Source: Sphingomonas sp. LHG3406-1 (GTDB taxonomy: Bacteria > Pseudomonadota > Alphaproteobacteria > Sphingomonadales > Sphingomonadaceae). From it: DNA of 64,000 bases. Under the pieces are notes generated by a model. It saw only the letters and a list, made by a program, of their open reading frames with translations, did no database searches and was not told where the DNA came from. Positions 1-64,000 of the stretch are shown one piece after another (the first letter of the stretch is position 1; the number at the start of each line of letters is the position of its first letter). Both the position numbers and the translations under genes were made by a program. The stretch is from contig NZ_CP069128.1 of the NCBI RefSeq assembly GCF_029637485.1, forward strand, positions 1,954,001-2,018,000, written 5' to 3'.

Positions 1-1558
1 CAACCCCTCGATCGGGGGTGTCGGCAAGGGTCATCTCGTCCGTGAGTTGGACGTGTTCGACGGCCTGATGGCGCGGGCGGCGGATCGGGCAGCCATCCAC
101 CGGCGCATGCTCAACCGGAGCAAGGGTCCTGCGGTCTGGGGTCCACGCATCCAGGCCGATCGTCTGCACTATCGCGCCGCCGTCGAGGCACTGCTGGCCG
201 AACTGGCTGTCGACCGCATCCATGGCGAAGCCGTTGCTCTCGACATCAAGCAGGGCGCCGTCGTTGGCGTGACGCTTTCCGACGGTGCGCGACTGCCGAC
301 CCGGTCCGTGGTCATTGCGACGGGTACCTTCCTCGACGCGCGAGTCTTCATCGGCGAGGAGAGTCGCGCGGCGGGCCGCCATGGCGAGCAAGCCAGCGTG
401 CCGCTCGCGGCGCAACTCCGCCAGGTGGGCCTAGCAGCGCGACGCCTCAAGACGGGCACGCCTCCGCGCCTGGATGGCCGCACCATTGATTGGGCTCGAC
501 TGGAGAAGCAGCCGAGCGATGCCGATGCTTGGGCCTTCTCGGCGCATCCCGAGGCTGCCAAACGCCTCCCGCAACTCTGCTGTGCCATCACCCGAACGAA
601 TGAGCGCACGCACGAGATCATCCGTGCGGCGGAGGAGCGCTCGCCACTCTACTCCGGTGTCATCGAGGGCAGGGGCCCGCGCTACTGCCCGTCGATCGAA
701 GACAAGGTTCGCCGCTTCGGCGATCGCGACGGGCACCAGATCTTCCTGGAGCCCGAAGGACTTGCGGACCCGCTCGTCTATCCGAACGGCATTTCCACAT
801 CGATGCCGATGGAGGTTCAGGAAGCGTTCGTCCGCTCGATCGCCGGCCTCGAACGTGTCGTCATCGCCCGTCCCGGCTATGCGGTCGAGTATGAGCATGT
901 CGACCCGCGCCGGCTTGGAAGCGACCTGCGGGTGCGAGACCTTCCTGGCCTGTTCCTGGCTGGGCAGATCAACGGCACGACCGGATATGAGGAAGCGGCA
1001 GCGCAAGGACTTGTGGCGGGCCTGAACGCGGCAGCCGCCGCACTCGGCAAAGAGGCGATCACCTTCGACCGCCGATCGAGCTACATCGGTGTCATGATCG
1101 ATGACCTGACCTTGCAGGGAGTCAGTGAACCCTATCGCATGATGACCGCGCGCGCTGAATATCGTTTGCTCCTCCGAGCCGATAATGCGGTCGCGCGTCT
1201 TGGCGACAAGGCGCTCGGCGTCGGCTGCGTGTCGGACCGCCGAGCGGACGCGATACGCAGTCACCTTAAGTGGCGGCAGCAACCCGCTTTCGCACAGACG
1301 GAAGAGGGCATGGCCGATGCGCTCTATGCGCCTTATGTGCTGCGCCAGCAGCGCGAGTGGGACGCCATTTCACGCAACCGCTCCGTAACCATCTCTGCGG
1401 ACCTCGACATCGCAGCTGTTGCCGGACTGTCCGCGGAGATGGCGGAACGGCTGGCGGCAGCCCGACCCGAAAATCTCGACCAGGCCTCACGCGTGCCCGG
1501 CGTCACGCCCGCAGCGATTACCGCGCTCTACGTCGCTCTTGTCCGGGCCGCCGCGTGA
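1..1558 (+). CDS. mnmG: MnmG, tRNA uridine-5-carboxymethylaminomethyl modification enzyme (5' truncated by window edge)
   Basis: With MnmE, MnmG installs the (carboxymethyl)aminomethyl group on U34 of several tRNAs, using FAD and a folate cofactor. The reading frame is already open at base 2, so the N-terminal FAD-binding Rossmann loop (roughly 100 residues of the usual ~620) lies outside the window. Visible family signatures are PSIGGVGKGHLVRE at the very start, GTGTFLDARVFIGE, RLKTGTPPRLDGRTIDW, and the C-terminal block RMMTARAEYRLLLRADNA that contacts tRNA. Its stop codon overlaps the rsmG start (GTGA). The mnmG-rsmG-parA-parB order is a classical origin-proximal arrangement. The identification is firm; only the start is unseen. 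A TTG at 47 is internal and not the true start. Confidence 0.97.
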   Translation, partial: NPSIGGVGKGHLVRELDVFDGLMARAADRAAIHRRMLNRSKGPAVWGPRIQADRLHYRAAVEALLAELAVDRIHGEAVALDIKQGAVVGVTLSDGARLPTRSVVIATGTFLDARVFIGEESRAAGRHGEQASVPLAAQLRQVGLAARRLKTGTPPRLDGRTIDWARLEKQPSDADAWAFSAHPEAAKRLPQLCCAITRTNERTHEIIRAAEERSPLYSGVIEGRGPRYCPSIEDKVRRFGDRDGHQIFLEPEGLADPLVYPNGISTSMPMEVQEAFVRSIAGLERVVIARPGYAVEYEHVDPRRLGSDLRVRDLPGLFLAGQINGTTGYEEAAAQGLVAGLNAAAAALGKEAITFDRRSSYIGVMIDDLTLQGVSEPYRMMTARAEYRLLLRADNAVARLGDKALGVGCVSDRRADAIRSHLKWRQQPAFAQTEEGMADALYAPYVLRQQREWDAISRNRSVTISADLDIAAVAGLSAEMAERLAAARPENLDQASRVPGVTPAAITALYVALVRAAA

Positions 1559-2157
1559 CACCTCACCGGTTGGATGTTTCACGTGAAACACGAGCTAAGC
1601 TGGAGCACTTCGTCTCCCTGCTCCTTCAAGAGAACGAATGTCAGAATCTGATCAGCCGAGCGAGCGCCGAGCAGGTGTGGGAGCGCCACATCCTCGATTC
1701 GGCACAGCTTCTCGACCATGCTCCTGCCAATGCTGACTGGCTGGACATCGGCAGCGGCCCAGGTCTTCCCGGAATGGTCCTCGCCATCCTTGGCGTTCGC
1801 TGCATCACCATGGCCGAGCCTCGCCGTCTTCGCACGGACTTTCTGGAGCGATCCATGCGCGAACTTGGCGTCGAGAACGCCCGCGTCGTCACCGGAAAGG
1901 TCGAGCAGGTCGATGGACGCTTCGACGTGATTACCGCACGAGCCGTTGCCTCTCTCGACCGCCTGTTTGCCTTGAGTGCCCGCCTTTGTGCGCCCGAGGG
2001 CCGGTGGGTGCTGCCAAAGGGCCGAAGCGCTGCAAAGGAACTGGAAGAGGCGCGCTCCACGTGGCAAGGTAGCTTCCGGCTCGAACCGAGCAGGACCGAT
2101 CCGGATGCCCGGATCCTGGTTGCATCGGCGGTCAAGCGGAAGGCTGGGCGGGGATGA
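1555..2157 (+). CDS. rsmG: RsmG, 16S rRNA (guanine-N7) methyltransferase
   Basis: RsmG methylates N7 of G527 in 16S rRNA using S-adenosylmethionine. The SAM loop DIGSGPGLPG is at about residues 64-73, followed by the family's acidic and arginine-rich strand (MAEPRRLRTDFL). I chose the GTG at 1555, which overlaps the mnmG stop as GTGA and gives 200 residues, close to family size; a TTG at 1570 is an alternative. Residues 8-12 (VSRET) are encoded by a perfect parS site, so this N-terminus is under a DNA-level constraint besides its protein function. The stop overlaps parA by ATGA, so the gene is cotranscribed and probably translationally coupled with the partition genes. Confidence 0.96.
   Translation: MTPHRLDVSRETRAKLEHFVSLLLQENECQNLISRASAEQVWERHILDSAQLLDHAPANADWLDIGSGPGLPGMVLAILGVRCITMAEPRRLRTDFLERSMRELGVENARVVTGKVEQVDGRFDVITARAVASLDRLFALSARLCAPEGRWVLPKGRSAAKELEEARSTWQGSFRLEPSRTDPDARILVASAVKRKAGRG
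1575..1590. promoter_or_regulatory. parS: parS centromere site inside rsmG
   Basis: The 16-bp perfect palindrome TGTTTCACGTGAAACA matches the universal chromosomal parS consensus bound by ParB. It sits in codons 7-12 of rsmG, about 560 bp upstream of parA. ParB loads here as a CTP-dependent clamp and spreads, and ParA then segregates the origin region. No second copy was seen in the window. Confidence 0.96.
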
Positions 2158-2933
2158 TCAAGGTCGCAATCGCGAATCAGAAGGGTGGGGTGGGCAAGAC
2201 CACGACTGCCATCAACCTTGCCACTGGCCTTGCGGCCATGGGCTGGCGCGTGCTCCTCGTCGACCTTGATCCGCAGGGCAATGCGTCGACCGGGCTCGGC
2301 ATCGGACCTCATGCTCGCAGCCGCTCTTCCTATGAAGTGCTGATCGGGAGCGAGACGGTCGACAATTCGGTGCTCGAGACCCGCGTGCCACGGCTTGAGC
2401 TGCTTCCGGCCACGCAGGATCTCTCCGGCGCTGAAGTGGAGCTGGTCGATTTCGACCGCCGCACCCACCGCCTGGCCGATGCGCTGGATGCGGCGCCGCC
2501 ACGGTGGGACATCTGCCTCATCGACTGCCCGCCGTCGCTCGGCCTGCTGACCGTCAACGCGCTCGTCGCCGCGCGCCATCTGCTCGTGCCGCTGCAGTGC
2601 GAGTTCTTTGCGCTCGAAGGGCTCAGCCAATTGCTTCAGACCGTTGAGCGTATCCGCACGCGCTTCAATCCCGAACTCTCCATCCTTGGCGTCGCGCTTA
2701 CCATGTTCGATCGCCGCAATCGCCTGTCCGCGCAGGTGGCCGAGGACGTGCGCGCCTGCCTTGGCGCGGCGGTGTTCGACACGGTCGTGCCGCGCAACGT
2801 CCGCCTTTCGGAGGCTCCGAGCCACGGCCTTCCAGCACTGATCTATGACCTGCGCTGCTCGGGTTCGACGGCCTATGTTGGCCTCGCCCGCGAGCTGATG
2901 GCGCGTCTCCCGGCATTGAAGGAAGCAGCATGA
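2154..2933 (+). CDS. parA: ParA, chromosome-partition ATPase
   Basis: This is a deviant-Walker ParA/Soj ATPase that binds the nucleoid non-specifically and moves ParB-parS complexes. The signature loop KGGVGKTT lies at residues 10-17 with the characteristic first lysine. DLDPQGNAST follows as the switch region, and the Walker B-like strand ICLIDCPPSLG is near residue 120. Length (259 aa) is normal for chromosomal ParA without an N-terminal HTH. The start ATG overlaps the rsmG stop (ATGA) and the stop overlaps the parB start (ATGA), so rsmG-parA-parB form one tightly coupled operon. Confidence 0.98.
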   Translation: MIKVAIANQKGGVGKTTTAINLATGLAAMGWRVLLVDLDPQGNASTGLGIGPHARSRSSYEVLIGSETVDNSVLETRVPRLELLPATQDLSGAEVELVDFDRRTHRLADALDAAPPRWDICLIDCPPSLGLLTVNALVAARHLLVPLQCEFFALEGLSQLLQTVERIRTRFNPELSILGVALTMFDRRNRLSAQVAEDVRACLGAAVFDTVVPRNVRLSEAPSHGLPALIYDLRCSGSTAYVGLARELMARLPALKEAA

Positions 2934-3814
2934 ATCAGCAGGCCCGCGGGCTTGGGCGCGGTCTTTCCGCGCTGCTCGGCGATGCGCCAGCGACCACCGC
3001 GGCTGGCACTGCCGAGGGTGTTCGCGAGATCGACATCGCGGCGATCCGGCCGAACCCAAGCCAGCCCCGCCGGATCTTTGCCGAGGAGGCGCTGGCCGAA
3101 CTGGCGGAGTCCATCGGTGCGCGCGGCGTGCTCCAGCCCATCCTGGTTCGTCCTGCGGGCGAAGCAGGTCGGTTTGAGATCATCGCCGGCGAGCGCCGCT
3201 GGCGTGCCGCACAGCGGGCACAGCTCCACCGTATCCCGGCCATCGTTCGCAACTTCGACGAGGCGGGCACTGCCGAAGTCGCGCTGATCGAGAACGTCCA
3301 GCGCGCGGACCTCGGGCCGCTCGAGGAAGCCGATGCTTATGCGGCGCTGGTCGAACGCTTCGGCCACAAGCCCGAGGAGGTTGGCAAGCTGGTCGGCAAG
3401 AGCCGCAGTCACGTCGCCAACCTATTGAGATTGCGGGATCTTCCGTCGACCGTCCGGGCTCGGCTGGAAGCTGGCGAGCTGACCATGGGACATGCCCGTG
3501 CCATCGCCTCGTCACCCGATGCGGAGAGCCTGGCCGAGGAGATCGTCAAGCGGGGCCTGTCCGTGCGGCAGACCGAGGCGCTCGCCCGCAAGCGGCGTCC
3601 GGGGGCAGGGAGCGACATCGCACGTGGCAGTGCGCGGCTGGCAGCGGCGGCGCGCGATGCCGACCTCGTGGCGCTTGAGCGTCAGCTCGGCGACCTGCTT
3701 GGCCTCAAGGTCAGTATCCAGCACTCGGGCGGGGCGGGGCAGGTGGCCGTGCATTTCTCGAGCCTCGACCAGCTCGACCTTATCTGCCAGCGGCTGAGCG
3801 GCGAACCGATCTAG
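2930..3814 (+). CDS. parB: ParB, parS-binding CTPase clamp
   Basis: ParB recognises parS (here at 1575) and spreads along DNA as a CTP-gated clamp. The visible order is: a basic N-terminal ParA-activating peptide (RGLGRGLSALLG, residues 6-17); the CTP-binding motif GERRWRA at 87-93; ENVQR at 121-125; a helix-turn-helix at about 149-168 (VGKLVGKSRSHVANLLRL); a linker; and a C-terminal dimerisation domain. At 294 aa it is standard size. It converges with holA, their stop codons overlapping by four bases. Confidence 0.98.
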   Translation: MNQQARGLGRGLSALLGDAPATTAAGTAEGVREIDIAAIRPNPSQPRRIFAEEALAELAESIGARGVLQPILVRPAGEAGRFEIIAGERRWRAAQRAQLHRIPAIVRNFDEAGTAEVALIENVQRADLGPLEEADAYAALVERFGHKPEEVGKLVGKSRSHVANLLRLRDLPSTVRARLEAGELTMGHARAIASSPDAESLAEEIVKRGLSVRQTEALARKRRPGAGSDIARGSARLAAAARDADLVALERQLGDLLGLKVSIQHSGGAGQVAVHFSSLDQLDLICQRLSGEPI

Positions 3815-4824
3815 CGCCGGCTTGCGGCGACGCGCGCGAGCTGAAGCAGGGTCTCGCCGAGCGCGGCGCTCGGGGGCACCGGTTGCATGAGCAGCTCGCG
3901 CTCGAGCCGCTGCACGCGCTGAAATGCTTCGGAAAGTTTAGGCGAGGTCCAGCGAGGAAGTATTCGCCCGACGATCGGCTTGTCGCGGACCCAGCGGACC
4001 GACTGGACGACGCTCTCGGTGCTTTGTCCCTGGTCGATCCGTGCCCGCAGGGGCGCAAGCATCAGCAGGCGGCGCTGGAGTGCGCGGACGACGGGGATGG
4101 CGTCTGTTCCCGAAGCATCGAGCAAGGCGAGCTCGGCCGAGAGCCCAGCCACGTCACCGGCAAGCGCAAGATCGCCTGGTCGCCCGAGATCCGCTTCGCC
4201 CTGATCGATCCCGAGTGCATCGACGACCTCCTCGTCGAGGTCCAGTAGCTGGTCCGGAGAAGCGCCTGCATAAAGCGCGAACTTCTGCAGTTCCAGGCGG
4301 GCGAGGATGAGGTCACCGCCAGCTTCGCCGGCAATTCGCTCGGCCAGTTCGGGCGTGACGCGAAGCCCTTCGGCGCGGCCAAGCTCGAGGATGACGCCGG
4401 CTTGTTGACGCGGGGTCTGGACATCGCTGGCGACGTGGATGGCCGCCTTGTGGCCGTCCGCCAGCTTGGCAAGCGTACTGCTGCTCCTCAGCAGCCCGCT
4501 GGTAATGGCGACAGCCGGCGCCTCCGCCCGGTCGAGCGCAAGCAGCGCTCCCACCGCGGGCACGATGTCCTCGCCTGCTGGCTCGACCCACAGCAGGCGT
4601 GCGCCGCCGAACATGGGCAGGCTGGCGGCCTCGTCGGCCAGCCAGGCCGGGTCCGACTTGAGCTGGGCAGCACTGGCAGTGATCTTCTCCGCCCCGAGCG
4701 ACGCGAGCAGGCGCTGCGCGAACAGGCGACTGGCTGAATTGTCCGCACCCGAGAAGAGGTAGAAGCGGACGGCGGGGTCGGGCCGGTCGAGCGCGGCGGC
4801 GGCCCGTCCGGAGGCGAGCTTCAC
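3811..4824 (-). CDS. holA: HolA, DNA polymerase III delta subunit
   Basis: The delta subunit of the clamp loader opens the beta sliding clamp during replication. The 337-residue protein has the family's N-terminal YLFSGADNSASRLFAQRL segment (inactive AAA+ fold, no Walker A) and the LPMFGGARLLWVE strand. The three-helix C-terminal collar domain is also recognisable. The start overlaps the lptE stop by four bases, so lptE-holA are coupled. The leuS-lptE-holA order next to parB is common in alphaproteobacteria, which supports the call despite low sequence conservation in this family. Confidence 0.93.
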   Translation of the reverse strand: MKLASGRAAAALDRPDPAVRFYLFSGADNSASRLFAQRLLASLGAEKITASAAQLKSDPAWLADEAASLPMFGGARLLWVEPAGEDIVPAVGALLALDRAEAPAVAITSGLLRSSSTLAKLADGHKAAIHVASDVQTPRQQAGVILELGRAEGLRVTPELAERIAGEAGGDLILARLELQKFALYAGASPDQLLDLDEEVVDALGIDQGEADLGRPGDLALAGDVAGLSAELALLDASGTDAIPVVRALQRRLLMLAPLRARIDQGQSTESVVQSVRWVRDKPIVGRILPRWTSPKLSEAFQRVQRLERELLMQPVPPSAALGETLLQLARVAASRR

Positions 4825-5318
4825 CGGACCGGCGTCCGATTGGCGTAGAGGCTGAGACGACCGACGATCTGATCGGCCACCACCTGGGTAAGCCGCTCCG
4901 CAGCGGTCTGCTCGGCCGCCAGCGTCGCCACATCGGAGCTGACGACATCGATGCCGGCGTCCGAGCCGGCAGTCGCGTCAAGCACCACCTGGCCGGTGGC
5001 ATTGTCGACCAGCCGGTACCGCGCACGAATGGTGCGGCGCTCACGGGTGACGGCGGTGTCGCCGCGAATGCCAAAGCCGGTAAGGTCGTCATCGACTTCG
5101 ACTTCGAGCCGGTAGCGCTCATTGCCTTCGGTCTCGCCAAGGCGGTCGGCAAGCGCCGCCCGCATCAGCCAGCCGGTTCGACCGCCGGCAATGGGCTGCA
5201 CGGCGACGGAGGATAGGAATGTTGCCGTCGCACCGCTCGTGCCGCCGCCGTAGACGGGGCGAAGACCGCAGCCCGTGCTCAGCGCTGCCAGAGCAAGGAG
5301 GAAGGCAGCCCGCTTCAC
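4821..5318 (-). CDS. lptE: LptE, LPS-assembly lipoprotein
   Basis: LptE is the outer-membrane lipoprotein that plugs the LptD barrel and helps deliver lipopolysaccharide to the cell surface. The N-terminus is a lipoprotein signal with lipobox near residue 17 ([13 protein letters not shown]); CGLRPVYG is the usual start of mature alphaproteobacterial LptE. The rest fits the LptE sandwich: [18 protein letters not shown], then [15 protein letters not shown]. At 165 aa it is typical. It overlaps leuS upstream (ATGA) and holA downstream, so the three genes should be cotranscribed. Confidence 0.92.
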
Positions 5319-7804
5319 AGGACGATGTTCACCAGGCGATCGGGCACGACGATCACCTTCTTCGGCGCGCTGTCGCCGACGAGCGCGGCAATCTTCTCGG
5401 CAGACAGGGCCATTGTCTGAAGGTCCTCGCGCGCAGCCCCGCGCGGCGCGGTCAGCGTATGCTTGAGCTTGCCGTTGACCTGCACGGCGATGGTCACCTC
5501 GTCGTCGACCAGCAGCTCCGGATCATAGGCGGGCCAGGGCTGGTCGACCGCCATTCCCTCGCCTCCGAGCACCGTCCAGGCCTCCTCGGCGAGGTGCGGC
5601 GCCATCGGCGAGATCAAGACGACAAGGGAGCGAATGGCGGCGCTCCGGTCTGCACTTGGCGCGGACTTCTCGATTGCGCTGACCAGTTCGTACAGGGCCG
5701 CGACGGCCTTGTTGAACTGCAGGCCTTCGATCGCTGCACCGACGGCGGCAATGGTGCGGTGGAGCTTGCGGACGAGCGCCGCATCGCTGCCCTCGGACAC
5801 CGCTGGTGAAGCCGCCAGCCGCCACACACGCTGAACGAAGCGCGACGCGCCCTCGATGCCGCCGATCGACCATTCGAGGTCTCGCTCGGGCGGAGAGTCC
5901 GACAGCATGAACCAGCGCACCGCGTCGGCGCCGTAGCGGTCGATGATGAAGTCCGGATCGACGACATTCTTCTTCGACTTGGACATCTTCTCGACGCGGC
6001 CGGATTCGACGTCCTGGCCCGCAGCCCGTGCTTCCGCCGCCTCCTCGGGCGACAGCCACTTGCCGTCGGGCCCGCGATAGGTCTCGTGGGTGACCATCCC
6101 CTGCGTGAACAGCCCCTTGAACGGCTCCTTCACCGACAGCCGGCCGATCCGCTCCAGCGCGCGGGTCCAGAAGCGGGCGTAGAGCAGGTGGAGGATCGCA
6201 TGCTCGACCCCGCCGATATACTGGCCGACCGGAAGCCAGGATTCCGCCTCGGCGCGATCGAACGGCTTGTCGTCGGGCTGCGAAGCGAAGCGGATGAAAT
6301 ACCAGCTGCTGTCGACGAAGGTGTCGAGCGTGTCGGTTTCCCGCCGGGCTGGCTTGCCGCAGGTGGGGCAGTCGATCTTGTTCCACGTGGGATGACGATC
6401 GAGCGGGTTGCCCGGTACGTCGAAGGTGACGTCTTCGGGCAGGACGACCGGCAACTGTTCCTTCGGTACCGGGACGGCGCCGCAGGAGTCGCAGTGGATG
6501 ATCGGGATCGGCGTGCCCCAGTAGCGCTGGCGGCTGACTCCCCAGTCGCGCAGGCGATACTGGATGGTGCCCTTGCCCCAACCTTCCGCCTCGGCGCGGC
6601 GAATGATCGCTGCCTTCGCCTCCTCGGTGCTCATGCCATCGAGGAAGCGGCTGTTGACCGCCACGCCGGGGGCATTCTCAGCCTCGGCCAGCGGCACATC
6701 GGCCTGGTCCGCGGAGGCCGCGACCACCCGGGTGATCGGAAGCCCGTACTTGGTCGCGAACTCGAAATCACGCGCGTCATGGCCCGGAACGCCGAACAGC
6801 GCGCCGGTGCCGTAATCCATCAGCACGAAGTTCGCGATCCAGACCGGCAGCTGCCAGTCGGGATCGAGCGGGTGGGTGACGGTGAGGCCGGTGTCGAAGC
6901 CCAGCTTCTCCGCCGTCTCGATTTCGGCCGCGGTCGTGCCGCCCTGCTTGCAGCGGGCGATGAACTCTGCCGCTTCGGGCCGCTCGCCCGCCAGCGCCTC
7001 GGCGATCGGGTGCCCGGGCGAAATGGCGACGAAGCTCGCGCCGAAGATGGTGTCCGGGCGGGTGGTGAAGACCTCGATCTCGCCGCCTTCGGGCCGCTGG
7101 AAGCGGAACTGCAGGCCGCGGCTCTTGCCGATCCAGTTCTCCTGCATCAGCCGCACCTTGTCGGGCCACTGGTCGAGGCTGCCGAGCCCCTCCAGCAGCT
7201 CCTCGGCGAAGTCGGTGATCTTGAGGAACCACTGGTTGAGCTTGCGCCGCTCGACCAGGGCGCCCGAGCGCCAGCCGCGCCCGTCGATGACCTGCTCGTT
7301 GGCGAGCACGGTCATGTCGACCGGATCCCAGTTCACCTCCGATTCGCGGCGAAACACCAGGCCCGCCTCGAACAGGTCGAGGAACAGCGCCTGCTCCTGC
7401 CCGTAATAATCGGGCTTGCAGGTGGCCAGCTCGCGGCTCCAGTCGAGCGCGAAGCCGAGGCGCTTCAGCTGCGCCTTCATCTGCTCGATGTTCTGGAGGG
7501 TCCAGGTGCCCGGATGCACCTTCTTCTCCATCGCCGCATTCTCGGCGGGCATGCCGAAGGCGTCCCAGCCCATCGGGTGGAGCACTTCGAAGCCCTGCGC
7601 GCGGCGATAACGGGCGAGCACGTCGCCCATCGTGTAGTTGCGCACATGCCCCATGTGGATGCGCCCCGACGGATAGGGGAACATCTCCAGCACATAGGCC
7701 TTGGGCTTTGGGCTGGCGCTGTCGGCGCGGAAGCAGCTTTCGGCTTCCCACCGCTCCTGCCAGCGGGACTCGCTCGCCGCCGGATCGAAACGGTCGGGTG
7801 TCAT
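5315..7804 (-). CDS. leuS: LeuS, leucyl-tRNA synthetase
   Basis: Class I synthetase charging tRNA-Leu. The HIGH motif is HMGH at residues 50-53 ([14 protein letters not shown]). A zinc-ribbon-like segment with CDSCG and CPTCG and the CP1 editing domain with its T-rich region ([10 protein letters not shown]) follow. The KMSKS loop ([14 protein letters not shown]) comes about 600 residues in. The open frame continues 161 codons upstream, but that part is antisense-frame noise over the DUF3576 gene. The ATG at 7804 gives 829 residues, normal for LeuS, and begins [16 protein letters not shown] as expected. The stop overlaps lptE. Confidence 0.98.
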
Positions 7805-7833
7805 GCGTGCTCCTGGATGCTGTGGGTCGGTCC

Positions 7834-8265
7834 TCAGCCGCCGACGGCGGCGCGGCGGATGTCGCGGGCGCGGGTAAGGATGATGTCCTCGAGCTTCTGG
7901 ACGGTCGCGGCGGTGACCGGCGCATCCACCCAGCTGCCGCCCTGGATGACCTGGCGGCTGGCGGCGACGCGCAGGGCGTCGGCGCGCAGGTCCTGGTCGA
8001 GGATGGACACGGTCAGCTTGACGCGCTCGCCGGGCGAAGCGGGGTTGGCGTACCAGTCGGTGACGATCACGCCGCCATTGCTGTCCGCGGTGACCAGCGG
8101 CGCGAAGCTCAACGTGTCGATGGCCGCGCGCCACAGGTAGGTGTTGACGCCGATGGCGGTGGTGCGGGACGGCGCCAGCTCCACCGGAATGTCGCGGTTG
8201 CGGCTGCAGCCGGCGGTCGCCAGCAGCGTGGCCGACAGGAGGACAACGGCAAGCGATCGGCGCAT
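7834..8265 (-). CDS. DUF3576 domain lipoprotein
   Basis: A 143-residue exported lipoprotein of the DUF3576 family, which is conserved immediately upstream of leuS in many alphaproteobacteria; its function is unknown. The start at 8265 puts a clean signal peptide first, with lipobox LLATAGC ending at about residue 20. The core [17 protein letters not shown] and [18 protein letters not shown] is typical of the family. A longer frame to 8409 has no signal sequence at its own start and is unlikely. It lies 29 bp upstream of leuS on the same strand, and the envelope context (lptE) suggests an outer-membrane role, which is inference. Confidence 0.88.
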
Positions 8266-8455
8266 GGGCAGGTTCCTGCAGAAACAAGAGAAGGACAGGC
8301 CTGTCGCTCTAGAGGAGGTGCGTGCCTCACCGCAACCCGTTCCGGGACTCGGGCGCCATGTGGATTCCATGTCACATAGCGGGGCGAAGCGATTCCGGTC
8401 GTGGAACATTCAGCTTCGCCATCCTATGTACCGACTGAAAGGAACGGGGCACGCG

Positions 8456-9187
8456 ATGAGTCGCCAGCGCGACAATAAGGGCAACTGGGCCGTGGCGCTT
8501 GCCGCCGCGAGCCTGATCCTGCCCGCGTCCGTCGTGATTGCGGCGCCTCAGCGTCAGCAGGCTGCGAAGCGTCCGCCGGCCGTGTCCCTCAGCTTCGAAG
8601 GCGGCTTCACGCCGGCCCAGGCCGATCCGCGGCTTGCGGCTGCGCTCGCCAGCCGTCCGGCGCTCGCCAGCGATCTTCGCTTCACGCCAGCCGCCAGCCG
8701 CCAGCGCCCGTCGCAGGTGCGCATCGCCATTCGCGCCCGTGCCAGCACGCCGGGTGCGGCGGCGCAGGGTCGCAGCGCGGCTGCGGCTCCGATCGGCGGC
8801 ACCATGGCGCTGACCCCCGCCAGCTACAATCTCGGCGCCGCCGTGGGGTGGAAGCGTTTCGCCGTTTCGGCCGACGTCAGCCGCGCTCAGGGCGCAACGC
8901 CTGCCTTCAAGGAGCGCGAAGGCGCGACCGTCGGGGTCAGCTACAGCCTGAAGCGCTTCACCGGCCGCGTCGCCGCCAGTGCCGACCGTGCGGCCGAGAG
9001 CCGTTCGGGCGTGATCGCCGATCCGACCACCTACGCGCTCGACGTCGGCGGTGCCTTCAACATCAGCCGCAACATCGCGGTCACCGGCGGCGTGAAGTAC
9101 AAGATCGAGCGCGACCAGATCGCCACCTTCCGCGACCAGCGGCGCGACAGCCAGGCGGTCTACGTCGGCACGGCCTTCAAGTTCTAA
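8456..9187 (+). CDS. Predicted outer-membrane beta-barrel protein
   Basis: I do not recognise a named family. Starting at 8456 the 243-residue product has a signal peptide (AVALAAASLILPASVVIAA) and a ~90-residue low-complexity, Ala/Arg-rich segment. The C-terminal half alternates hydrophobic residues as in barrel strands (FAVSADVSRAQGA, ATVGVSYSLKRF, NIAVTGGVKYKIE) and ends in AFKF; a terminal Phe is the usual outer-membrane barrel signal. With only five or six visible strands it would be a small barrel or an oligomer. An in-frame ATG at 8426 is an alternative start. It shares the 8266-8455 divergent promoter region with DUF3576. The 3' end overlaps the opposing ThiE-like gene by 11 bp. Confidence 0.75.
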   Translation: MSRQRDNKGNWAVALAAASLILPASVVIAAPQRQQAAKRPPAVSLSFEGGFTPAQADPRLAAALASRPALASDLRFTPAASRQRPSQVRIAIRARASTPGAAAQGRSAAAAPIGGTMALTPASYNLGAAVGWKRFAVSADVSRAQGATPAFKEREGATVGVSYSLKRFTGRVAASADRAAESRSGVIADPTTYALDVGGAFNISRNIAVTGGVKYKIERDQIATFRDQRRDSQAVYVGTAFKF

Positions 9188-9704
9188 GCCAGCAGTCGAT
9201 CCCGGCCCAGCCGGCCCAGTCCAGCCTCATCAGTCGCTCCCCGCGCTCGGCATCCATCCCGCCGAGGGCGATTGCAGGCTTGCCGGCCAACTCCGCCAGC
9301 GCGCGTGCGCGATCCTCGCCAAGGCATGGCTCGCCCGGGTGAGAGCGCGTGGCATGGACCGGCGACACGAACACCAGCGCTGCAAGGCTATTCCGGGCAA
9401 GACGCGCCTCTCGGGCGTCGTGAACCGACAGGCTGAAGGGCAGGCCTTCGGTGGGCTCGTCCGGATTGTGGATCAGCGCCGCCCCCGTCTCGCGCGCGAG
9501 GGAGAGGTCGCGCGAGATGCCGAGCAGGGCGCCGTGCGCGCGCACAAGGCCGGCAATGCGGCGGCGTTCCTCGGCGGGCGACTCATGATGGCGGACAATG
9601 ACCCCGGCACCGGCGGCCGCGGCCCGCGCGATCGCCGCATCGAGCGCGTCGCCCATCCGTTCGTCGGTCATCAGCCAGGCCGTGGGCCAAGATTGCCTTT
9701 GCAT
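9177..9704 (-). CDS. ThiE/TenI-like thiamine phosphate synthase family protein
   Basis: At 175 residues this is shorter than canonical ThiE (~210). The fold signatures are present: LMTDERMGD at the N-terminus, a central HNPDEP, and the characteristic FVSPVHATRSHPG loop, then ALGGMDAERGERL as the phosphate-binding strand. ThiE joins HMP-pyrophosphate to thiazole phosphate; TenI-type relatives do not. Which applies cannot be decided here because the N-terminal barrel strand is short. thiC lies 42 kb away, so there is no thiamine operon. It is divergent from the yggS-like gene with a 24-bp gap. Confidence 0.75.
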   Translation of the reverse strand: MQRQSWPTAWLMTDERMGDALDAAIARAAAAGAGVIVRHHESPAEERRRIAGLVRAHGALLGISRDLSLARETGAALIHNPDEPTEGLPFSLSVHDAREARLARNSLAALVFVSPVHATRSHPGEPCLGEDRARALAELAGKPAIALGGMDAERGERLMRLDWAGWAGIDCWLRT

Positions 9705-9728
9705 CGCCTTTGCCCCTAGCAGGCCGCG

Positions 9729-10373
9729 ATGTCCGATGCAGCCGCCCGCCTCGCCGCCGTCCACGCCACCATCGCCGATGCGGCGCGGGTCGCCCGCCGC
9801 AAGCCGGAGGACGTCACCCTCGTTGCCGTCAGCAAGGGACGGCCGGCCGAAGCCATCGAGCAACTGATCGCGGCCGGCCAGCGCGACTTCGGCGAGAACC
9901 GGGTGCAGGAGGCCGCCGCCAAATGGCCGAGCCTGCGCGCGCGTTATCCGGACGTCCGCCTCCACATGATCGGCCGGCTGCAGTCCAACAAGGCGGAGGA
10001 GGTGGTCGGCCTCTTCGACGTCATCCACTCGCTCGATCGCGCGAGCCTTCGCGATGCACTGGTCAAGGCCGGTTGGAGCGGTCCCACCTACGTGCAGGTC
10101 AACGTCGGGGAGGAGGAGCAGAAGGGCGGCGTCTCGATCGGCGAGCTGCCCGCCTTCATCGCCTCGGTGCGGGACATGGGCCTCGACCTCGCCGGCCTGA
10201 TGGCGATCCCGCCGGCGGACGTCGAAGCCTCCCCCTATTTCGCCCTCTTGGCCAAGCTCGCGCGCCGCCATGACGTCACCGGCCTGTCGATGGGGATGAG
10301 CGGCGACTATCGGAGCGCGGTGATGCTGGGGGCGACGGTGGTTCGCGTCGGGACGGCGCTGTTCGAGGACTGA
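9729..10373 (+). CDS. YggS/PLPBP family pyridoxal-phosphate homeostasis protein
   Basis: A single-domain alanine-racemase-fold protein that binds PLP without known catalysis and balances B6 vitamers and amino acids. The PLP lysine is in LVAVSKGRP (about residue 36). Further family blocks are DFGENRVQEA, HMIGRLQSNKAE, YVQVNVGEEEQKGG and the phosphate-binding C-terminus LSMGMSGDYRSAVMLGATVVRVGTALF. Length 214 aa is standard. Confidence 0.95.
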   Translation: MSDAAARLAAVHATIADAARVARRKPEDVTLVAVSKGRPAEAIEQLIAAGQRDFGENRVQEAAAKWPSLRARYPDVRLHMIGRLQSNKAEEVVGLFDVIHSLDRASLRDALVKAGWSGPTYVQVNVGEEEQKGGVSIGELPAFIASVRDMGLDLAGLMAIPPADVEASPYFALLAKLARRHDVTGLSMGMSGDYRSAVMLGATVVRVGTALFED

Positions 10374-10375
10374 CC

Positions 10376-11413
10376 TCAGTCGAGGTGCCCGCTCTTGGCC
10401 TTCTTCACGGCCAGATAATGGGCGTTGTGCGGGTTGGCCGGCAGGTGATGCGGAACGCGCGTGACGTCGATTCCCTCGGCCGCGAGTCCGGCCAGCTTGG
10501 CGGGGTTGTTGGTCAGCAGCCGCGCCTTTCCGACACCCAGCTCACGCAGCATGGCGGCGGCAAGGCTGAAGTCGCGCTCGTCGTCCGCAAAGCCGAGGCG
10601 GCGATTGGCTTCCACCGTGTCGAGGCCGCGGTCCTGCAGCGCATAGGCGCGGATCTTGTTGGCCAGCCCGATTCCGCGGCCCTCCTGCCGCAGGTAGAGG
10701 AGGATCCCCGCGCCATCCGCCTCCATCAGGCGAAGGGCGGCGCGCAGCTGCGGTCCGCAGTCGCACTTGAGGCTGCCGAACACGTCGCCGGTCAGGCACT
10801 CGCTGTGCAGCCGAACCAGCGGCGCGTCTCCGCCGGGCGAGCCGACGATCAGCGCGACATGCTCGCTGCCATCCTCCTCGGCGCGCATGGCGACGATCTG
10901 CGTGGCGGCATCGAGGCCGTCGACGGGCAGCGCCGCGCGGGCAGCGATAGTCACCCGGCGCGGACGGGCGGCAGATGTCGCCTCGGACGACTCCAGCACG
11001 AGCGCAGCCGGTCCCTCGGTCACCCATAATGCCGGCACCAGCCCGGCGCTCCGGGCCAGCGACAGCGCACCGAGCGCCGCCTCGGGATCGTCGACGGCGG
11101 CCGCACGCAATGGACCCGCGAGGAGGCGCGCAAAATCCTGCCCGGCATCGGCCAGCCGGCGCACCGTCGCGGCATCGAGCCAGGGGTCGCGCGCAATGGC
11201 CACCGGCGTTCCCGCCGATGCGGCGTCACGCTGGTTGGCAAGGCCGAGCGCCGCCGCCCGCGCCCCGCTGATGATGACTCCGGCGCTCTGCTGCGGGTCG
11301 GCAATGGCGAGGAAGGCCTCGGTGGCGGTCTCGACGGCGGCAACGGTCAGCGTGCCGACCGTTACCGGACGGCCCGCTCGAAGGGCCGCGATCGCCTCCG
11401 CCGCCCTGCTCAA
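10376..11413 (-). CDS. ribA: RibA, GTP cyclohydrolase II with N-terminal extension
   Basis: This enzyme opens the imidazole ring of GTP in the first committed step of riboflavin synthesis. The catalytic half starts near residue 150 and is intact: zinc ligands in [17 protein letters not shown], the [11 protein letters not shown] loop, and the [11 protein letters not shown] end. About 145 N-terminal residues have no motif I can name; such extensions occur in alphaproteobacterial RibA. The best start is the TTG at 11413, which overlaps the xth stop as TTGA and implies translational coupling. It ends 3 bp from the convergent yggS stop. The other rib genes are 2 kb upstream, so ribA is a satellite of that cluster. 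Confidence 0.93.
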
Positions 11414-12201
11414 AGGTCGAGCTCGACCACCAGCGGCACGTGATCGGACGGGCGCTCCCAGGCGCGGCAGGGCTCGTGCACCCTGTGCATGGTCGCCTGC
11501 GCCGCCACGTTCGGGCTCGCCCACATGTGATCGAGCCGCCGGCCGCGGTCGTTCTTGGTCCAGTCGGGCGAGCGATAGCTCCACCAAGTATAGCAGCGGG
11601 CCGGCGCCGGCACGAACTTGCGGCCGAGGTCGACCCAGTCATGCGCCTGCTGCAGCCGTGACAGCGCCTCCACCTCCACCGGCGTGTGACTGACGACGTC
11701 GAGCAGCGCCTTGTGGCTCCAAACGTCGCACTCCAGCGGCGCGACGTTGAAGTCGCCGACGATGAGGGTCGGCTCCTTGAGGCCTTCCGACCAGCGCGTC
11801 ATGCGCTCAATGAAGTCGAGCTTCTGGCCGAACTTGGGATTGAGGTCGCGATCGGGAATGTCGCCGCCCGCCGGGACATAGACATTCTCCAGCCTCAGGC
11901 CCTGCGGCAGGCGAACACCGACATGCCGCGCCTCGCCATTGTCCTGCCAGTCGTGACGCCCCGGCTCCTCCAGCGGCACACGGCTGAGGATGGCGACGCC
12001 ATGGTGCATGCGCTGGCCATGAAGTGCGTGATGCACATAGCCGCGGCTGGTGAAGAGCTCGGCGGGAAAGACCTTGTCCTCGGCCTTGGTTTCCTGGAGG
12101 CACAGGATATCGGGCTGCTCCTCGTCAAGGAATCGGCCGACGATCGGCACGCGCGCACGCACCGAGTTGATGTTCCAGCTGGCGATCTTGAGTTTGCTCA
12201 C
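11410..12201 (-). CDS. xth: Exodeoxyribonuclease III (XthA family)
   Basis: AP endonuclease / 3'-5' exonuclease for base-excision repair. Catalytic motifs of the EEP fold are complete: [10 protein letters not shown] (Asn 10), LQETKAED (metal-binding Glu 37), the VGDFNVAP pair, and the closing PSDHVPLV His. Length 263 aa is typical. The downstream ribA start overlaps its stop, so the two are cotranscribed. The 204-bp region upstream carries a strong minus-strand hairpin (12239-12270) that should insulate it from lolA. Confidence 0.96.
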
Positions 12202-12238
12202 CGGCGCCCTCTAGCAAGCGCCCCGGCCCAAACGCAAA

Positions 12239-12270
12239 GGCCCTCGCTCCGGGGGCATGGAGCGAGGGCC
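12239..12270 (-). terminator. Strong hairpin terminator downstream of lolA
   Basis: Perfect 12-bp inverted repeat (GGCCCTCGCTCC ... GGAGCGAGGGCC) with an 8-nt loop. On the minus strand it is followed by CCTTTGCGTTTG, a weak T tract. It lies about 135 bp past the lolA stop, so it ends either a long lolA 3' UTR or a separate short transcript (see findings). The rest of 12202-12405 shows no coding potential. Confidence 0.75.
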
Positions 12271-12405
12271 GACCAAGCGTTCGTCACGCGAGGGACCAGC
12301 GGTGAGCCCGGTAACAGGGGGAAACCCAAGCTCGTTCCGCGGTCAGATGTCCTACTATATCCTGAAGCCTGAAGCCTTCATGAACAGTAGCACTTTGAAA
12401 TCCAA

Positions 12406-13026
12406 TCACTTGCGCTTCTTGGGCTCGGCGAAGGTGAAGGCCGCGTCGGGGATCGCGACATTGTAGCGCTGACCGTCCAGCTTGACCGTGGTGCGCTTGT
12501 TTTGCGCATCGATGGCCGTCCAGCCCTCCAGCATCAGCCCGCCCGGCGCCGAACCGTTGCGCGAAAAGGCGAGCAGCAGCGTGCCGAACTCCGGCCGGCG
12601 TGCGTCACGCGCCCGGACGATCACTACATTCGCGTTCTTCTGCGGCTCGATACGCGCGATCCGGCCCAGGTTGGGCTGCGGCGAGAGCAGCACCGACAGC
12701 GGCGACTTGGTGATCGGCCAGGCCGACTTCTGCCCCACCTCATAGTCGACGAACGTCAGGTTACGGCCGTCGCCGACCAGGAGCATGTTCGCCCCGGCGC
12801 CGAACTCGAAGCGGATCTTGCCCGGGCGCTTGAGGCTGAGCACGCCCGACTGGCTGCGCCCGCGGCCGTCGGTCTGGGTGAAGCGGGCGGTCATCGAGTT
12901 GGTGGCGGCAAGGCTCTGTTCGACCGCGCGCAGCGAATTGGCCGGCTGCGCGATGGCCACGGGCGCCGCAAGCGTCAGGACGGCGGCCGGCGCGAGCAGG
13001 CGCGCGGTGATGCGAAGAAGGGACAT
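12406..13026 (-). CDS. lolA: LolA-like outer-membrane lipoprotein carrier
   Basis: LolA shuttles lipoproteins across the periplasm from LolCDE to the outer membrane. The start at 13026 has a good ribosome site (AGGAGC, 6-nt spacing) and gives 206 residues with a signal peptide ending near AIAQPAN. The family's opening SMTARFTQTDGRGRSQSGVLSLKRPGKIRFEF is spread over residues 45-78. A hydrophobic barrel follows (LVGDGRNLTFVDYE), typical of the alphaproteobacterial form. No LolB is expected in this class. It sits 81 bp downstream of ribH on the same strand, so it may be read from the rib operon. Confidence 0.93.
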   Translation of the reverse strand: MSLLRITARLLAPAAVLTLAAPVAIAQPANSLRAVEQSLAATNSMTARFTQTDGRGRSQSGVLSLKRPGKIRFEFGAGANMLLVGDGRNLTFVDYEVGQKSAWPITKSPLSVLLSPQPNLGRIARIEPQKNANVVIVRARDARRPEFGTLLLAFSRNGSAPGGLMLEGWTAIDAQNKRTTVKLDGQRYNVAIPDAAFTFAEPKKRK

Positions 13027-13107
13027 GGAAGCTCCTGCGTGTCTGATTGACGTCGGCACTAGGCTCGGGGCGTTGAATGCCCTCTGAACCCGGCCGTTCC
13101 CTTTCAT

Positions 13108-13530
13108 TCAGGCGCCGAAACGCTCGCCGAGTGCGTGCAGCGCCAGCGCCGCGTCCGCGGCGCCGCCACCCTTGTCGAGCTGTGCCGGGTCCGCGCGGAC
13201 CAGCGCCTGCGCCTCGTTCTCGACGGTGAGGATGCCATTGCCGATCGCCACACCGGCGAGCGTCAGCTCCATGATGCCGCGGGCGCTCTCGTTGGAGACC
13301 ACCTCGAAATGGTAGGTCTCGCCCCGGATGATGACGCCAAGCGCCACGAACGCGTCGAAGGCGTCGCTGTCGGCCGCCGCTGCGATCGCGCCCGGTATCT
13401 CCAGCGCTCCGGGGACGGTCACCGTCTCGTGGCTGTGGCCGGCCTTCTCGATCGCGGCGCGGGCACCGGCGAGGAGGAGGTCGTTCAGGTGCGCGTAGAA
13501 GCGGGCTTCGACGATCAGCACATGCGCCAT
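13108..13530 (-). CDS. ribH: RibH, 6,7-dimethyl-8-ribityllumazine synthase
   Basis: Condenses the RibB product (dihydroxybutanone phosphate) with the pyrimidine intermediate. Signatures: [28 protein letters not shown] (substrate loop), [18 protein letters not shown] with the catalytic His, and [13 protein letters not shown]. At 140 aa it is at the short end of the range. The gene starts 3 bp after the ribB stop, and the order ribD-ribE-ribB-ribH gives four enzymes in one minus-strand cluster. Confidence 0.97.
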
Positions 13531-13533
13531 GGC

Positions 13534-14817
13534 TCAGCCCTCCTGCCCGATGCAGCGTTCCTCGACGATCGCGAGGCCGTAGCCGCTCAGGCCCACCGGC
13601 GAATGGCGCGTGTTCGACAGCAGGATCATGTCGTGGATGCCCAGCGCCGCGAGGATCTGCGCGCCGATGCCGTAGCTGCGGAGCGCCTCGCCTTCCTCCA
13701 CTTCCTTGCCGACACGCCGGTCGGCGGCGCGGCTGAGCGAACCCGGGCTGGCGGCATGGAGCGCAACGACCACTCCCGATCCCTGCTCCTCGATCATGCG
13801 CATGGCGCCGGCGAGCAGCCCGTGCCGTTCCGACGGTTCGCCAAGCACGTCGGCGAACAGGTCGAGGCTGTGCATGCGGACCATGACGGGCTCCTCGGGG
13901 TTGAGCGGCCCGAGCACGAGGGCGAGCTGCTCGGCGCCGGTCGCCTTGTCGCGATAGACCTGCGCCTGCCATTCGCGCCGGCCGGGCGAGGTGAAGGGCG
14001 TGGCGGCGACCCGCTCGACCAGATGGTCGCGGCGAAGGCGATAGGCGATGAGGTCGCGGATGGTGCCGATCTTCAGGCCGTGCGCGCGCGCGAAATCGAT
14101 CAGGTCGTCGAGCCGGGCCATGGTCCCGTCCTCGCGCATGATCTCGCAGATGACGCCGGACGGGTTGAGGCCGGCCAGCCGGCTGACGTCCACCGCGGCC
14201 TCGGTATGCCCCGCGCGGACCAGCACGCCACCCGGACGCGCCACCAGCGGGAACACATGGCCGGGCGACACCAGGTCGTCGGGACCGTTGGCAGCGTCGA
14301 TGGCGACGGCGATGGTCCGCGCGCGGTCGGCGGCGCTGATGCCGGTCGACACGCCCGTGCGCGCCTCGATCGACACGGTGAAGGCCGTCTCGTGGCGGGT
14401 GCCGTTGGTGCGGGACATGAGCGGAAGGCCGAGCGAGTCGACCCGCTCCTTGGTCATCGCAAGGCAGATGAGCCCGCGGCCGTGACGCGCCATGAAGTTG
14501 ATCGCGTCCGGAGTTGCCATCTGCGCCGGGATCACCAGATCGCCTTCATTCTCGCGATCGTCATCGTCGACGAGGATGAACATGCGCCCGTTGCGCGCCT
14601 CGTCGATGATCGCCTCGGGCCCGACCAGCACCTCGGTCGTGCCGCGCTGGAGCAGCTTTTCCAGCCGCACGAGCGTATCGGCGGTCGGATTCCAGTCGGG
14701 GGCGCCCAGCTTGCGAAGGCTGTTCGGGTGAAGGCCGGCGGCCCGGGCGAGCCCGGCGCGACTGACCTCGCCGGTCTCGATGATGGCGCTCAGCCGCTCG
14801 ATGAGGTTTGTGGACAT
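13534..14817 (-). CDS. ribB: RibB, 3,4-dihydroxy-2-butanone-4-phosphate synthase with N-terminal HTH and degenerate GCHII-like C-terminus
   Basis: RibB makes dihydroxybutanone phosphate from ribulose-5-phosphate. Residues ~66-270 hold a complete DHBP synthase: the acidic loop DDDDRENEGD, ARHGRGLICLAM, SPGHVFPL, RAGHTEAAVD. Two parts are unusual. Residues 1-58 look like an XRE/lambda-repressor type helix-turn-helix (VSRAGLARAAGLHPNSLRKL). Residues ~275-427 resemble GTP cyclohydrolase II, but all three zinc cysteines are gone (HSLDLFADVLGEPSERHGL where [10 protein letters not shown]...CDC is expected), so that part cannot be an active GCHII; ribA supplies it. No Shine-Dalgarno is evident before the ATG; a palindrome lies 14-32 nt upstream instead. 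Confidence 0.95.
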   Translation of the reverse strand: MSTNLIERLSAIIETGEVSRAGLARAAGLHPNSLRKLGAPDWNPTADTLVRLEKLLQRGTTEVLVGPEAIIDEARNGRMFILVDDDDRENEGDLVIPAQMATPDAINFMARHGRGLICLAMTKERVDSLGLPLMSRTNGTRHETAFTVSIEARTGVSTGISAADRARTIAVAIDAANGPDDLVSPGHVFPLVARPGGVLVRAGHTEAAVDVSRLAGLNPSGVICEIMREDGTMARLDDLIDFARAHGLKIGTIRDLIAYRLRRDHLVERVAATPFTSPGRREWQAQVYRDKATGAEQLALVLGPLNPEEPVMVRMHSLDLFADVLGEPSERHGLLAGAMRMIEEQGSGVVVALHAASPGSLSRAADRRVGKEVEEGEALRSYGIGAQILAALGIHDMILLSNTRHSPVGLSGYGLAIVEERCIGQEG

Positions 14818-14830
14818 GCGTGCGCGGTAT

Positions 14831-14849
14831 CACATCACAATGTGATGTG
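14831..14849. promoter_or_regulatory. Palindrome upstream of ribB, candidate operator
   Basis: CACATCAC-AAT-GTGATGTG: perfect 8-bp arms around 3 nt, located 14-32 nt before the ribB start in the 61-bp ribE-ribB gap. A related half site (CAATGTGATC) overlaps the ribE stop at 14871-14880. Because RibB itself carries a predicted HTH, autoregulation is a reasonable guess. The same sequence could form an RNA hairpin in the leader. The core TCACATTGTGA recurs at 36810. Confidence 0.5.
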
Positions 14850-14878
14850 CCAGCCTTGGGAGCCCCTCTGCAATGTGA

Positions 14879-15484
14879 TCAGGAGGCCCGCGCCGCCACC
14901 ATCCGCTGCAGATAGCGGGCGAGCACGTCGATCTCGACGTTCAGCGATCGCCCGACCTTCAGGTCCGCGAAGGTCGTCTGCTGCGCCGTATGGGGGATGA
15001 TGTTCACGTCGAAGTGGGTGCGCTCGCCTTCATCGCGGACTTCGTTGACGGTCAGCGACACGCCGTCCAGCGTGACCGATCCTTTCGGCGCCAGCATGGG
15101 GCCGAGCGCGGCTGGTACGGCAAGCCCGACGCGCAGGCTGTCGCCCTCGGGACAGAGGCCGATCACCTCGGCAAGCCCGTCGACATGGCCGGTGACGAGA
15201 TGCCCGCCGAGTTCGTCCCCGAGCCGCAGGGCGCGCTCGAGGTTCAGCCGGGCGCCTTCTTCCCACAGGCCGGGCGCCGTCTTCGACACCGTCTCCGCGC
15301 TGAGATCGACCGCGAACCAGTCCTGCCCCTTGTCGACCACCGTCAGGCAGGCGCCGGAACAGGCGATGGACGCGCCTAGGTCTACCCCGGCCATGTCGAA
15401 GCCGCAGCCGATGACCAGGCGGAGATCGCCGCGCTGGTCGGCGGAACGGACGGAGCCGATGTCGGTGATGATGCCGGTGAACAT
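14879..15484 (-). CDS. ribE: RibE, riboflavin synthase alpha chain
   Basis: Dismutates two lumazines into riboflavin. It begins with the diagnostic MFTGIITDIGSV and contains two tandem lumazine-binding barrels: the first has SIACSGACLTVVD and VDLSAETVSKTA, the second has GHLVTGHVDG, KGSVTLDGVSLTVNEV and FDVNIIPHTAQQTTF. Length 201 aa is standard. It lies 8 bp downstream of ribD on the same strand. Confidence 0.97.
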   Translation of the reverse strand: MFTGIITDIGSVRSADQRGDLRLVIGCGFDMAGVDLGASIACSGACLTVVDKGQDWFAVDLSAETVSKTAPGLWEEGARLNLERALRLGDELGGHLVTGHVDGLAEVIGLCPEGDSLRVGLAVPAALGPMLAPKGSVTLDGVSLTVNEVRDEGERTHFDVNIIPHTAQQTTFADLKVGRSLNVEIDVLARYLQRMVAARAS

Positions 15485-15492
15485 GGGCCAGT

Positions 15493-16467
15493 CTACTCCG
15501 CCGAGGGCTCCGGGGAGGAGCGGATGCGCTCGTAGACTTCGAGGCGGTCGATGCCAAGCTGGCGGCCGTCGCGAGCTTCCCAGCGCCCATGCGCGTCGCC
15601 GATCGCGTCGAGCCCGATATAGCCGACGCTCTGTCGGCCTTCGCCGATGATGATCGGTGCGCGGTAGAGAAGGATGCGGTCGACCAGATCCGCGGCGAGG
15701 AAGGCGGTGGCGGTCACCGATCCGCCTTCGACCAGCAGGTCGTTGACGTCATGAAGCCGAAACACGTCCTGTGGCGCTCTGATCATCTCCCAGCCTTCCA
15801 CCGCCTCGCCACGGCTGAGCAGGGCGCGACGCGGAGAGCGCTCCTCCAGGCCGGGAAGGCGGACGTCGAGCCGCGGCCGGTCCGCGAGCAGGGTGCCGCG
15901 CCCGACGAGGATCATGTCGCTGCGCGCCCGCTCGAGATGGACATGGGCGCGGGCGTCCTCGCCGGTGATCCACTTGGATTCGCCTGACGGCAGCGCGATC
16001 TTGCCGTCGATCGACAGGGCGAGCTTGAGCGTGATGCGGGGGCGGCCGAGCGCCTGGCGGGTGAGCCAGCCGGCCATGCTCTCGCGCGCCGCCGCTTCGC
16101 CGGTGCCGAGCTCGACGTCGATCCCGGCGGCTCTGATGCGCTGCAATCCTGTGCCCGCGGTCCTCGGATCCGGGTCCTCCATGCCAGCCACCACCCGCGC
16201 GATGCCGGCGGCGATGACCAGATCGGTGCAGGTCGGGCCGCGGTGGCTGCGATGGTTGCACGGCTCGAGCGTGGTGACGAGGGTGGCTCCGCGGGCGCGT
16301 GTCCCGGCCTCTTCCAGTGCCACCGCTTCGGCGTGGGGACGGCCGCCGGGCGCGGTCGCTCCTTGCCCGACGATCTCGCCGCCCGGCGCCACGATGACGC
16401 ATCCGACATTCGGGTTGGGAGCCGTGGTGCCGCGGGCGCCGGCGCCGAGCCGCGCCGCCTGCGCCAT
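15493..16467 (-). CDS. ribD: RibD, bifunctional diaminohydroxyphosphoribosylaminopyrimidine deaminase / reductase
   Basis: The N-terminal zinc deaminase domain has NPNVGCVIV, HAEAVALEEAG (zinc His and catalytic Glu) and PCNHRSHRGPTC (zinc cysteines). The C-terminal NADPH reductase domain starts near residue 145 (ITLKLALSIDGKIALP), with DMILVGRGTLLADRP and the LLVEGGSVT strand. I use the ATG at 16467 (324 aa), which matches the family N-terminus; the frame stays open to 16539, overlapping the upstream membrane-protein gene. No FMN riboswitch is recognisable upstream. Confidence 0.95.
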   Translation of the reverse strand: MAQAARLGAGARGTTAPNPNVGCVIVAPGGEIVGQGATAPGGRPHAEAVALEEAGTRARGATLVTTLEPCNHRSHRGPTCTDLVIAAGIARVVAGMEDPDPRTAGTGLQRIRAAGIDVELGTGEAAARESMAGWLTRQALGRPRITLKLALSIDGKIALPSGESKWITGEDARAHVHLERARSDMILVGRGTLLADRPRLDVRLPGLEERSPRRALLSRGEAVEGWEMIRAPQDVFRLHDVNDLLVEGGSVTATAFLAADLVDRILLYRAPIIIGEGRQSVGYIGLDAIGDAHGRWEARDGRQLGIDRLEVYERIRSSPEPSAE

Positions 16468-16477
16468 CAAATCGAAC

Positions 16478-16864
16478 TCATTCCTCGATACCGAAGCTAT
16501 CAGCAATCTCCTTGAACTGCTCCTGGCGAGCGCGGGCACGTTCTTCCCCTGCCCGCTGGTCCCTCACCTGGTCCGCCTTGATCTCGGCATCGGTGCGATT
16601 GGCTGACCAGCTTTCCACGAAGGTGATGGTCGCCGGGGGTGCGGTGTTCACCCTGGAATCCAGGAAGAAGATGACGAGGATGACGATGGTGAAACCGATG
16701 CTGAGGAAGGCGGCAATGGTCTGCTCACGGCTCCGCCGCGAGAGAATGGCACGCAGGTCGCGCCAGACCACCTTGGGACTGTGTATCGGGGGTAGCACGG
16801 GCATTGGCGGGATGTAGGGGCTCGGGTGGCGCGGAGCAAATGCCGCGCCGCCCGCCCTGGTCAT
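16478..16864 (-). CDS. Small single-pass membrane protein of unknown function
   Basis: A 128-residue product with one hydrophobic segment (TIAAFLSIGFTIVILVIFFL, about residues 49-68), then a charged, Arg/Glu/Gln-rich tail (~60 residues) likely to form a coiled coil outside the cytoplasm. The N-terminal PPIHSPKVVWRDLRA resembles sphingomonad hypothetical proteins I recall, so the true start may be the internal ATG at 16804. The ATG at 16864 overlaps the tonB-like stop as ATGA, which favours coupling. Its place between a TonB-like gene and ribD suggests an envelope partner; no function can be assigned. Confidence 0.7.
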   Translation of the reverse strand: MTRAGGAAFAPRHPSPYIPPMPVLPPIHSPKVVWRDLRAILSRRSREQTIAAFLSIGFTIVILVIFFLDSRVNTAPPATITFVESWSANRTDAEIKADQVRDQRAGEERARARQEQFKEIADSFGIEE

Positions 16865-17547
16865 TCTTCCAGTTCGAACCGGAGAGTGACCGTCATGCTG
16901 GTCGCGACCGGCCGGCCATCCTCGGTTGCCGGGCGATAGCGCCAGTAGCGAAGGAGATGGCTGCGGGCGGCGGCAAGGAAGGCGGGGTCCACCGTGCCGA
17001 CCGGATCGACGCTGGTCACTCGCCCCCGCGCATCGATCCCGAGGCGAAGACGAAGCACCGCTTCCTCTTCCGTCCGGCGCTTGGATTCCGGATAGGGCGG
17101 ACGCACGAGATCGGCCGGCGTCGTCGCCCGAGCCGCGATGCGCACCGGTTCGGGGGTCGGCAGCGGATCGCTGCGGTCCGCCCTGATCGGCGTATCCAGC
17201 GCCGGGCCGATGTCAGGCGCGGTGTCGTTGACGTTCGGACCGAGGTCGAAGGTCGGCCCGGGCTGGGGAATGGGGATCACCGGTGGCGTTCGATCGACGA
17301 AGCTGTCGGGCGGCGGCGGAAGTTTGGTCTGCGGCTGGACTTCGGGCTTTGGCGGCGGGGGCGTCGGGGGTGGCGGTGGCAGCGGCACGTCGAAAATGTC
17401 GATGGGCGGCTTCGGCAGGATCGTGACGACGTCCATCCTGGCCGCGGCCAGCAGGGCGATCGCCACCGCATGGCCGCCGATGATCAGGGCGAGGGCGGAA
17501 GGGCTGAGCCGGCGCCGGCTCCTCCGATGGGCGGCGTAAGCGAGCAT
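16861..17547 (-). CDS. TonB-family energy transducer-like protein
   Basis: Architecture is TonB-like. A basic cytoplasmic start precedes one transmembrane helix (about residues 17-37, LALIIGGHAVAIALLAAA). A proline-rich periplasmic linker follows (roughly 45-75), then a C-terminal TonB domain with the YP motif (VRPPYPESKRR), LRLGIDARGRVTSV and the closing LLRYWRYRPATEDGRPVA. Start 17547 has a strong ribosome site (GGAGAGGAG); an upstream in-frame start at 17610 lacks one. No ExbB/ExbD genes are adjacent, so it must use complexes encoded elsewhere or have a specialised role. Confidence 0.87.
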   Translation of the reverse strand: MLAYAAHRRSRRRLSPSALALIIGGHAVAIALLAAARMDVVTILPKPPIDIFDVPLPPPPPTPPPPKPEVQPQTKLPPPPDSFVDRTPPVIPIPQPGPTFDLGPNVNDTAPDIGPALDTPIRADRSDPLPTPEPVRIAARATTPADLVRPPYPESKRRTEEEAVLRLRLGIDARGRVTSVDPVGTVDPAFLAAARSHLLRYWRYRPATEDGRPVATSMTVTLRFELEE

Positions 17548-17658
17548 GGCATTCTCCTCTCCATCCCGAGTCGATAAAGAGGATGTTACATCATCACATA
17601 TCGAAAGCAACTACTCACATGCTTGTTGCTGTGAAAGCCGCAAGCCCCCCTTTTCTTC

Positions 17659-18981
17659 TCAGCTTTCGGTTCCGGCGGCCGCGAAGCGGGCGATGCACCG
17701 TTCCTTGCCGATGAGCCGCACCAATGGCCCCATTTCGGGTCCGCTCGGCCGCCCGGTCAGCGCAAGTCGAAGCGGGAGGAAGAGCGCCTTGCCCTTGCGG
17801 CCGGTCGCCGCCTTCAGCCGGTCGGTGAGCGCGTGCCAGGGGTCGTCCGACCAGTCGATCGGCGCCGCCAGCGGAACCGCCTCGGCGAGGAAGGCGCGAT
17901 CCTCTGCAGAGAGCGTCGCGCCCGTCATGTCGCCCCGCACGACTTCTTCCCAGTCGCCGACCTCATCGAGGCGTCGAAGGGCCGTTCGCAGGGTTCCCCA
18001 TGCTTCTGCGTCGACCCAGTCGGGAAGCCGTTCGGCCACCGAGTCGAAGGGCATGGCATGGAGCAGACGGGCGTTGAGGAGCTCCACCTCGCCCATGTCG
18101 AAGTGAGCGGGCGCGCGGCCGAAATGCGCGAAGTCGAAGCTGTCGGCGAGAAGCCCGATCGCGTGAACGGGCTCGACCGGCTGACTCGTGCCAAGCCGTG
18201 CCAGCAGGCTGAGCAGCGCCATGGGCTCAAACCCGGCGTCCTGCAGCGCCGGCACGCCGGTCGCTCCAAGCCTCTTCGACAGCTTGCCCTCGGCGGCCAC
18301 CAGCAACGCTTCATGAGCAAGGTGCGGCGGCTCCGCTCCAAGCGCAGCGAACATCTGCAACTGGACCGCGCTGTTGGACACATGGTCCTCGCCGCGGACG
18401 ATGTGAGTGACGCCGAGGTCGATGTCGTCGATGACGCTCGGCAGCAGGTAGAGCCAGCTTCCGTCGGCACGGCGGATGACTGGGTCGGAGAGGAGCCGAG
18501 GATCGAACTTCTGCTCGCCGCGGATAAGGTCGGTCCAGGCGATCGGCGTCTCATGGTCGAGGCGGAAGCGCCAGTGGGGAGTCCGGCCCTCGACCGGTGC
18601 ATTCTCGCCCTCGGGCCGCTCGTAGACCGGTGGCAGCCCACGCCCGAGCAGGATCTTGCGGCGGAGGTCCAGCTCCTCCGGGGTCTCGTAGCAGGCATAG
18701 ACCCGCCGGGCGGCGCGAAGTCGCTCGAATTCCCGCTCGTAGAGCGCGAAGCGATCGGACTGGCGAACGCTGCCGTCGGGGGTGAGGCCGAGCCAGTCGA
18801 GGTCGGCCCGGATCGCGACCTCGGCTTCGGTGGTGGAGCGCTCGACGTCCGTATCGTCGATCCGCAACAAAAACTTCCCGCCATGCTTTCGGGCGAACAG
18901 GAAATTGTGCAGTGCCGTCCGGATGTTGCCGACGTGCAGCCGGCCGGTCGGCGAAGGGGCAAAGCGGGTGACGACCGTCAT
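17659..18981 (-). CDS. gltX: Glutamyl-tRNA synthetase
   Basis: Class I synthetase. The HIGH-type motif is PSPTGRLHVGNIRTAL (residues 9-24), and the KMSKS loop appears as KLSKRLG near residue 240. IDDTDVERST and HIVRGEDHVSNS are the expected substrate-binding blocks. At 440 aa it is the shorter type, and CYETPEELDLRRK lacks the cysteine set of zinc-containing GluRS. Alphaproteobacteria often have two gltX paralogues, one for mischarging tRNA-Gln; which this is cannot be told here. The start overlaps the nadE stop (ATGA). Confidence 0.95.
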   Translation of the reverse strand: MTVVTRFAPSPTGRLHVGNIRTALHNFLFARKHGGKFLLRIDDTDVERSTTEAEVAIRADLDWLGLTPDGSVRQSDRFALYEREFERLRAARRVYACYETPEELDLRRKILLGRGLPPVYERPEGENAPVEGRTPHWRFRLDHETPIAWTDLIRGEQKFDPRLLSDPVIRRADGSWLYLLPSVIDDIDLGVTHIVRGEDHVSNSAVQLQMFAALGAEPPHLAHEALLVAAEGKLSKRLGATGVPALQDAGFEPMALLSLLARLGTSQPVEPVHAIGLLADSFDFAHFGRAPAHFDMGEVELLNARLLHAMPFDSVAERLPDWVDAEAWGTLRTALRRLDEVGDWEEVVRGDMTGATLSAEDRAFLAEAVPLAAPIDWSDDPWHALTDRLKAATGRKGKALFLPLRLALTGRPSGPEMGPLVRLIGKERCIARFAAAGTES

Positions 18982-20639
18982 GAGCCGGTCCGATAGGCGT
19001 TGGTGATCGGGTAGCGGCGGTCGCGTCCAAAGTTGCGACCGCCGAGCTTCACGCCGGGCGGAGCCTGACGGCGCTTGTATTCGGCGCGCAGCACGAGCTT
19101 CTCCATCTCGGCGACAAGGGCGCGCGGCTCGCCGGTTTCGGCGCAGACCTCGGACACGCTCAACTCCCGGTCGATCAGGCCGTGCAGGATAGGGTCCAGG
19201 CGGTCGTAGGGTGGCAGGCTGTCCTCGTCTTTCTGGTCGGCGCGCAGCTCGGCGCTCGGCGGCTTGATGATCACCCGTTCGGGCATGACCGGACCGGCCG
19301 GCCCCAGGAAGCCGTCGGGCCGACTGGCGTTGCGCCAGCGGGAGAGGGCGAAGACGGTGGTCTTGTAGGCGTCCTTCAACACTGAATAGCCCCCCGCCAT
19401 GTCGCCATAGAGGGTGGCGTAGCCGACGCTCATCTCGCTCTTGTTGCCGGTGGTGAGCAGCATCGGCCCAAACTTGTTGGACAGGGCCATGAGCGTGACC
19501 ATGCGCAGGCGGGCCTGGATATTCTCCTCGGCAAGGTCGGTCTGGCGGCCAGCGAAGGCGTCCTTCAGCATGCCGCCGAGTGCCTCGGTCGCAGGGACGA
19601 TCGGGATGACGTCATGGCGGATGCCGAGCAACCGGGCGCTCTCGGCGGCGTCCTCGACGCTGCTGCTGCCGGTGTAGACGCTCGGCATCATCACGCCCCA
19701 TACCTTGTCGGGCCCGAGCGCATCGACGGCAACGGCGGCCGACAGGGCCGAATCGATCCCACCCGACAGGCCGAGGATCACGCCCGGAAAGCCGTTACGC
19801 CCCACATAGTCGCGCAAGGCGACGACCATCGCCTGGTAGACGTCCTCCGGATAGGGCGACAATTGGTGCGTCTCGCAGGTGAGGCAGGCCATGCGCCCGT
19901 CGGCGCCGCGGCTCCATTGGGTGAGGAGCAACTGCTCTTCCCAGTCGCGCATCTGCACGATCTTGTCACCAGCGGCGTCGAAGATCATCGAGCTGCCGTC
20001 GAAGGCAAGCTCGTCCTGCCCCCCGACGCGGTTCAGATAGACCAGCGGAAGTCCGAGCGACGCCGCGCGGCCGCCGAACAGGCGCTGCCGAAGATCGTCC
20101 TTGTCGATCTCGTAGGGGCTGCCGTTGGGACTGAGCAGGATTTCGGCCCCCTGCTCGGCGAGATGCCGCGGCACGTCTTCGAGCCAGAGGTCTTCGCAAA
20201 TGGGAAAGCCGAGCCGGACGCCTTTGAAGTCGAAGGCATCCGGCAGCGGACCCGAGGCGAAGACGCGCTTCTCGTCAAAGGTGCCGTAGTTCGGGAGCTC
20301 GCGCTTCAGGGTGACGAACAACTCACGCCCCCCATCAGCGACGATCAGGGCATTGTAGGCCTTGCCCTCGCGCGCCAGGATGGAACCGAAGGCGATGGCC
20401 GGTCCTGGCTCCGTGGTCGCCTCGACCAGGCGCGTTGCCGCGGCCCGCGTCTCGTTCAAAAAGGCGGGCTTGAGGACGAGGTCCTCGGGCGGATAGCCGA
20501 CAAGCTGCAGCTCCGGTACGAGCAGCAGGTCGGCGCCCGCGGCGGCGCGCCGCATCGCCAGGATGGCTTCGGCATTGCCCGCGAGGTCCCCCACTCGCTG
20601 GTTCATCTGGGCGAGCGCAATGGTCAGCCGATCGGTCAT
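18978..20639 (-). CDS. nadE: NadE, glutamine-dependent NAD+ synthetase
   Basis: Two domains. The N-terminal nitrilase-type glutaminase (~1-260) has the catalytic triad in VPELQLVGYPPEDL (Glu), TLKRELPNYGTFDE (Lys) and FPICEDLW (Cys). The C-terminal ammonia-dependent synthetase has the PP-loop GLSGGIDSALSAAVA, the TTGNKSEMSVGY block and the MLKDAF/ENIQARLRM region. Length 553 aa matches bacterial two-domain NadE. The gltX start overlaps its stop, so the two are cotranscribed. Confidence 0.97.
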   Translation of the reverse strand: MTDRLTIALAQMNQRVGDLAGNAEAILAMRRAAAGADLLLVPELQLVGYPPEDLVLKPAFLNETRAAATRLVEATTEPGPAIAFGSILAREGKAYNALIVADGGRELFVTLKRELPNYGTFDEKRVFASGPLPDAFDFKGVRLGFPICEDLWLEDVPRHLAEQGAEILLSPNGSPYEIDKDDLRQRLFGGRAASLGLPLVYLNRVGGQDELAFDGSSMIFDAAGDKIVQMRDWEEQLLLTQWSRGADGRMACLTCETHQLSPYPEDVYQAMVVALRDYVGRNGFPGVILGLSGGIDSALSAAVAVDALGPDKVWGVMMPSVYTGSSSVEDAAESARLLGIRHDVIPIVPATEALGGMLKDAFAGRQTDLAEENIQARLRMVTLMALSNKFGPMLLTTGNKSEMSVGYATLYGDMAGGYSVLKDAYKTTVFALSRWRNASRPDGFLGPAGPVMPERVIIKPPSAELRADQKDEDSLPPYDRLDPILHGLIDRELSVSEVCAETGEPRALVAEMEKLVLRAEYKRRQAPPGVKLGGRNFGRDRRYPITNAYRTGS

Positions 20640-20715
20640 GGCCGGTCCTGTAGCGGGTGCCGGCCTTTCCCGCTACGAGGGCTGCAACAGGCAACTTCCA
20701 AGGACAGGCGACTAG

Positions 20716-21651
20716 ATGAAACTGCTGGCCGGCAATTCCAATCCGCCGCTTGCCAAGGCGATCAGCGACTATCTCGAGATCCCGTTGACCAAGGCCAGCG
20801 TGCGCCGCTTCGCCGACGAGGAAATCTTCGTCGAGATCCACGAGAATGTTCGCGGCGAGGACGTCTTTCTGATCCAGTCGACCAGTTACCCCGCCAACGA
20901 CAATCTCATGGAGTTCCTCATCTGCGTCGATGCGCTTCGCCGCGCCTCGGCCAAGCGGATCACCGCCGTTCTTCCCTACTTCGGCTATGCCCGTCAGGAC
21001 CGCAAACCGGGTCCGCGCACGCCCATCTCCGCGAAGCTGGTGGCGAATCTCATCACCACGGCCGGCGCGAACCGGGTGCTGTCGGTCGACCTCCATGCCG
21101 GGCAGATCCAGGGCTTCTTCGACATTCCGACCGACAACCTCTTCGGTGCGCCGGTGATGAGCGCCGACATCCAGGCCCGCTTCGGCGATCAGGCAATCAC
21201 GGTCGTCTCGCCCGACGTCGGCGGGGTGGTGCGTGCCCGCAGTCTCGCCAAGCGGCTGGAGAATGCACCGCTCGCCATCGTCGACAAGCGGCGTGAAAAG
21301 GCGGGCGAATCGGAAGTGATGAACATCATCGGCGACGTGGAGGGGCGCTTCTGCATCCTCATCGACGACATAGTAGATTCGGCCGGCACCCTCTGCAACG
21401 CGGCCGCGGCACTCAAGGCGCAGGGCGCGTCGGGCGTGGTCGCCTATGTCACGCACGGCGTGCTGTCGGGTGGAGCGGCCGCCCGAGTGGCGGCCAGCGA
21501 GCTGACAGAACTGGTCGTCACCGACAGCATCTATGCCGGCGAAGCTGACCTTCCGGGCACCAAGATCCGACGCCTGACGATTGCGCCGCTGCTCGCTGAA
21601 GCTATCCGCCGGATCGCCGACGAATCGAGCGTATCGAGCCTTTTCGATTGA
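20716..21651 (+). CDS. prs: Ribose-phosphate pyrophosphokinase (PRPP synthetase)
   Basis: Makes PRPP for nucleotide, NAD, His and Trp synthesis. Blocks seen: [15 protein letters not shown] and [12 protein letters not shown] at the N-terminus; [18 protein letters not shown] (ATP loop); [17 protein letters not shown]; the catalytic flexible loop [10 protein letters not shown]; and the PRPP loop [16 protein letters not shown]. Length 311 aa is standard. It is divergent from nadE, another PRPP-linked pathway gene, with a 76-bp shared promoter region. Confidence 0.98.
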
Positions 21652-21671
21652 TGTTGCTGGTCGCGCGGCGC

Positions 21672-22379
21672 TTAGCGTTGCGTGGCGGCGGCTCCAGCAG
21701 GAATGGTCTTGGCCTGGGCGAGCTGACGCTGGCGGCCGTGGACCCAGGCACGCCCTCCGCCGAAGCTTGCAGCCGGTTCAAAGCCGGTGCGCTGCTCGGC
21801 GAGAACGGGGGCGCTCCCCTGTTCCTCAAGGAGCCACCAGCGACCGTCGGCGCGGGCAGCGAGCATCACATAATCGCCGCGGATGCGATCGCGCCCCATC
21901 ATCAGATAATAGTCGTTGCGGGGGTAGCCGAGCTCGCGAAGCGCCTGATATTTGAGGATAGCCCGGTCGTCGTCGTCGCCAAGGCCGGTATTCAAGGTCT
22001 CGGCAGCTGTCGCCCAGTAGGTACGGGCACCATATTGGGTGGTGTCCGAACGCCAGCCGACCCGTCGGTCGATCTCGGCCTGGAGGAATTTAAGCTGGCC
22101 GATGCTGCCAAGGCCTCGCGCGGGCTCGATCAGTCCCTGCAGCGCGCTCTTCGAGCGTGTGTCGGCCAGGACCTTGTGCCACTTGTCGGCCCAGCGGCCC
22201 TGCGGACCCGGAATGGCGACGGTGCCGAAGAGATTGGGCCGGACCTGGGCGGTGACGACGACGTCGCCGCCTTCACCATCCAGGGGGAGAGTCGCGGCCG
22301 GCGCGGCCGGAACTGCGCCAATCAGCGCCAGTCCGAACAGGACCGCGGGCCATGGCCCCTGCCTCCGTCCTTTCCGCAT
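21672..22379 (-). CDS. Catalytically degenerate BTLCP/LapG-like transglutaminase-fold protein
   Basis: A 235-residue exported protein (signal peptide ~1-29) whose middle and C-terminus match the bacterial transglutaminase-like cysteine proteinase family that includes LapG, a periplasmic protease releasing biofilm adhesins. Matches include the ALRELGYP helix after the active-site loop and a final PAASFGGGRAWVHG block. The usual GDCED loop reads GDDDD (residues 134-138), so the nucleophile Cys is Asp. The usual HMVL strand reads GDYVML, so the His is lost, and the Asp of the LDN motif is Glu (LLEEQ). It should not be an active protease. No adhesin or lapD is visible nearby. Confidence 0.72.
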   Translation of the reverse strand: MRKGRRQGPWPAVLFGLALIGAVPAAPAATLPLDGEGGDVVVTAQVRPNLFGTVAIPGPQGRWADKWHKVLADTRSKSALQGLIEPARGLGSIGQLKFLQAEIDRRVGWRSDTTQYGARTYWATAAETLNTGLGDDDDRAILKYQALRELGYPRNDYYLMMGRDRIRGDYVMLAARADGRWWLLEEQGSAPVLAEQRTGFEPAASFGGGRAWVHGRQRQLAQAKTIPAGAAATQR

Positions 22380-22587
22380 CCATCCTCCTGACCCGGACCG
22401 CGCCCAGGCCGGTCGGCCAGGAATGGGTCACGAACAGACGCATGTGAAAAGAAGATGGTTAATAACGCGTGCGTTACAATCGCTGAAGCGGTGCAAAACT
22501 GCGATGAGTTGTGTTCAGGCTAGCATAGCACGTCAAAGTACGCACGCGGTCAAGGACATCCTCCGGCAGAATCGGAATCCCGGTGAG

Positions 22588-22770
22588 TCAACGGCTAGCC
22601 GCGAGCAGGCCTGCTGCAATGTAGAGCACGATCGCGACTGGTCCGGTCACAAGCACCGCAAGAATGATCGCCAGGCGAAAGACCAAGGCGTCAGTGCCAG
22701 TCATGTCGGCAAGGCCCGCGGCAACGCCCATCAGCTTGGCGTCCTGCTTGTTGAGAATGAACCGGTTCAT
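22588..22770 (-). CDS. PspC-domain membrane protein
   Basis: A 60-residue PspC-domain protein: MNRFILNKQDAKLMGVAAGLADMTG is split here between the cytoplasmic lead and the conserved G-V-x-x-GLAD core, followed by one transmembrane helix (ALVFRLAIILAVLVTGP and beyond). Minimal PspC proteins occur in sphingomonads without pspABF; a link to envelope stress is by family only. A ribosome site (AGAAGGA) precedes the ATG. It follows a 35-residue membrane peptide by 28 bp and is probably cotranscribed with it. Confidence 0.88.
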   Translation of the reverse strand: MNRFILNKQDAKLMGVAAGLADMTGTDALVFRLAIILAVLVTGPVAIVLYIAAGLLAASR

Positions 22771-22798
22771 CGTCTTGTCCTTCTGATCTTGAGTTGAT

Positions 22799-22906
22799 TC
22801 AGGCGATCGGCAGCGGGCCGACGGCGGCGCTCACGAACAGCAGCGCGGCGACGAAGGCGCCCGACAGCGAGACGGCGAAACTGCGGAAATCGGTGGTGCT
22901 GGTCAT
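22799..22906 (-). CDS. 35-residue single-pass membrane peptide
   Basis: An ATG at 22906 with a strong ribosome site (AAGGGAG, 7-nt spacing) opens a 35-codon frame. It encodes a short polar lead (MTSTTDFRSFAVSL) and one hydrophobic helix (SGAFVAALLFVSAAVGPLP). It ends 28 bp before the PspC gene and probably forms an operon with it. Similar tiny proteins occur beside PspC genes in sphingomonads as far as I recall; the function is unknown. The 22907-23204 stretch upstream shows nothing further that I can name. Confidence 0.65.
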   Translation of the reverse strand: MTSTTDFRSFAVSLSGAFVAALLFVSAAVGPLPIA

Positions 22907-23204
22907 GTTATTGCTCCCTTGTCTGCGGCCGGTGGGCCGTATGCCGAAGACAGTGCAGAGCCCGTGCCAAATTCCGAAAACCCAATGTCCACCGTGGCTT
23001 ATCCCGGAGCCCAAGCGTGGCAGGCGGTGAGGGCGGTGCCCGAGGTTGGGACTTTTCCCCATGCAGTGGGAGGATCGGCGCCAATTCCGAACGCGCTATT
23101 AACCATGCTCGCCAGCAAAGCCGCAACCGGTCAGGGTTAATCAGCGGCTTACCGCGATTGCCGGCGTCCTGCCGTCGGTCGCCTGCTGTGGGGACAGAAA
23201 AGAC

Positions 23205-23726
23205 ATGAAGAAGACGCTCCTTGCCGCGGCCACTCTGGCCGCCGTTTCGACCGCGGTTCCGGCCGCCGCCCAGTCGGTTGCCAGCGCCACTCCGCGTGCG
23301 ACCGCCAATGCCCGGCTGATCAAGCCGCTGACACTCACCGCCCTCCGCGACCTCAACTTCGGCACCATCGTGATGGGCACCATCGCTGGCGACCAGACGG
23401 TCAGCATCGATGGCGCCGGCAGCGTCAGCTGCGGAGCATCGGGCGGTGGCCTGACCTGCGCCGGCACGCCGCAGTCAGCCGGCTATCGAGTCACCGGCAC
23501 CCAGGGCCAGGTGGTCGTGATCTCCTCGGCCGCGCCGAGCTTTCCGCTGTCGGGTTCGAATGGCGGCACGCTCGCTTTCGTGCCGAGCTTTCCGGCGTCG
23601 CTGACGCTCGGTAACTCGGGTGCCCCCGGCAACGACTTCGACGTCGGCGGTTCGGTCACCATCAACAGCAGCACGCCGGACGGCGTCTACTCGGGCCAGA
23701 TCGACATCCAGGTCGCCTACCAATAA
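23205..23726 (+). CDS. DUF4402 domain secreted protein, candidate surface subunit
   Basis: A 173-residue exported protein (signal peptide ~1-22, ending PAAAQS) with a DUF4402 beta-sandwich. The family lead is LTLTALRDLNFGTIVMGT, and a two-cysteine hairpin follows (SCGASGGGLTCAG). The C-terminal strand GSVTINSSTPDGVYSGQIDI resembles subunit donor/acceptor strands of fimbrial proteins. It is followed by a PapD-like chaperone and an usher-like gene, so it is the likely exported subunit of that cluster. That role is inferred from gene order and fold type. Confidence 0.88.
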   Translation: MKKTLLAAATLAAVSTAVPAAAQSVASATPRATANARLIKPLTLTALRDLNFGTIVMGTIAGDQTVSIDGAGSVSCGASGGGLTCAGTPQSAGYRVTGTQGQVVVISSAAPSFPLSGSNGGTLAFVPSFPASLTLGNSGAPGNDFDVGGSVTINSSTPDGVYSGQIDIQVAYQ

Positions 23727-23751
23727 GCGACCCGCGCCTGCGGGCTGCAAG

Positions 23752-23784
23752 AGGGGCGGTTCTCCGGGGAGGAGGGCCGCCCTT
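23752..23784 (+). terminator. Hairpin after the DUF4402 gene
   Basis: AGGGGCGG ... GGCCGCCCT forms a GC-rich stem with one bulge, followed by TTTGTCGTC. It lies 25 bp past the DUF4402 stop and 110 bp before the chaperone gene. A partial terminator here would let the subunit be made in excess of chaperone and usher, as in classical fimbrial operons. Confidence 0.5.
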
Positions 23785-23896
23785 TGTCGTCAAGGGAGCG
23801 CAGACGATGGAGCGTGGTTAGCGCTTCGGTAACCAACTGCTGACAGAACGATCCGGAATGGCGGCAATTGCTGCCGAGCCGGGGAGCCTTGTCACG

Positions 23897-24718
23897 ATGA
23901 ATATCACCGCCCGTTCTGCCCTCCGTACCGCGCTGATCGCCCCGCTGCTGGCGCTCTCGCCAAGCGCCACGGCCGGGGTTGGCGACCTGCTGGTCGCACC
24001 GACCCGGATCATTCTCGACGGAGGCCGCGGCACTGAGATCATCCTCAACAACATTGGCGACGAGACCGCGACATATCGCATCTCGGTCGAACTGAAGCGC
24101 ATGAAGCAGGACGGCACCTTCGAGGACGTGACCACGCCGACCGCGTCGGAAGAAGCGGCGCGCGACATGATCGTCTATGCTCCGCGCCGCGTGGTGCTTC
24201 CACCCAAGCAGCCGCAGACCATCCGCATCGCCGCCCGTGCGCCAGCAGGTCTCCCGGACGGAGAATATCGCGTCCACATGCTGTTCCGAGCGGTTCCGCC
24301 GGCGCAGCCCCCGCTCCAGACTCCGGCCGATTTCAAGGGCATCGGCTTCGCGCTTACGCCGGTCTATGGAGTCACCATCCCGGTCATCGTTCGCCTCGGC
24401 AACCTGTCGGCACAGGCGGGCATCGCCAACGTCGGCAAGGTCGTCGCAGGCGGCAAACCAGCGGTCGGCCTGGAGCTGAGCCGCTCCGGCTCTCGCTCCA
24501 CCTTCGGCGAAATTCGGGTGCTCAAGGCCGGGCTGAAGGATCCGCTCGCCATCCAGCGCGGCATCGCCGTCTACACCGAGATCGATCGCCGCAAGGTCAC
24601 AGTCCCGATCGACGACGCGGTCGTCGCACAGGCGACGGGACCGGTCACGGTCCAGTATCTGGAGACTGTCGACGGAGTCACCACCAAGCTGGCCGAGACC
24701 AGCGCGGTCCTTCGCTAG
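23897..24718 (+). CDS. PapD-like periplasmic chaperone (fimbrial type)
   Basis: The ATG at 23897 (273 aa) gives a signal peptide ending at SATAGVG; an in-frame start at 23858 adds 13 unlikely residues. The mature protein begins GDLLVAPTRIILDGGRGTE, the typical first strand of the chaperone N-terminal Ig domain. It then has VYAPRRVVLPPKQPQTIRI, matching the P-x-x-P-Q-x-I/V-R signature that precedes the subunit-binding groove, and a second Ig-like domain. It should fold and escort the DUF4402 subunit to the usher. It lies 28 bp before the usher gene. Confidence 0.85.
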   Translation: MNITARSALRTALIAPLLALSPSATAGVGDLLVAPTRIILDGGRGTEIILNNIGDETATYRISVELKRMKQDGTFEDVTTPTASEEAARDMIVYAPRRVVLPPKQPQTIRIAARAPAGLPDGEYRVHMLFRAVPPAQPPLQTPADFKGIGFALTPVYGVTIPVIVRLGNLSAQAGIANVGKVVAGGKPAVGLELSRSGSRSTFGEIRVLKAGLKDPLAIQRGIAVYTEIDRRKVTVPIDDAVVAQATGPVTVQYLETVDGVTTKLAETSAVLR

Positions 24719-24746
24719 GGCGAAGGAGAGCAGGACGGCGCTCGCC

Positions 24747-27461
24747 ATGTCGGGAGGCTGGTTCAGGCTGCCATTGCCGATGCTCGTCGCGGCGAGCGTC
24801 GGCATGGCCGCGCCTGCGTCCGCGCCGCCGTCGGCAGAACGCTGGAGCGCGGATCCCGAAGCCCAATTTCTCCTCGACCTGCAGATCCGCCAGCGGGCCT
24901 TCGGCGACGGCGTCCGCGCCTATCCGGTGCCGGAAGGCACCTGCGTCATCCTCGGTGATCTCATCACCGCGCTCGACCTGCCGATCAGGATCGATCTTGC
25001 TGCCCGCCGGGCCGAAGGCTGGGCATTTCGCGAGAGCAACAGGCTTGTCATCGACCGCGTTGCCGCGCGGGTCTCCTATGGCACCGGAAGCGAGCCGCTT
25101 CCGGCCGGGGCGGTCCGCGATGCACCGGAAGGCTGGTGCGTCGAAAGCGGCGCACTGTCGCGCTGGCTTGGCCTGCCGGTCCAGCCGCGAACCGACGCAT
25201 CTCTGCTCCTGCTCGAGAGCAAGGACAAACTGCCGATCGAAATGGCGATGGAACGCCGCGAACGCGCTTCGCGCCTGACCCGTGCGACCATCCCGATCGA
25301 CAGCCTGCCGCGCGTCCGCCTTCCCTATCGCATGTGGCGGACGCCAAGCGTCGACGTCATGCTCGACGGGGGCGTCGCCTGGTCCGCGCAGAGCGGCACA
25401 AGGATCGACCATCGCGCCAGCATCCTCGCCGCCGGTGAAGCGCTGCAGATGAGCTACGAGGCAAGGATCGCGACGGACCAGCGGGGCCTCCCCACCAACA
25501 TTCGGCTGCGCGCCTTCCGGTCGGATCCGGACGGGGGGCTGCTCGGGCCGCTCAAGGCAACCCACGTCGCCGTCGGAGACGTGGAGATCGTCGGCTCACC
25601 GCTTGCCCTGTCGTCGGGCAGCGGGCGCGGCGCCGTCGTCACGAATCGGCCTCTGTTCAGGCCCGTCGCCTTCGATCGCACGCAGTTCAGCGGCGAATTG
25701 CCGGTCGGCTGGGACGCCGAGCTTTACCGAAACGGCGAGCTGGTCGCCTTCGCCGCCGCCGGGAGTGATGGACGTTACCGCTTCGACGATGTCGCGCTCG
25801 GCTTCGGCGACAATCGCTTCGAGATATTGAGCTACGGGCCGCAGGGTCAGGTCCGAAGTCGCATCGAAAACCTCACGGTGGGCCCCGAGGCCGTACCGCC
25901 GGGCGACACGCATTACTGGCTCGGTGTTGTCGATCCCGGAAGCGACCTGCTCGACTTCCGGAAACGCGACGGTCCCAGCCGCGATAGCGGCTGGCGCGCG
26001 ACGGCAAGCGTGGAGCATGGTCTGGACCGGCGTACCTCACTGGCGGCGCTGGTCCAGACCCTGAGCGTTGACGACGAGCGTGTGACCTACGTTGAGGGGA
26101 CCGTTCGCCGCTCGATTGGTCCCGCGATCGCCGAGCTGGCTGTCGCGCGCGACAGCAAGGGCGGGTTGGCGCTGCGGGGACAGGCATTGGCACGGATCGG
26201 CGCCGTCAATCTGAGCTGGAGCAGCTTTTGGAGTCGCGATTTCGCCGCTCAGCCTGAGGGCGTCGGCGCAAGCGCGGAGCATCGCTTCAGCGTCGACGCG
26301 CCGGTGAAGCTCGGCAGTGACATGATCTTGCCCCTTCACGGCGACATCAGGATCGCCGAGCGTCGCGGTGGTGGACGGTCGCTGGAGGCCAATGGCCGGA
26401 CCAGCATCATGCTCAGCCGCTTCAACCTGGCGAGCATGGTGCGATGGCGCGACGAACAGCCGGGCGGCGGCCTCAAGGGTCGTCGCGAAGCGGAGGTTGG
26501 CCTGATCGGGAGCGGCCGGATCGGTCCGGTGCGGGTCCGCGGCACGACCGAATGGGAGATCCACCCCGGATCCCGCCTCCGCCGCGCCGAGCTTTCGGGC
26601 TATTGGAGCAGGGGCGGGAATGCCGATTGGGAAGCCGCCCTCGCCTACGAGCGCCAGGACAAGGGCCGGGCGCGCGCGCGGCTCAGCCATATCCGCCGTT
26701 TCGACCAGTTCGCCGTCGCGGGCAGCATCGAGGCCGCCAGCGATGGCTCCGTCGCCGCGGGCCTGAACCTCAACTTCTCGCTCGATCGCGGTCCAGGTGG
26801 CTGGCGCTTCAGCCGACAGTCGCTTGCCGGCACTGGCAGCGTGCGCGCGCAGCTGTTCCGCGACGCCAACGGCAACGGCCTGCGCGACAGCGGCGAGAAG
26901 GTTGAGGAAGGCGCCGTTCTTACTGCCGGGCTGCGCCCGGCGGACCGGCCTTCAGGGCGCGACGGCTGGGCATCGGTAGCAGGGCTGGACAATTATCGGC
27001 CGATAGCGATCGGCGTCGATGCCAGTTCGCTGAGCGATCCCAACCTGGTTCCACTGAAGCCTGCGCAGGTGGTCGTCCCGCGGCCCGGTGTCTCGGCCGA
27101 GCTGCTGATCCCGCTGACCGGCGGCGGCGCGATCGAGGGCGTCCTGCTGAAGGATGGCGGCGGAAGCTTCGAAGGGCTCGACCTCGAACTGGTCGATGCC
27201 GCGGGCAAGGTCGTCGCGACCGCCGGTAGCGATTATGATGGCTTCTTCCTGTTCGAACGGGTGCCGCCGGGCCGCTACAGCCTCCGTCTCAGTGGTCCGA
27301 GTGCGGTGCTAGCCAAGTCCGATCCACAGCTGACGCCCGGGGCCTTCGAGCTCAAGCCCGAGCAAGCGGTGCTTCGTCTCGGTTCTCTGGTGGTGAAAGC
27401 AAGCCCCAAGCTTGCCGTTAACCAAGATGTCGTCTTAGGCGACTTGAGGTTGGCCAACTAA
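24747..27461 (+). CDS. Outer-membrane usher-like protein (alternative chaperone-usher type)
   Basis: A 904-residue exported protein. The N-terminal ~120 residues look like an usher N-domain (FLLDLQIRQRAFGDGVRAY). Then follow GWDAELYRNGELVAF and a plug-like Ig domain (SDGRYRFDDVALGFGDNRFEILSYGPQGQ), a long run of beta strands rich in aromatic-alternating segments, and a C-terminal pair of Ig/SdrB-like domains. The last part contains FRDANGNGLRDSGEK, an EF-hand-like calcium loop, and FFLFERVPPGRYSLRL. It resembles the CS1/CFA-type (alpha) ushers more than FimD. It probably threads the DUF4402 subunit through the outer membrane. No adhesin gene follows; a tRNA gene is next. Confidence 0.82.
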   Translation: MSGGWFRLPLPMLVAASVGMAAPASAPPSAERWSADPEAQFLLDLQIRQRAFGDGVRAYPVPEGTCVILGDLITALDLPIRIDLAARRAEGWAFRESNRLVIDRVAARVSYGTGSEPLPAGAVRDAPEGWCVESGALSRWLGLPVQPRTDASLLLLESKDKLPIEMAMERRERASRLTRATIPIDSLPRVRLPYRMWRTPSVDVMLDGGVAWSAQSGTRIDHRASILAAGEALQMSYEARIATDQRGLPTNIRLRAFRSDPDGGLLGPLKATHVAVGDVEIVGSPLALSSGSGRGAVVTNRPLFRPVAFDRTQFSGELPVGWDAELYRNGELVAFAAAGSDGRYRFDDVALGFGDNRFEILSYGPQGQVRSRIENLTVGPEAVPPGDTHYWLGVVDPGSDLLDFRKRDGPSRDSGWRATASVEHGLDRRTSLAALVQTLSVDDERVTYVEGTVRRSIGPAIAELAVARDSKGGLALRGQALARIGAVNLSWSSFWSRDFAAQPEGVGASAEHRFSVDAPVKLGSDMILPLHGDIRIAERRGGGRSLEANGRTSIMLSRFNLASMVRWRDEQPGGGLKGRREAEVGLIGSGRIGPVRVRGTTEWEIHPGSRLRRAELSGYWSRGGNADWEAALAYERQDKGRARARLSHIRRFDQFAVAGSIEAASDGSVAAGLNLNFSLDRGPGGWRFSRQSLAGTGSVRAQLFRDANGNGLRDSGEKVEEGAVLTAGLRPADRPSGRDGWASVAGLDNYRPIAIGVDASSLSDPNLVPLKPAQVVVPRPGVSAELLIPLTGGGAIEGVLLKDGGGSFEGLDLELVDAAGKVVATAGSDYDGFFLFERVPPGRYSLRLSGPSAVLAKSDPQLTPGAFELKPEQAVLRLGSLVVKASPKLAVNQDVVLGDLRLAN

Positions 27462-27496
27462 ACCAACCCTTCAGTTCAGGCACTTCTTTCCAGAAG

Positions 27497-27583
27497 TGGT
27501 GCGGTCGAGAAGACTCGAACTTCCACGGCCTTTCGGCCACAGCGACCTCAACGCTGCGCGTCTACCAATTCCGCCACGACCGC
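27497..27583 (-). tRNA. tRNA-Leu (anticodon GAG), CCA encoded
   Basis: The minus strand folds as a class II tRNA. The acceptor arm is GCGGTCG / CGACCGC with discriminator A and an encoded CCA. The D-loop has GGTAGACGC, and the anticodon arm is CAGCG-TTGAGGT-CGCTG (anticodon GAG). A long variable arm (TGGCCGAAAGGCCG) and T-arm GTTCGAGTC complete it. 87 nt. A short hairpin (CACTTCTTTCCAGAAGTG, 27481-27498) overlaps the CCA end on the 3' side without a T tract. Confidence 0.97.
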
Positions 27584-27689
27584 ACGTCATCTGGCGCTCT
27601 GAGGAAGTGAGCGCCGTTGGCAAGGCGCGTGCCTCTAGCAGCGCCTTTCGGACAGCGCAACTGCGCTCAGAGACGTTCCGAAACGGGGC

Positions 27690-27714
27690 AAAGGTAAAGG
27701 AACCGTTTACCTTT
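27690..27714. repeat. Perfect 9-bp inverted repeat upstream of a small secreted-protein gene
   Basis: AAAGGTAAA-GGAACCG-TTTACCTTT: 9-bp arms around 7 nt, unusually AT-rich for this genome. It lies 27 bp upstream of the 27742 start and 106 bp upstream of the tRNA-Leu 5' end on the other strand. It could be an operator or part of a divergent promoter. The rest of 27584-27741 contains nothing else recognisable. Confidence 0.4.
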
Positions 27715-27741
27715 CGGGGCGTCAAACGTAGCCTCTTCATC

Positions 27742-27954
27742 ATGCTCGCGCTCGCTCTCATGCTCGCTGCGGCCCAGCCGATCGCCAGCCCGCCGCAGGC
27801 GGTTCGATCGCGAGCGGTGTCGGCGAGAGCGCTGGTGACAATAAGGATCGTTCAGGCGGCCGAGGTCAGGCAGGGGCGTAGCAGCTCACCCCATCAACGC
27901 CGGATGCGTCTTGATGCCGAGGGCAGGAATCAGCTTCTCTTGGAATTCGAGTGA
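27742..27954 (+). CDS. Small secreted protein of unknown function
   Basis: The frame is open further upstream through the tRNA antisense, but the plausible gene starts at the ATG at 27742. It encodes a short signal peptide (LALALMLAAAQPIASPP), then a ~45-residue basic mature part ending DAEGRNQLLLEFE. I recall similar ~70-residue secreted proteins with ARALVTIRIV and a closing 'D-x-x-G-R' strand in sphingomonads; the function is unknown. No clear ribosome site is seen. It converges with the zinc-ribbon gene one base away. Confidence 0.5.
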   Translation: MLALALMLAAAQPIASPPQAVRSRAVSARALVTIRIVQAAEVRQGRSSSPHQRRMRLDAEGRNQLLLEFE

Positions 27955-27955
27955 C

Positions 27956-28987
27956 TTAGGCGCCGGTCGCGGCGCTCTCCCTGCACATTGGCGGGCGCTG
28001 CTGCGTCCCGAAGAAGACCTCCAGACAAGCCGCCGCCGGCGGAATGTCGAGGTTTGCGCTATGAAAGCTGGTGCGCGCGCCCGGCGCCAGCTGCGGCGGG
28101 GAGATCGGAATGGTCCAGCGGTAGACAACCTGCTGCTCGATGCTGCGAAGCTGCGCATTCAACGGCGGGACGGCGAGTGTTTCTTCCGTCTCGTTGATGA
28201 CGACCCCGCTGACTTCAAAGAGCTGGTTGCCGCTGGCCAGCTGCTGACGCCCGTGCTGCTGCACCTGAACCGTCAGCCGGGCCTCGTCCGTGGCCTGGGC
28301 GAGGCCAAGGCGGCTCTTGAACTCGGACGGCGCCAGGAACCAGATGGCCGCCGCGATCGCCGCCACCAGCAGTAGCGCGATGAGAACCAGCGGCCACCGC
28401 TTGCGCGGAGCCGCGCCTTCGTCGCCGCGGTCGGCGAAGGGGCTGTAGAGGTCATCGGCCTCGACCCGCGCTGCTCGCAGCGGATGCGGAGTGCGCTCAG
28501 GCGCCGCCTGGGTCGCGGGTTCCTCGGCGGGCACCACTTCTTCAGGATAGGGCTCGGTCGCAGCCGCCGCCTCAGCCGGCATCGCGCCCTCGGCGGGTTC
28601 CGGATCGGCCAGCTGGCTCGCCGCCGGCTCGGTCGTCGCCGCGGGCCCGGGCAGCGTCTGCGCGTCAGGATCGTCTTCTGCCAAGGTCGGCTGGTCGGGA
28701 TGCGCATGGTCGCCGAGCTCGGCCGCCGATGCACTGCCGCCTGCTTCACCGAGCGGGTGACCGGAGTCCGCCTCAGGGTTCAGGTCGGAGCGATGCTCCT
28801 CCGGAATGTGCTGGACAGGCTCGGCAGCCACTCCGCCGGGCGCGCCGTCTTCCACCATCTCGCTGGCTTCCGGGTCCTGATGCCAGCTATGTTTGCACTG
28901 GGCGCAGCGCACGGTGCGGCCGTCCGGGGGGATGGCCCCGTCCTTCACCACATATCGCGTCCCGCATGACGGGCAGGTCAGGATCAT
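27956..28987 (-). CDS. MJ0042-type zinc-ribbon and DUF3426-like membrane protein
   Basis: 343 residues. The N-terminal zinc ribbon has cysteine pairs CPSCG and CAQCK in the alphaproteobacterial form ILTCPSCGTRYVVKDGAIPPDGRTVRC (spread over residues 2-30). A ~150-residue Glu/Ala/Pro-rich acidic linker follows, then one transmembrane helix (WPLVLIALLLVAAIAAAIWFL). The C-terminal periplasmic domain has the DUF3426 beta-sandwich type (LFEVSGVVINETEETLAVPPLNAQL). The family is often linked to envelope or division loci; here it is divergent from ftsEX, sharing a 106-bp promoter region. Confidence 0.9.
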   Translation of the reverse strand: MILTCPSCGTRYVVKDGAIPPDGRTVRCAQCKHSWHQDPEASEMVEDGAPGGVAAEPVQHIPEEHRSDLNPEADSGHPLGEAGGSASAAELGDHAHPDQPTLAEDDPDAQTLPGPAATTEPAASQLADPEPAEGAMPAEAAAATEPYPEEVVPAEEPATQAAPERTPHPLRAARVEADDLYSPFADRGDEGAAPRKRWPLVLIALLLVAAIAAAIWFLAPSEFKSRLGLAQATDEARLTVQVQQHGRQQLASGNQLFEVSGVVINETEETLAVPPLNAQLRSIEQQVVYRWTIPISPPQLAPGARTSFHSANLDIPPAAACLEVFFGTQQRPPMCRESAATGA

Positions 28988-29093
28988 GTCGGCCGCTTTC
29001 CCTTTGAACCGTCAACAAAGTCGGTGCGTAACCTTTTCGTGAATCCATTGGCAAGCTAGAGCCGCATCAAGAAGCAAGGAATAGGGGGCGGGA

Positions 29094-29810
29094 CTGGCCG
29101 CGCTGGTCGAGTTCGACGGGGTTGGGTTGCGTTACGGGACCGGCGCCGAAGTGCTTGCCGGCCTCGACTTCAAGCTTGCGCCCGGTGGTTTCTACTTCCT
29201 GACCGGCCCCTCGGGCGCCGGCAAGACCTCCTTGCTCAAGCTGCTCTACCTCGCCCAGCGCCCAACGCGCGGGCGATTGCGGCTGTTCGGCGAGGATCTT
29301 AGCGAAGCTTCGCGGGAAGCGCTGCCCGCCTTCCGCCGCCGGATCGGGGTGGTCTTCCAGGACTTCCGGCTGGTGCGGCACCTGTCCGCCTTCGACAATG
29401 TCGCCTTGCCCCTCCGTATCGCCGGCCAGAGCGACCGTGAGATCGAGGGGCCGGTGAGGGAGATGCTGGCCTGGGTCGGGCTCGCCGATCGTGCCAGCGC
29501 GCGGCCGCCAACCCTCTCCGGCGGCGAACAGCAGCGGGTCGCCATTGCCCGGGCAGTGATCGCCCGGCCCGAGTTGCTGGTGGCCGACGAGCCAACCGGC
29601 AATGTCGACGCCACCATGGCGACGAGGCTGATCCACCTGTTCGAAGCGCTAAACCGCCTCGGCACCACGGTTGTGGTCGCCACCCACGACCTGTCGCTGA
29701 TCGGCGCGGTGAAGGGCTCACGAATGATGCGGCTGGAAAACGGGCAGCTTGCCGATCCTACCGGCGAGCTCCGTCATCCGCCGCCACGCCTTGGTGCAAC
29801 CGAGGCATGA
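29094..29810 (+). CDS. ftsE: FtsE, cell-division ABC ATPase (apparent CTG start)
   Basis: ATPase of the FtsEX complex that activates septal peptidoglycan hydrolases. Walker A is GPSGAGKTS at about residues 38-46, the signature is LSGGEQQRVAIARA, and Walker B is LLVADEPTGNVD. No ATG, GTG or TTG precedes the first beta strand. The only standard start (TTG 29127) would cut off VEFDGVGL, which is conserved in FtsE. Starting at the CTG at 29094, with a GGGGG purine run 5 nt upstream, restores a normal N-terminus. An in-frame stop at 29082 rules out anything longer. It overlaps ftsX by ATGA. Confidence 0.93.
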   Translation: MAALVEFDGVGLRYGTGAEVLAGLDFKLAPGGFYFLTGPSGAGKTSLLKLLYLAQRPTRGRLRLFGEDLSEASREALPAFRRRIGVVFQDFRLVRHLSAFDNVALPLRIAGQSDREIEGPVREMLAWVGLADRASARPPTLSGGEQQRVAIARAVIARPELLVADEPTGNVDATMATRLIHLFEALNRLGTTVVVATHDLSLIGAVKGSRMMRLENGQLADPTGELRHPPPRLGATEA

Positions 29811-30676
29811 TCAAGGCGCTTCTCCCGTCTCTCGCCATGCGCCGGCTCTTGCCCGAGCAGCGCCGCCGTGCCGCGCCGTGGATCATCGGCCTGATGACCT
29901 TCGTCAGCCTGGTGGTGGGTGTCGCGGGTGCCGTTGCGCTCGGCGCCATCGGCGATCTCGGTCGGTCGGCGGAAGGGCGCTGGTCGCTGCAGGTGACGGG
30001 AACGCCAGCGCAAGCGGCACAGGCAGAGGCCTTGCTCCGCGGCAGCGCCGAGGTGACGAGTGTGCAGCCGGTGCCCGAAGCCGAGGTCCGCACCACGCTG
30101 CGGCGTTGGCTGGGCCCTGGCGCCGACACGCTTGGCCTGCCGCTGCCCACGCTTGGCGAAGTGACGCTGCGGCCGGGGGCGAATGGCGAAGCGCTCGCCC
30201 AGCGCCTCGAGGCACGGGTCTCATCGGCGCGCCTCACGCCTTATTCGCGCGAACTGGCGCCCCTTCTCGGCACGCTCGAGAGTCTCGCGACGCTAGTCAT
30301 CGGCCTGCTGTTCGTGCTCGCCGCCGCACTGGCCGCCGCTGTGACGCTGGCCGCGCGGGCCACGCTCGACGCCAATCGGCAGACGCTGGACGTCCTTCAC
30401 GGCATCGGCGCGACCGACGATCAATTGTTGTCGCTGGTGCAGCGGCGGATCGCGCTCGACGCACTGGTCGGTAGCCTCGCCGGAGCAACCGCCGCAATAT
30501 TGGTAGTGGTGGCGGCGCTCATTCCCGCAAGGGGCCTGCTCGGCGGCTGGGGCGGAGCGCCGTCGCTGTCGCCGATCGCCTGGGTCCTGCTCGCGCTCCT
30601 GCCCCTGCTTCAGGCCGGGCTTGCCACCCTGGTTGCCAGACGGGCCTTGCGGCAGGCATTGACGGATAGCCCATGA
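29807..30676 (+). CDS. ftsX: FtsX, cell-division ABC permease
   Basis: 289 residues with the FtsX layout. There is a short cytoplasmic lead, then TM1 (IIGLMTFVSLVVGVAGAVAL) and a ~110-residue extracytoplasmic domain (WSLQVTGTPAQAAQAEALL through SRELAPLLG). Three further helices follow (TLVIGLLFVLAAALAAAVT; LVGSLAGATAAILVVVAAL; IAWVLLALLPLLQAGLATL). The cytoplasmic LDVLHGIGATDDQL segment is the conserved coupling region. Overlaps on both sides (ATGA) place it in ftsE-ftsX-ydcF-plsC. Confidence 0.93.
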   Translation: MIKALLPSLAMRRLLPEQRRRAAPWIIGLMTFVSLVVGVAGAVALGAIGDLGRSAEGRWSLQVTGTPAQAAQAEALLRGSAEVTSVQPVPEAEVRTTLRRWLGPGADTLGLPLPTLGEVTLRPGANGEALAQRLEARVSSARLTPYSRELAPLLGTLESLATLVIGLLFVLAAALAAAVTLAARATLDANRQTLDVLHGIGATDDQLLSLVQRRIALDALVGSLAGATAAILVVVAALIPARGLLGGWGGAPSLSPIAWVLLALLPLLQAGLATLVARRALRQALTDSP

Positions 30677-31203
30677 CCGTTCGCCTGACCGCACTGTTCA
30701 CGCTGCTCTACGCGCTCGGTTTCGCCCTATTCAGCGTGAGCCTGGCGGAGCCGGCCGGCACGGAAAAGACCGAGGCCATCGTCGTCCTGACCGGCGGAAA
30801 GGGACGTATCGAACGGGGCATGGCCATGCTGCAGGCCGGCCACGCAAGGCGGATGCTCATCTCCGGCGTCGACCCGAGTGTCACCCGCCGGGATCTGGCG
30901 CGACGGCTCGGCCCGGGGTCGCTTCGAACGCTGCGCTGCTGCGTCGATCTCGGTTCGGAGTCCGTCGACACGCGAAGCAATGCGGAGGAGGCCCGCCGCT
31001 GGATCGAGGCGCGCGGCTACACATCGCTGCGACTGGTGACCAGCGATTGGCACATGCGTCGCGCAACCTACGAATTCCGCTCCGACCTCCCCGAAGCGCG
31101 CATCGTCGAGGATGCGGTGGCGACCCGGCCGAGCCTGTTCACATTGTTCGCCGAGTATAACAAATATCTGCTGCGGCGCGCGGCGCTGTGGCTCGATCTG
31201 TAA
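30673..31203 (+). CDS. YdcF/ElyC family (DUF218) membrane-anchored protein
   Basis: 176 residues: an N-terminal membrane anchor (LTALFTLLYALGFALFSVSL), then a DUF218 domain with AIVVLTGGKGRIERGMAML, RRMLISGVD, the ESVDTRSNAEEA loop and LVTSDWHMRRA. ElyC-type members act in undecaprenyl-lipid and envelope homeostasis; the exact reaction is unknown. Placement after ftsEX, overlapping by four bases, is conserved in alphaproteobacteria and ties it to division or wall synthesis. Confidence 0.9.
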   Translation: MTVRLTALFTLLYALGFALFSVSLAEPAGTEKTEAIVVLTGGKGRIERGMAMLQAGHARRMLISGVDPSVTRRDLARRLGPGSLRTLRCCVDLGSESVDTRSNAEEARRWIEARGYTSLRLVTSDWHMRRATYEFRSDLPEARIVEDAVATRPSLFTLFAEYNKYLLRRAALWLDL

Positions 31204-31214
31204 ACGGAAGCTCG

Positions 31215-31898
31215 ATGTCGGCCCTGCGTTCGATCCTCTATTTCCTCATCTTCTATCCAGGCACCGTCTTCTACTGCCTGGCGACACTGGCCGTGGCCCC
31301 GTTCGGCAGTGGTCCGGTGAGGAGAGTCATTCACGGCTGGGCCGATTTCCATCACCTGCTGGTCACGCGCCTGCTCGGCATTCAATTCAAGATCGAGGGC
31401 GAGATGCCGTCCGGACCAGTGCTGGTCGCGGTCAAGCACCAGGCGATGGTCGAGACGATCGAGGTGCTGCGGCTGGTGGATACGCCGGTCGTGGTGATGA
31501 AGCAGCAATATGTGAAGACGCCGCTGCTCGGGCCGGTGATGCGGCGCTATGGCGTCATCGGGGTCGATCGCGAAGCCGGTGCCAGTGCTCTCCGCGAGAT
31601 GATGCAGCGTGGCAGGCAGGCGATCGCCGACGGGCGTCCGGTCGTGATCTTCCCCGAGGGCACACGGGTGCCGGTCGGAACCTGCCCGCCGCTACGCCCC
31701 GGTTTCGCCGGCCTTTACCGTGCGCTCGGCCTGCCAGTCGTGCCCGTGGCGCATGACAGCGGCAGGGTCTGGCCCAAGGCGCTGGTCAAGCGCCCAGGGG
31801 TGATCCGGCTGACGATCGGCGAAACCATTCCTGCCGGGCTCAAGCGCGATGCCATCGAGGACCGGGTCCACGAAGCCATCAACGCACTTGAAGCCTAG
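31215..31898 (+). CDS. plsC: PlsC-type 1-acylglycerol-3-phosphate acyltransferase
   Basis: Acylates lysophosphatidic acid to phosphatidic acid at the inner membrane. The start at 31215 has GGAAG 4 nt upstream and gives 227 residues; upstream starts overlap ydcF. An N-terminal hydrophobic segment (ILYFLIFYPGTVFYCLATLAV) precedes the catalytic motif KHQAMVET, the HX4E variant usual in alphaproteobacteria, and the glycerol-phosphate motif FPEGTR. It is the last gene of the ftsEX run and converges with pheT, with a four-base stop overlap. Confidence 0.94.
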   Translation: MSALRSILYFLIFYPGTVFYCLATLAVAPFGSGPVRRVIHGWADFHHLLVTRLLGIQFKIEGEMPSGPVLVAVKHQAMVETIEVLRLVDTPVVVMKQQYVKTPLLGPVMRRYGVIGVDREAGASALREMMQRGRQAIADGRPVVIFPEGTRVPVGTCPPLRPGFAGLYRALGLPVVPVAHDSGRVWPKALVKRPGVIRLTIGETIPAGLKRDAIEDRVHEAINALEA

Positions 31899-34255
31899 CC
31901 GCGTAGGGTCGCTCCGAGCTTGATGGCGGCCGCGACGACCTTGTCGGACAACGCCGTCAGGTCGGCTTCGGTGAGCGTCTTGTCGGCCGGCTGCAGCATC
32001 ACCTCGAGCGCGAGGCTGAGGTCGCCCCCTTCCGGCTGGTAGCGGTCGAACAGGCGGACATCGGCGATGAGCGCCTTGTCCGCCCCGCGGACCGCGCGGA
32101 CGAGGTCGCCGGCGGCAAGGCCTGCCGGGACGACGAATGCGAAGTCGCGCGTAACCGGCTGCAGCGCTGGCGGGGAGAAAGCCGGGCGTGCTCGGCCCTT
32201 GTCCCGCGATGCCGGAAGGGCATCGAGGTAGAGGTCGGCGGCCTGCGTGCCGGTCGGCAGGTCCAGGGCCTTGGCCATGGCTGGATGCAACTCCCCGAAG
32301 CGCGCCAGTTCGGCCTTGCCGAGGCGAAGCACGGCGGAGCGGCCCGGGTGGAAGTCGTCGCCTGCGCCGGCTGTCAGCTGCAGGTTCGGCGTGGGAATGC
32401 CAGCCTCGCCGAGCAGCGCCAGCACCGACGCCTTGACGTCAAATGGCTCGAACGGGCGCGCCTTGCCGGTCTGCCAGCCGCGAGGCAGCGCTTCACCGGC
32501 GAGCAGCAGCGAGAGAGTGGGGCGCTCGGCGTTGGCCAGGTAGCGGCGCCCAAGCTCGAACAGGCGGACGCTGGTGGCGCCACGGGCGAGATTGCGGGCG
32601 GCGGCCCGGGCGAGGCCCGGGAGGAGCGAAGGACGCATGACCTTCATCTCCTCGCTGATCGGATTGGCGAGGACATGGGCCCCGCCGCCGAACAGCGCTG
32701 CATCATCCTCCGAGATAAAGCTCCAGGTCACCGCCTCGTTGAGGCCGCGGGCCGCGGCGGCGCGACGGAGGCGGCGTTCCAGCCGCTGCGCGGGAAGGGC
32801 GACAGGCCTGGCGACGCCGGGCGCGCGCGGCAACGGCGTGGAGGGAAGGAGGTCGAAGCCGGCGACGCGCGCCACTTCCTCGACCAGGTCGGCCTCGCCG
32901 TCGATGTCCGGACGCCAGCCGGGCACGATCCAGCCCGCTGAGCCCTGCACGAAGCCGAGCGACGTCAGGATGCGCGCCTGCTCGTTCGCGGGAAGATCAA
33001 GCCCCGCCAGGCTCTTCACCCGCTCCGGCCGCAGCGGAATGGTGCGGGGAGCGATGACTTCGGCCCAGCGCGGGGAGGTGGTGAAGCTGCGTTCGCTCGC
33101 GGAACCGCCGCACAGGTCGAGGATCATCGCCGTGGCGGCGTCGATCATCTCTTCAAGCGTCAGGGGATCGACGCCTCTTTCGAAGCGGGCGCGCGCGTCG
33201 GTGTGGACCTGGTGGCGCTGCCCGGTGCGGGCAATCGAGACGGGATCAAACCAGGCGCATTCGAGTAGCACGTCGGTGGTCGTCTCCGACACGCCGGTCG
33301 AGGCCCCGCCGACCACGCCGCCGAGCCCGATGGCGCCGCTGTCATCGGCGATGACGCAGTCTTCGGACGAAGCCTCATAGGCGCGGTCGTTGAGCGCATC
33401 GAAGCGCTCGGCACGGCCCTTGCGCGCGACGATCCCGCCCCGCAGCAGCCCGGCATCATAGACGTGGAGGGGCCGGGCCTGGTCGACCGAGAAGAAGTTG
33501 GTGACGTCGACCAAGGCCGAGATCGGCCGCAGGCCGACGGCGCGCAGCCGCTGCTGCAGCCAGTCCGGCGACGGACCATTGCGGACGCCGCGGATCAGGC
33601 GGCCGGCAAAGGCCTCGCAGCCGCTGCCCTCTTCGATCCGGATGGAGACGGGATTGGCGCCATTGCTCTCGAACGGCCTGACGGGTCGTTCGCGCAGGGT
33701 ACCGAGGCCCGCCGCCGCCAGGTCCCGTGCGATTCCGCGCACGCCGAAGCAGTCCGGCCGGTTGGGCGTGACGGCGATGTCGAATACCGGATCCTCAAGC
33801 CCGGCATAGGAAGCGAAACCCTGGCCTACCGGAGCGTCCGCCGGAAGTTCGATGATCCCGTCGTGGCCGGCGCCGAGCTCCAGTTCGCGCTCCGAGCACA
33901 TCATGCCGTTGCTTTCGACGCCCCGGATGGCGGCGACCTTGAGCGTGAAGTCGCTACCTGGCACGTAGGCGCCCGGCGGTCCGAACACGCCCTTCATGCC
34001 GGCCCGTGCATTGGGCGCGCCGCAGACGACCTGCATCGGTCCCTGGCCGAATTCGACCTGCAGCACCTGCAATTTGTCCGCCTGCGGGTGACGCTCTGCG
34101 CTCAGCACCTCGGCGATGACGAACGGCGCCAGCTTCTCGGCAGGATTGTCGACGCTTTCGACCTCCAGGCCGAGCGCGGTCAGCTTGTCGGCGATCTCCT
34201 GCACCGACGCGTCGGTGTCGAGGTGATCCTTCAGCCATGAGAGGGTGAACTTCAT
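31895..34255 (-). CDS. pheT: PheT, phenylalanyl-tRNA synthetase beta subunit
   Basis: 786 residues from the ATG at 34255, which overlaps the pheS stop (ATGA). Domain order: [15 protein letters not shown]; a tRNA-binding OB fold ([22 protein letters not shown] spread over ~65-90); B3/B4 editing core ([17 protein letters not shown]); B5 domain; catalytic-like core; and the C-terminal FDX-ACB anticodon domain ([11 protein letters not shown] ... LALEVMLQP). The frame continues to 34414, but that segment covers pheS and is noise. With pheS it forms the alpha2-beta2 enzyme. Confidence 0.98.
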
Positions 34256-35319
34256 GCGCCCACTCCCGCGCTCAGCGTGGGCACGGCGAGCGCGCTGAAG
34301 CCATAGTGGCGGAGCCAGCGAAGGTCGCCGTCGAAGAACTGCCGCAAGTCGTTCATTCCATATTTGAGCATCGCCAGGCGGTCGATCCCGGTGCCGAAGG
34401 CGAAGCCCTGCCATTCATCGGGGTCGAGCCCGGCGGCGGCGATCACCCGCGGGTGCACCATGCCGCTGCCCAGCACCTCCATCCACCCTTCGCTGCCGCC
34501 GACCACGCGCCGGCCATTTTCCATCGACCAGCCGACGTCGACCTCGGCCGAGGGCTCGGTGAAGGGGAAGTAGGAAGGGCGGAGGCGGATGGCGATGTCG
34601 TCACGCTCGAAGAAAGCCTTGAGGAAGGTCTCCAGCGTCCACTTGAGATGGCCCATGGTGATGTCACGATCGATGACGATGCCTTCGACCTGGTGGAACA
34701 TGGGCGTGTGGGTGGCGTCGCTGTCGGACCGGTAGACGCGGCCGGGCGCAATCACCCGCAGCGGCGCGCCCAGCTGCTGCATGGAGCGGATCTGCACCGG
34801 CGAGGTGTGGGTGCGAAGGACGAACGTACCTTCGACCCCCTCGCGCGGCTCGACGTAGAAGGTGTCGTGCATGGCCCGCGCTGGATGGGTCTCGGGCATG
34901 TTGAGCGCGGTGAAATTGTACCAGTCGCTCTCGATTTCCGGCCCTTCGGCCACCGCGAAACCGAGGTCGGCGAAGATCTCCGCCAGCTCGTCCATCACCT
35001 GGCTGACCGGATGAATGCTGCCCTGCGGTAGCTCTGGCGCCGGCAGGCTGAGGTCGAGGCGCTCTGTGGCGAGCTTGCGCTCCAGCTCGGCGGCCTCGAG
35101 CGCGGCCTTGCGCGCCTCGATGGCGGCGGCAACCTCGGCACGCTGGCCCTGGATCGCCGGACCGCGAACCTGCCGCTCCTCGGGGCTCATCTGACCGAGA
35201 GTCTTGAGCAAGGCGGTGACCCAGCCATTCTTGCCAAGTGCCGCGACCCGTTCCGCGTCGAGCGCGGTGAGATCGGAAGCGACGGCGATGCGGCCGAGGG
35301 TGGAGGCGAGGTCGGACAT
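34252..35319 (-). CDS. pheS: PheS, phenylalanyl-tRNA synthetase alpha subunit
   Basis: Class II catalytic subunit. The 355-residue product (start ATG 35319) has a coiled-coil N-terminus, then [16 protein letters not shown], the motif 2 region ([15 protein letters not shown]), [14 protein letters not shown], and motif 3 [22 protein letters not shown]. The longer frame to 35412 lacks conservation. The 49-bp gap to the upstream regulator gene shows no obvious tRNA-dependent attenuator. Confidence 0.98.
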
Positions 35320-35368
35320 GGCGGCGCGTTTAGCGGCTGCTCCGCCAAGCGTCACCCCTGCCTCGCGG

Positions 35369-36772
35369 TCACGCCACGAACGGATAGGGCGAGATGGTCT
35401 TCCTGTTCTCATGCACCGCCAGCCGCGACCCCGCCGGCGGGGTGGCGCGATAGGCGCAGTCGAGGCGGGGGCAGATGGAGCAGGCGGGACCGACCGGCGT
35501 CACCGGCGCACGGTCGAGGTCGATGCCCTCCGCGCAATGCAGCTTGTGGGCATGCTCGATGCTGCAGCCGAGGCCGATGGCAAGCAGGCCGCCCGAAAGC
35601 TCGGTCTTGATCGGCCGCTCGATCGTCCGGGCGACGGTGAAATACCGATGGCCGTCCGGAGTCTCGATCAATTGCGTCACCGCCTGCCCGGCGGCCTGGA
35701 AGGCTGCGTGCAGGTTCCAGCGCGGGCAGGTTCCGCCGAAGCGGGAGAAGGGGAAGCGGTCGCCGGCATAGCGCTTGGAGACGTTTCCGGCCGGATCGAT
35801 GCGCAGCATGAAGAAGGGAATGCCGCGCGCACCCTGCCTGCCGAGCGTGGTGAAGCGGTGGGATATCTGTTCGACGTTCGCTCCGAATTCCGCGCACAGC
35901 CGGTCGATCGACCAGCGGAAGCGCGTCGCTGCGTCGAGGAACTTGCCGTAGGGCATCATGATCGCGCCCGCCGCGTAATTGGCAAAGCTCATGTGGAGCA
36001 GGTGGCGGGTGCCTTCGTCCGGCGGCCTTGCCGCATCGAGCAGGCGAGCGATGATCGGGTGAAACTCGAGCAATGACAGCTGGTAAGCGATGCCGAACGT
36101 CTTGTTCTCCGGCCGGAGCAGCGACGAAAGCATCAGCAGCCGTCGCTGTGGGTCATAGGCCTGGCTGGCGCCCTGAAGCTCCTCAGGGCCCACCACGCTG
36201 ACCGAGACGCCATAGGCCTCGTTGAGGCGGCGACGAAGGGGCTCGGCGACCGACAGGGGATCGCCGAGCGCGCCACCGAGCGTCTCGGCACCTTCCTCCA
36301 GTTCGGGAAAGTGGTTGGACCGCGACTGGATATAGTCGCGTACCCAGGTTTCGGGCGTAATCAGCGCCCGCTCGTCCCCCTCTGCACCGAGTGCCGCCGG
36401 CGCCAGCCGCCGCTCGCGCAGGGCAGTGTAGAGGCGGGTCACGCCCTCGGCGATACCGGGGCTGTTGTCACTGAGTTCGAGTATTTCCTGGCGGCTGATC
36501 TGCAGGTCGGCGAACATCGGGTCCGCGAACACCTCGGACAGCTGCTCGGCCGAACCCTGGTCTCCGCCCTCGCTGGCGAAGCTGCGGATGTCGACCTCGA
36601 AGGTTTCCGCAAGGCGTAGCAGGATGGCCGCGGTAACGGGACGCTGGTTGCGCTCCAGATGGTTGAGATAGCTGGGTGAAATGCCGAGCAGCCCGGCCAT
36701 GGCCGTCTGCTGCAGCCCGCGGTCGCGACGCAGGCGCTTCAGTCGCGCGCCGAGGAAGAGCTTCTTGGCCAC
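35369..36772 (-). CDS. ScfR/RamB-type XRE transcriptional regulator with IrrE-like and DUF2083 domains
   Basis: 467 residues. The N-terminal HTH ([25 protein letters not shown], here at ~21-45) is the XRE type of the short-chain-acyl regulator family that controls acetate and glyoxylate metabolism. A degenerate IrrE/ImmA-like middle domain follows ([12 protein letters not shown], with no HExxH). The C-terminal DUF2083 domain ends in a cysteine cluster ([11 protein letters not shown]), a possible metal or redox site. It is divergent from DUF4170-aceA-glcB, which strongly suggests it regulates the glyoxylate shunt. Palindromes lie in the shared region (36797-36826). Confidence 0.9.
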
Positions 36773-36794
36773 GCTTTGTACAATGTCAAACCGG

Positions 36795-36826
36795 TCACAA
36801 TTCTACAAGTCACATTGTGACACTTG
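36795..36826. promoter_or_regulatory. Overlapping inverted repeats, candidate operator of the glyoxylate-shunt regulator
   Basis: The 170-bp divergent region holds a perfect palindrome GTCACATTGTGAC (36809-36821). It is embedded in a wider CAAGT ... ACTTG inverted repeat (36806-36826), and an additional GTCACAA half site lies at 36794-36800. They are 25-55 bp from the regulator start, the usual place for autoregulation. The region is AT-richer than its surroundings. The remainder, up to 36942, carries the DUF4170/aceA promoter but no motif I can fix. Confidence 0.55.
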
Positions 36827-36942
36827 TGCCTTTTTCGACGCTGCCTTTCAGCCGCCCGACTGTTTGAACCTTCCTGAAACAAGCAAGCACGGCGGCCGGA
36901 CGGCATGCCGGCTTGGCAGGAATCGAGCCAGGAGGTCGGAGG

Positions 36943-37143
36943 ATGGGTCAGCGTTATTGGGTGATCGGTGGCGAGTATCGCGACTGCGCTTTCACCAACA
37001 TCGAGCCCGGCACGGAAAGGGTGAGCGGCCCGTTTCAGGATGAGCTGCGCGCTCGGATGGAGTGGCAGCGCCTCACCTTCCGCGACAATTGCGCCGCGAC
37101 CGAGCGCTACACCATCGCCATCGAGCCCAAGCTCACCGCCTGA
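36943..37143 (+). CDS. DUF4170 family protein
   Basis: A 66-residue protein with the DUF4170 opening GQRYWVIGGEYRDCAFTNI and the closing GPFQDELRARMEWQRLTF, then RYTI. The ATG at 36943 has a strong ribosome site (AGGAGGTCGGAGG); the in-frame start at 36913 does not. Function is unknown. It is the first gene downstream of the divergent operator region and lies 57 bp before the aceA start, so it is probably cotranscribed with aceA. An association with the glyoxylate shunt is inference from position. Confidence 0.88.
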   Translation: MGQRYWVIGGEYRDCAFTNIEPGTERVSGPFQDELRARMEWQRLTFRDNCAATERYTIAIEPKLTA

Positions 37144-37200
37144 CAATCTTTGACAAAACACGCCGCCGCTCGCCGCGGCCCGTTACGAAAGGGAAGATAT

Positions 37201-38799
37201 TTGTCGTACCAGTCCGAGATTTCGACCGCTGCCCAGCTGATCGGCGGCAATGGCGCTCCGTGGAGCGGGATCGATGGGGAGGCGGTGGCCCGGATGCGGC
37301 TTCAGAACCGCTTCCGGTCAGGACTGGACATCGCCCGCTACACTGCGGGTATCATGCGCCGCGACATGGCGGCCTATGACGCCGATCCGGCCGCCTATAC
37401 CCAGTCGCTCGGCTGCTGGCACGGTTTCATCGCGCAGCAGAAGATGATCGCGATCAAGAAGCATTTCGGCACGACCAAGGGGCGCTACCTCTACCTTTCG
37501 GGCTGGATGATCGCGGCGCTCCGCTCGCAGTTCGGGCCGCTGCCCGACCAGTCGATGCACGAAAAGACCAGCGTGCCGGCGCTGATCGAGGAGATCTACA
37601 CCTTTCTCCGCCAGGCCGACGCGCGCGAGTTGGGCATGCTGTTCCGTGACCTCGACAAGGCGCGCGAGGCCGGCAACGAGGTTGAGGAGAAGCGCATCCT
37701 CAATGCGATCGACAATCACGAGACGCACGTGGTGCCCATCATCGCCGATATCGACGCGGGTTTCGGAAATGCCGAGGCGACCTATCTTCTCGCCAAGAAG
37801 ATGATCGAGGCCGGCGCCTGCGCCATCCAGATCGAGAACCAGGTTTCCGACGAGAAGCAGTGCGGTCACCAGGACGGCAAGGTCACCGTCCCGCACGAGG
37901 ACTTCATCGCGAAGCTACGCGCCGTCCGCTACGCCTTCCTCGAACTCGGTGTCGATGATGGCATCATCGTCGCTCGTACCGACAGCCTCGGCGCCGGCCT
38001 CACCAAGCAGATCGCGGTCAGCAAGGAACCGGGCGATATCGCCGACCAGTACAACAGCTTCCTCGATTGCGAGGAGCTGGACGACATCGCCCAGGCGAAC
38101 GGTGACGTGCTGATCAACCGCGATGGCAAGCTTATGCGGCCGAAGCGACTCGCTTCCGGCCTGTTCCAGTTCCGCAGCGGAACCGGCGAGGATCGCTGCG
38201 TCCTCGACTGCATCAGTTCGTTGCAGAACGGCGCCGACCTGCTGTGGATCGAGACCGAGAAGCCGCACATCGCGCAGATCGCCGGCATGGTCGATCGAAT
38301 CCGCGACGTCGTGCCCAATGCCAAGCTCGCCTACAACAATTCGCCGTCGTTCAACTGGACGCTGAACTTCCGCCAGCAGGTGTTCGACGCCTGGGAGAAG
38401 GAAGGCCGCGATCTTTCGGCCTATCACCGCGAGAAGCTGATGAGCGTCGATTATGACGGGACGGAGCTTGGGGTGGAGGCGGACGAGCGGATCCGCACCT
38501 TCCAGCGCGATGCGGCCGCCCGTGCCGGCATCTTCCATCACCTGATCACGCTTCCGACCTATCACACGGCGGCGCTGTCGACCGATAATCTCGCCCGCGA
38601 ATATTTCGGCGACGCGGCCATGCTCGGCTACGTCAAGAATGTGCAGCGCGAGGAAATCCGCCAGGGCATCGCCTGCGTGAAGCACCAGAACATGTCGGGC
38701 TCCGACATCGGCGACGATCACAAGGAATATTTCGCTGGCGAGGCCGCCCTGAAGGCGGGCGGCGCGAACAACACGATGAACCAGTTCGCCGCCGCTTGA
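37201..38799 (+). CDS. aceA: AceA, isocitrate lyase
   Basis: Splits isocitrate into glyoxylate and succinate, the entry to the glyoxylate shunt for growth on acetate or fatty acids. The signature KQCGHQ is at residues 219-224 with catalytic Cys 221. Other blocks are QSLGCWHGFIAQQKMI, IADIDAGFGN, ARTDSLGAGL and the YNNSPSFNW substrate loop. I chose TTG 37201 (532 aa): it has a good ribosome site (AAAGGGAAG) and matches the family's S-Y-Q-x-E-I start; the in-frame TTG at 37150 adds 17 basic residues. It is followed by glcB. Confidence 0.97.
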   Translation: MSYQSEISTAAQLIGGNGAPWSGIDGEAVARMRLQNRFRSGLDIARYTAGIMRRDMAAYDADPAAYTQSLGCWHGFIAQQKMIAIKKHFGTTKGRYLYLSGWMIAALRSQFGPLPDQSMHEKTSVPALIEEIYTFLRQADARELGMLFRDLDKAREAGNEVEEKRILNAIDNHETHVVPIIADIDAGFGNAEATYLLAKKMIEAGACAIQIENQVSDEKQCGHQDGKVTVPHEDFIAKLRAVRYAFLELGVDDGIIVARTDSLGAGLTKQIAVSKEPGDIADQYNSFLDCEELDDIAQANGDVLINRDGKLMRPKRLASGLFQFRSGTGEDRCVLDCISSLQNGADLLWIETEKPHIAQIAGMVDRIRDVVPNAKLAYNNSPSFNWTLNFRQQVFDAWEKEGRDLSAYHREKLMSVDYDGTELGVEADERIRTFQRDAAARAGIFHHLITLPTYHTAALSTDNLAREYFGDAAMLGYVKNVQREEIRQGIACVKHQNMSGSDIGDDHKEYFAGEAALKAGGANNTMNQFAAA

Positions 38800-38827
38800 T
38801 CCGCGGTCGCTGACCATCGAACAAAGG

Positions 38828-38870
38828 GGCGGCTCGGGCATTCCTGTCCGGGCCGTCTCCTGTCGTTTTT
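38828..38870 (+). terminator. Candidate terminator between aceA and glcB
   Basis: A 10-bp stem with two G-U pairs (38828-38837 with 38848-38857), then eight bases and a TTTTT run at 38866-38870. It lies 28 bp after the aceA stop and 21 bp before the glcB start, so it would attenuate rather than abolish read-through into glcB. Confidence 0.5.
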
Positions 38871-38891
38871 GCGTAAGGATGAAAAACCCAC

Positions 38892-40952
38892 ATGAATGCA
38901 CCGGCCAGCGTCGCCAGCATCGCCGTCGATCCCGCACTCGCCCGCTTCGTCGACGAGGAAGTGCTGCCCGGGCTAGGGTTGGACAGAACCACTTTCTGGC
39001 GCGGGGTCGATGCCATCTTCCGCGACTTCGTGCCCCGCAACGCGGCGCTGCTGGCGAAGCGCGACGAGCTTCAGCAGCAGATCGACGACTGGCATCGCTC
39101 CAGTCGCGGCAAGCCGATCGACGGCGCGGCCTACGAGGGCTTCCTGCGCCAGATCGGCTATCTCGCCGAAGAGCCGGCGCCCTTCGCGATCGGCACGCAG
39201 GACCTCGACCCGGAGATCGCCACGCTCGCCGGGCCCCAGCTGGTGGTGCCGATCCTCAATGCCCGCTTCCTTCTCAACGCCGCCAATGCGCGCTGGGGGA
39301 GCCTCTACGACGCGCTTTATGGGACGGATGCACTCGGCAGTCTTCCGCCGGGCGGCGCCTACGACAACGCGCGCGGTGCCGATGTCGTCGCCTACGCCCG
39401 GCGCTTCCTCGATGAAGCCGTGCCTGGCTGGCAGGAAGCGGTGCGCGGTGCCGAGCATCCGCAGCTGGTGGCACGGAACGAAGGCGGCCTGCTGTTCGCC
39501 CACAACGGCCTCCACATCGAACTGGTGATCAATCCCGAGCATCCCATCGGCCGCGAGGACGAACTCGGAATCGCCGACGTCATCCTGGAAAGTGCGCTGA
39601 GCACCATCTGCGACCTCGAGGACAGCGTCGCGGCGGTGGATGCGGAGGACAAGGTCGCCGCCTACGCCAACTGGTTGGGGCTGATGCGCGGCGACCTGTC
39701 CGCCAGCTTCGACAAGGGCGGCCGCACCGTCGAGCGGCGCATGAACGGCGACCGCATATGGGGCGAGGTGACCCTGCCCGGACGGAGCCTGCTGCTGGTC
39801 CGCAACGTCGGCCACCTGATGACCAATCCCGCGGTGCGCCTTGCGGACGGGAGCGAGGCTCCGGAGGGCATCCTCGACGCCATCGTGACCAGCCTGATTG
39901 CGCTCTACGACCTGCGTGGGCTCGGCGCTTACCGAAACAGCCGGGCCGGCTCGATCTACATAGTGAAGCCCAAGATGCACGGGCCCGAGGAAGCGGCCTT
40001 TACCAACGACCTGTTCGATGCGGTCGAAGACCTGCTCGGCCTTGCCCGCCACACGATCAAGGTCGGCGTGATGGACGAGGAGCGGCGTACCTCGGCCAAC
40101 CTCGCCGCGACCATCCATGCGGTGCGCGACCGAATCTTCTTCATCAACACGGGCTTTCTCGACCGCACCGGCGACGAGATCCATACATCGATGCAGGCCG
40201 GTGCCATGGTCCGCAAGGCGGAGATGAAGGAAAGCGCCTGGATCAAGGCCTACGAAGCGCGCAACGTCGCCATCGGGCTCGCCTGCGGCTTCAGCGGCAA
40301 GGCGCAGATCGGCAAGGGCATGTGGGCCGCGCCTGACCGCATGGCCGACATGATGGCGCAGAAGCTCGGCCATCCGCAGGCCGGCGCCAACACCGCCTGG
40401 GTGCCCAGCCCGACCGCCGCGACCCTCCACGCCATGCACTATCATGCCGTGGACGTGTTCGCCCGGCAGGAGGAGCTTCGCCGGCAGCCCGTACCGCCGC
40501 TCGGCGACCTTCTTGCCGTCCCGCTCGCCCGGGGCACCAACTGGTCACCGGAGGAGGTGGCGCAGGAACTCGACAACAATGCGCAAGGCATCCTCGGCTA
40601 TGTCGTGCGCTGGGTCGATCAGGGCGTCGGCTGCTCCAAGGTGCCCGACATCCACGATATCGGCCTGATGGAGGATCGCGCGACGCTCCGAATCAGCTCA
40701 CAGCACATTGCCAACTGGCTGCTGCACGGCATCTGCACGGCGGATCAGGTCGACGCCGCCCTGCTGCGAATGGCCGCCAAGGTCGACGCCCAGAATGCCG
40801 GCGACCCGCTCTACCGTCCGATGGCGCCCGACCCTAAAGGCAGCATTGCCTTCCAGGCCGCCCGCGCCTTGGTGTTCGAGGGACTGGAGCAGCCCAATGG
40901 CTATACCGAACCGCTGCTGCACCGGTACCGGACGCTCGTGAAGGCGGCCTGA
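38892..40952 (+). CDS. glcB: GlcB, malate synthase G
   Basis: Condenses glyoxylate with acetyl-CoA to malate, completing the glyoxylate shunt. 686 residues, the monomeric G type. Conserved stretches: [19 protein letters not shown] (split here), [18 protein letters not shown] (metal and substrate Glu/Asp), [33 protein letters not shown], and the CoA-side Cys/Asp region near [11 protein letters not shown] and [22 protein letters not shown] [13 protein letters not shown]. It follows aceA by 92 bp on the same strand. Confidence 0.97.
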
Positions 40953-40958
40953 AACGAA

Positions 40959-40986
40959 AGGGCGCCCCGGTCTCCCGGAGCGCCCT
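40959..40986. terminator. Bidirectional hairpin between glcB and rplT
   Basis: AGGGCGC ... GCGCCCT arms with an inner CCGG-TCTC-CCGG stem, 6 bp past the glcB stop and 25 bp past the convergent rplT stop. On the minus strand the hairpin is followed by CTTTCGTTTC, so it fits rplT termination best; it may serve both. Confidence 0.7.
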
Positions 40987-41010
40987 CATCTGTTCACCGA
41001 AGCGACGTGC

Positions 41011-41400
41011 TTACGCGGCGGTCTGGACCGAGCGGTCGCCGTCGTTCGGAAGCGCCGACTTCGCCTGCGCGATCAGCGCCGAAAAAGCGGCGCCCTCGTG
41101 CATCGCCATGTCGGCGAGAACCTTGCGGTCGAGGTCGATGCCCGAAAGCTTCAGCGCGTGCATGAACTGACCATAGGTCAGGTTCTCGGCGCGGACCGCG
41201 GCGTTGATGCGCTGGATCCACAGGGCGCGGAAGCTCCGCTTCTTCACCTTGCGGTCGCGATAGGCGTACTGCCCGGCCTTCTCGACCGCCTGGCGGGCGA
41301 TGCGAATCGTGTTCTTGCGGCGGCCGTAATAGCCCTTCGCCTGTTCAAGGATGCGCTTGTGCTTGGCGCGGGTGGTTACACCCCTCTTGACGCGTGCCAT
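41011..41400 (-). CDS. rplT: 50S ribosomal protein L20
   Basis: Primary 23S-binding protein essential for early 50S assembly. It begins [19 protein letters not shown] and continues [19 protein letters not shown] and [19 protein letters not shown], all L20 signatures. At 129 aa it is slightly longer than E. coli L20 because of a C-terminal tail. It lies 13 bp downstream of rpmI in the conserved rpmI-rplT pair. infC is not adjacent here, and I saw no L20-binding leader. Confidence 0.98.
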
Positions 41401-41413
41401 CTGTCAGAACTCC

Positions 41414-41617
41414 TTACTTGAGACCGTAGGGGGCCCAGAGCTTCACGCGCGCCGTATCGGCGTCGGCGAGAACTTCGGTGCCGCGGTTCTGGCGGATGTA
41501 CTTGGCGTTGTGGCTGATCAGCCGGTGGCGCTTGCCGGCGACTCCATGCTTCACCTTGCCAGTGGCGGTGAGCTTGAAGCGCTTCTTGACGCCGCTCTTC
41601 GTCTTGAGCTTGGGCAT
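41414..41617 (-). CDS. rpmI: 50S ribosomal protein L35
   Basis: 67 residues from the ATG at 41617: [20 protein letters not shown] and [11 protein letters not shown] are typical of L35. The longer frame to 41701 is not conserved. A purine-rich ribosome site (AAGGAGACG) precedes it. Cotranscribed with rplT. Confidence 0.98.
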
Positions 41618-41750
41618 TTTCGTCTCCTTGTAGCCCGCGAGCGGGCGACGTTTCTCACCAGACACGGCAGCCCTCACTGGCCGGCCCGGTGGTTTTTCCA
41701 ACGATCTGGAAAGCGCGAGCCCCTAGCGGGGAGTCCTCCGCTTGGCAAGG

Positions 41751-42401
41751 TCACCAGGGCACGGACTGCCCCTCATAGTCGAGGAATGCGCCCGATTGCG
41801 CCGGGGTGATGCCCTCGATCACCCGCATCATGCCGGCGATACTCTGCTCGGGCGTCACCGGCGCGTTGCTCCCGCCCATGCGGGTCTGCACCCAGCCGGG
41901 ATGGAGCATCACGCACGCCAGCTCCGGATTGGCGAGCGCCAGCGTCTTCCACGCCATGTTGAGGGCCGTCTTGCTCGACCGGTAGGCGAGGAAGCCGCCC
42001 GAGCCATTGTCGGCAAGGCTGGCCATGCGCGTGCTGACCACGACCAGCTTGCCGCCGGCTTCCCTTACTTCGGGCAGCAGCGCCTTGGCGAGCATGTAGG
42101 GTGCCACGGTGTTCACCGCGAACGTGTCTAGCCACTCCTGCGCGTCGCCCGCATCCTCGGCATCGCGTGGACCGTAGGTGCCGGCATTGGCGATCAGCAG
42201 GTCGAGAGGACGTCCGGCCCGCGCCGCGCTCACGGCCTCGAGATCGCCGAGGTCGAGCGTCCGGATTTCTGCGCCGAGCCCCTCCAGCTCGGGCGAAGAC
42301 TCGCGGACCGTCGCAATGACGTCCCAGCCTGCCGCGCGATACTGCCGGACGAACTCGAGCCCGAGCCCGCGATTGGCGCCGGTGACGAACAGGGTGGGCA
42401 T
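41751..42401 (-). CDS. Short-chain dehydrogenase/reductase (SDR), C-factor-like
   Basis: 216-residue NAD(P)-dependent SDR. The dinucleotide loop TGANRGLGLEFV is at residues 7-18, NAG sits in LLIANAGTYGP, catalytic Ser in LVVVSTRMAS, and the YxxxK pair in AYRSSKTAL. The gap between Ser and Tyr (NGSGGFLAYRSSK) and the C-terminal HPGWVQTRMGG resemble the C-factor/sniffer-like group. Substrate unknown. The start at 42401 has AAGGA 9 nt upstream; the frame extends to 42446 without support. Confidence 0.92.
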   Translation of the reverse strand: MPTLFVTGANRGLGLEFVRQYRAAGWDVIATVRESSPELEGLGAEIRTLDLGDLEAVSAARAGRPLDLLIANAGTYGPRDAEDAGDAQEWLDTFAVNTVAPYMLAKALLPEVREAGGKLVVVSTRMASLADNGSGGFLAYRSSKTALNMAWKTLALANPELACVMLHPGWVQTRMGGSNAPVTPEQSIAGMMRVIEGITPAQSGAFLDYEGQSVPW

Positions 42402-42552
42402 GGACTTTATCCTTCGTGCATAAGGGATGTGGCCGAAGCAACGCACGAGACCCCAAAAGGCTGTCCTTTGTACCGTGTCCGGGCCCGCTGTTCCGTCAGG
42501 CGTGTTTGACGTATCGTGAGCTCATCTTCGTTTGCCACGGAGGAGAGCCGAC

Positions 42553-42699
42553 ATGAGTGCGGAAGAGCGTCACTATAGCGCGGAGCAGGTGACCGGAGCA
42601 CGCCAGGAAGGGGTGGTACGGTGGGTATTGGCAATATCGCTCCTGCTGATCGTGCTGGCCATGTCGGTGGTCTGGATCCTTCCGGCCCTTATCGACTGA
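42553..42699 (+). CDS. 48-residue single-pass membrane protein
   Basis: An ATG at 42553 with a good ribosome site (GGAGGAGAG, 7-nt spacing) opens a frame for a charged lead (MSAEERHYSAEQVTGARQEG) and one hydrophobic helix (VLAISLLLIVLAMSVVWILP). It resembles small phage-holin-sized or stress peptides, but I recognise no family. It overlaps the DUF1810 frame by up to 79 bp in another phase, so either DUF1810 starts later at a non-standard codon or the genes really overlap. Confidence 0.65.
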   Translation: MSAEERHYSAEQVTGARQEGVVRWVLAISLLLIVLAMSVVWILPALID

Positions 42700-43106
42700 G
42701 CCTCGCCCGGTTCGTCGCCGCGCAGAGCGGCGTCCACGACCTTGCCCTCGACGAGCTTCGCGCTGGCGAGAAGCGCACGCACTGGATGTGGTTCGTCCTG
42801 CCGCAGCTGCGCGGGCTCGGCCACAGCATGATGGCCGATCGCTACGGTCTGGAGGGCATCGAGGAGGCTCGGGCTTATCTTGCCCACCCGCTGCTCGGCG
42901 CCCGGCTGAGGGAATGCATTGAAGCTTTGCTCGCTCATGCCGGGCGACGTAGCGCCGGCGAGATCATGGGCGTTGTGGACGCCATCAAGCTGCACAGCTG
43001 CCTGACCCTGTTCGAAGCGGCAGGAGGCGGTCCCGAATTCGGCGCGGCGCTCGACGCCTTCTATGGCGGCGAGCGTGACAAGCGCACGCTCGCGATGCTG
43101 GACTGA
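42621..43106 (+). CDS. DUF1810 family protein
   Basis: The DUF1810 fold is clear: LARFVAAQSGVHDLALDELRAG (split), KRTHWMWFVLPQLRGLGHS, ARAYLAHPLLGARLRECIEALL and a final GGERDKRTLAML. Function is unknown; the family is small, cytoplasmic and often encoded in accessory regions. The only standard start in frame is the GTG at 42621, which adds ~28 non-conserved residues inside the upstream membrane-peptide gene. A CTG at 42672 (then DPSGPYRLSLARF) would match the usual family start. The start is therefore uncertain; the domain is not. Confidence 0.85.
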   Translation: MGIGNIAPADRAGHVGGLDPSGPYRLSLARFVAAQSGVHDLALDELRAGEKRTHWMWFVLPQLRGLGHSMMADRYGLEGIEEARAYLAHPLLGARLRECIEALLAHAGRRSAGEIMGVVDAIKLHSCLTLFEAAGGGPEFGAALDAFYGGERDKRTLAMLD

Positions 43107-43146
43107 GCCAGGGCGCTATCCCGGTGCGTGCCGGGATGAACCTGTC

Positions 43147-43440
43147 CTACTTTCCGGTCTTCTCCGGCGCGCGGATGTGCTTGTTCACCTTCGCCGTCAT
43201 CTCGAACATGGTCAGCTTGCCCGTGCCGACGATCGCGGCCAGGGCCTCGTCCGGCTCGATGTTCCGCCCGTCCGCTTCGGACTGCAGCTTGTGCTTGCGG
43301 ATATGGTCCCAGATCCGTGACGTCACCTCGCCGCGCGCCATCGGACCGTCGCCGGTGATCGCCGCCAGCTCGGGCGAGACGTCCACCTGCTGATGGACCG
43401 CATCCGGGTTGGTGTCGTCGATCTCGACATGCTTGGTCAT
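43147..43440 (-). CDS. SWIB/MDM2-domain protein
   Basis: A 97-residue stand-alone SWIB domain: VSPELAAITGDGPMARGEV, SRIWDHIRKHKLQ, RNIEPDEALAAIVG and KLTMFEMTAKVNKHI. SWIB domains are mostly eukaryotic (SWI/SNF BAF60) but also occur in chlamydiae, fused to topoisomerase, and as short proteins in some alphaproteobacteria. There they are thought to bind DNA or chromatin-like complexes. Here it is a single gene with no obvious operon partner. Confidence 0.9.
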   Translation of the reverse strand: MTKHVEIDDTNPDAVHQQVDVSPELAAITGDGPMARGEVTSRIWDHIRKHKLQSEADGRNIEPDEALAAIVGTGKLTMFEMTAKVNKHIRAPEKTGK

Positions 43441-43563
43441 GGCCGTCCTCCTTCACGCTTCACTGGTGGGGAGTGAACCGTGGCTGGCGGACGAGGGTTC
43501 CCCTTGCCTTCGCGACCGTATCGGGGCTGTAACGCCTGCGTGACCGAAGCTTCGCGACCACTC

Positions 43564-44166
43564 ATGTCCCTGCCCGCACGTCTGGTGAAGCGCGGCTTTG
43601 TCCGCTGGTTCGACGGCGGCGGCTGGCGCTGCGAGGGCGTGCTGCCGCTGCCCGACAAGGCGGTGGTGATGGGGGCGCCCCACACCAGCAACTGGGACTT
43701 CCTCGTGTTCGTCGGTGCCATGGAGCAGCTCGGGGTCGATGCCCGCTACATCGGCAAGGCGAGCCTGTTCCGCTGGGGTCCGATGGCGCGCTTCATGCGC
43801 GGTCTCGGCGGGATCCCGGTCGAACGCACGATCAAGAATGACCTCGTCGCCCAGGTTTCGACCGAATTCAGACGCGCCGATCAAATGCTCCTCGTCATCG
43901 CTCCCGAAGGCACGAGGGAAGCGACGACCAACTGGCGGATGGGCTTCTACCGCATCGCGCTCGCGGCCGGCGTGCCGATCGTGCCCGGGGGTCCGGATTA
44001 CGGGCGCAAGGCCGCCGTCTTCGGTGAACCCATCTACCCCACCGGCGACCCAGAGCGCGATCTCCAGCCCGCCTGGGACTTCTTCCGGACCCTGGTCCCG
44101 CGCTTTCCCGACAAGGTCCTTTTCCCGACCGGCAGCGGCATGGACGGTCGGGATAGCCAGGCCTAG
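43564..44166 (+). CDS. Lysophospholipid acyltransferase family protein (PlsC-like)
   Basis: 200 residues from ATG 43564 (the frame is open to 43480). Catalytic motif APHTSNWDF (HX4D), then IGKASLFRWGPMARFMRGLGGIPVER and the phosphate-binding APEGTRE. This is the short soluble or peripheral acyltransferase type seen beside peroxiredoxins and lipoproteins in sphingomonads; the substrate could be lysophosphatidate or an ornithine lipid. It is distinct from the plsC at 31215, which has an N-terminal membrane helix and the HX4E variant. Confidence 0.9.
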   Translation: MSLPARLVKRGFVRWFDGGGWRCEGVLPLPDKAVVMGAPHTSNWDFLVFVGAMEQLGVDARYIGKASLFRWGPMARFMRGLGGIPVERTIKNDLVAQVSTEFRRADQMLLVIAPEGTREATTNWRMGFYRIALAAGVPIVPGGPDYGRKAAVFGEPIYPTGDPERDLQPAWDFFRTLVPRFPDKVLFPTGSGMDGRDSQA

Positions 44167-44202
44167 ACCGTCCACGGACCGCGTGACCAAGGAGCCCGCC
44201 CC

Positions 44203-44727
44203 ATGCGCCGACTGATTGCTGCCGCCCTGCTCGCCGCCCTTGCCGCGTCGCCGCTCGGCGCCTCGCTTCCGGTCGGGACCAGGGCGCCCGACTTCACCAC
44301 CACCGGGGCGCTCAACGGCAAGCCGTTCAGGCTGCACCTCAAGGAACAGCTCAGGCATGGCCCGCTGGTGCTATATTTCTATCCCAAGGCCTTCACCGAG
44401 GGCTGCACGCTTGAGGCCAAGGCGTTCAGCGACGCCATGCCCGACTTCCGCAAGGCCGGTGCACGCGTGGTCGGCATGAGCGCGGACGACCTGCCCACAC
44501 TGCAGAAGTTCAGCGTCGAGGCCTGCCGCGGCAAGTTTCCCGTCGCTACCGCCAGCAAGGACGTCATCAGCGCCTATGACGTCAGCATCCCTGCGACGCC
44601 GCTGAGCAAGCGCACCTCCTACGTCATCGCGCCGGACGGCCGGGTCGTCTTCGTCCACTCGGAGATGAGCTGGAAGGAGCATGTCGCCAGGACGCTCGCG
44701 GCGGTCCGGGCCCTGAAGAAGCGCTAG
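44203..44727 (+). CDS. Exported BCP-type peroxiredoxin
   Basis: 174 residues with a signal peptide (AAALLAALAASPLGAS), so it acts in the periplasm, which is unusual for BCP-type peroxiredoxins. The mature part has a thioredoxin fold with GTRAPDFTTTG and the peroxidatic motif PKAFTEGCTLEAKAF, Cys 68 in T-x-x-C. A second cysteine, Cys 108 in SVEACRGKF, could resolve the disulfide. TSYVIAPDGRVVFVHSE closes the domain. It would reduce peroxides using a periplasmic thiol donor. The next gene begins 3 bp downstream. Confidence 0.92.
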   Translation: MRRLIAAALLAALAASPLGASLPVGTRAPDFTTTGALNGKPFRLHLKEQLRHGPLVLYFYPKAFTEGCTLEAKAFSDAMPDFRKAGARVVGMSADDLPTLQKFSVEACRGKFPVATASKDVISAYDVSIPATPLSKRTSYVIAPDGRVVFVHSEMSWKEHVARTLAAVRALKKR

Positions 44728-44730
44728 GCC

Positions 44731-45315
44731 GTGAAGGTCCTGTTCGCCGCCGCCGCGACGCTGGCGCTCGGCGGCTGCGCCACGCTTCCACCTGCGAAGG
44801 CCTCCGAGCGCTTCTTCGATCGGCTCCAGTCGCTCTGCGGCAGGGCCTTCACCGGAAGGCTGGTGAGCCAGGACGCGGCCGATGCAGCCTTCCGCGACCA
44901 GCCGCTCGTCATGCATGTGCGCGATTGCCGGACGGACGAGATCCGCATTCCATTTCACGTCGGCGACGATCGCTCGCGCACCTGGGTCGTCACCCGCACT
45001 TCGCGTGGCCTCCGGCTCAAGCATGACCATCGTCAGCGGGACGGCAGCGCGGACGATCTGACCATGTATGGCGGCAACGGCAGCCCAGCCGGCACCATCG
45101 CCAGGCAGCTGTTCCCGGCCGACGCGGAGAGCATCGCCCTCTTCACGCGTACGGGTCGCACGGTCAGCAACAGCAATGTCTGGGCGCTGGAGGTCTCGCC
45201 GACCCGCTTCGCCTACGAATTGCGCCGGCCCCCCGGGCCTGGCGAGCGCTTCTTCCGGGTCGAGTTCGACCTGTCCGCCGCCGCCCCCACGCCACCCCCA
45301 CCCTGGGGCTGGTAA
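44731..45315 (+). CDS. Lipoprotein of unknown function
   Basis: 194 residues starting at GTG 44731. The lipobox LALGGC ends near residue 16. The mature part contains FFDRLQSLCGRAFTGRLVS, VMHVRDC and WVVTRTSRGLRLKHDHR, a pattern I recall from uncharacterised sphingomonad secreted proteins but cannot assign to a named family. Two Cys (in SLCGRAF and HVRDCRT) may form a disulfide. The C-terminus is proline-rich (PTPPPPWGW). It is 3 bp after the peroxiredoxin gene and likely cotranscribed with it. Confidence 0.82.
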   Translation: MKVLFAAAATLALGGCATLPPAKASERFFDRLQSLCGRAFTGRLVSQDAADAAFRDQPLVMHVRDCRTDEIRIPFHVGDDRSRTWVVTRTSRGLRLKHDHRQRDGSADDLTMYGGNGSPAGTIARQLFPADAESIALFTRTGRTVSNSNVWALEVSPTRFAYELRRPPGPGERFFRVEFDLSAAAPTPPPPWGW

Positions 45316-45329
45316 GGAGGATCAGGAAC

Positions 45330-46202
45330 TCACTCGGAATTCTTGATCCGCCTCTCCATCTCGCGTGCGATGGCGCGGCGCTGGCTGCCGACATAAGCAT
45401 TGTCGGGCGCGCCGTAGAGGCCTCGAAGGAAGCCGAAATCCCATGCCGTGAGCGACAGCGGCACTTCGGCATCGGCAGGAGCGCCGATGATCCGGAGGAT
45501 GGAGGGCGCGTCGGGCGACAGCTTGCTGGTATCGATCGCCGCCAGCGCGCGCATCAGCCCGTAATCGGCAAGCTGGGTCGTGCTCAGCCCGTCGAGCTGG
45601 CCTGAATCGACCACCACGACCGCGAACTCGAATTGCGGCCGGGCCGCGGCCGTCAGACGCGTCGCCGGGTCGGTGGTGCGGTTGATCGGCACGCCGCCCG
45701 CGGTTTCCGGCCGGATCTCCTGCCCGCGTGCATTGAGATCGGCACCACGCACCTGCCATGCGGACACGGGAGACGGGTCGCGCACCAGCTTGCGGACCTG
45801 ACCGCCTGAAAGGTTGGAGAAGAGCTCGCCCTTCCGCCTGGCGATCTCGCGCATGAAGGTCGGCTTGTCGGGCGTGACCACCAGCAGCACGTTGGGATCG
45901 CACTTTGCCGTCACCTTCTCGCGGGTAATGGCGGCCGCCACCTTGCGCATCCGGGCGACCATCATCGCCGCCTGCGCCGCGGGCAGGCCGACGACGTGCG
46001 GGCAGATGGGCTGCTCGAACTTGGCGAGCTGCTGGGCGAACGGCTGGCGCGTCAGCGCACCGACGAACTCGCTGATGGTCTTGGCGACGTCACGGCGGCC
46101 GGTCACCGTGATGGTGACGTCGTCCTCCGCCGGCGGCGCTACCTCGGCGGACGTCGACGGAGGAGCGACGGCGAGCAGGGCGGCGAACAGGAGCGGGGTC
46201 AT
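45330..46202 (-). CDS. Secreted protein of unknown function
   Basis: 290 residues with a signal peptide (LLFAALLAVAPPSTSAE). The first mature segment VTGRRDVAKTISEFVGALT resembles the N-terminus of a family of sphingomonad hypothetical proteins. Later there is RFEQPICPHVVGLP-like (KFEQPICPHVVGLP) and CDPNVLLVVTPD, with two cysteines likely disulfide-bonded. A C-terminal part follows with LADYGLMRALAAID and ILRIIGAPADAEVPLSLTAWD. No enzyme motif. It converges with the upstream lipoprotein gene. Confidence 0.82.
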   Translation of the reverse strand: MTPLLFAALLAVAPPSTSAEVAPPAEDDVTITVTGRRDVAKTISEFVGALTRQPFAQQLAKFEQPICPHVVGLPAAQAAMMVARMRKVAAAITREKVTAKCDPNVLLVVTPDKPTFMREIARRKGELFSNLSGGQVRKLVRDPSPVSAWQVRGADLNARGQEIRPETAGGVPINRTTDPATRLTAAARPQFEFAVVVVDSGQLDGLSTTQLADYGLMRALAAIDTSKLSPDAPSILRIIGAPADAEVPLSLTAWDFGFLRGLYGAPDNAYVGSQRRAIAREMERRIKNSE

Positions 46203-46327
46203 GCCCGCCGCTTAGCGCCGCCAGTCACGAGAGCGTAGCGCCCTTCGGCGGAAGGCCGGTGGAGTCCGGCAAACGGTGGTGCCGAAGGGTGACTCGACAG
46301 CCATCAAGCTTTTGGTAAGTTGCTGAT

Positions 46328-47797
46328 GTGCGCACCTATTCCCTTGCCCGACGCCTTACCGCAACTGCTTGTGCGGCGGCCCTTCTCACCAGCTGCGGCG
46401 GCGGCGGTGGCGGCGGCGACTCGCCCGCTCCCATCCAGGTCGCTCCGCCGACCGGCGGAACACCATCCCCGACACCCACCACCAACGCCTGCTCCCTCCT
46501 GTCGCGGCAGCAGTGGGCGGAATCGGTGCTGCGCGAATGGTATCTCTTCCCCGAAACGCTCCCGACCAGTCTCAACCCGGCCGGCTATTCCTCGGTCGAA
46601 GCCTATGTCGACGCGCTGACCGCCACTGCGCGATCGCAGAACAAGGATCGCTACTTCACCTACGTGACCTCGATCGCGGAGGAGAATGCCTTCTACCAGA
46701 GCGGTTCGAGCGCCGGTTTCGGCTTCCGCCTGGCGACCGACTCCGCGGCCCAGCGCATCTTCGTCGCGGAAAGCTTTGAAGCGACGCCCGCGCTGAACGC
46801 GGGCATCGACCGCGGCGCCGAGCTGCTGGCGATCGGCACCACCACCGCCAATCTGCGCCTCGTGTCGAGCATCATCGCCGCCGAGGGCACGGCCGGCGTC
46901 ACCAATGCGCTTGGCCCCTCGACGGTCGGAACGACTCGGGTGATCCGCTTCCGTAACGCCGCGGGGACCGAGCAGACGGTGACCGTCGCCAAGGCCGACT
47001 ATCAGATCCAGCCGGTGTCGAGCCGCTATGGCGCTCGGATTCTCGACGATGGCGGGCGCAAGGTCGGCTACATCAATTTGAGGACCTTCATCGATACGGC
47101 CAACAACCAGCTCCGCAACGCCTTCGCCGACTTCCGGGCGAACAACGTCACCGAGGTGATCGTCGACCTTCGCTACAATGGCGGCGGGCTGGTCAGTGTC
47201 GCCGATCTGTTCAGCCGCCTGCTCGCCGCCCAGCGGACCAGCAGCGACGTTCTGAGCTACACCACGTTCCGACCGGAAAAGGCGATCGAGAACAGCACCA
47301 CTTTCTATTCGCCCCAGCCGCAGTCGATCCCGGCGACCAAGATCGCCTTCATCGGCACGCGCGGCTCCGCTTCGGCGAGCGAGCTGGTGATGAACAGCTC
47401 CATTCCTTATCTCGGAGCCAATGCCGCGCTGGTCGGAACCAACACCTACGGCAAGCCGGTCGGGCAGATCGCGATCGACCAGGCGGCGTGCGACGACCGC
47501 ATGCGGGTGGTCGCCTTCAAGACCGAGAACCGCGACAGGCAGGGCGACTATTACACCGGCCTGGCTCCCTTCTTCCAGCGCACCTGCGCGGCCGCCGATG
47601 ACATCAGCCGCCCGCTTGGCGACCCGCAGGAGGCAAGCATCAGGTCGGCGCTCGACTTCCTTGCCGGGCGCCCCTGCACGTCGATCACGGCCTCGACCGC
47701 CACCGCCTCCACTGATCGCGTTGGGGCCAGCCGCCGCGAGCTGCTGAGCCCGCCGCGGCCGAACACGGTGCAACGTGAGGTGCCGGGCCTCTTCTAG
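46328..47797 (+). CDS. S41-family C-terminal-processing peptidase, lipoprotein
   Basis: 489 residues starting at GTG 46328, with a lipobox (ALLTSC) at about residue 23 and a Gly/Pro linker. A PDZ-like region (FGFRLATDSAAQRIFVAES ... GAELLAIGT) precedes the tail-specific protease core: VDLRYNGGGLVSVADLF, the catalytic Ser in GSASASELVMNS (near residue 348), and Lys in NTYGKPVG about 26 residues later. It should cleave unstructured C-termini in the periplasm. Upstream (46203-46327) there is a 125-bp region without a gene. Confidence 0.93.
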   Translation: MRTYSLARRLTATACAAALLTSCGGGGGGGDSPAPIQVAPPTGGTPSPTPTTNACSLLSRQQWAESVLREWYLFPETLPTSLNPAGYSSVEAYVDALTATARSQNKDRYFTYVTSIAEENAFYQSGSSAGFGFRLATDSAAQRIFVAESFEATPALNAGIDRGAELLAIGTTTANLRLVSSIIAAEGTAGVTNALGPSTVGTTRVIRFRNAAGTEQTVTVAKADYQIQPVSSRYGARILDDGGRKVGYINLRTFIDTANNQLRNAFADFRANNVTEVIVDLRYNGGGLVSVADLFSRLLAAQRTSSDVLSYTTFRPEKAIENSTTFYSPQPQSIPATKIAFIGTRGSASASELVMNSSIPYLGANAALVGTNTYGKPVGQIAIDQAACDDRMRVVAFKTENRDRQGDYYTGLAPFFQRTCAAADDISRPLGDPQEASIRSALDFLAGRPCTSITASTATASTDRVGASRRELLSPPRPNTVQREVPGLF

Positions 47798-47890
47798 GAT
47801 CCGGCGCCATGGCCTAGGCTGCGGCGGACCAGCGGAACCCGCCCGCCGCGCCAGCGCGTTCGGGGCCGACCACAAGAGGGAGCACGCATC

Positions 47891-48004
47891 ATGGCCAAGG
47901 GTCAGGTGAAATCGAACAAGGAAGCGCGCAAACCCAAGGCGAAGAAGGAAAAGACCATCGCCGCCAACCCGTCGACCAAGGGCAGTCCGAAGCGCGAGGA
48001 TTGA
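47891..48004 (+). CDS. 37-residue lysine-rich small protein
   Basis: MAKGQVKSNKEARKPKAKK and the following lysine/proline-rich stretch (ending KGSPKRED) encode a very basic 37-residue peptide, a type widespread in alphaproteobacteria and probably nucleic-acid binding; the function is unknown. A good ribosome site (AGAGGGAG) lies upstream. Its stop overlaps the DUF188 gene's TTG start (TTGA), which supports it as a real cotranslated gene. Confidence 0.72.
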   Translation: MAKGQVKSNKEARKPKAKKEKTIAANPSTKGSPKRED

Positions 48005-48456
48005 CCGGCCCGCGCATCCTGGTCGACGCCGATGCCTGCCCGGTGAAGGAGGAGGTCTACAAGGTCGCCTTCCGTCGCGGCGTGCCGGTCGTGGTCGTCA
48101 GCAACCAGCGGCTGCGGGTGCCGGACCATCCTCTCGTCGAACGTGTAGTCGTCTCAGACGCCTTCGATGCCGCCGACGACTGGATCGCGGAGGCAGCGGA
48201 TGCTCGCGCGGTGGTGATCACCGGCGACATCCTGCTTGCCGACCGCTGCCTCAAGGCCGGCGCGACGGTGCTGGGGCATAATGGCAAGCCGTTCACGACC
48301 GCGAGCATCGGCGGCGCGCTGGCCACCCGGGCGATCATGGCCGACCTGCGCGCGGGCGGCGACGTGGTAGGCGGCCCGCCGCCGTTCGCCAAGGCCGACC
48401 GCTCGCGCTTCCTGCAGGCGCTGGACGAAGCGCTGGTGCGATTGGGGCGGGGCTGA
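48001..48456 (+). CDS. DUF188 (YaiI/YqxD) family protein
   Basis: 151 residues starting at TTG 48001. The PIN-like fold of DUF188 is clear: ILVDADACPVKEEVYKVAFRRGVPV, VITGDILLADRCLKAGATVLGHNG, and the C-terminal PPPFAKADRSRFLQALD. The conserved aspartates suggest a metal site, and nuclease activity is proposed for the fold but not established. It is coupled to the preceding lysine-rich peptide gene. Confidence 0.93.
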   Translation: MTGPRILVDADACPVKEEVYKVAFRRGVPVVVVSNQRLRVPDHPLVERVVVSDAFDAADDWIAEAADARAVVITGDILLADRCLKAGATVLGHNGKPFTTASIGGALATRAIMADLRAGGDVVGGPPPFAKADRSRFLQALDEALVRLGRG

Positions 48457-48487
48457 GCCAGGGCGGGAACCACGAGCGGAGCGAGGC

Positions 48488-49078
48488 ATGGGCGAGGAAA
48501 TTGAACGCGGCGGGCTGCCGATCCTGCATTTCGCCGATGCGGCGGCGCTGGAGGCGTGGCTGGAGGAGCAGCCCGTCGAGCACAAGGGCGTCTGGCTGAA
48601 GATCGCCAAGAAGGACCGCGGAGTCTCGTCCGTCAGCGTGCCCGAGGCGATCGATGCGGGCCTGTGCTTCGGCTGGATCGACGGGCTCATCAACCGCTTC
48701 GACGAGGACTTCTACCTCATCCGCTACACGCCCCGGCGGCCCAGATCGAAGTGGTCCGAGATCAATGCCAGGCGAGCCGAGGCGCTGCAGGCGGCGGGGC
48801 GGGTGAGGCCGGGCGGCCTATCGCAGATCGAAGCGGCGAAGACGGACGGCCGCTGGGACTCCGCCTATCCGCCCGCCAGCCGGATGGAAGTGCCCGCCGA
48901 CCTCGCCGCCGCGCTGGCGGAACGCCCGGCGGCCAAGGTCTTCTTCGACGGGCTGAAGGGCGCCAACCGTTATGCCGTGCTCTACCGACTGCACGACGTG
49001 CGCGATCCGGCAAAGCGCAAGGCGGCGGTGGCGAAAGCAGTCGCGAAGCTGGAAAGGGGCGAGACGGCCTACGACTGA
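48488..49078 (+). CDS. YdeI/OmpD-associated family protein
   Basis: 196 residues: the N-terminal WLEEQPVEHKGVWLKIAKK, then AIDAGLCFGWIDGLINRFDEDFY and RPRSKWSEINARRAEAL are hallmarks of the YdeI family (bacteriocin-resistance/OmpD-associated). The exact role is unknown; in enterobacteria it affects sensitivity to cationic peptides. A decayed partial copy lies at 50315-50614. Confidence 0.92.
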   Translation: MGEEIERGGLPILHFADAAALEAWLEEQPVEHKGVWLKIAKKDRGVSSVSVPEAIDAGLCFGWIDGLINRFDEDFYLIRYTPRRPRSKWSEINARRAEALQAAGRVRPGGLSQIEAAKTDGRWDSAYPPASRMEVPADLAAALAERPAAKVFFDGLKGANRYAVLYRLHDVRDPAKRKAAVAKAVAKLERGETAYD

Positions 49079-49147
49079 GCATCAAGCTTCTTGGCGGCGG
49101 GGCCGGCCGCACCTACGTTGCCGGAACGGCCATGAGGAGAGCGGTTG

Positions 49148-49462
49148 ATGCAATGCCCCGTTGACGGAACGACCCTGCAGATGAGCGAGCGCGGCGGAGT
49201 CGAGATCGACTATTGCCCGCAGTGCCGGGGCGTGTGGCTGGACCGCGGCGAGCTCGACAAGATCATCGCCAAATCGGTCGAGGCCGAGGCCGCATCGGCC
49301 CCGCCGCCGCCCGCCGCTCCCGCTGCGCCGCCTCCTCCGCAGCAGCCGCAAGGCGGACCCTGGGCCCAGCCCGGCTATCCGCCGCAGCATGGCTATGACC
49401 CGCGCTACGGGCACAAGCCCTACAAGCGGAGGAAGAGCTTCCTCGAAGAGATCTTCGACTAG
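49148..49462 (+). CDS. zf-TFIIB zinc-ribbon protein
   Basis: 104 residues from ATG 49148. MQCPVDGTTLQMSERGGVE leads to YCPQCRGVWLDRGELDKII: four cysteines (C-x2-D...C-x2-C) of the TFIIB-type ribbon common in bacteria. The tail is Ala/Pro/Gln-rich (about residues 50-85) and ends in a basic-acidic block (KPYKRRKSFLEEIFD). A nucleic-acid or protein-interaction role is likely; nothing more can be said. Confidence 0.92.
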   Translation: MQCPVDGTTLQMSERGGVEIDYCPQCRGVWLDRGELDKIIAKSVEAEAASAPPPPAAPAAPPPPQQPQGGPWAQPGYPPQHGYDPRYGHKPYKRRKSFLEEIFD

Positions 49463-49552
49463 GGCGCGCGCCGCGCAGCCCACCGCGCTGGCAGGCCTTT
49501 GCCTCCGATACGGGGGCTTTACCTTCTGGCAGCAGGTTGTCGCTAGGCGTGG

Positions 49553-49915
49553 GTGAATGGCCAGCCGATGACCCCAGCCCTGCCCGCCTCCGCCGAGCCC
49601 GATCCGTACGCCGACCGGCGGCTGCATCCGCGCGTGGCGGTGGCGATGCCGGCTTTCCTGATCCTCGGCGGTCGGCGCTATCCGGTGCAGATCGTCGACC
49701 TGTCGGCGGGCGGCGCGAAGATCGACTGCGGAACGGCGCTGGTCGCCGCCGGCGCGCCGGTCACGCTCAACTGGGGCGGCGGCAGCGCGCAGGCGACGGT
49801 GCGGTGGCGCGAGGGGCGGCTGGCCGGCATCGCCTTCGCCGCGCCGCTGGACGAGCGGGACGTGGCGGCGCTGGCGACACGCTCGGCCGCGCTTGCCGCG
49901 CGAATGAACGGCTGA
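49553..49915 (+). CDS. PilZ-domain protein, predicted c-di-GMP binder
   Basis: 120 residues starting at GTG 49553. Both c-di-GMP-binding motifs are intact: RxxxR as RLHPR (residues 23-27) and DxSxxG as DLSAGG (49-54). It is a single PilZ domain without a partner domain, so it probably acts as a small adaptor sensing cyclic di-GMP to affect motility, matrix or surface traits. No diguanylate cyclase is in the window. Confidence 0.9.
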   Translation: MNGQPMTPALPASAEPDPYADRRLHPRVAVAMPAFLILGGRRYPVQIVDLSAGGAKIDCGTALVAAGAPVTLNWGGGSAQATVRWREGRLAGIAFAAPLDERDVAALATRSAALAARMNG

Positions 49916-50022
49916 AGAAGCCCGGACGGCTGCGCGCGGCGCAACAAAGGTCACATAGTGCGGGCCTTCGATGGTGACCCGATCCGCCGCCTGGCACCGA
50001 GGGGGAATGCGCGGGCCGCAGG

Positions 50023-50265
50023 TCACAGCGAAGGTCTCACCCTGTGACCCCAGTGGATGCGCCAGGGCCGGGCCATGATGTCGTGCCACATCAAGGCGAA
50101 CAGCCCGCCCGGATCCCGCGCCCGAAGCCGGTAGGCACTCTCCCGGCTCATCCCCGCCTTCTTCGCCGCCGCCGTGGCCGAGCGTGTCCGTTCCAGCCAG
50201 TGAAGGAAGACGACCTGCCGCTCGGGCGTCCAGCCGGTGGGAGGAGAAGCGGAGGAGTCGCGCAT
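50023..50265 (-). CDS. Small HTH-like protein of unknown function
   Basis: 80 residues from ATG 50265 (the frame is open to 50412). WTPERQVVFLHWLERTRSAT leads to an HTH-like AAKKAGMSRESAYRLRARDP, a pattern seen in many small sphingomonad proteins that resemble terminase-small-subunit or homeodomain-like HTHs. The C-terminus is basic (RIHWGHRVRPSL). It sits just upstream, on the opposite strand, of a truncated YdeI copy, occupying the place where that copy's N-terminus should be. Confidence 0.7.
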   Translation of the reverse strand: MRDSSASPPTGWTPERQVVFLHWLERTRSATAAAKKAGMSRESAYRLRARDPGGLFALMWHDIMARPWRIHWGHRVRPSL

Positions 50266-50314
50266 CGACCAGGGTAGAGCAGGCGAAATCCTACTAGTGA
50301 AGGGGGTTCGAGGG

Positions 50315-50614
50315 GAATCGAAGTGGTCGCAGATCAATGTCGAGCGCGCCGAGGTGCTGCTGGCAGCGGGGCGGGTGCGGCCCGGCGGGTTGAAGCAGAT
50401 CGAGGCGGACAAGGCGGACGTCCGGTTGGAAGCCCCCTACCCGCCTGCGAGCCGGATGGAGGTGCCGGAGGACGTGGCGGCGGCGCTCGAGGCGAGCCGG
50501 AAGCGAAGGCGGCGTTCAAGGCGCTGAAGGGCGGCGAGCGCTATTCGGTGCTGTACCGGCTGCACCAGATGCGGGCGGCGGAGAAGCGGAAGGTAGCGGT
50601 CGCGAGGGTGGTCG
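50315..50614 (+). pseudogene. Decayed C-terminal fragment of a YdeI-family gene
   Basis: Translation in two phases reproduces the last two-thirds of YdeI. SKWSQINVERAEVLLAAGRV, RPGGLKQIEAD and PYPPASRMEVPEDVAAALEA are in one frame, up to ~50498. AKAAFKALKGGERYSVLYRL and HQMRAAEKRKVAVARVV continue in the shifted frame. The intact paralogue at 48488 aligns across the break, which is one lost base near 50498. The N-terminal third is absent. No start codon or product is expected. Confidence 0.85.
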
Positions 50615-50797
50615 GGACGTCGATTGCCGGTAGCAGTCGGTCGCCGAACGATTTGAAGTAGCAAGTCTGTTGCCGAGTCGGCACGCCGGCTGCGACACTT
50701 CCACGGGAGTCAAGTCGAATCTTGACAGGCCATGCTTGTGCGTCCAAATCACACGTAATCCGGCTCCGGTCGGAGGGAGAACGTGTTACGCGTTCAG

Positions 50798-50822
50798 CGG
50801 GGGCTCTAGGCCCCCGTTTTTA
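50798..50822 (+). terminator. Rho-independent terminator
   Basis: CGGGGGC-TCTAG-GCCCCCG followed by TTTTTAT: a textbook intrinsic terminator on the plus strand. No plus-strand gene precedes it except the decayed YdeI copy, so it probably ends a short RNA starting near 50755 (see findings). It overlaps the 3' end of the opposing DUF3800 gene. The stretch 50622-50797 holds no gene. Confidence 0.85.
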
Positions 50823-51626
50823 TTCGGGCAGCCACTTCAAACCCCAGCCATCGATTTTTCCGGTTCGGGGGTCGCGAGCTAGGCGCCTCCTGAAGAGTTC
50901 TTCAACAAGGCGGGGCCCGAAGCCCGTGGCAGGCGCCATCCCCGTCTTCTCCGTCTTAAGGTAGCGAAGCAGCGGGTGCGCAAGCGAATCAGCGAGTTGG
51001 TGCCCGGCCACATTATCCGTCTTCCGCGCGAACTTGATTTCTCGGCTTAGGAGCACGCTCTGCACTTTGCTTGCGCGGACAGTTAAATTGCCATGCTGGT
51101 AAAGATGAGAGTAGGCCTTCTTGAGCCGCTTATCTGCCCACTTGTCGCGACTTTCAATTAATACGTCACCCTGAAATCCATTTCGGCTTAACCATTTAAC
51201 GAAACGCTCTACGAGTATCTCAAGGCAATAGTGATAAGGGTCGTGCTGCCAGACCTTGTACTTTTCCCTATGTGCCACCTTGTCTATCGCGCCTGCAATG
51301 ATCAGGTAATTAGACTTGGCAACGAACTCCAGCCAAGCATCTTCGAATAGCCTGCGGACCTGCTCATCGTGCAGGAGTTGTTGGAATGGCGCTTCTCCTC
51401 GCACCATCTCGCGGCGGTGAAGGATGACTTCAGCACCTTCTTCAAAAAACGTCCTCTTGATAGCGTTCAGAGAAGCTGTGAAGGGGCCGTCATGTATGTC
51501 CTGCCGCATGATCACGCCGGCTAAGCAGAGGAAGCGATCAGAGTGACCTGCTTTTAAAGTCTGAGTGCCGGTCTCATCGATGTAGAGCCGATACCTTGCG
51601 GAGGGTGGAACGAACATTGGGAACAC
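50820..51626 (-). CDS. DUF3800 family protein
   Basis: 268 residues starting at GTG 51626 (ATG 51617 is an alternative). The DUF3800 core is visible: YRLYIDETGTQTL (the acidic DE of an RNase H-like fold), then a middle block and a final ADSLAHPLLRYL with a second acidic site. DUF3800 proteins are widespread on mobile islands and near defence genes; the nuclease-like activity is inferred from fold, not shown. Base composition here is clearly lower in GC than in flanking genes, and the codon use differs, so the gene was probably acquired. No integrase is present. Confidence 0.85.
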   Translation of the reverse strand: MFPMFVPPSARYRLYIDETGTQTLKAGHSDRFLCLAGVIMRQDIHDGPFTASLNAIKRTFFEEGAEVILHRREMVRGEAPFQQLLHDEQVRRLFEDAWLEFVAKSNYLIIAGAIDKVAHREKYKVWQHDPYHYCLEILVERFVKWLSRNGFQGDVLIESRDKWADKRLKKAYSHLYQHGNLTVRASKVQSVLLSREIKFARKTDNVAGHQLADSLAHPLLRYLKTEKTGMAPATGFGPRLVEELFRRRLARDPRTGKIDGWGLKWLPE

Positions 51627-51767
51627 GACTTGTTTCTTTGCTAAGCAGAGTCAACTACTAAGCCAGCTAAGTAGTGCTAGTCCGACCCGCCAACCAATTG
51701 TGCCCCGGCGACTGACACCAGCGTTGAGACACCCAACCGCGCGAGCGCCTAGCGGGATACCTAATCC

Positions 51768-51970
51768 TCAGCCCTCCGCCAGCCAGTGCGCCACCAGCGC
51801 ATTGGCGTGACCGTGGCCCATGCCGTGTTCGCTTTTGAGCCAGGCGACACGTTCCATGTGCTTCGCCGGGGGACGCGCTTGCAGGAGGGCTTTCCACTCG
51901 GCGATGGGCCTGCCGTACTTCTTCTCGATCGAGGGAAAGTAGGAGGCGGGGCCTTTCACCTTGTCGGCCA

Positions 51971-51971
<1 letters not shown>
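51768..51971 (-). CDS. DUF4287 domain protein
   Basis: 67 residues from the ATG at 51971: SYFPSIEKKYGRPIAEWKAL, HMERVAWLKSEHGMGHGHANAL and VAHWL match DUF4287, a small uncharacterised cytoplasmic family. The ATG shares its last base with the thiC stop (TGATG), so it is translated by re-initiation after thiC. The link to thiamine is positional only. Confidence 0.88.
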
Positions 51972-54028
<2,057 letters not shown>

Positions 54029-54090
54029 GCCTGCCTTACGGCTTGCCGCGGCATTGCGCCAGACGGGCTGTCGCGCCATCAGGTCGGGCC

Positions 54091-54993
54091 ATGGCGCTGA
54101 CCCATCTCGACCGGCTCGAAGCGGAGAGCATCCACATCCTGCGGGAGGTGGTGGCGACGTGCCGCAAGCCGGTGTTCCTGTATTCGATCGGGAAGGATTC
54201 GAGCGTCATGCTCCACCTGGCGCTGAAGGCGTTCGCGCCGGCGCCGCCGCCCTTTCCCTTCCTCCATATCGCCAGCGGCTGGGACTTCCGGGCGATGCTG
54301 GAACATCGTGATGCCATGGCGTCACGCCACGGGCTGGAGCTGATCGTCTGGCACAACGAGGAAGCGGCAGCGCGGGGGGTGGAGCCGTTCGGAACCCCGA
54401 TTCCGACCTACACGCGGCTGATGCTGACCGAGGCGCTTCGGGCGGCGCTTGCGGCGGGCGGCTATGACGCGGCGTTCGGCGGTGGTCGGCGGGACGAGGA
54501 GAAGGCGCGGGCGAAAGAGCGCATCTTCTCCTTCCGGGGCCCGGGCGGCGGTTGGGACCCCAAGCTGCAGCGGCCGGAATTGTGGAACCTCTACAATGCC
54601 AGGGTCCATGCCGGGGAGAGCATCCGCGTCTTTCCCCTGAGTAATTGGACCGAGCGCGACGTGTGGGACTATATCGCGCGGGAAGAGGTGCCGATCGTGC
54701 CGCTCTACCTGGCGGCGGAGCGGCCGACGGTGGTGCGGAGCGGCACCCTGCTGATGGTCGACGACCCCGCGCGCTTCCCCGGGATCGAGGGCCACGAGGT
54801 GGTCACCCGCCGCATACGCTTTCGCACCATGGGCTGCTGGCCGCTGACGGGCGCGATGGAAAGCGAGGCGGACACGCTGGACAAGGTTCTGGCGGAGATG
54901 GCGGCGCTTCGCACCAGCGAGCGGCAGGGGCGGGTCATCGACCGCGACGAGAGCGCATCGATGGAAGTGAAGAAGCGCGAGGGCTATTTCTGA
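54091..54993 (+). CDS. cysD: CysD, sulfate adenylyltransferase subunit 2
   Basis: Small subunit of ATP sulfurylase, making APS from sulfate and ATP with CysN. 300 residues from ATG 54091. [20 protein letters not shown] start ([17 protein letters not shown]), the PP-loop [53 protein letters not shown] and [11 protein letters not shown] are all CysD signatures. The frame upstream to 54025 overlaps the TPP aptamer and is not coding. It overlaps cysNC by TGATG. It is divergent from thiC. Confidence 0.97.
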
Positions 54994-56825
54994 TGGACCT
55001 GCTGCGGTTCATCACCTGCGGCTCGGTCGATGACGGCAAGTCGACGCTGATCGGGCGGCTTCTGCACGACAGCGCGCAGCTGATGGAGGACCAGCTGGCA
55101 GCGCTGGAAAGCGACAGCCGGCGGGTGGGCACGCAAGGGCAGGCAATCGACTTTGCTTTGCTGGTCGACGGGCTGGCGGCGGAGCGCGAGCAGGGCATCA
55201 CCATCGACGTCGCCTACCGCTTCTTCTCGAGCGCGACGCGCCGCTTCATCGTCGCCGATTGTCCCGGGCACGAGCAATACACGCGCAATATGGCGACCGG
55301 CGCGTCGACCGCGCACGCCGCGGTGCTGCTGGTCGATGCGCGCAAGGGCGTGCTGACGCAGACAAGGCGGCACGCGGCCATCTGCCGGCTGATGGGTGTC
55401 CGGCACCTGATCCTGGCGGTCAACAAGATGGACCTGGTGGAGTTCGATCGGGCGCGGTTCGAGGATGTCCGGGCGGAGTTCGCGGACTTCGCCGAGGCGC
55501 AGGGCATCGCCGAGGCAGTCGCGATCCCGCTGTCGGGGCTGACCGGCGACAATGTGTTCGGCCGGTCCGAGGCCATGCGTTGGCATGAGGGCCCGACCCT
55601 GATGGAGGCGCTGGAGGCGGTACCGGCGGCGGAGGACAGGGGCGAAGGGCCGCTTCGGCTGCCGGTCCAGTGGGTCAATCGTCCCCACCAGGACTTCCGC
55701 GGCTTTGCCGGCCTGATCGCCGCCGGATCGGTGGTCCGCGGACAGGACGTAAGGGTGCTCCCTTCCGGGCGCACCAGCCGGGTCGCACGCCTGCTCGTCG
55801 GCGATCGGGCGGTTGAGCGGGCCGAGGCGGGGCAGTCGGTCACGGTCACGCTCACCGACGAAGTGGAGTGCGGCCGCGGGTCGGTGATCGTCGCCCTGCC
55901 CCATGCGCCGCAGGTTTCCGACCAGTTCGAGGCAAGCCTAGTCTGGCTGTCGGAAGAGGAGCTGCTGCCAGGACGCGGCTATTGGTTGCAACTGGCGACG
56001 CAGAGCGTCACCGCCACCGTCCAGCCTCCGAAATATGAGCTGGGGCTCGACAGCGGCGAACAATTGGCGGCCAAGACGCTCGGCCTCAATGCGATCGGCG
56101 TCGCCGAGATCGCGACCGACCGGCCGATCGTGTTTGAGCCCTATGCCGGCAATCGGACGCTCGGCGGGTTCATCCTGATCGACAAGGCGACCAACGCGAC
56201 GGTCGCCTGCGGCATGATCCACTTCGCGCTGCGGCGGGCGCAGAACATCCACTGGCAGGCGATCGAGGTCGGCCGCGAGGCGCATGCCCGGCAGAAGGGG
56301 CAGAAGCCGTGCGTCGTCTGGCTGACGGGCCTTAGCGGGGCAGGCAAGTCGACCATCGCCAATCTTGTCGAGAAGCGGCTGTTCGATCTCGGCCGGCACA
56401 GCTTTCTGCTGGACGGGGACAACGTCCGCCACGGGCTTAGCCGCGACCTCGGCTTCACCGAAGCGGACCGGATCGAGAATATCCGCCGGGTGGGCGAGGT
56501 GGCGCGGCTGATGGCGGATGCCGGCCTGATCGTCATCACCGCCTTCATCTCGCCCTTCCGGGCGGAGCGTGAGCTGGTTCGCAGGATGCTGCCGGACGGC
56601 GAGTTCCTGGAAGTGTTCGTCGATGCCCCGCTGGCCGAGGCGGAAAGCCGCGACGTGAAGGGCCTCTACGCCAAGGCGCGGGCGGGCAAGCTCAGCAACT
56701 TCACCGGCATCGACAGCCCGTATGAGGTGCCGGAAGCGCCGGATCTCCATATCGACACTACAACATTGAGCGCCGAGGAAGCGGCGGAGCGGATCGTCGC
56801 GCTGCTGCTGGAACGCCGCGGCTGA
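54993..56825 (+). CDS. cysNC: CysN-CysC fusion: sulfate adenylyltransferase subunit 1 / APS kinase
   Basis: 610 residues. The N-terminal GTPase (CysN) has G1 [18 protein letters not shown]3 DCPGHEQY and G4 NKMD, with two beta-barrel domains. From about residue 435 an APS kinase (CysC) follows, with P-loop GLSGAGKST near 446 and [15 protein letters not shown]. The fusion is common in alphaproteobacteria and makes PAPS from sulfate in two steps. Start ATG 54993 overlaps cysD. No cysH or cysI is in the window. Confidence 0.97.
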
Positions 56826-56975
56826 TCGTTCCGGCGCAAGATTCAGGCCGTCGGACGGTCAATTGTCGCTGATCCGTTGCCGGGGCGACACAAATCCTGA
56901 AAGATGTTTGCGCGGGATCGGGACCCAAGCGCCCGGTCCTGCGTTGGCTCCGCCGATAACCAAGGGAGAAAATAC

Positions 56976-57245
56976 GTGCGTGCTCTGATTCTGGTCGCTG
57001 GTGCGGCCCTTTCCCTCGCGGCTTGCGGCAGCAACACCGCCGAGACCGAAAATGCCGATGCCAATCTGATGATGGCTGACAACATGGCCACCATGGACGC
57101 CAACATGATGGGCATGGATGCCAACATGACTTCCATGAACGGCATGGATTCCAACATGATGGCTGCCAATTCAATGGAAGCCAACATGATGGCGCAGGAC
57201 ATGAACACCAATTCGCCGGACACGAACCTCGCCAACGGCATGTAA
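56976..57245 (+). CDS. Met/Asn-rich lipoprotein
   Basis: 89 residues starting at GTG 56976, with GGGAG 10 nt upstream. The signal peptide ends in the lipobox LSLAAC (Cys 17). The mature 72 residues contain 17 methionines, mostly in irregular D/S/E-A/S-N-M-M units (ANMM recurs several times), and are nearly free of aromatics and basic residues. Such proteins are frequent in sphingomonads; they may bind soft metals or be disordered surface-tethered spacers, but no function is known. A strong terminator follows at 57306. Confidence 0.8.
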   Translation: MRALILVAGAALSLAACGSNTAETENADANLMMADNMATMDANMMGMDANMTSMNGMDSNMMAANSMEANMMAQDMNTNSPDTNLANGM

Positions 57246-57305
57246 TATGGCCTGACCGGTTCAATCGGGCGGCGTTGCACGCAATTTCGTCGCCCGGCTC
57301 CGGGG

Positions 57306-57347
57306 AAGCGCTCGCTCCTGAACAAGGGAGCGAGCGCTTCTTCTTTG
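57306..57347 (+). terminator. Strong intrinsic terminator after the Met-rich lipoprotein
   Basis: Perfect 13-bp stem AAGCGCTCGCTCC / GGAGCGAGCGCTT with an 8-nt loop, followed by CTTCTTTG. It isolates the lipoprotein gene from the downstream mipA-like gene. Confidence 0.85.
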
Positions 57348-57418
57348 TGGGCCATTGCGGCGCATGGTCCTTAGTCCGCTTTGCAACCAACGCCGATGCG
57401 GGCTGTTGCGCCACTGAC

Positions 57419-58198
57419 ATGAAGCATCTGATCCTCGCCTGCGCGGTCCTGGCCACCGCTGTCGCCGCTCCTGCTTATGCCCAGGAGAATGAGGATCTGC
57501 GCGTGCGCGTGGGGATCGGAGCACAGGTCCGGCCGGAATTCGTCGGAGCCGAGGACCGTGAGGTCGGGCCCTTGTTCGACATTGACGTCGCCAGGGGCGA
57601 CAAGCCGTTCCAGATCGAGGCGCCGGACGACAGCTTTGGCCTTCGCCTCGTCAACGAGGGTGGATTCGTCTTCGGTCCCGCCGCCAACATCGCGCCGAGC
57701 CGCAAGGAACGCGACGTCGGCGCGCCGGTCGGCAAGGTGAAGACGACGCTGGAGGTGGGCGGGTTCGCCGAATATCTCCTCACCGACAGCTTCCGCCTGC
57801 GCGGCCAGCTGCTGAAAGGCGTCAACGGCCATGAAGGGCTGGTCGGCTCGATCGGTGCCGATGCCATTTTCCGGGACGGCGACCGCTATGCCGCGACGCT
57901 CGGCCCGCGGCTGCTATGGTCCGACTCCCGCTACCAGCTCGCCTATTTCGGGGTGAGCCCCGCCGCCTCGCTGGCGGCCGGCCTGCCCGTCTATCGACCC
58001 GGCGGCGGTGTCCATGCCGTGGCGCTTGCGGGCGGGCTCACGACCCAGCTCGGACCGCGCTGGGGCCTGTTCGGCTATGCTCGCGCGGAGCGGCTGGTGG
58101 GGGATGCGGCGAGGTCGCCGATCGTGCGCGAATATGGCTCGCGCAACCAGCTGTCGGCGGGCCTGGGGCTCAGCTACGTGTTCCGGGTGGAACGCTAG
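57419..58198 (+). CDS. MipA/OmpV family outer-membrane protein
   Basis: 259 residues from ATG 57419 with signal peptide (LATAVAAPAYAQ). MipA/OmpV scaffolding barrel features: VRVGIGAQVRPEFVGAEDREVGP-type start, GGFVFGPAANIAPSRK, LGPRLLWSDSRYQLAYFGVSPA and a C-terminal strand LSAGLGLSYVFRVER. The final residues are F-R-V-E-R rather than a terminal aromatic, so barrel insertion may use the preceding Phe. MipA bridges peptidoglycan hydrolase and synthase in E. coli; OmpV-type members are porins. Which applies is open. Confidence 0.92.
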   Translation: MKHLILACAVLATAVAAPAYAQENEDLRVRVGIGAQVRPEFVGAEDREVGPLFDIDVARGDKPFQIEAPDDSFGLRLVNEGGFVFGPAANIAPSRKERDVGAPVGKVKTTLEVGGFAEYLLTDSFRLRGQLLKGVNGHEGLVGSIGADAIFRDGDRYAATLGPRLLWSDSRYQLAYFGVSPAASLAAGLPVYRPGGGVHAVALAGGLTTQLGPRWGLFGYARAERLVGDAARSPIVREYGSRNQLSAGLGLSYVFRVER

Positions 58199-58217
58199 GC
58201 GTCTCTCGCCGGCAAGC

Positions 58218-58589
58218 TCAGCGCCCGTCCTGGCGAACGAGGATCACGGGTGAAGTCGTCGCTCCGGGCGGCCGCAGCAAAACCTCGTCCTGCCGGTCCA
58301 CCCTGTAAGTCGCCGACCAGTCCAGCGCTCCGAAATGCCGGTTGGTGCAGGCCTGGCCGCGGAGCGTGACGAGTGTCCGTTCGGGCGGCGGTTCTTCCTG
58401 ATCCCAGAACATCAGGCAGAAGTTGTCAGGCCCGCTTATGCCCAGCACCTAAGGACCCTGACTGAGCCGGAACTCGGCGCCTGCCGGCGAACGATAGATA
58501 CCCTCGGGGTAGGGCGTGGCGTTGCAGCTCGAGAGCAAGAGTCCACCGAAGCCGGCAAACAGCAGCCCTGGCCGAGCCTGCCGCGCCAC
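58218..58589 (-). pseudogene. Lipoprotein gene interrupted by an in-frame amber codon
   Basis: From GTG 58589 a lipoprotein signal is encoded (LLFAGFGGLLLSSC, Cys 22), then 24 more residues up to an in-frame TAG at 58449-58451. The same frame continues without a break for 76 codons (LGISGPDNFCLMFWDQEEPP ...) to a TGA. The two halves read as one ~123-residue lipoprotein. The C-terminal half alone has no signal and no ribosome site. It lies 10 bp downstream of fdxA and was probably cotranscribed. Either a recent nonsense mutation or an error at 58449-58451 explains it; read-through is less likely. Confidence 0.7.
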
Positions 58590-58599
58590 GTCCTGCGGC

Positions 58600-58938
58600 T
58601 TAGTCGCCCTCGCCCGGTTCCGGGGAGAAGAAGGCGTCGTACTTGCCGTCCTTGCCCTTATAGTCGTCGGCGTCGGCCGGGCTGTCCTTCTTGCGGGTGA
58701 TGTTCGGCCATTGCGCCGAGAAGGTGGAGTTCAGCTCCAGCCACTTTTCGTTGCCCGACTCCGTGTCCGGGAGGATGGCCTCGGCCGGGCATTCCGGCTC
58801 GCACACGCCGCAGTCGATGCACTCGTTGGGGTTGATGACGAGCATGTTCTCGCCCTCGTAGAAGCAGTCGACCGGGCAGACCTCGACACAGTCCATATAT
58901 TTGCAGCGGATGCAGGCGTCGGTGACGACGTAGGTCAT
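58600..58938 (-). CDS. fdxA: FdxA, 7Fe ferredoxin
   Basis: 112 residues with a [3Fe-4S] and a [4Fe-4S] cluster: cysteines at 9, 17, 21, 25 and at 40, 43, 46, 50 ([18 protein letters not shown], then [12 protein letters not shown]). The long C-terminal extension ([14 protein letters not shown] ...) is typical of alphaproteobacterial FdxA. Low-potential electron carrier in the cytoplasm, partner unknown. The order helicase-S4-fdxA is conserved in this class; carD often follows, but here a decayed lipoprotein gene does. Confidence 0.97.
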
Positions 58939-58973
58939 GGCGGTCTCTCTTAAGCTCCCTGTTCGGCCAAGCG

Positions 58974-59246
58974 CTATGCCGCGCCGAAGCCATCGTCAAC
59001 GCCCAGCTCTTCGTAACAGGCCCGCGCTTCCGGTGCCGGGCCGCGGCGGGCGGGAAGGGCGAGGACCCGGATGACGCGGATCTGGCCGCGCAGGGGCAAG
59101 GTGACGGTGGAGCCGATGCGGACGGCGTCGGACACCTTCTCGACCCGGCGGCCGTCGATGCGGGTGCGGCCTTCCTCGAGCAGCGCCTGGGCCTGGGTCC
59201 GGGACTTCAGCAGGCGGATGAAGAAGAGAAAGCGGTCGAGGCGCAT
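58974..59246 (-). CDS. RNA-binding S4-domain protein (Hsp15-like)
   Basis: 90 residues: [20 protein letters not shown] and [20 protein letters not shown] form the S4 RNA-binding motif; then [21 protein letters not shown]. It resembles Hsp15, which binds stalled 50S with nascent chains. The start ATG directly abuts the helicase stop (TAG-ATG), so it is translated by coupling from the upstream helicase gene. Confidence 0.95.
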
Positions 59247-61763
59247 CTAGCGCTTGAGGCCTGCCAGCGCCGCGAAGGCATTGCCGGGGCGGGCGGGCTG
59301 GGGTCGGGCGCGGCTGCGCGGACGGGTGCCGCGCCACGACCAGGCGCCGCCCTGCTCCTGGAAGCCGACCTCGGCCATCAGCCGCGCGAGGGCGTCGTCG
59401 CCGAGGCCAAGCGAGGTGACGAGGGCGCGGTCGATCGGATCCAGAGCCTCGCCCTCAGCGCGTCTGGCGGCGCGCATCTGGTGGGCATGCGCGGCCAGCC
59501 GGTCCGCAAGGTCGACGCGCAGCCACGTGTCGCCGAGCCGGCGGTAGGCGAGGCAGGCGCCCTGGCGGTCGCTTTCCGCCGGGAGGATCGAGGCGCCGGG
59601 GCGCGGGAGCGCCGGCATCGGCTGGTTGCCGCGGACCGCCAGCAGGGCGGCACGCCAGCGCTGGGCTTCGGGCTTGAGCAGGGAGGGGACGAACACGTCG
59701 AGGGCGCCAAGCCGGACCTTCAGCTTGTGCAGCGCCGCGCGCATCGGGCGGTCGAGCTGGCCGATCGGTTCGGCCAATGCCTTGCGCGGAAGGAGGCCGC
59801 CGGCATCGGCCAGCATGGCGGTGAGGGCGCGGACGGGCGGGCCGTAATGCCGATCGGTCGAGGCGGCCGTCAGCCGGGCGAGGTCGCCGCAATGGCGGGT
59901 GACCTGCCGCTCTAGCCAGGCTTCCATGTGGGCGCGGAGGGCCGTCCGGACGGGGGCGGAGAGACGGTCGAGCGCGCGGACGGTGCGCAGCGCCGGCTCC
60001 GTAACGCTGCGGCCGGGCGCGAGCCGGGCGAGGAGATGGCCGTCGGCGGCAATGCCGATGTCTCCGCCGGCGGGCGCGAACAGGGTGAAGCGGGTGTCCT
60101 CCCCGGCGCAGAGGTCGCGGGCGCGGCGATCGAGTTCGTCGCCGAGGCGGCGCTCGGCGGCGGCGAGGAGCAGGCGCTTGTCGGCGAGGCGGGCGGCGGG
60201 GTCGACCTTGAATTCGAAGCCGGTGAGGTGGCCGATCGGCTCCGGCCCGACGCTGACTTCCCCTTCGGCAGAAACGGTGACCGGAAGCGCATCCGCCCCG
60301 CGCGCGCCGATGTCGCGGACGAGCACGGCGGTGCGGCGGTCGACGAAGCGCTGGGTGAGGGCGCCGTGGAGAGCATCGGACAGGCGCGATTCCACGTGGC
60401 GGGTTCGCTCGGCCCATTTGGCGGGATCGGCCAGCCAGTCGGAGCGATGGGCGATATAGGCCCAGCTGCGCACTCCGGCGAGGCGATCGGCCAGCGCCTC
60501 GATGTCGCCTGCGACATTGTCGAGGCGGCTGACCTCGGCGGCGAACCAGTCCTGCGCGACATGGCCGCCGTCGGCGATGTAGCCGAAGATGCGGCGGACC
60601 ATCCGCGCATGGTGCATCGGCCCGACCTTGCGGAAGTCCGGCAGGCCGCAGGCGGCCCACAGCCGGCGCGCGGCGGCTCCGCGGCGGGCGGCGATCGCCG
60701 GGTCCTCGGCAAGCGCCTTCAGCACGGCAAGGTCGATCGACAGCGGCGCCGGGCGAAGCAGGGGATCGTCGCTGCGCGCTTCCAGGCTGCGGATCAGCGA
60801 GGTGACGTCGGTGAAGTCGAGGTCGGAAGAGCGCCAGTAAAGGTGATCGAGCGGCCGGAAGCGATGCTCCTCGATCGCGTTGATCTCCTCGTCGGTGAAG
60901 GCCGGGCCATTGTCGCCGCCGAGGCCGAGGGTGCCGAAGGTGCCGTCGCGCTGGTGGCGACCGGCACGGCCGGCGATCTGGGCCATTTCGGAGATGGTGA
61001 GGCGGCGGTCGCGGCGGCCGTCGAACTTCTCGAGCCCGGCGAAGGCGACATGCGCCACGTCCATGTTGAGGCCCATGCCGACCGCGTCGGTGGCGACCAG
61101 ATAGTCGACCTCGCCGCGCTGGAACATGTCGACCTGGGCGTTGCGGGTGGCCGGCGACAGCGCGCCCATTACCACCGCCGCGCCGCCCTTGAAGCGGCGC
61201 AGCATCTCGGCCAGCGCATAGACCTGCTCGGCCGAGAAGGCGACGATGGCCGAGCGCGGGGGCAGGCGGCTGAGCTTGGTCGAACCGGCGTAGCGCAGGG
61301 TGGAAAAGCGCGGTCGGCTGACGATCTCCGCCTCGGGGATGAGTTGGCGGACCAAGGGCTTCAGCGTCGCCGAGCCGAGGATCAGCGTTTCCTCCCGGCC
61401 GCGGGCGCGGAGCAGGCGGTCGGTGAAGACGTGCCCGCGTTCGGGATCGGTGCCGAGCTGGGCCTCGTCGATGGCGCAGAAGGCATGATCCTGATCGACC
61501 GGCATGCTTTCGACGGTGGAGAGCCAGTAGCGGGCGGTGGGCGGGGCTATGCGCTCCTCGCCAGTCAGCAATGCGACCGCTTTCTCGCCCTTCAGCTTGA
61601 CGACCCGGTCGTAGACCTCGCGGGCGAGCAGGCGCAGCGGGAAGCCGATGACGCCGGAGGAATGGGCGCACATCCGCTCGATCGCCAAGTGGGTCTTGCC
61701 GGTGTTGGTGGGCCCGAGGACGGCCCGGATGATGCCGTCATTACGCGCGGCCATGCCAGTCAT
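59247..61763 (-). CDS. Suv3-like DEAD/DExH-box RNA helicase
   Basis: 838 residues. Walker A variant GPTNTGKT (17-24), DEAQ box (99-102), motif III GSATLKP, then motif VI in AQIAGRAGRHQRDGTFG. This is the Suv3 family, whose mitochondrial members unwind RNA for degradation with an exoribonuclease; the bacterial role is probably in RNA turnover. The C-terminal ~400 residues are alphaproteobacterial with scattered Arg-rich segments and a basic tail (RGTRPRSRARPQPARPG). The start could be MAARNDG at residue 4. It directly precedes the S4 gene. Confidence 0.94.
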   Translation of the reverse strand: MTGMAARNDGIIRAVLGPTNTGKTHLAIERMCAHSSGVIGFPLRLLAREVYDRVVKLKGEKAVALLTGEERIAPPTARYWLSTVESMPVDQDHAFCAIDEAQLGTDPERGHVFTDRLLRARGREETLILGSATLKPLVRQLIPEAEIVSRPRFSTLRYAGSTKLSRLPPRSAIVAFSAEQVYALAEMLRRFKGGAAVVMGALSPATRNAQVDMFQRGEVDYLVATDAVGMGLNMDVAHVAFAGLEKFDGRRDRRLTISEMAQIAGRAGRHQRDGTFGTLGLGGDNGPAFTDEEINAIEEHRFRPLDHLYWRSSDLDFTDVTSLIRSLEARSDDPLLRPAPLSIDLAVLKALAEDPAIAARRGAAARRLWAACGLPDFRKVGPMHHARMVRRIFGYIADGGHVAQDWFAAEVSRLDNVAGDIEALADRLAGVRSWAYIAHRSDWLADPAKWAERTRHVESRLSDALHGALTQRFVDRRTAVLVRDIGARGADALPVTVSAEGEVSVGPEPIGHLTGFEFKVDPAARLADKRLLLAAAERRLGDELDRRARDLCAGEDTRFTLFAPAGGDIGIAADGHLLARLAPGRSVTEPALRTVRALDRLSAPVRTALRAHMEAWLERQVTRHCGDLARLTAASTDRHYGPPVRALTAMLADAGGLLPRKALAEPIGQLDRPMRAALHKLKVRLGALDVFVPSLLKPEAQRWRAALLAVRGNQPMPALPRPGASILPAESDRQGACLAYRRLGDTWLRVDLADRLAAHAHQMRAARRAEGEALDPIDRALVTSLGLGDDALARLMAEVGFQEQGGAWSWRGTRPRSRARPQPARPGNAFAALAGLKR

Positions 61764-61792
61764 GTTGGCAGGCTCAACGCACGGTGCAAGCC

Positions 61793-62836
61793 TCAGGTGG
61801 CAATCGGAGCGAGATCGTCGATCCTCTGCCGGGTGAGGTAGGTCGCAAGCGCCGCCCGCGAGACGCGCGGATAGTGGCGGGCGGCAAAGGCCAGCATCGC
61901 GTCGCGATAGGCGATCCAGGCCCGCGCGCTGATCCGCCGGCCTTCCTCGGTGACGGTACCGACGCCAAGGCGGCCGTCCTCGAAATCCTCTGCGAGGACG
62001 GCGCGGAAGCTGGTGTTGAGCCTGGCGTCGATCCGCGCATAAGTGCCGGCGGAGGCGGGCGGGACCCGGTTGCGGGCGAGTGCCTCGAGCGTCTTGAGGA
62101 AGCGGTCGCGCACGCTTTCCTCGGCGCCAACGATGAACGCCCCGCGGAGCGTGCCGGAGAGGTCCTGGTCCCCGCCGGAATGAGCCGAGGCATAGGTTTC
62201 CATGGCGCGGCGCGCGGCCGCGAAGGCGGGACTTGCCGCATAGGCTTCCTTCCTCGCCAGAGCCGCGATCCGGCGATCCCGATCGACGATCGCGAAGCGG
62301 GCCTCGTGCGCTACGCAGATGCCGCCGAGTTGGCCGCTGGTCGCATCGTCGCAGACGGAAAAGGCCTTCCCGGGCTCAAGCTTGTGGAGGCGGGGAATGC
62401 GGATCGCATGCTCCATCGGCGCCGCCGTCTCGAGCCCGCAGGCGAGGTGGGTGGCGACGTCGAGGTTGCGAGCGGCGCCGCGGCCATTGGCATAGATGGT
62501 CATGAGCATGGCGCGACCCCCGAAATGGCCGACTTCATCTTCCTTTTCGGTGAAGGCGCAGAGGCGGGCCTTCACCGGGTCGGCGGGCCGGCCGATGCCA
62601 TGATAGAGCGCGTCGCTGTCGCAGCCCTTGAGCGCCTTCGCCTGCTCGGGCGTCGGGCGGTCGGAGGCGGGCGGCTCGGCGTGGAGGACCCGCGCACAGA
62701 TGGCGCGGCTCTCGGCATAGGGCTGCGCGCCGTCGGGACTGAGCCAGCCGAGTTCTGCGGTGGACCAGTCCCACGGCGCGGACGGCGCGGCTGCGGCGAG
62801 GAGGGCGAGCGGCAGCAGGGCGAGCAGGCGGCGCAT
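61793..62836 (-). CDS. Secreted protein with Sel1-like and LprI (DUF1311)-like regions
   Basis: 347 residues with a signal peptide (LLALLPLALLAAAAPS). The middle contains a Sel1-like repeat pair (GGRAMLMTIYANGRGAARNLDVATHLAC). The C-terminus resembles the LprI/DUF1311 lysozyme-inhibitor domain (LNTSFRAVLAEDFEDGRLGV ... RAWIAYRDAMLAFAA). Cysteines in the N-terminal half (CDSDALYHG, CAFTEKE, CVAHEAR) suggest disulfides. A periplasmic inhibitor or adaptor role is inference from domain type. Confidence 0.8.
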   Translation of the reverse strand: MRRLLALLPLALLAAAAPSAPWDWSTAELGWLSPDGAQPYAESRAICARVLHAEPPASDRPTPEQAKALKGCDSDALYHGIGRPADPVKARLCAFTEKEDEVGHFGGRAMLMTIYANGRGAARNLDVATHLACGLETAAPMEHAIRIPRLHKLEPGKAFSVCDDATSGQLGGICVAHEARFAIVDRDRRIAALARKEAYAASPAFAAARRAMETYASAHSGGDQDLSGTLRGAFIVGAEESVRDRFLKTLEALARNRVPPASAGTYARIDARLNTSFRAVLAEDFEDGRLGVGTVTEEGRRISARAWIAYRDAMLAFAARHYPRVSRAALATYLTRQRIDDLAPIAT

Positions 62837-62919
62837 GACCGCGATGGTGACAGATAGGGTGGCGGGAGCAAGCCCGCGGTTTAGCGCGGCGTTAACCTAG
62901 TTGGGCGAAGACGGTGGCG

Positions 62920-64000
62920 ATGTTCCAGTCGCCCCGCCCGCTGGTCGCTGCTGCACCCCTGCCCGACTTCGGAAGGGCAGGCACAAACGCGCCCGACTTC
63001 GGGAGGGCAGGCACAAACGCGCCCGACTTCGGAAGGGCAGGCACGATGGCGCCTACCTTCGGGCGGGCTTCGGCGCAGCGCCCGCCGGCGGCGCGCTTCA
63101 GCCTTGTGGTGGACCTTGCCGAGCGGCCGTTCAGCCGTGACTGGTGGCGGGGGGCCGCGACCCTGCTGGCGCTGATCGCCGGCGTCACCCAGCTTGCCCC
63201 GACAATGGAGCCGCTTCCCGCCGGATTGCCGATTGGCGAGGGGCCCGACCAGGTGCGGCAGGAAGAAGCGCTGATGGTCGGATCGCTGGACGGCGGCTCG
63301 AAGACCGGCCTCACCATGAGCGAAGGCCCACGCGCCAGGCCGATCGCCTCGGCCCCGGCGCGCCAGTCGCGCGATCTCAGCCTGACCTTTTCCAGCGGCG
63401 ACGAGCTTGGCCGGCTGCTCCAGCGCAGCGGCGCCGCGGCGGCCGATGCGTGGCGGGCGGCAGCGCTGGTGCGGGCGCAAGGCGCACTGCCGGCGGCCGG
63501 CACGACGCTGTCGCTCCGCCTCGGCGCGCCGGATTCAAGCGGGCAGCGTAGCATCGAGCGGCTTCACTATCGGGCACGGCTGGACCTCGAACTGACGCTT
63601 GGCCGCTCCGCCGATGGCGTGCTGCAGGTCGAACGCAAGGCGCTGGCGGTCGATCGTACGCCGCTGCGCATCCGCGGCAGCGTCGGCGGTGGGCTCTACT
63701 GGGCGCTGCGCTCGGCCGGCGCGACTCCCGCCCAGGCGGCGGACTATCTCCAGGCGATCGGCGCCAGTGTCGACGTCGGCAGCGAGGTCATGCCTGGAGA
63801 CCGGTTCGAACTGGTCATCGCGCAGGCGAGGGCATCGGGCGGCGAGACGGTTTCGGGACCCCTGCTCTATGCCGGGCTAGACCGGTCGGCCGGGCGAGAC
63901 CTGTCACTGGTCCGCTTCCCCATCCAAGGGCGCGTGCAGTGGATCGATGAGGGCGCTTCGCCCGAGCCGGTCCGCAGCGGGCTGATGACCCCGGTTGCCG
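62920..64000 (+). CDS. M23-family peptidoglycan endopeptidase, N-terminal part (runs off the window)
   Basis: An unbroken plus-strand frame from ATG 62920 to the last base; 360 residues are visible. Residues 15-51 are 3.6 copies of a decapeptide (PDFGRAGTNA). Then ARFSLVVDLAERPFSRDWWRG precedes one transmembrane helix (AATLLALIAGVTQLAP, an uncleaved signal anchor). A periplasmic region follows with LTFSSGDELGRLLQRSGA (LysM/OapA-like) and further beta segments. This matches the N-terminal half of sphingomonad M23 metallopeptidases; the HxxxD/HxH catalytic domain would lie beyond the window. An ATG at 63046 (Met 43) is an alternative start that would remove most repeats. Confidence 0.82.
   Translation, partial: MFQSPRPLVAAAPLPDFGRAGTNAPDFGRAGTNAPDFGRAGTMAPTFGRASAQRPPAARFSLVVDLAERPFSRDWWRGAATLLALIAGVTQLAPTMEPLPAGLPIGEGPDQVRQEEALMVGSLDGGSKTGLTMSEGPRARPIASAPARQSRDLSLTFSSGDELGRLLQRSGAAAADAWRAAALVRAQGALPAAGTTLSLRLGAPDSSGQRSIERLHYRARLDLELTLGRSADGVLQVERKALAVDRTPLRIRGSVGGGLYWALRSAGATPAQAADYLQAIGASVDVGSEVMPGDRFELVIAQARASGGETVSGPLLYAGLDRSAGRDLSLVRFPIQGRVQWIDEGASPEPVRSGLMTPVA
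62962..63072 (+). repeat. 30-bp tandem repeat, 3.6 copies, in the M23 peptidase gene
   Basis: Units start at 62962, 62992, 63022 and 63052 (partial), each CCCGACTTCGGAAGGGCAGG plus ten more bases, with one or two substitutions between copies. They encode PDFGRAGTNA. Each unit also holds a small inverted repeat (CTTCGGAAG), so slippage could change copy number in multiples of ten residues. Confidence 0.85.

Follow-up and report, generated by a model that had tools for sequence, protein, structure and literature searches.

A predicted non-classical chaperone-usher pilus locus with DUF4402 subunits in Sphingomonas

Among described chaperone-usher (CU) systems, the alternative type (Ecp; CFA/I) shares with the locus analyzed here the gene order major subunit-chaperone-usher (ecpABC). 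Alternate chaperone-usher systems are described as restricted to beta- and gammaproteobacteria, and alternative and archaic chaperones are defined by an invariant Pro in strand D1 and a conserved Arg in strand F1 (PMC4654587). A more distant comparison is provided by the Gram-positive WxL/WxLIP proteins, for which a predicted hairpin strand of WxLIP that inserts into WxL has been reported (PMC10599100), an arrangement that resembles donor-strand complementation. Judged by their titles and abstract openings, none of the chaperone-usher and Sphingomonas publications that we found treats the present system. The literature searched likewise yielded no usher fimbriae in Sphingomonadales, no alternate chaperone-usher ushers in Alphaproteobacteria and no occurrence of the name DUF4402.

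We analyzed a 64,000-nucleotide stretch of the genome of Sphingomonas sp. LHG3406-1 (hereafter the window), in which a preliminary description had recognized an atypical surface-fibre or secretion system. Our results favor the first of these terms, in the form of an atypical chaperone-usher system: with a probability of roughly 0.85, three adjacent genes encode the core machinery of a non-classical chaperone-usher pilus with DUF4402 subunits, which would be joined into a fibre by strand exchange.

A conserved gene trio

The genes for the DUF4402 protein (D1), the chaperone and the 904-residue usher-like protein are contiguous, as noted earlier, and in the same orientation (Table 1). The chaperone start was placed at 23897, within a longer open reading frame, because most of its homologues are 271-278 amino acids long among the 120 matches listed. 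A lack of conservation of the trio as a unit would have spoken against the proposed system, and the census of named loci revealed the opposite: the chaperone gene adjoins the usher gene in 80/80, with a DUF4402 gene upstream of both in 78, the contig ending first in the remaining two. The trio is therefore a neighbourhood beyond chance, and the suggestion that DUF4402 is the assembled subunit is a likely one. The window-type usher profile was matched in 115 of 298 sampled Sphingomonadaceae genomes, and usher and DUF4402 occur together in 110 of the 298, against 44 under an expectation that ignores shared descent. Less favorably, in the genomes of the class a usher match was found without DUF4402 in 11/24 and a DUF4402 match without usher in 4/17.

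Table 1. Positions in the window of the features discussed in the text
Feature	Position	Strand	Remarks
DUF4402 protein (D1), proposed main fibre subunit	23205..23726	+	173 aa
Putative donor strand at the D1 N-terminus (mature residues ahead of first strand)	23274..23327	+	putative role
Stem-loop in the gap between subunit and chaperone genes	23751..23785	+	possible attenuator or mRNA-end stabiliser
Full chaperone ORF	23858..24718	+	286 aa
Two-Ig periplasmic chaperone, non-classical type	23897..24718	+	start from homologues
Chaperone strand proposed to fill the D1 groove			GIGFALTPVYGVTIPV
Usher-like outer-membrane protein	24747..27461	+	904 aa
Usher N-terminal periplasmic domain, residues 41-176	24867..25274	+	model secondary structure, pLDDT
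Plug-like insert in barrel, residues 311-380	25677..25886	+	model
Sandwich domains at the C-terminus, matched by SdrD_B/CarboxypepD_reg, residues 697-885	26835..27401	+	Pfam, model
EF-hand-like loop DANGNGLRDSGE, residues 706-717	26862..26897	+	sequence conservation; putative metal site

The hairpin noted earlier after the subunit gene proved real (z of −3.76 against shuffles of an 84-nt slice of the window), and a structured stretch recurs at the equivalent place in 11 relatives picked from the 80 named loci, where it folds better than shuffles (z of −2.5 to −5.1); in one of them, L021, the stem is weaker and different from the others. A consensus scan of the window found no T-run terminator at the hairpin, which is possibly an attenuator or a stabiliser of the mRNA end.

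Usher and chaperone compared with known systems

The usher of the window matches none of the Pfam families Usher, PapC_N and PapC_C, whereas a FimD control representing the classical type (Fim, Pap) matches all three (E 1e-228). The two archaic control ushers, which come from alphaproteobacterial SCPU systems (Csu type), pass both Usher and PapC_C. BLASTP against an archaic usher gave a best E of 0.70, and the single sequence matched no PDB chain. The Pfam matches obtained are to SdrD_B (E 7e-7) and, below its cut-off, CarboxypepD_reg (E 2e-6). The C-terminal SdrB/EF-hand-like domains of the preliminary description are thus recovered, and in the loop itself D706 and E717 are invariant while N708, N710 and D714 are at least 90% conserved among 36 relatives. 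The same description left room for a different secretion system. However, E. coli EcpC, an alternative usher, also lacks a Pfam Usher match and carries a C-terminal CarboxypepD_reg match below cut-off, so neither the missing match nor the SdrB/CarboxypepD_reg end is a sign of one.

Structure and profile comparisons agree on a usher fold with an N-terminal domain, a plugged barrel and C-terminal domains. The 18 best Foldseek rows of the usher model, whose overall pTM is 0.52, are all FimD/PapC, and ushers occupy the top 15 entries of a structural re-alignment (VIA), with a lead of 1.5-4.8 Z units over the best-scoring barrel of any other kind. The usher profile matched EcpC at 97.0% (hhalign, without a shuffle control), with alignments spanning 519-549 columns; an earlier, shallower comparison had been weak (0.7%), a discrepancy settled by the usher model and the deeper profile. 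The plug-like insert aligns with the EcpC region that carries EcpC's TcfC E-set match, and the C-terminal sandwich domains align with the C-terminal region of EcpC. From the known systems, the N-terminal domain is expected to be the docking site of chaperone-subunit complexes. The likeness to the alternative type has its limits: EcpC passes both TcfC (PF16967) and CooC_C (PF15976), whereas the window usher passes neither, and of 36 window-type ushers two reached TcfC (best E 0.03) and none reached CooC_C at E<=0.1. TcfC had no match in G000 at E<=0.001.

The PapD-like chaperone announced by the preliminary description was borne out at the level of the fold by a structure model built for an S. 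alba relative and by Foldseek, while the sequence match to Pfam PapD_N (E 0.0026) stays below cut-off. The predicted usher and chaperone folds are like those of classical systems. By weak alignments, the chaperone has the Pro and Arg that mark the alternative and archaic types: Pro96 and Arg125 are invariant in 33/33 sequences, and both align with residues of EcpB (alternative type). This register comes from two weak alignments, one by hhalign (probability 0.4%) and one by MAFFT, in which FimC was poorly aligned with an Ala at the Pro column; the EcpB numbering assumes a signal peptide of 20 aa. The S. alba model has the Pro at an interruption separating two short strands and the Arg within the strand that precedes the donor segment. 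The best Foldseek match of the chaperone model was an unexpected one, the Gram-positive EfmWxLIP1 (E 3.2e-8), which is also the only molecule among the PDB matches of the chaperone profile (E 0.047). At the sequence level, no match to the WxLIP (DUF916-DUF3324) Pfam families was detected in 33 chaperones at E<=0.1.

Proposed DUF4402 subunits near and far

D1 belongs to Pfam DUF4402 (PF14352; E 3.5e-19, above cut-off), has 167 homologues at E<=0.001 and begins with a signal peptide at about residues 1-23, as judged by eye. The first 19 residues of mature DUF4402 lie outside any strand in the structure model of the S. alba relative, and an A..ARLIKPL pattern is seen at this place in A3. No complex was predicted: this read-through model (pTM 0.52) contained no strand pairing or insertion between chaperone and subunit, and residues 349-359, in the upper part of the putative donor strand, are unpaired. 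Fold searches confirmed no structural match for DUF4402 because their results were filled by the chaperone, and its profile gave chance-level matches in the PDB. Comparison with SCPU (21 of 23 matches used) gave probabilities of 15% (local) to 31% (global), and comparison with EcpA 6.9%; the Ecp subunit is MatB rather than DUF4402, and no SCPU subunit was matched in the window genome. When DUF4402 and the chaperone were aligned by MAFFT as separate rows, the last strand of DUF4402 was misplaced, and a second alignment was therefore made.

The absence of a classical pilin or tip adhesin noted earlier holds at these coordinates but not genome-wide. Four further DUF4402 genes lie ~40-55 kb upstream, outside the window, one of them of a subfamily (D2) with CxLC near its N-terminus. 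A system devoid of further subunits also finds no support in related clusters, in which a CxLC-type DUF4402 gene is located upstream. The D2 gene of the window genome, together with another D1-like gene, is 41 kb from the usher gene in opposite orientation, a placement that, from gene order, a single inversion would explain. Using our own bit-score limits (usher >400, D2 >80), D2 was found in 79 of 86 usher genomes, adjoining the usher gene in only 24 and apart from it in 55; at E<=0.001 the D2 profile has matches in 102 genomes, since other DUF4402 genes are then detected as well. The D2 alignment retained 20 of the 24 weak A3 matches in the named loci plus the copy of the window genome. L082 and L087 (D1-like), L019:3714 (a damaged D1) and L030:9978 (an 89-aa stretch taken as spurious) were dropped. 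In many copies a head is followed by a pilin domain, with a low-complexity spacer where a donor strand is expected. D2 is probably the tip subunit; unlike in alternative systems, this tip-like subunit is often encoded far from its usher.

Proposed assembly and alternatives

According to the model that we propose, DUF4402 proteins would enter the periplasm by secretion, their Ig-like fold being incomplete, and the two-Ig chaperone would lend a strand while holding the C-terminal carboxylate of the subunit. The N-terminal domain of the usher would receive the complex and the barrel would export the subunits, the N-terminal extension of each being passed to its predecessor. D2, whose N-terminal region does not form a conserved donor strand, would for that reason cap the tip, and the hairpin after the first gene may keep the main subunit in excess.

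D2 could instead sit at the base or act as a terminator, or it could be a surface protein used separately, its CxxC serving in redox chemistry or metal binding; we regard this as the less probable assignment, albeit a serious one. Its distance from the usher gene in 55 of 79 genomes points that way, as does the fact that a CxxC alone does not imply adhesion; moreover, 7 of the 40 unlinked copies fetched (from 55 genomes) have no CxxC near the N-terminus. On the contrary, the presence of D2 in 79 of 86 usher genomes, the succession of head and pilin domain and the spacer fit a tip subunit. The same 40 loci bear on the possibility that DUF4402 proteins leave through the usher-like pore as single molecules, as a coat or binding protein at the surface or in the medium, since D2 is the sole DUF4402 ORF in 40/40 of them and the polymer is here deduced from genes and models. 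Yet 93 of the 110 genomes with usher and DUF4402 have 3-5 DUF4402 matches (mean of 3.7), as expected of a multi-subunit fibre, and the N-terminal extension of D1 stays outside the strands of its model; we hold secretion without a fibre to be unlikely.

That the proteins form a complex in the periplasm or outer membrane which has nothing to do with surface fibres, the usher likeness being a general beta-barrel likeness, appears highly improbable: the missing Pfam Usher match and the modest pTM of the usher model would suit it, but the lead of ushers over other barrels in the re-alignment, the length of the profile alignments and a PapD-like chaperone encoded alongside all argue against it. A bolder extension of the chaperone-usher pilus, which we consider rather doubtful, is that the system represents a fourth lineage of the pathway, whose pilins are DUF4402 proteins and whose genetically split tip subunit bears a free N-terminal CxxC head (a redox, metal or covalent attachment site). 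Its chaperone and the Gram-positive WxLIP would share a common ancestry, WxL:WxLIP and chaperone:pilin being two branches of one donor-strand system across both cell-wall types.

Our findings propose a function for DUF4402, until now a domain without an assigned one, and also for proteins that currently bear names such as "carboxypeptidase regulatory-like" or "MSCRAMM family". They also suggest that surveys relying on Pfam Usher would miss window-type ushers. The locus further offers a testable case of a pilus tip-like subunit that co-occurs with its usher yet is often encoded far away, and a starting point for connecting the pilus chaperones of Gram-negative bacteria with the WxL system of Gram-positive ones.

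Organization and conservation of the DUF4402-chaperone-usher trio

The preliminary description had proposed a contiguous set of genes coding for a DUF4402 protein (here D1), a PapD-like chaperone and a 904-aa usher-like protein, and all three were recovered on the plus strand in that order (see table). D1 matches DUF4402 over the Pfam cut-off, the chaperone matches PapD_N below it, and the usher matches SdrD_B and CarboxypepD_reg. Pfam Usher was found neither in the usher gene nor in a search of the whole genome (closed, 2.85 Mb; window at 1954001-2018000), a search for SCPU, the archaic chaperone-usher subunits, gave no match in that genome, and an NCBIfam search of the trio proteins returned nothing close to cut-offs. 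Usher and chaperone are each present in a single copy, and named homologues sharing 72-74% identity with the usher belong to Sphingomonas, S. rosea, S. humi and S. kaistensis among them. The tRNA gene immediately 3′ of the usher is followed by what we take to be zinc-ribbon, FtsE/FtsX-like, PlsC-like and PheT-like genes, in the same order in S. alba.

Features of the trio, its flanks and the distant DUF4402 sites
Feature	Coordinates	Strand	Remarks
BTLCP-like gene	window 21672-22379	-	Transglutaminase-like cysteine proteinase match below cut-off; immediately upstream of trio
D1	window 23205-23726	+	proposed main fibre subunit
Stem-loop	window 23751-23785		z -3.76
Chaperone	window 23897-24718	+	
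Usher	window 24747-27461	+	
tRNA-Leu (gag)	window 27497-27583	-	
D1-like DUF4402 gene	L008:6583-7086	-	first distant site
D2 gene	L008:7140-7652	-	first distant site
D1-like + D2 pair	L008:6583-7652; genome about 1936582-1937651	-	16 kb before window start; matches 1936585-1937507
Second DUF4402 pair	L007:7541-8720; genome about 1922540-1923719	+	matches 1922677-1923713

In each of the best 80 of 248 named loci found, chaperone and usher genes are adjacent. A DUF4402 gene precedes the two on their strand in 78 of these loci; the other two, L045 and L078, both stop before that point. A census across Alphaproteobacteria bore out the association of the genes, usher and DUF4402 co-occurring in 13 of 385 genomes (window genome included; usher profile in 24, DUF4402 in 17) versus 1.1 expected if shared descent is ignored. 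According to the match tables, the two lie within about 4 kb on one contig in the 12 such genomes other than that of the window. Among 298 Sphingomonadaceae genomes, again including the window's, the usher occurs in 115, DUF4402 in 114 and both in 110 (44 expected, shared descent likewise ignored), these 110 carrying 3.7 DUF4402 matches on average. Longer ushers of 1254 and 1356 aa in two loci of other alphaproteobacteria (L182 and L180) have the same C-terminal domain matches as the window usher and adjoin chaperone and DUF4402 genes.

The stem-loop after D1 is strong, and the matching stretch in 11 chosen relatives folds better than shuffles, with a weaker stem in L021 and T-runs after the stem in several. 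The hairpin is compatible with the subunit excess suggested in the preliminary description, which would arise by attenuation or 3′-end protection.

Relationships of the chaperone and the DUF4402 subunit

A search of the chaperone profile against the PDB (E<=10) returned only chains of EfmWxLIP1, a Gram-positive WxLIP protein (best E 0.047). In a structure model built on the S. alba relative, with DUF4402, linker and chaperone as a single chain, Foldseek ranked WxLIP first among solved structures (E 3.2e-8), followed by CsuC (1.8e-6), CfaA (4.5e-6) and many further pilus chaperones, and VIA gave a tie between WxLIP (11.7, rmsd 8.8) and CsuC (11.6, rmsd 4.7). Since the main text of the WxLIP report (PMC10599100) contains no words starting with chaperone, usher, PapD, pilus, fimbria or donor strand, this likeness is a lead worth following up rather than an established relation. 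Pilus chaperones share an invariant proline (Pro60 in EcpB, an alternative-class chaperone), and a conserved arginine (EcpB Arg89) is confined to archaic and alternative chaperones, according to PMC4654587. Two weak alignments (one by hhalign, probability 0.4%, and one by MAFFT) place Pro96 and Arg125 of the 273-aa chaperone form opposite EcpB precursor residues 80 and 109, that is 60 and 89 assuming a 20-residue signal peptide; in the second, FimC, which is poorly placed, has Ala in the proline column. Both residues are invariant in 33/33 chaperone homologues, and Y254 in the second domain, a candidate anchor tyrosine, is Tyr in 31 and Phe in 2. In the model, the proline is placed in a break that separates two short strands and the arginine in the strand preceding the donor segment, predicted settings that match the description in PMC4654587.

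The DUF4402 domain is modelled confidently (pLDDT 91-97 in ten-residue blocks, residues 21-140). Mature residues 1-19 lie outside any strand, which would agree with a free donor strand; strand exchange was looked for in this DUF4402-chaperone model and none was seen. The DUF4402 profile (152 rows, 122 used by hhalign) aligned with 21 SCPU domains with scores of 26.1 (local) and 25.1 (global), the shared LxFG at the start and GxYxxT at the end both falling in register, compared with at most 16.8 and 11.6 for 60 column shuffles and 9.7 and 8.2 for the reversed profile. The probabilities are low (15% and 31%), and the alignment is thus a lead towards possible kinship with archaic pilins, not proof.

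Distant DUF4402 genes and a putative tip subunit

Further DUF4402 matches lie about 40-55 kb upstream of the trio, outside the window. The pair at L007, in the first gene of which a frame change near the end reflects either damage or an assembly error, adjoins genes presumably coding for an ABC ATPase, L-aspartate oxidase and TldD; DUF4402 genes have what we take to be similar surroundings in Sphingomonadaceae loci L184, L185, L190 and, least certainly, L186.

D2, a second kind of DUF4402 protein, carries C-R-L-C right behind its signal peptide (cleavage site placed by eye), and C-x-L-C occupies that place in all D2 compared (20/20 from named loci, plus this copy). With self-chosen score limits (usher > 400 bits, D2 > 80 bits), D2 was detected in 81 Sphingomonadaceae genomes and in 79 of the 86 with a strong usher, versus 23 expected if shared descent is ignored. 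In 24 of these 79 genomes D2 shares the strand of the usher match and precedes it by 1.6-1.8 kb; in 31 the two are on one contig but at least 20 kb apart, and in the other 24 they are on different contigs. In the stretches retrieved for 40 of the 55 genomes with a far D2, it is the sole DUF4402 ORF (40/40), with CxxC near the N-terminus in 33 and then an NG-rich spacer in a number of copies. This order of head, spacer and pilin domain, with no conserved donor strand, is the design expected of a tip subunit, and we infer that D2 is one.

D2 adjoins the usher in all five other genomes sampled from the window's genus. A gene presumably coding for a penicillin-binding protein lies immediately upstream of the cluster in S. 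alba (L014); in the window genome, what we take to be a gene of this kind stands with D2 and the D1-like gene 41 kb from the usher in opposite orientation, beside a presumed MsrB-like gene. Given these gene orders, a single inversion would account for what is apparently a split of D2 and the D1-like gene from the trio.

The trio did not pass the usher-model tests of the classical, archaic and alternative classes, and the name DUF4402 was not found in the literature searched. Among these classes, the trio is nearest the non-classical ones in its chaperone residues, and its gene order and usher C-terminus are nearest those of the alternative class. We place the trio in the chaperone-usher superfamily, as a machine that probably works like a chaperone-usher system.
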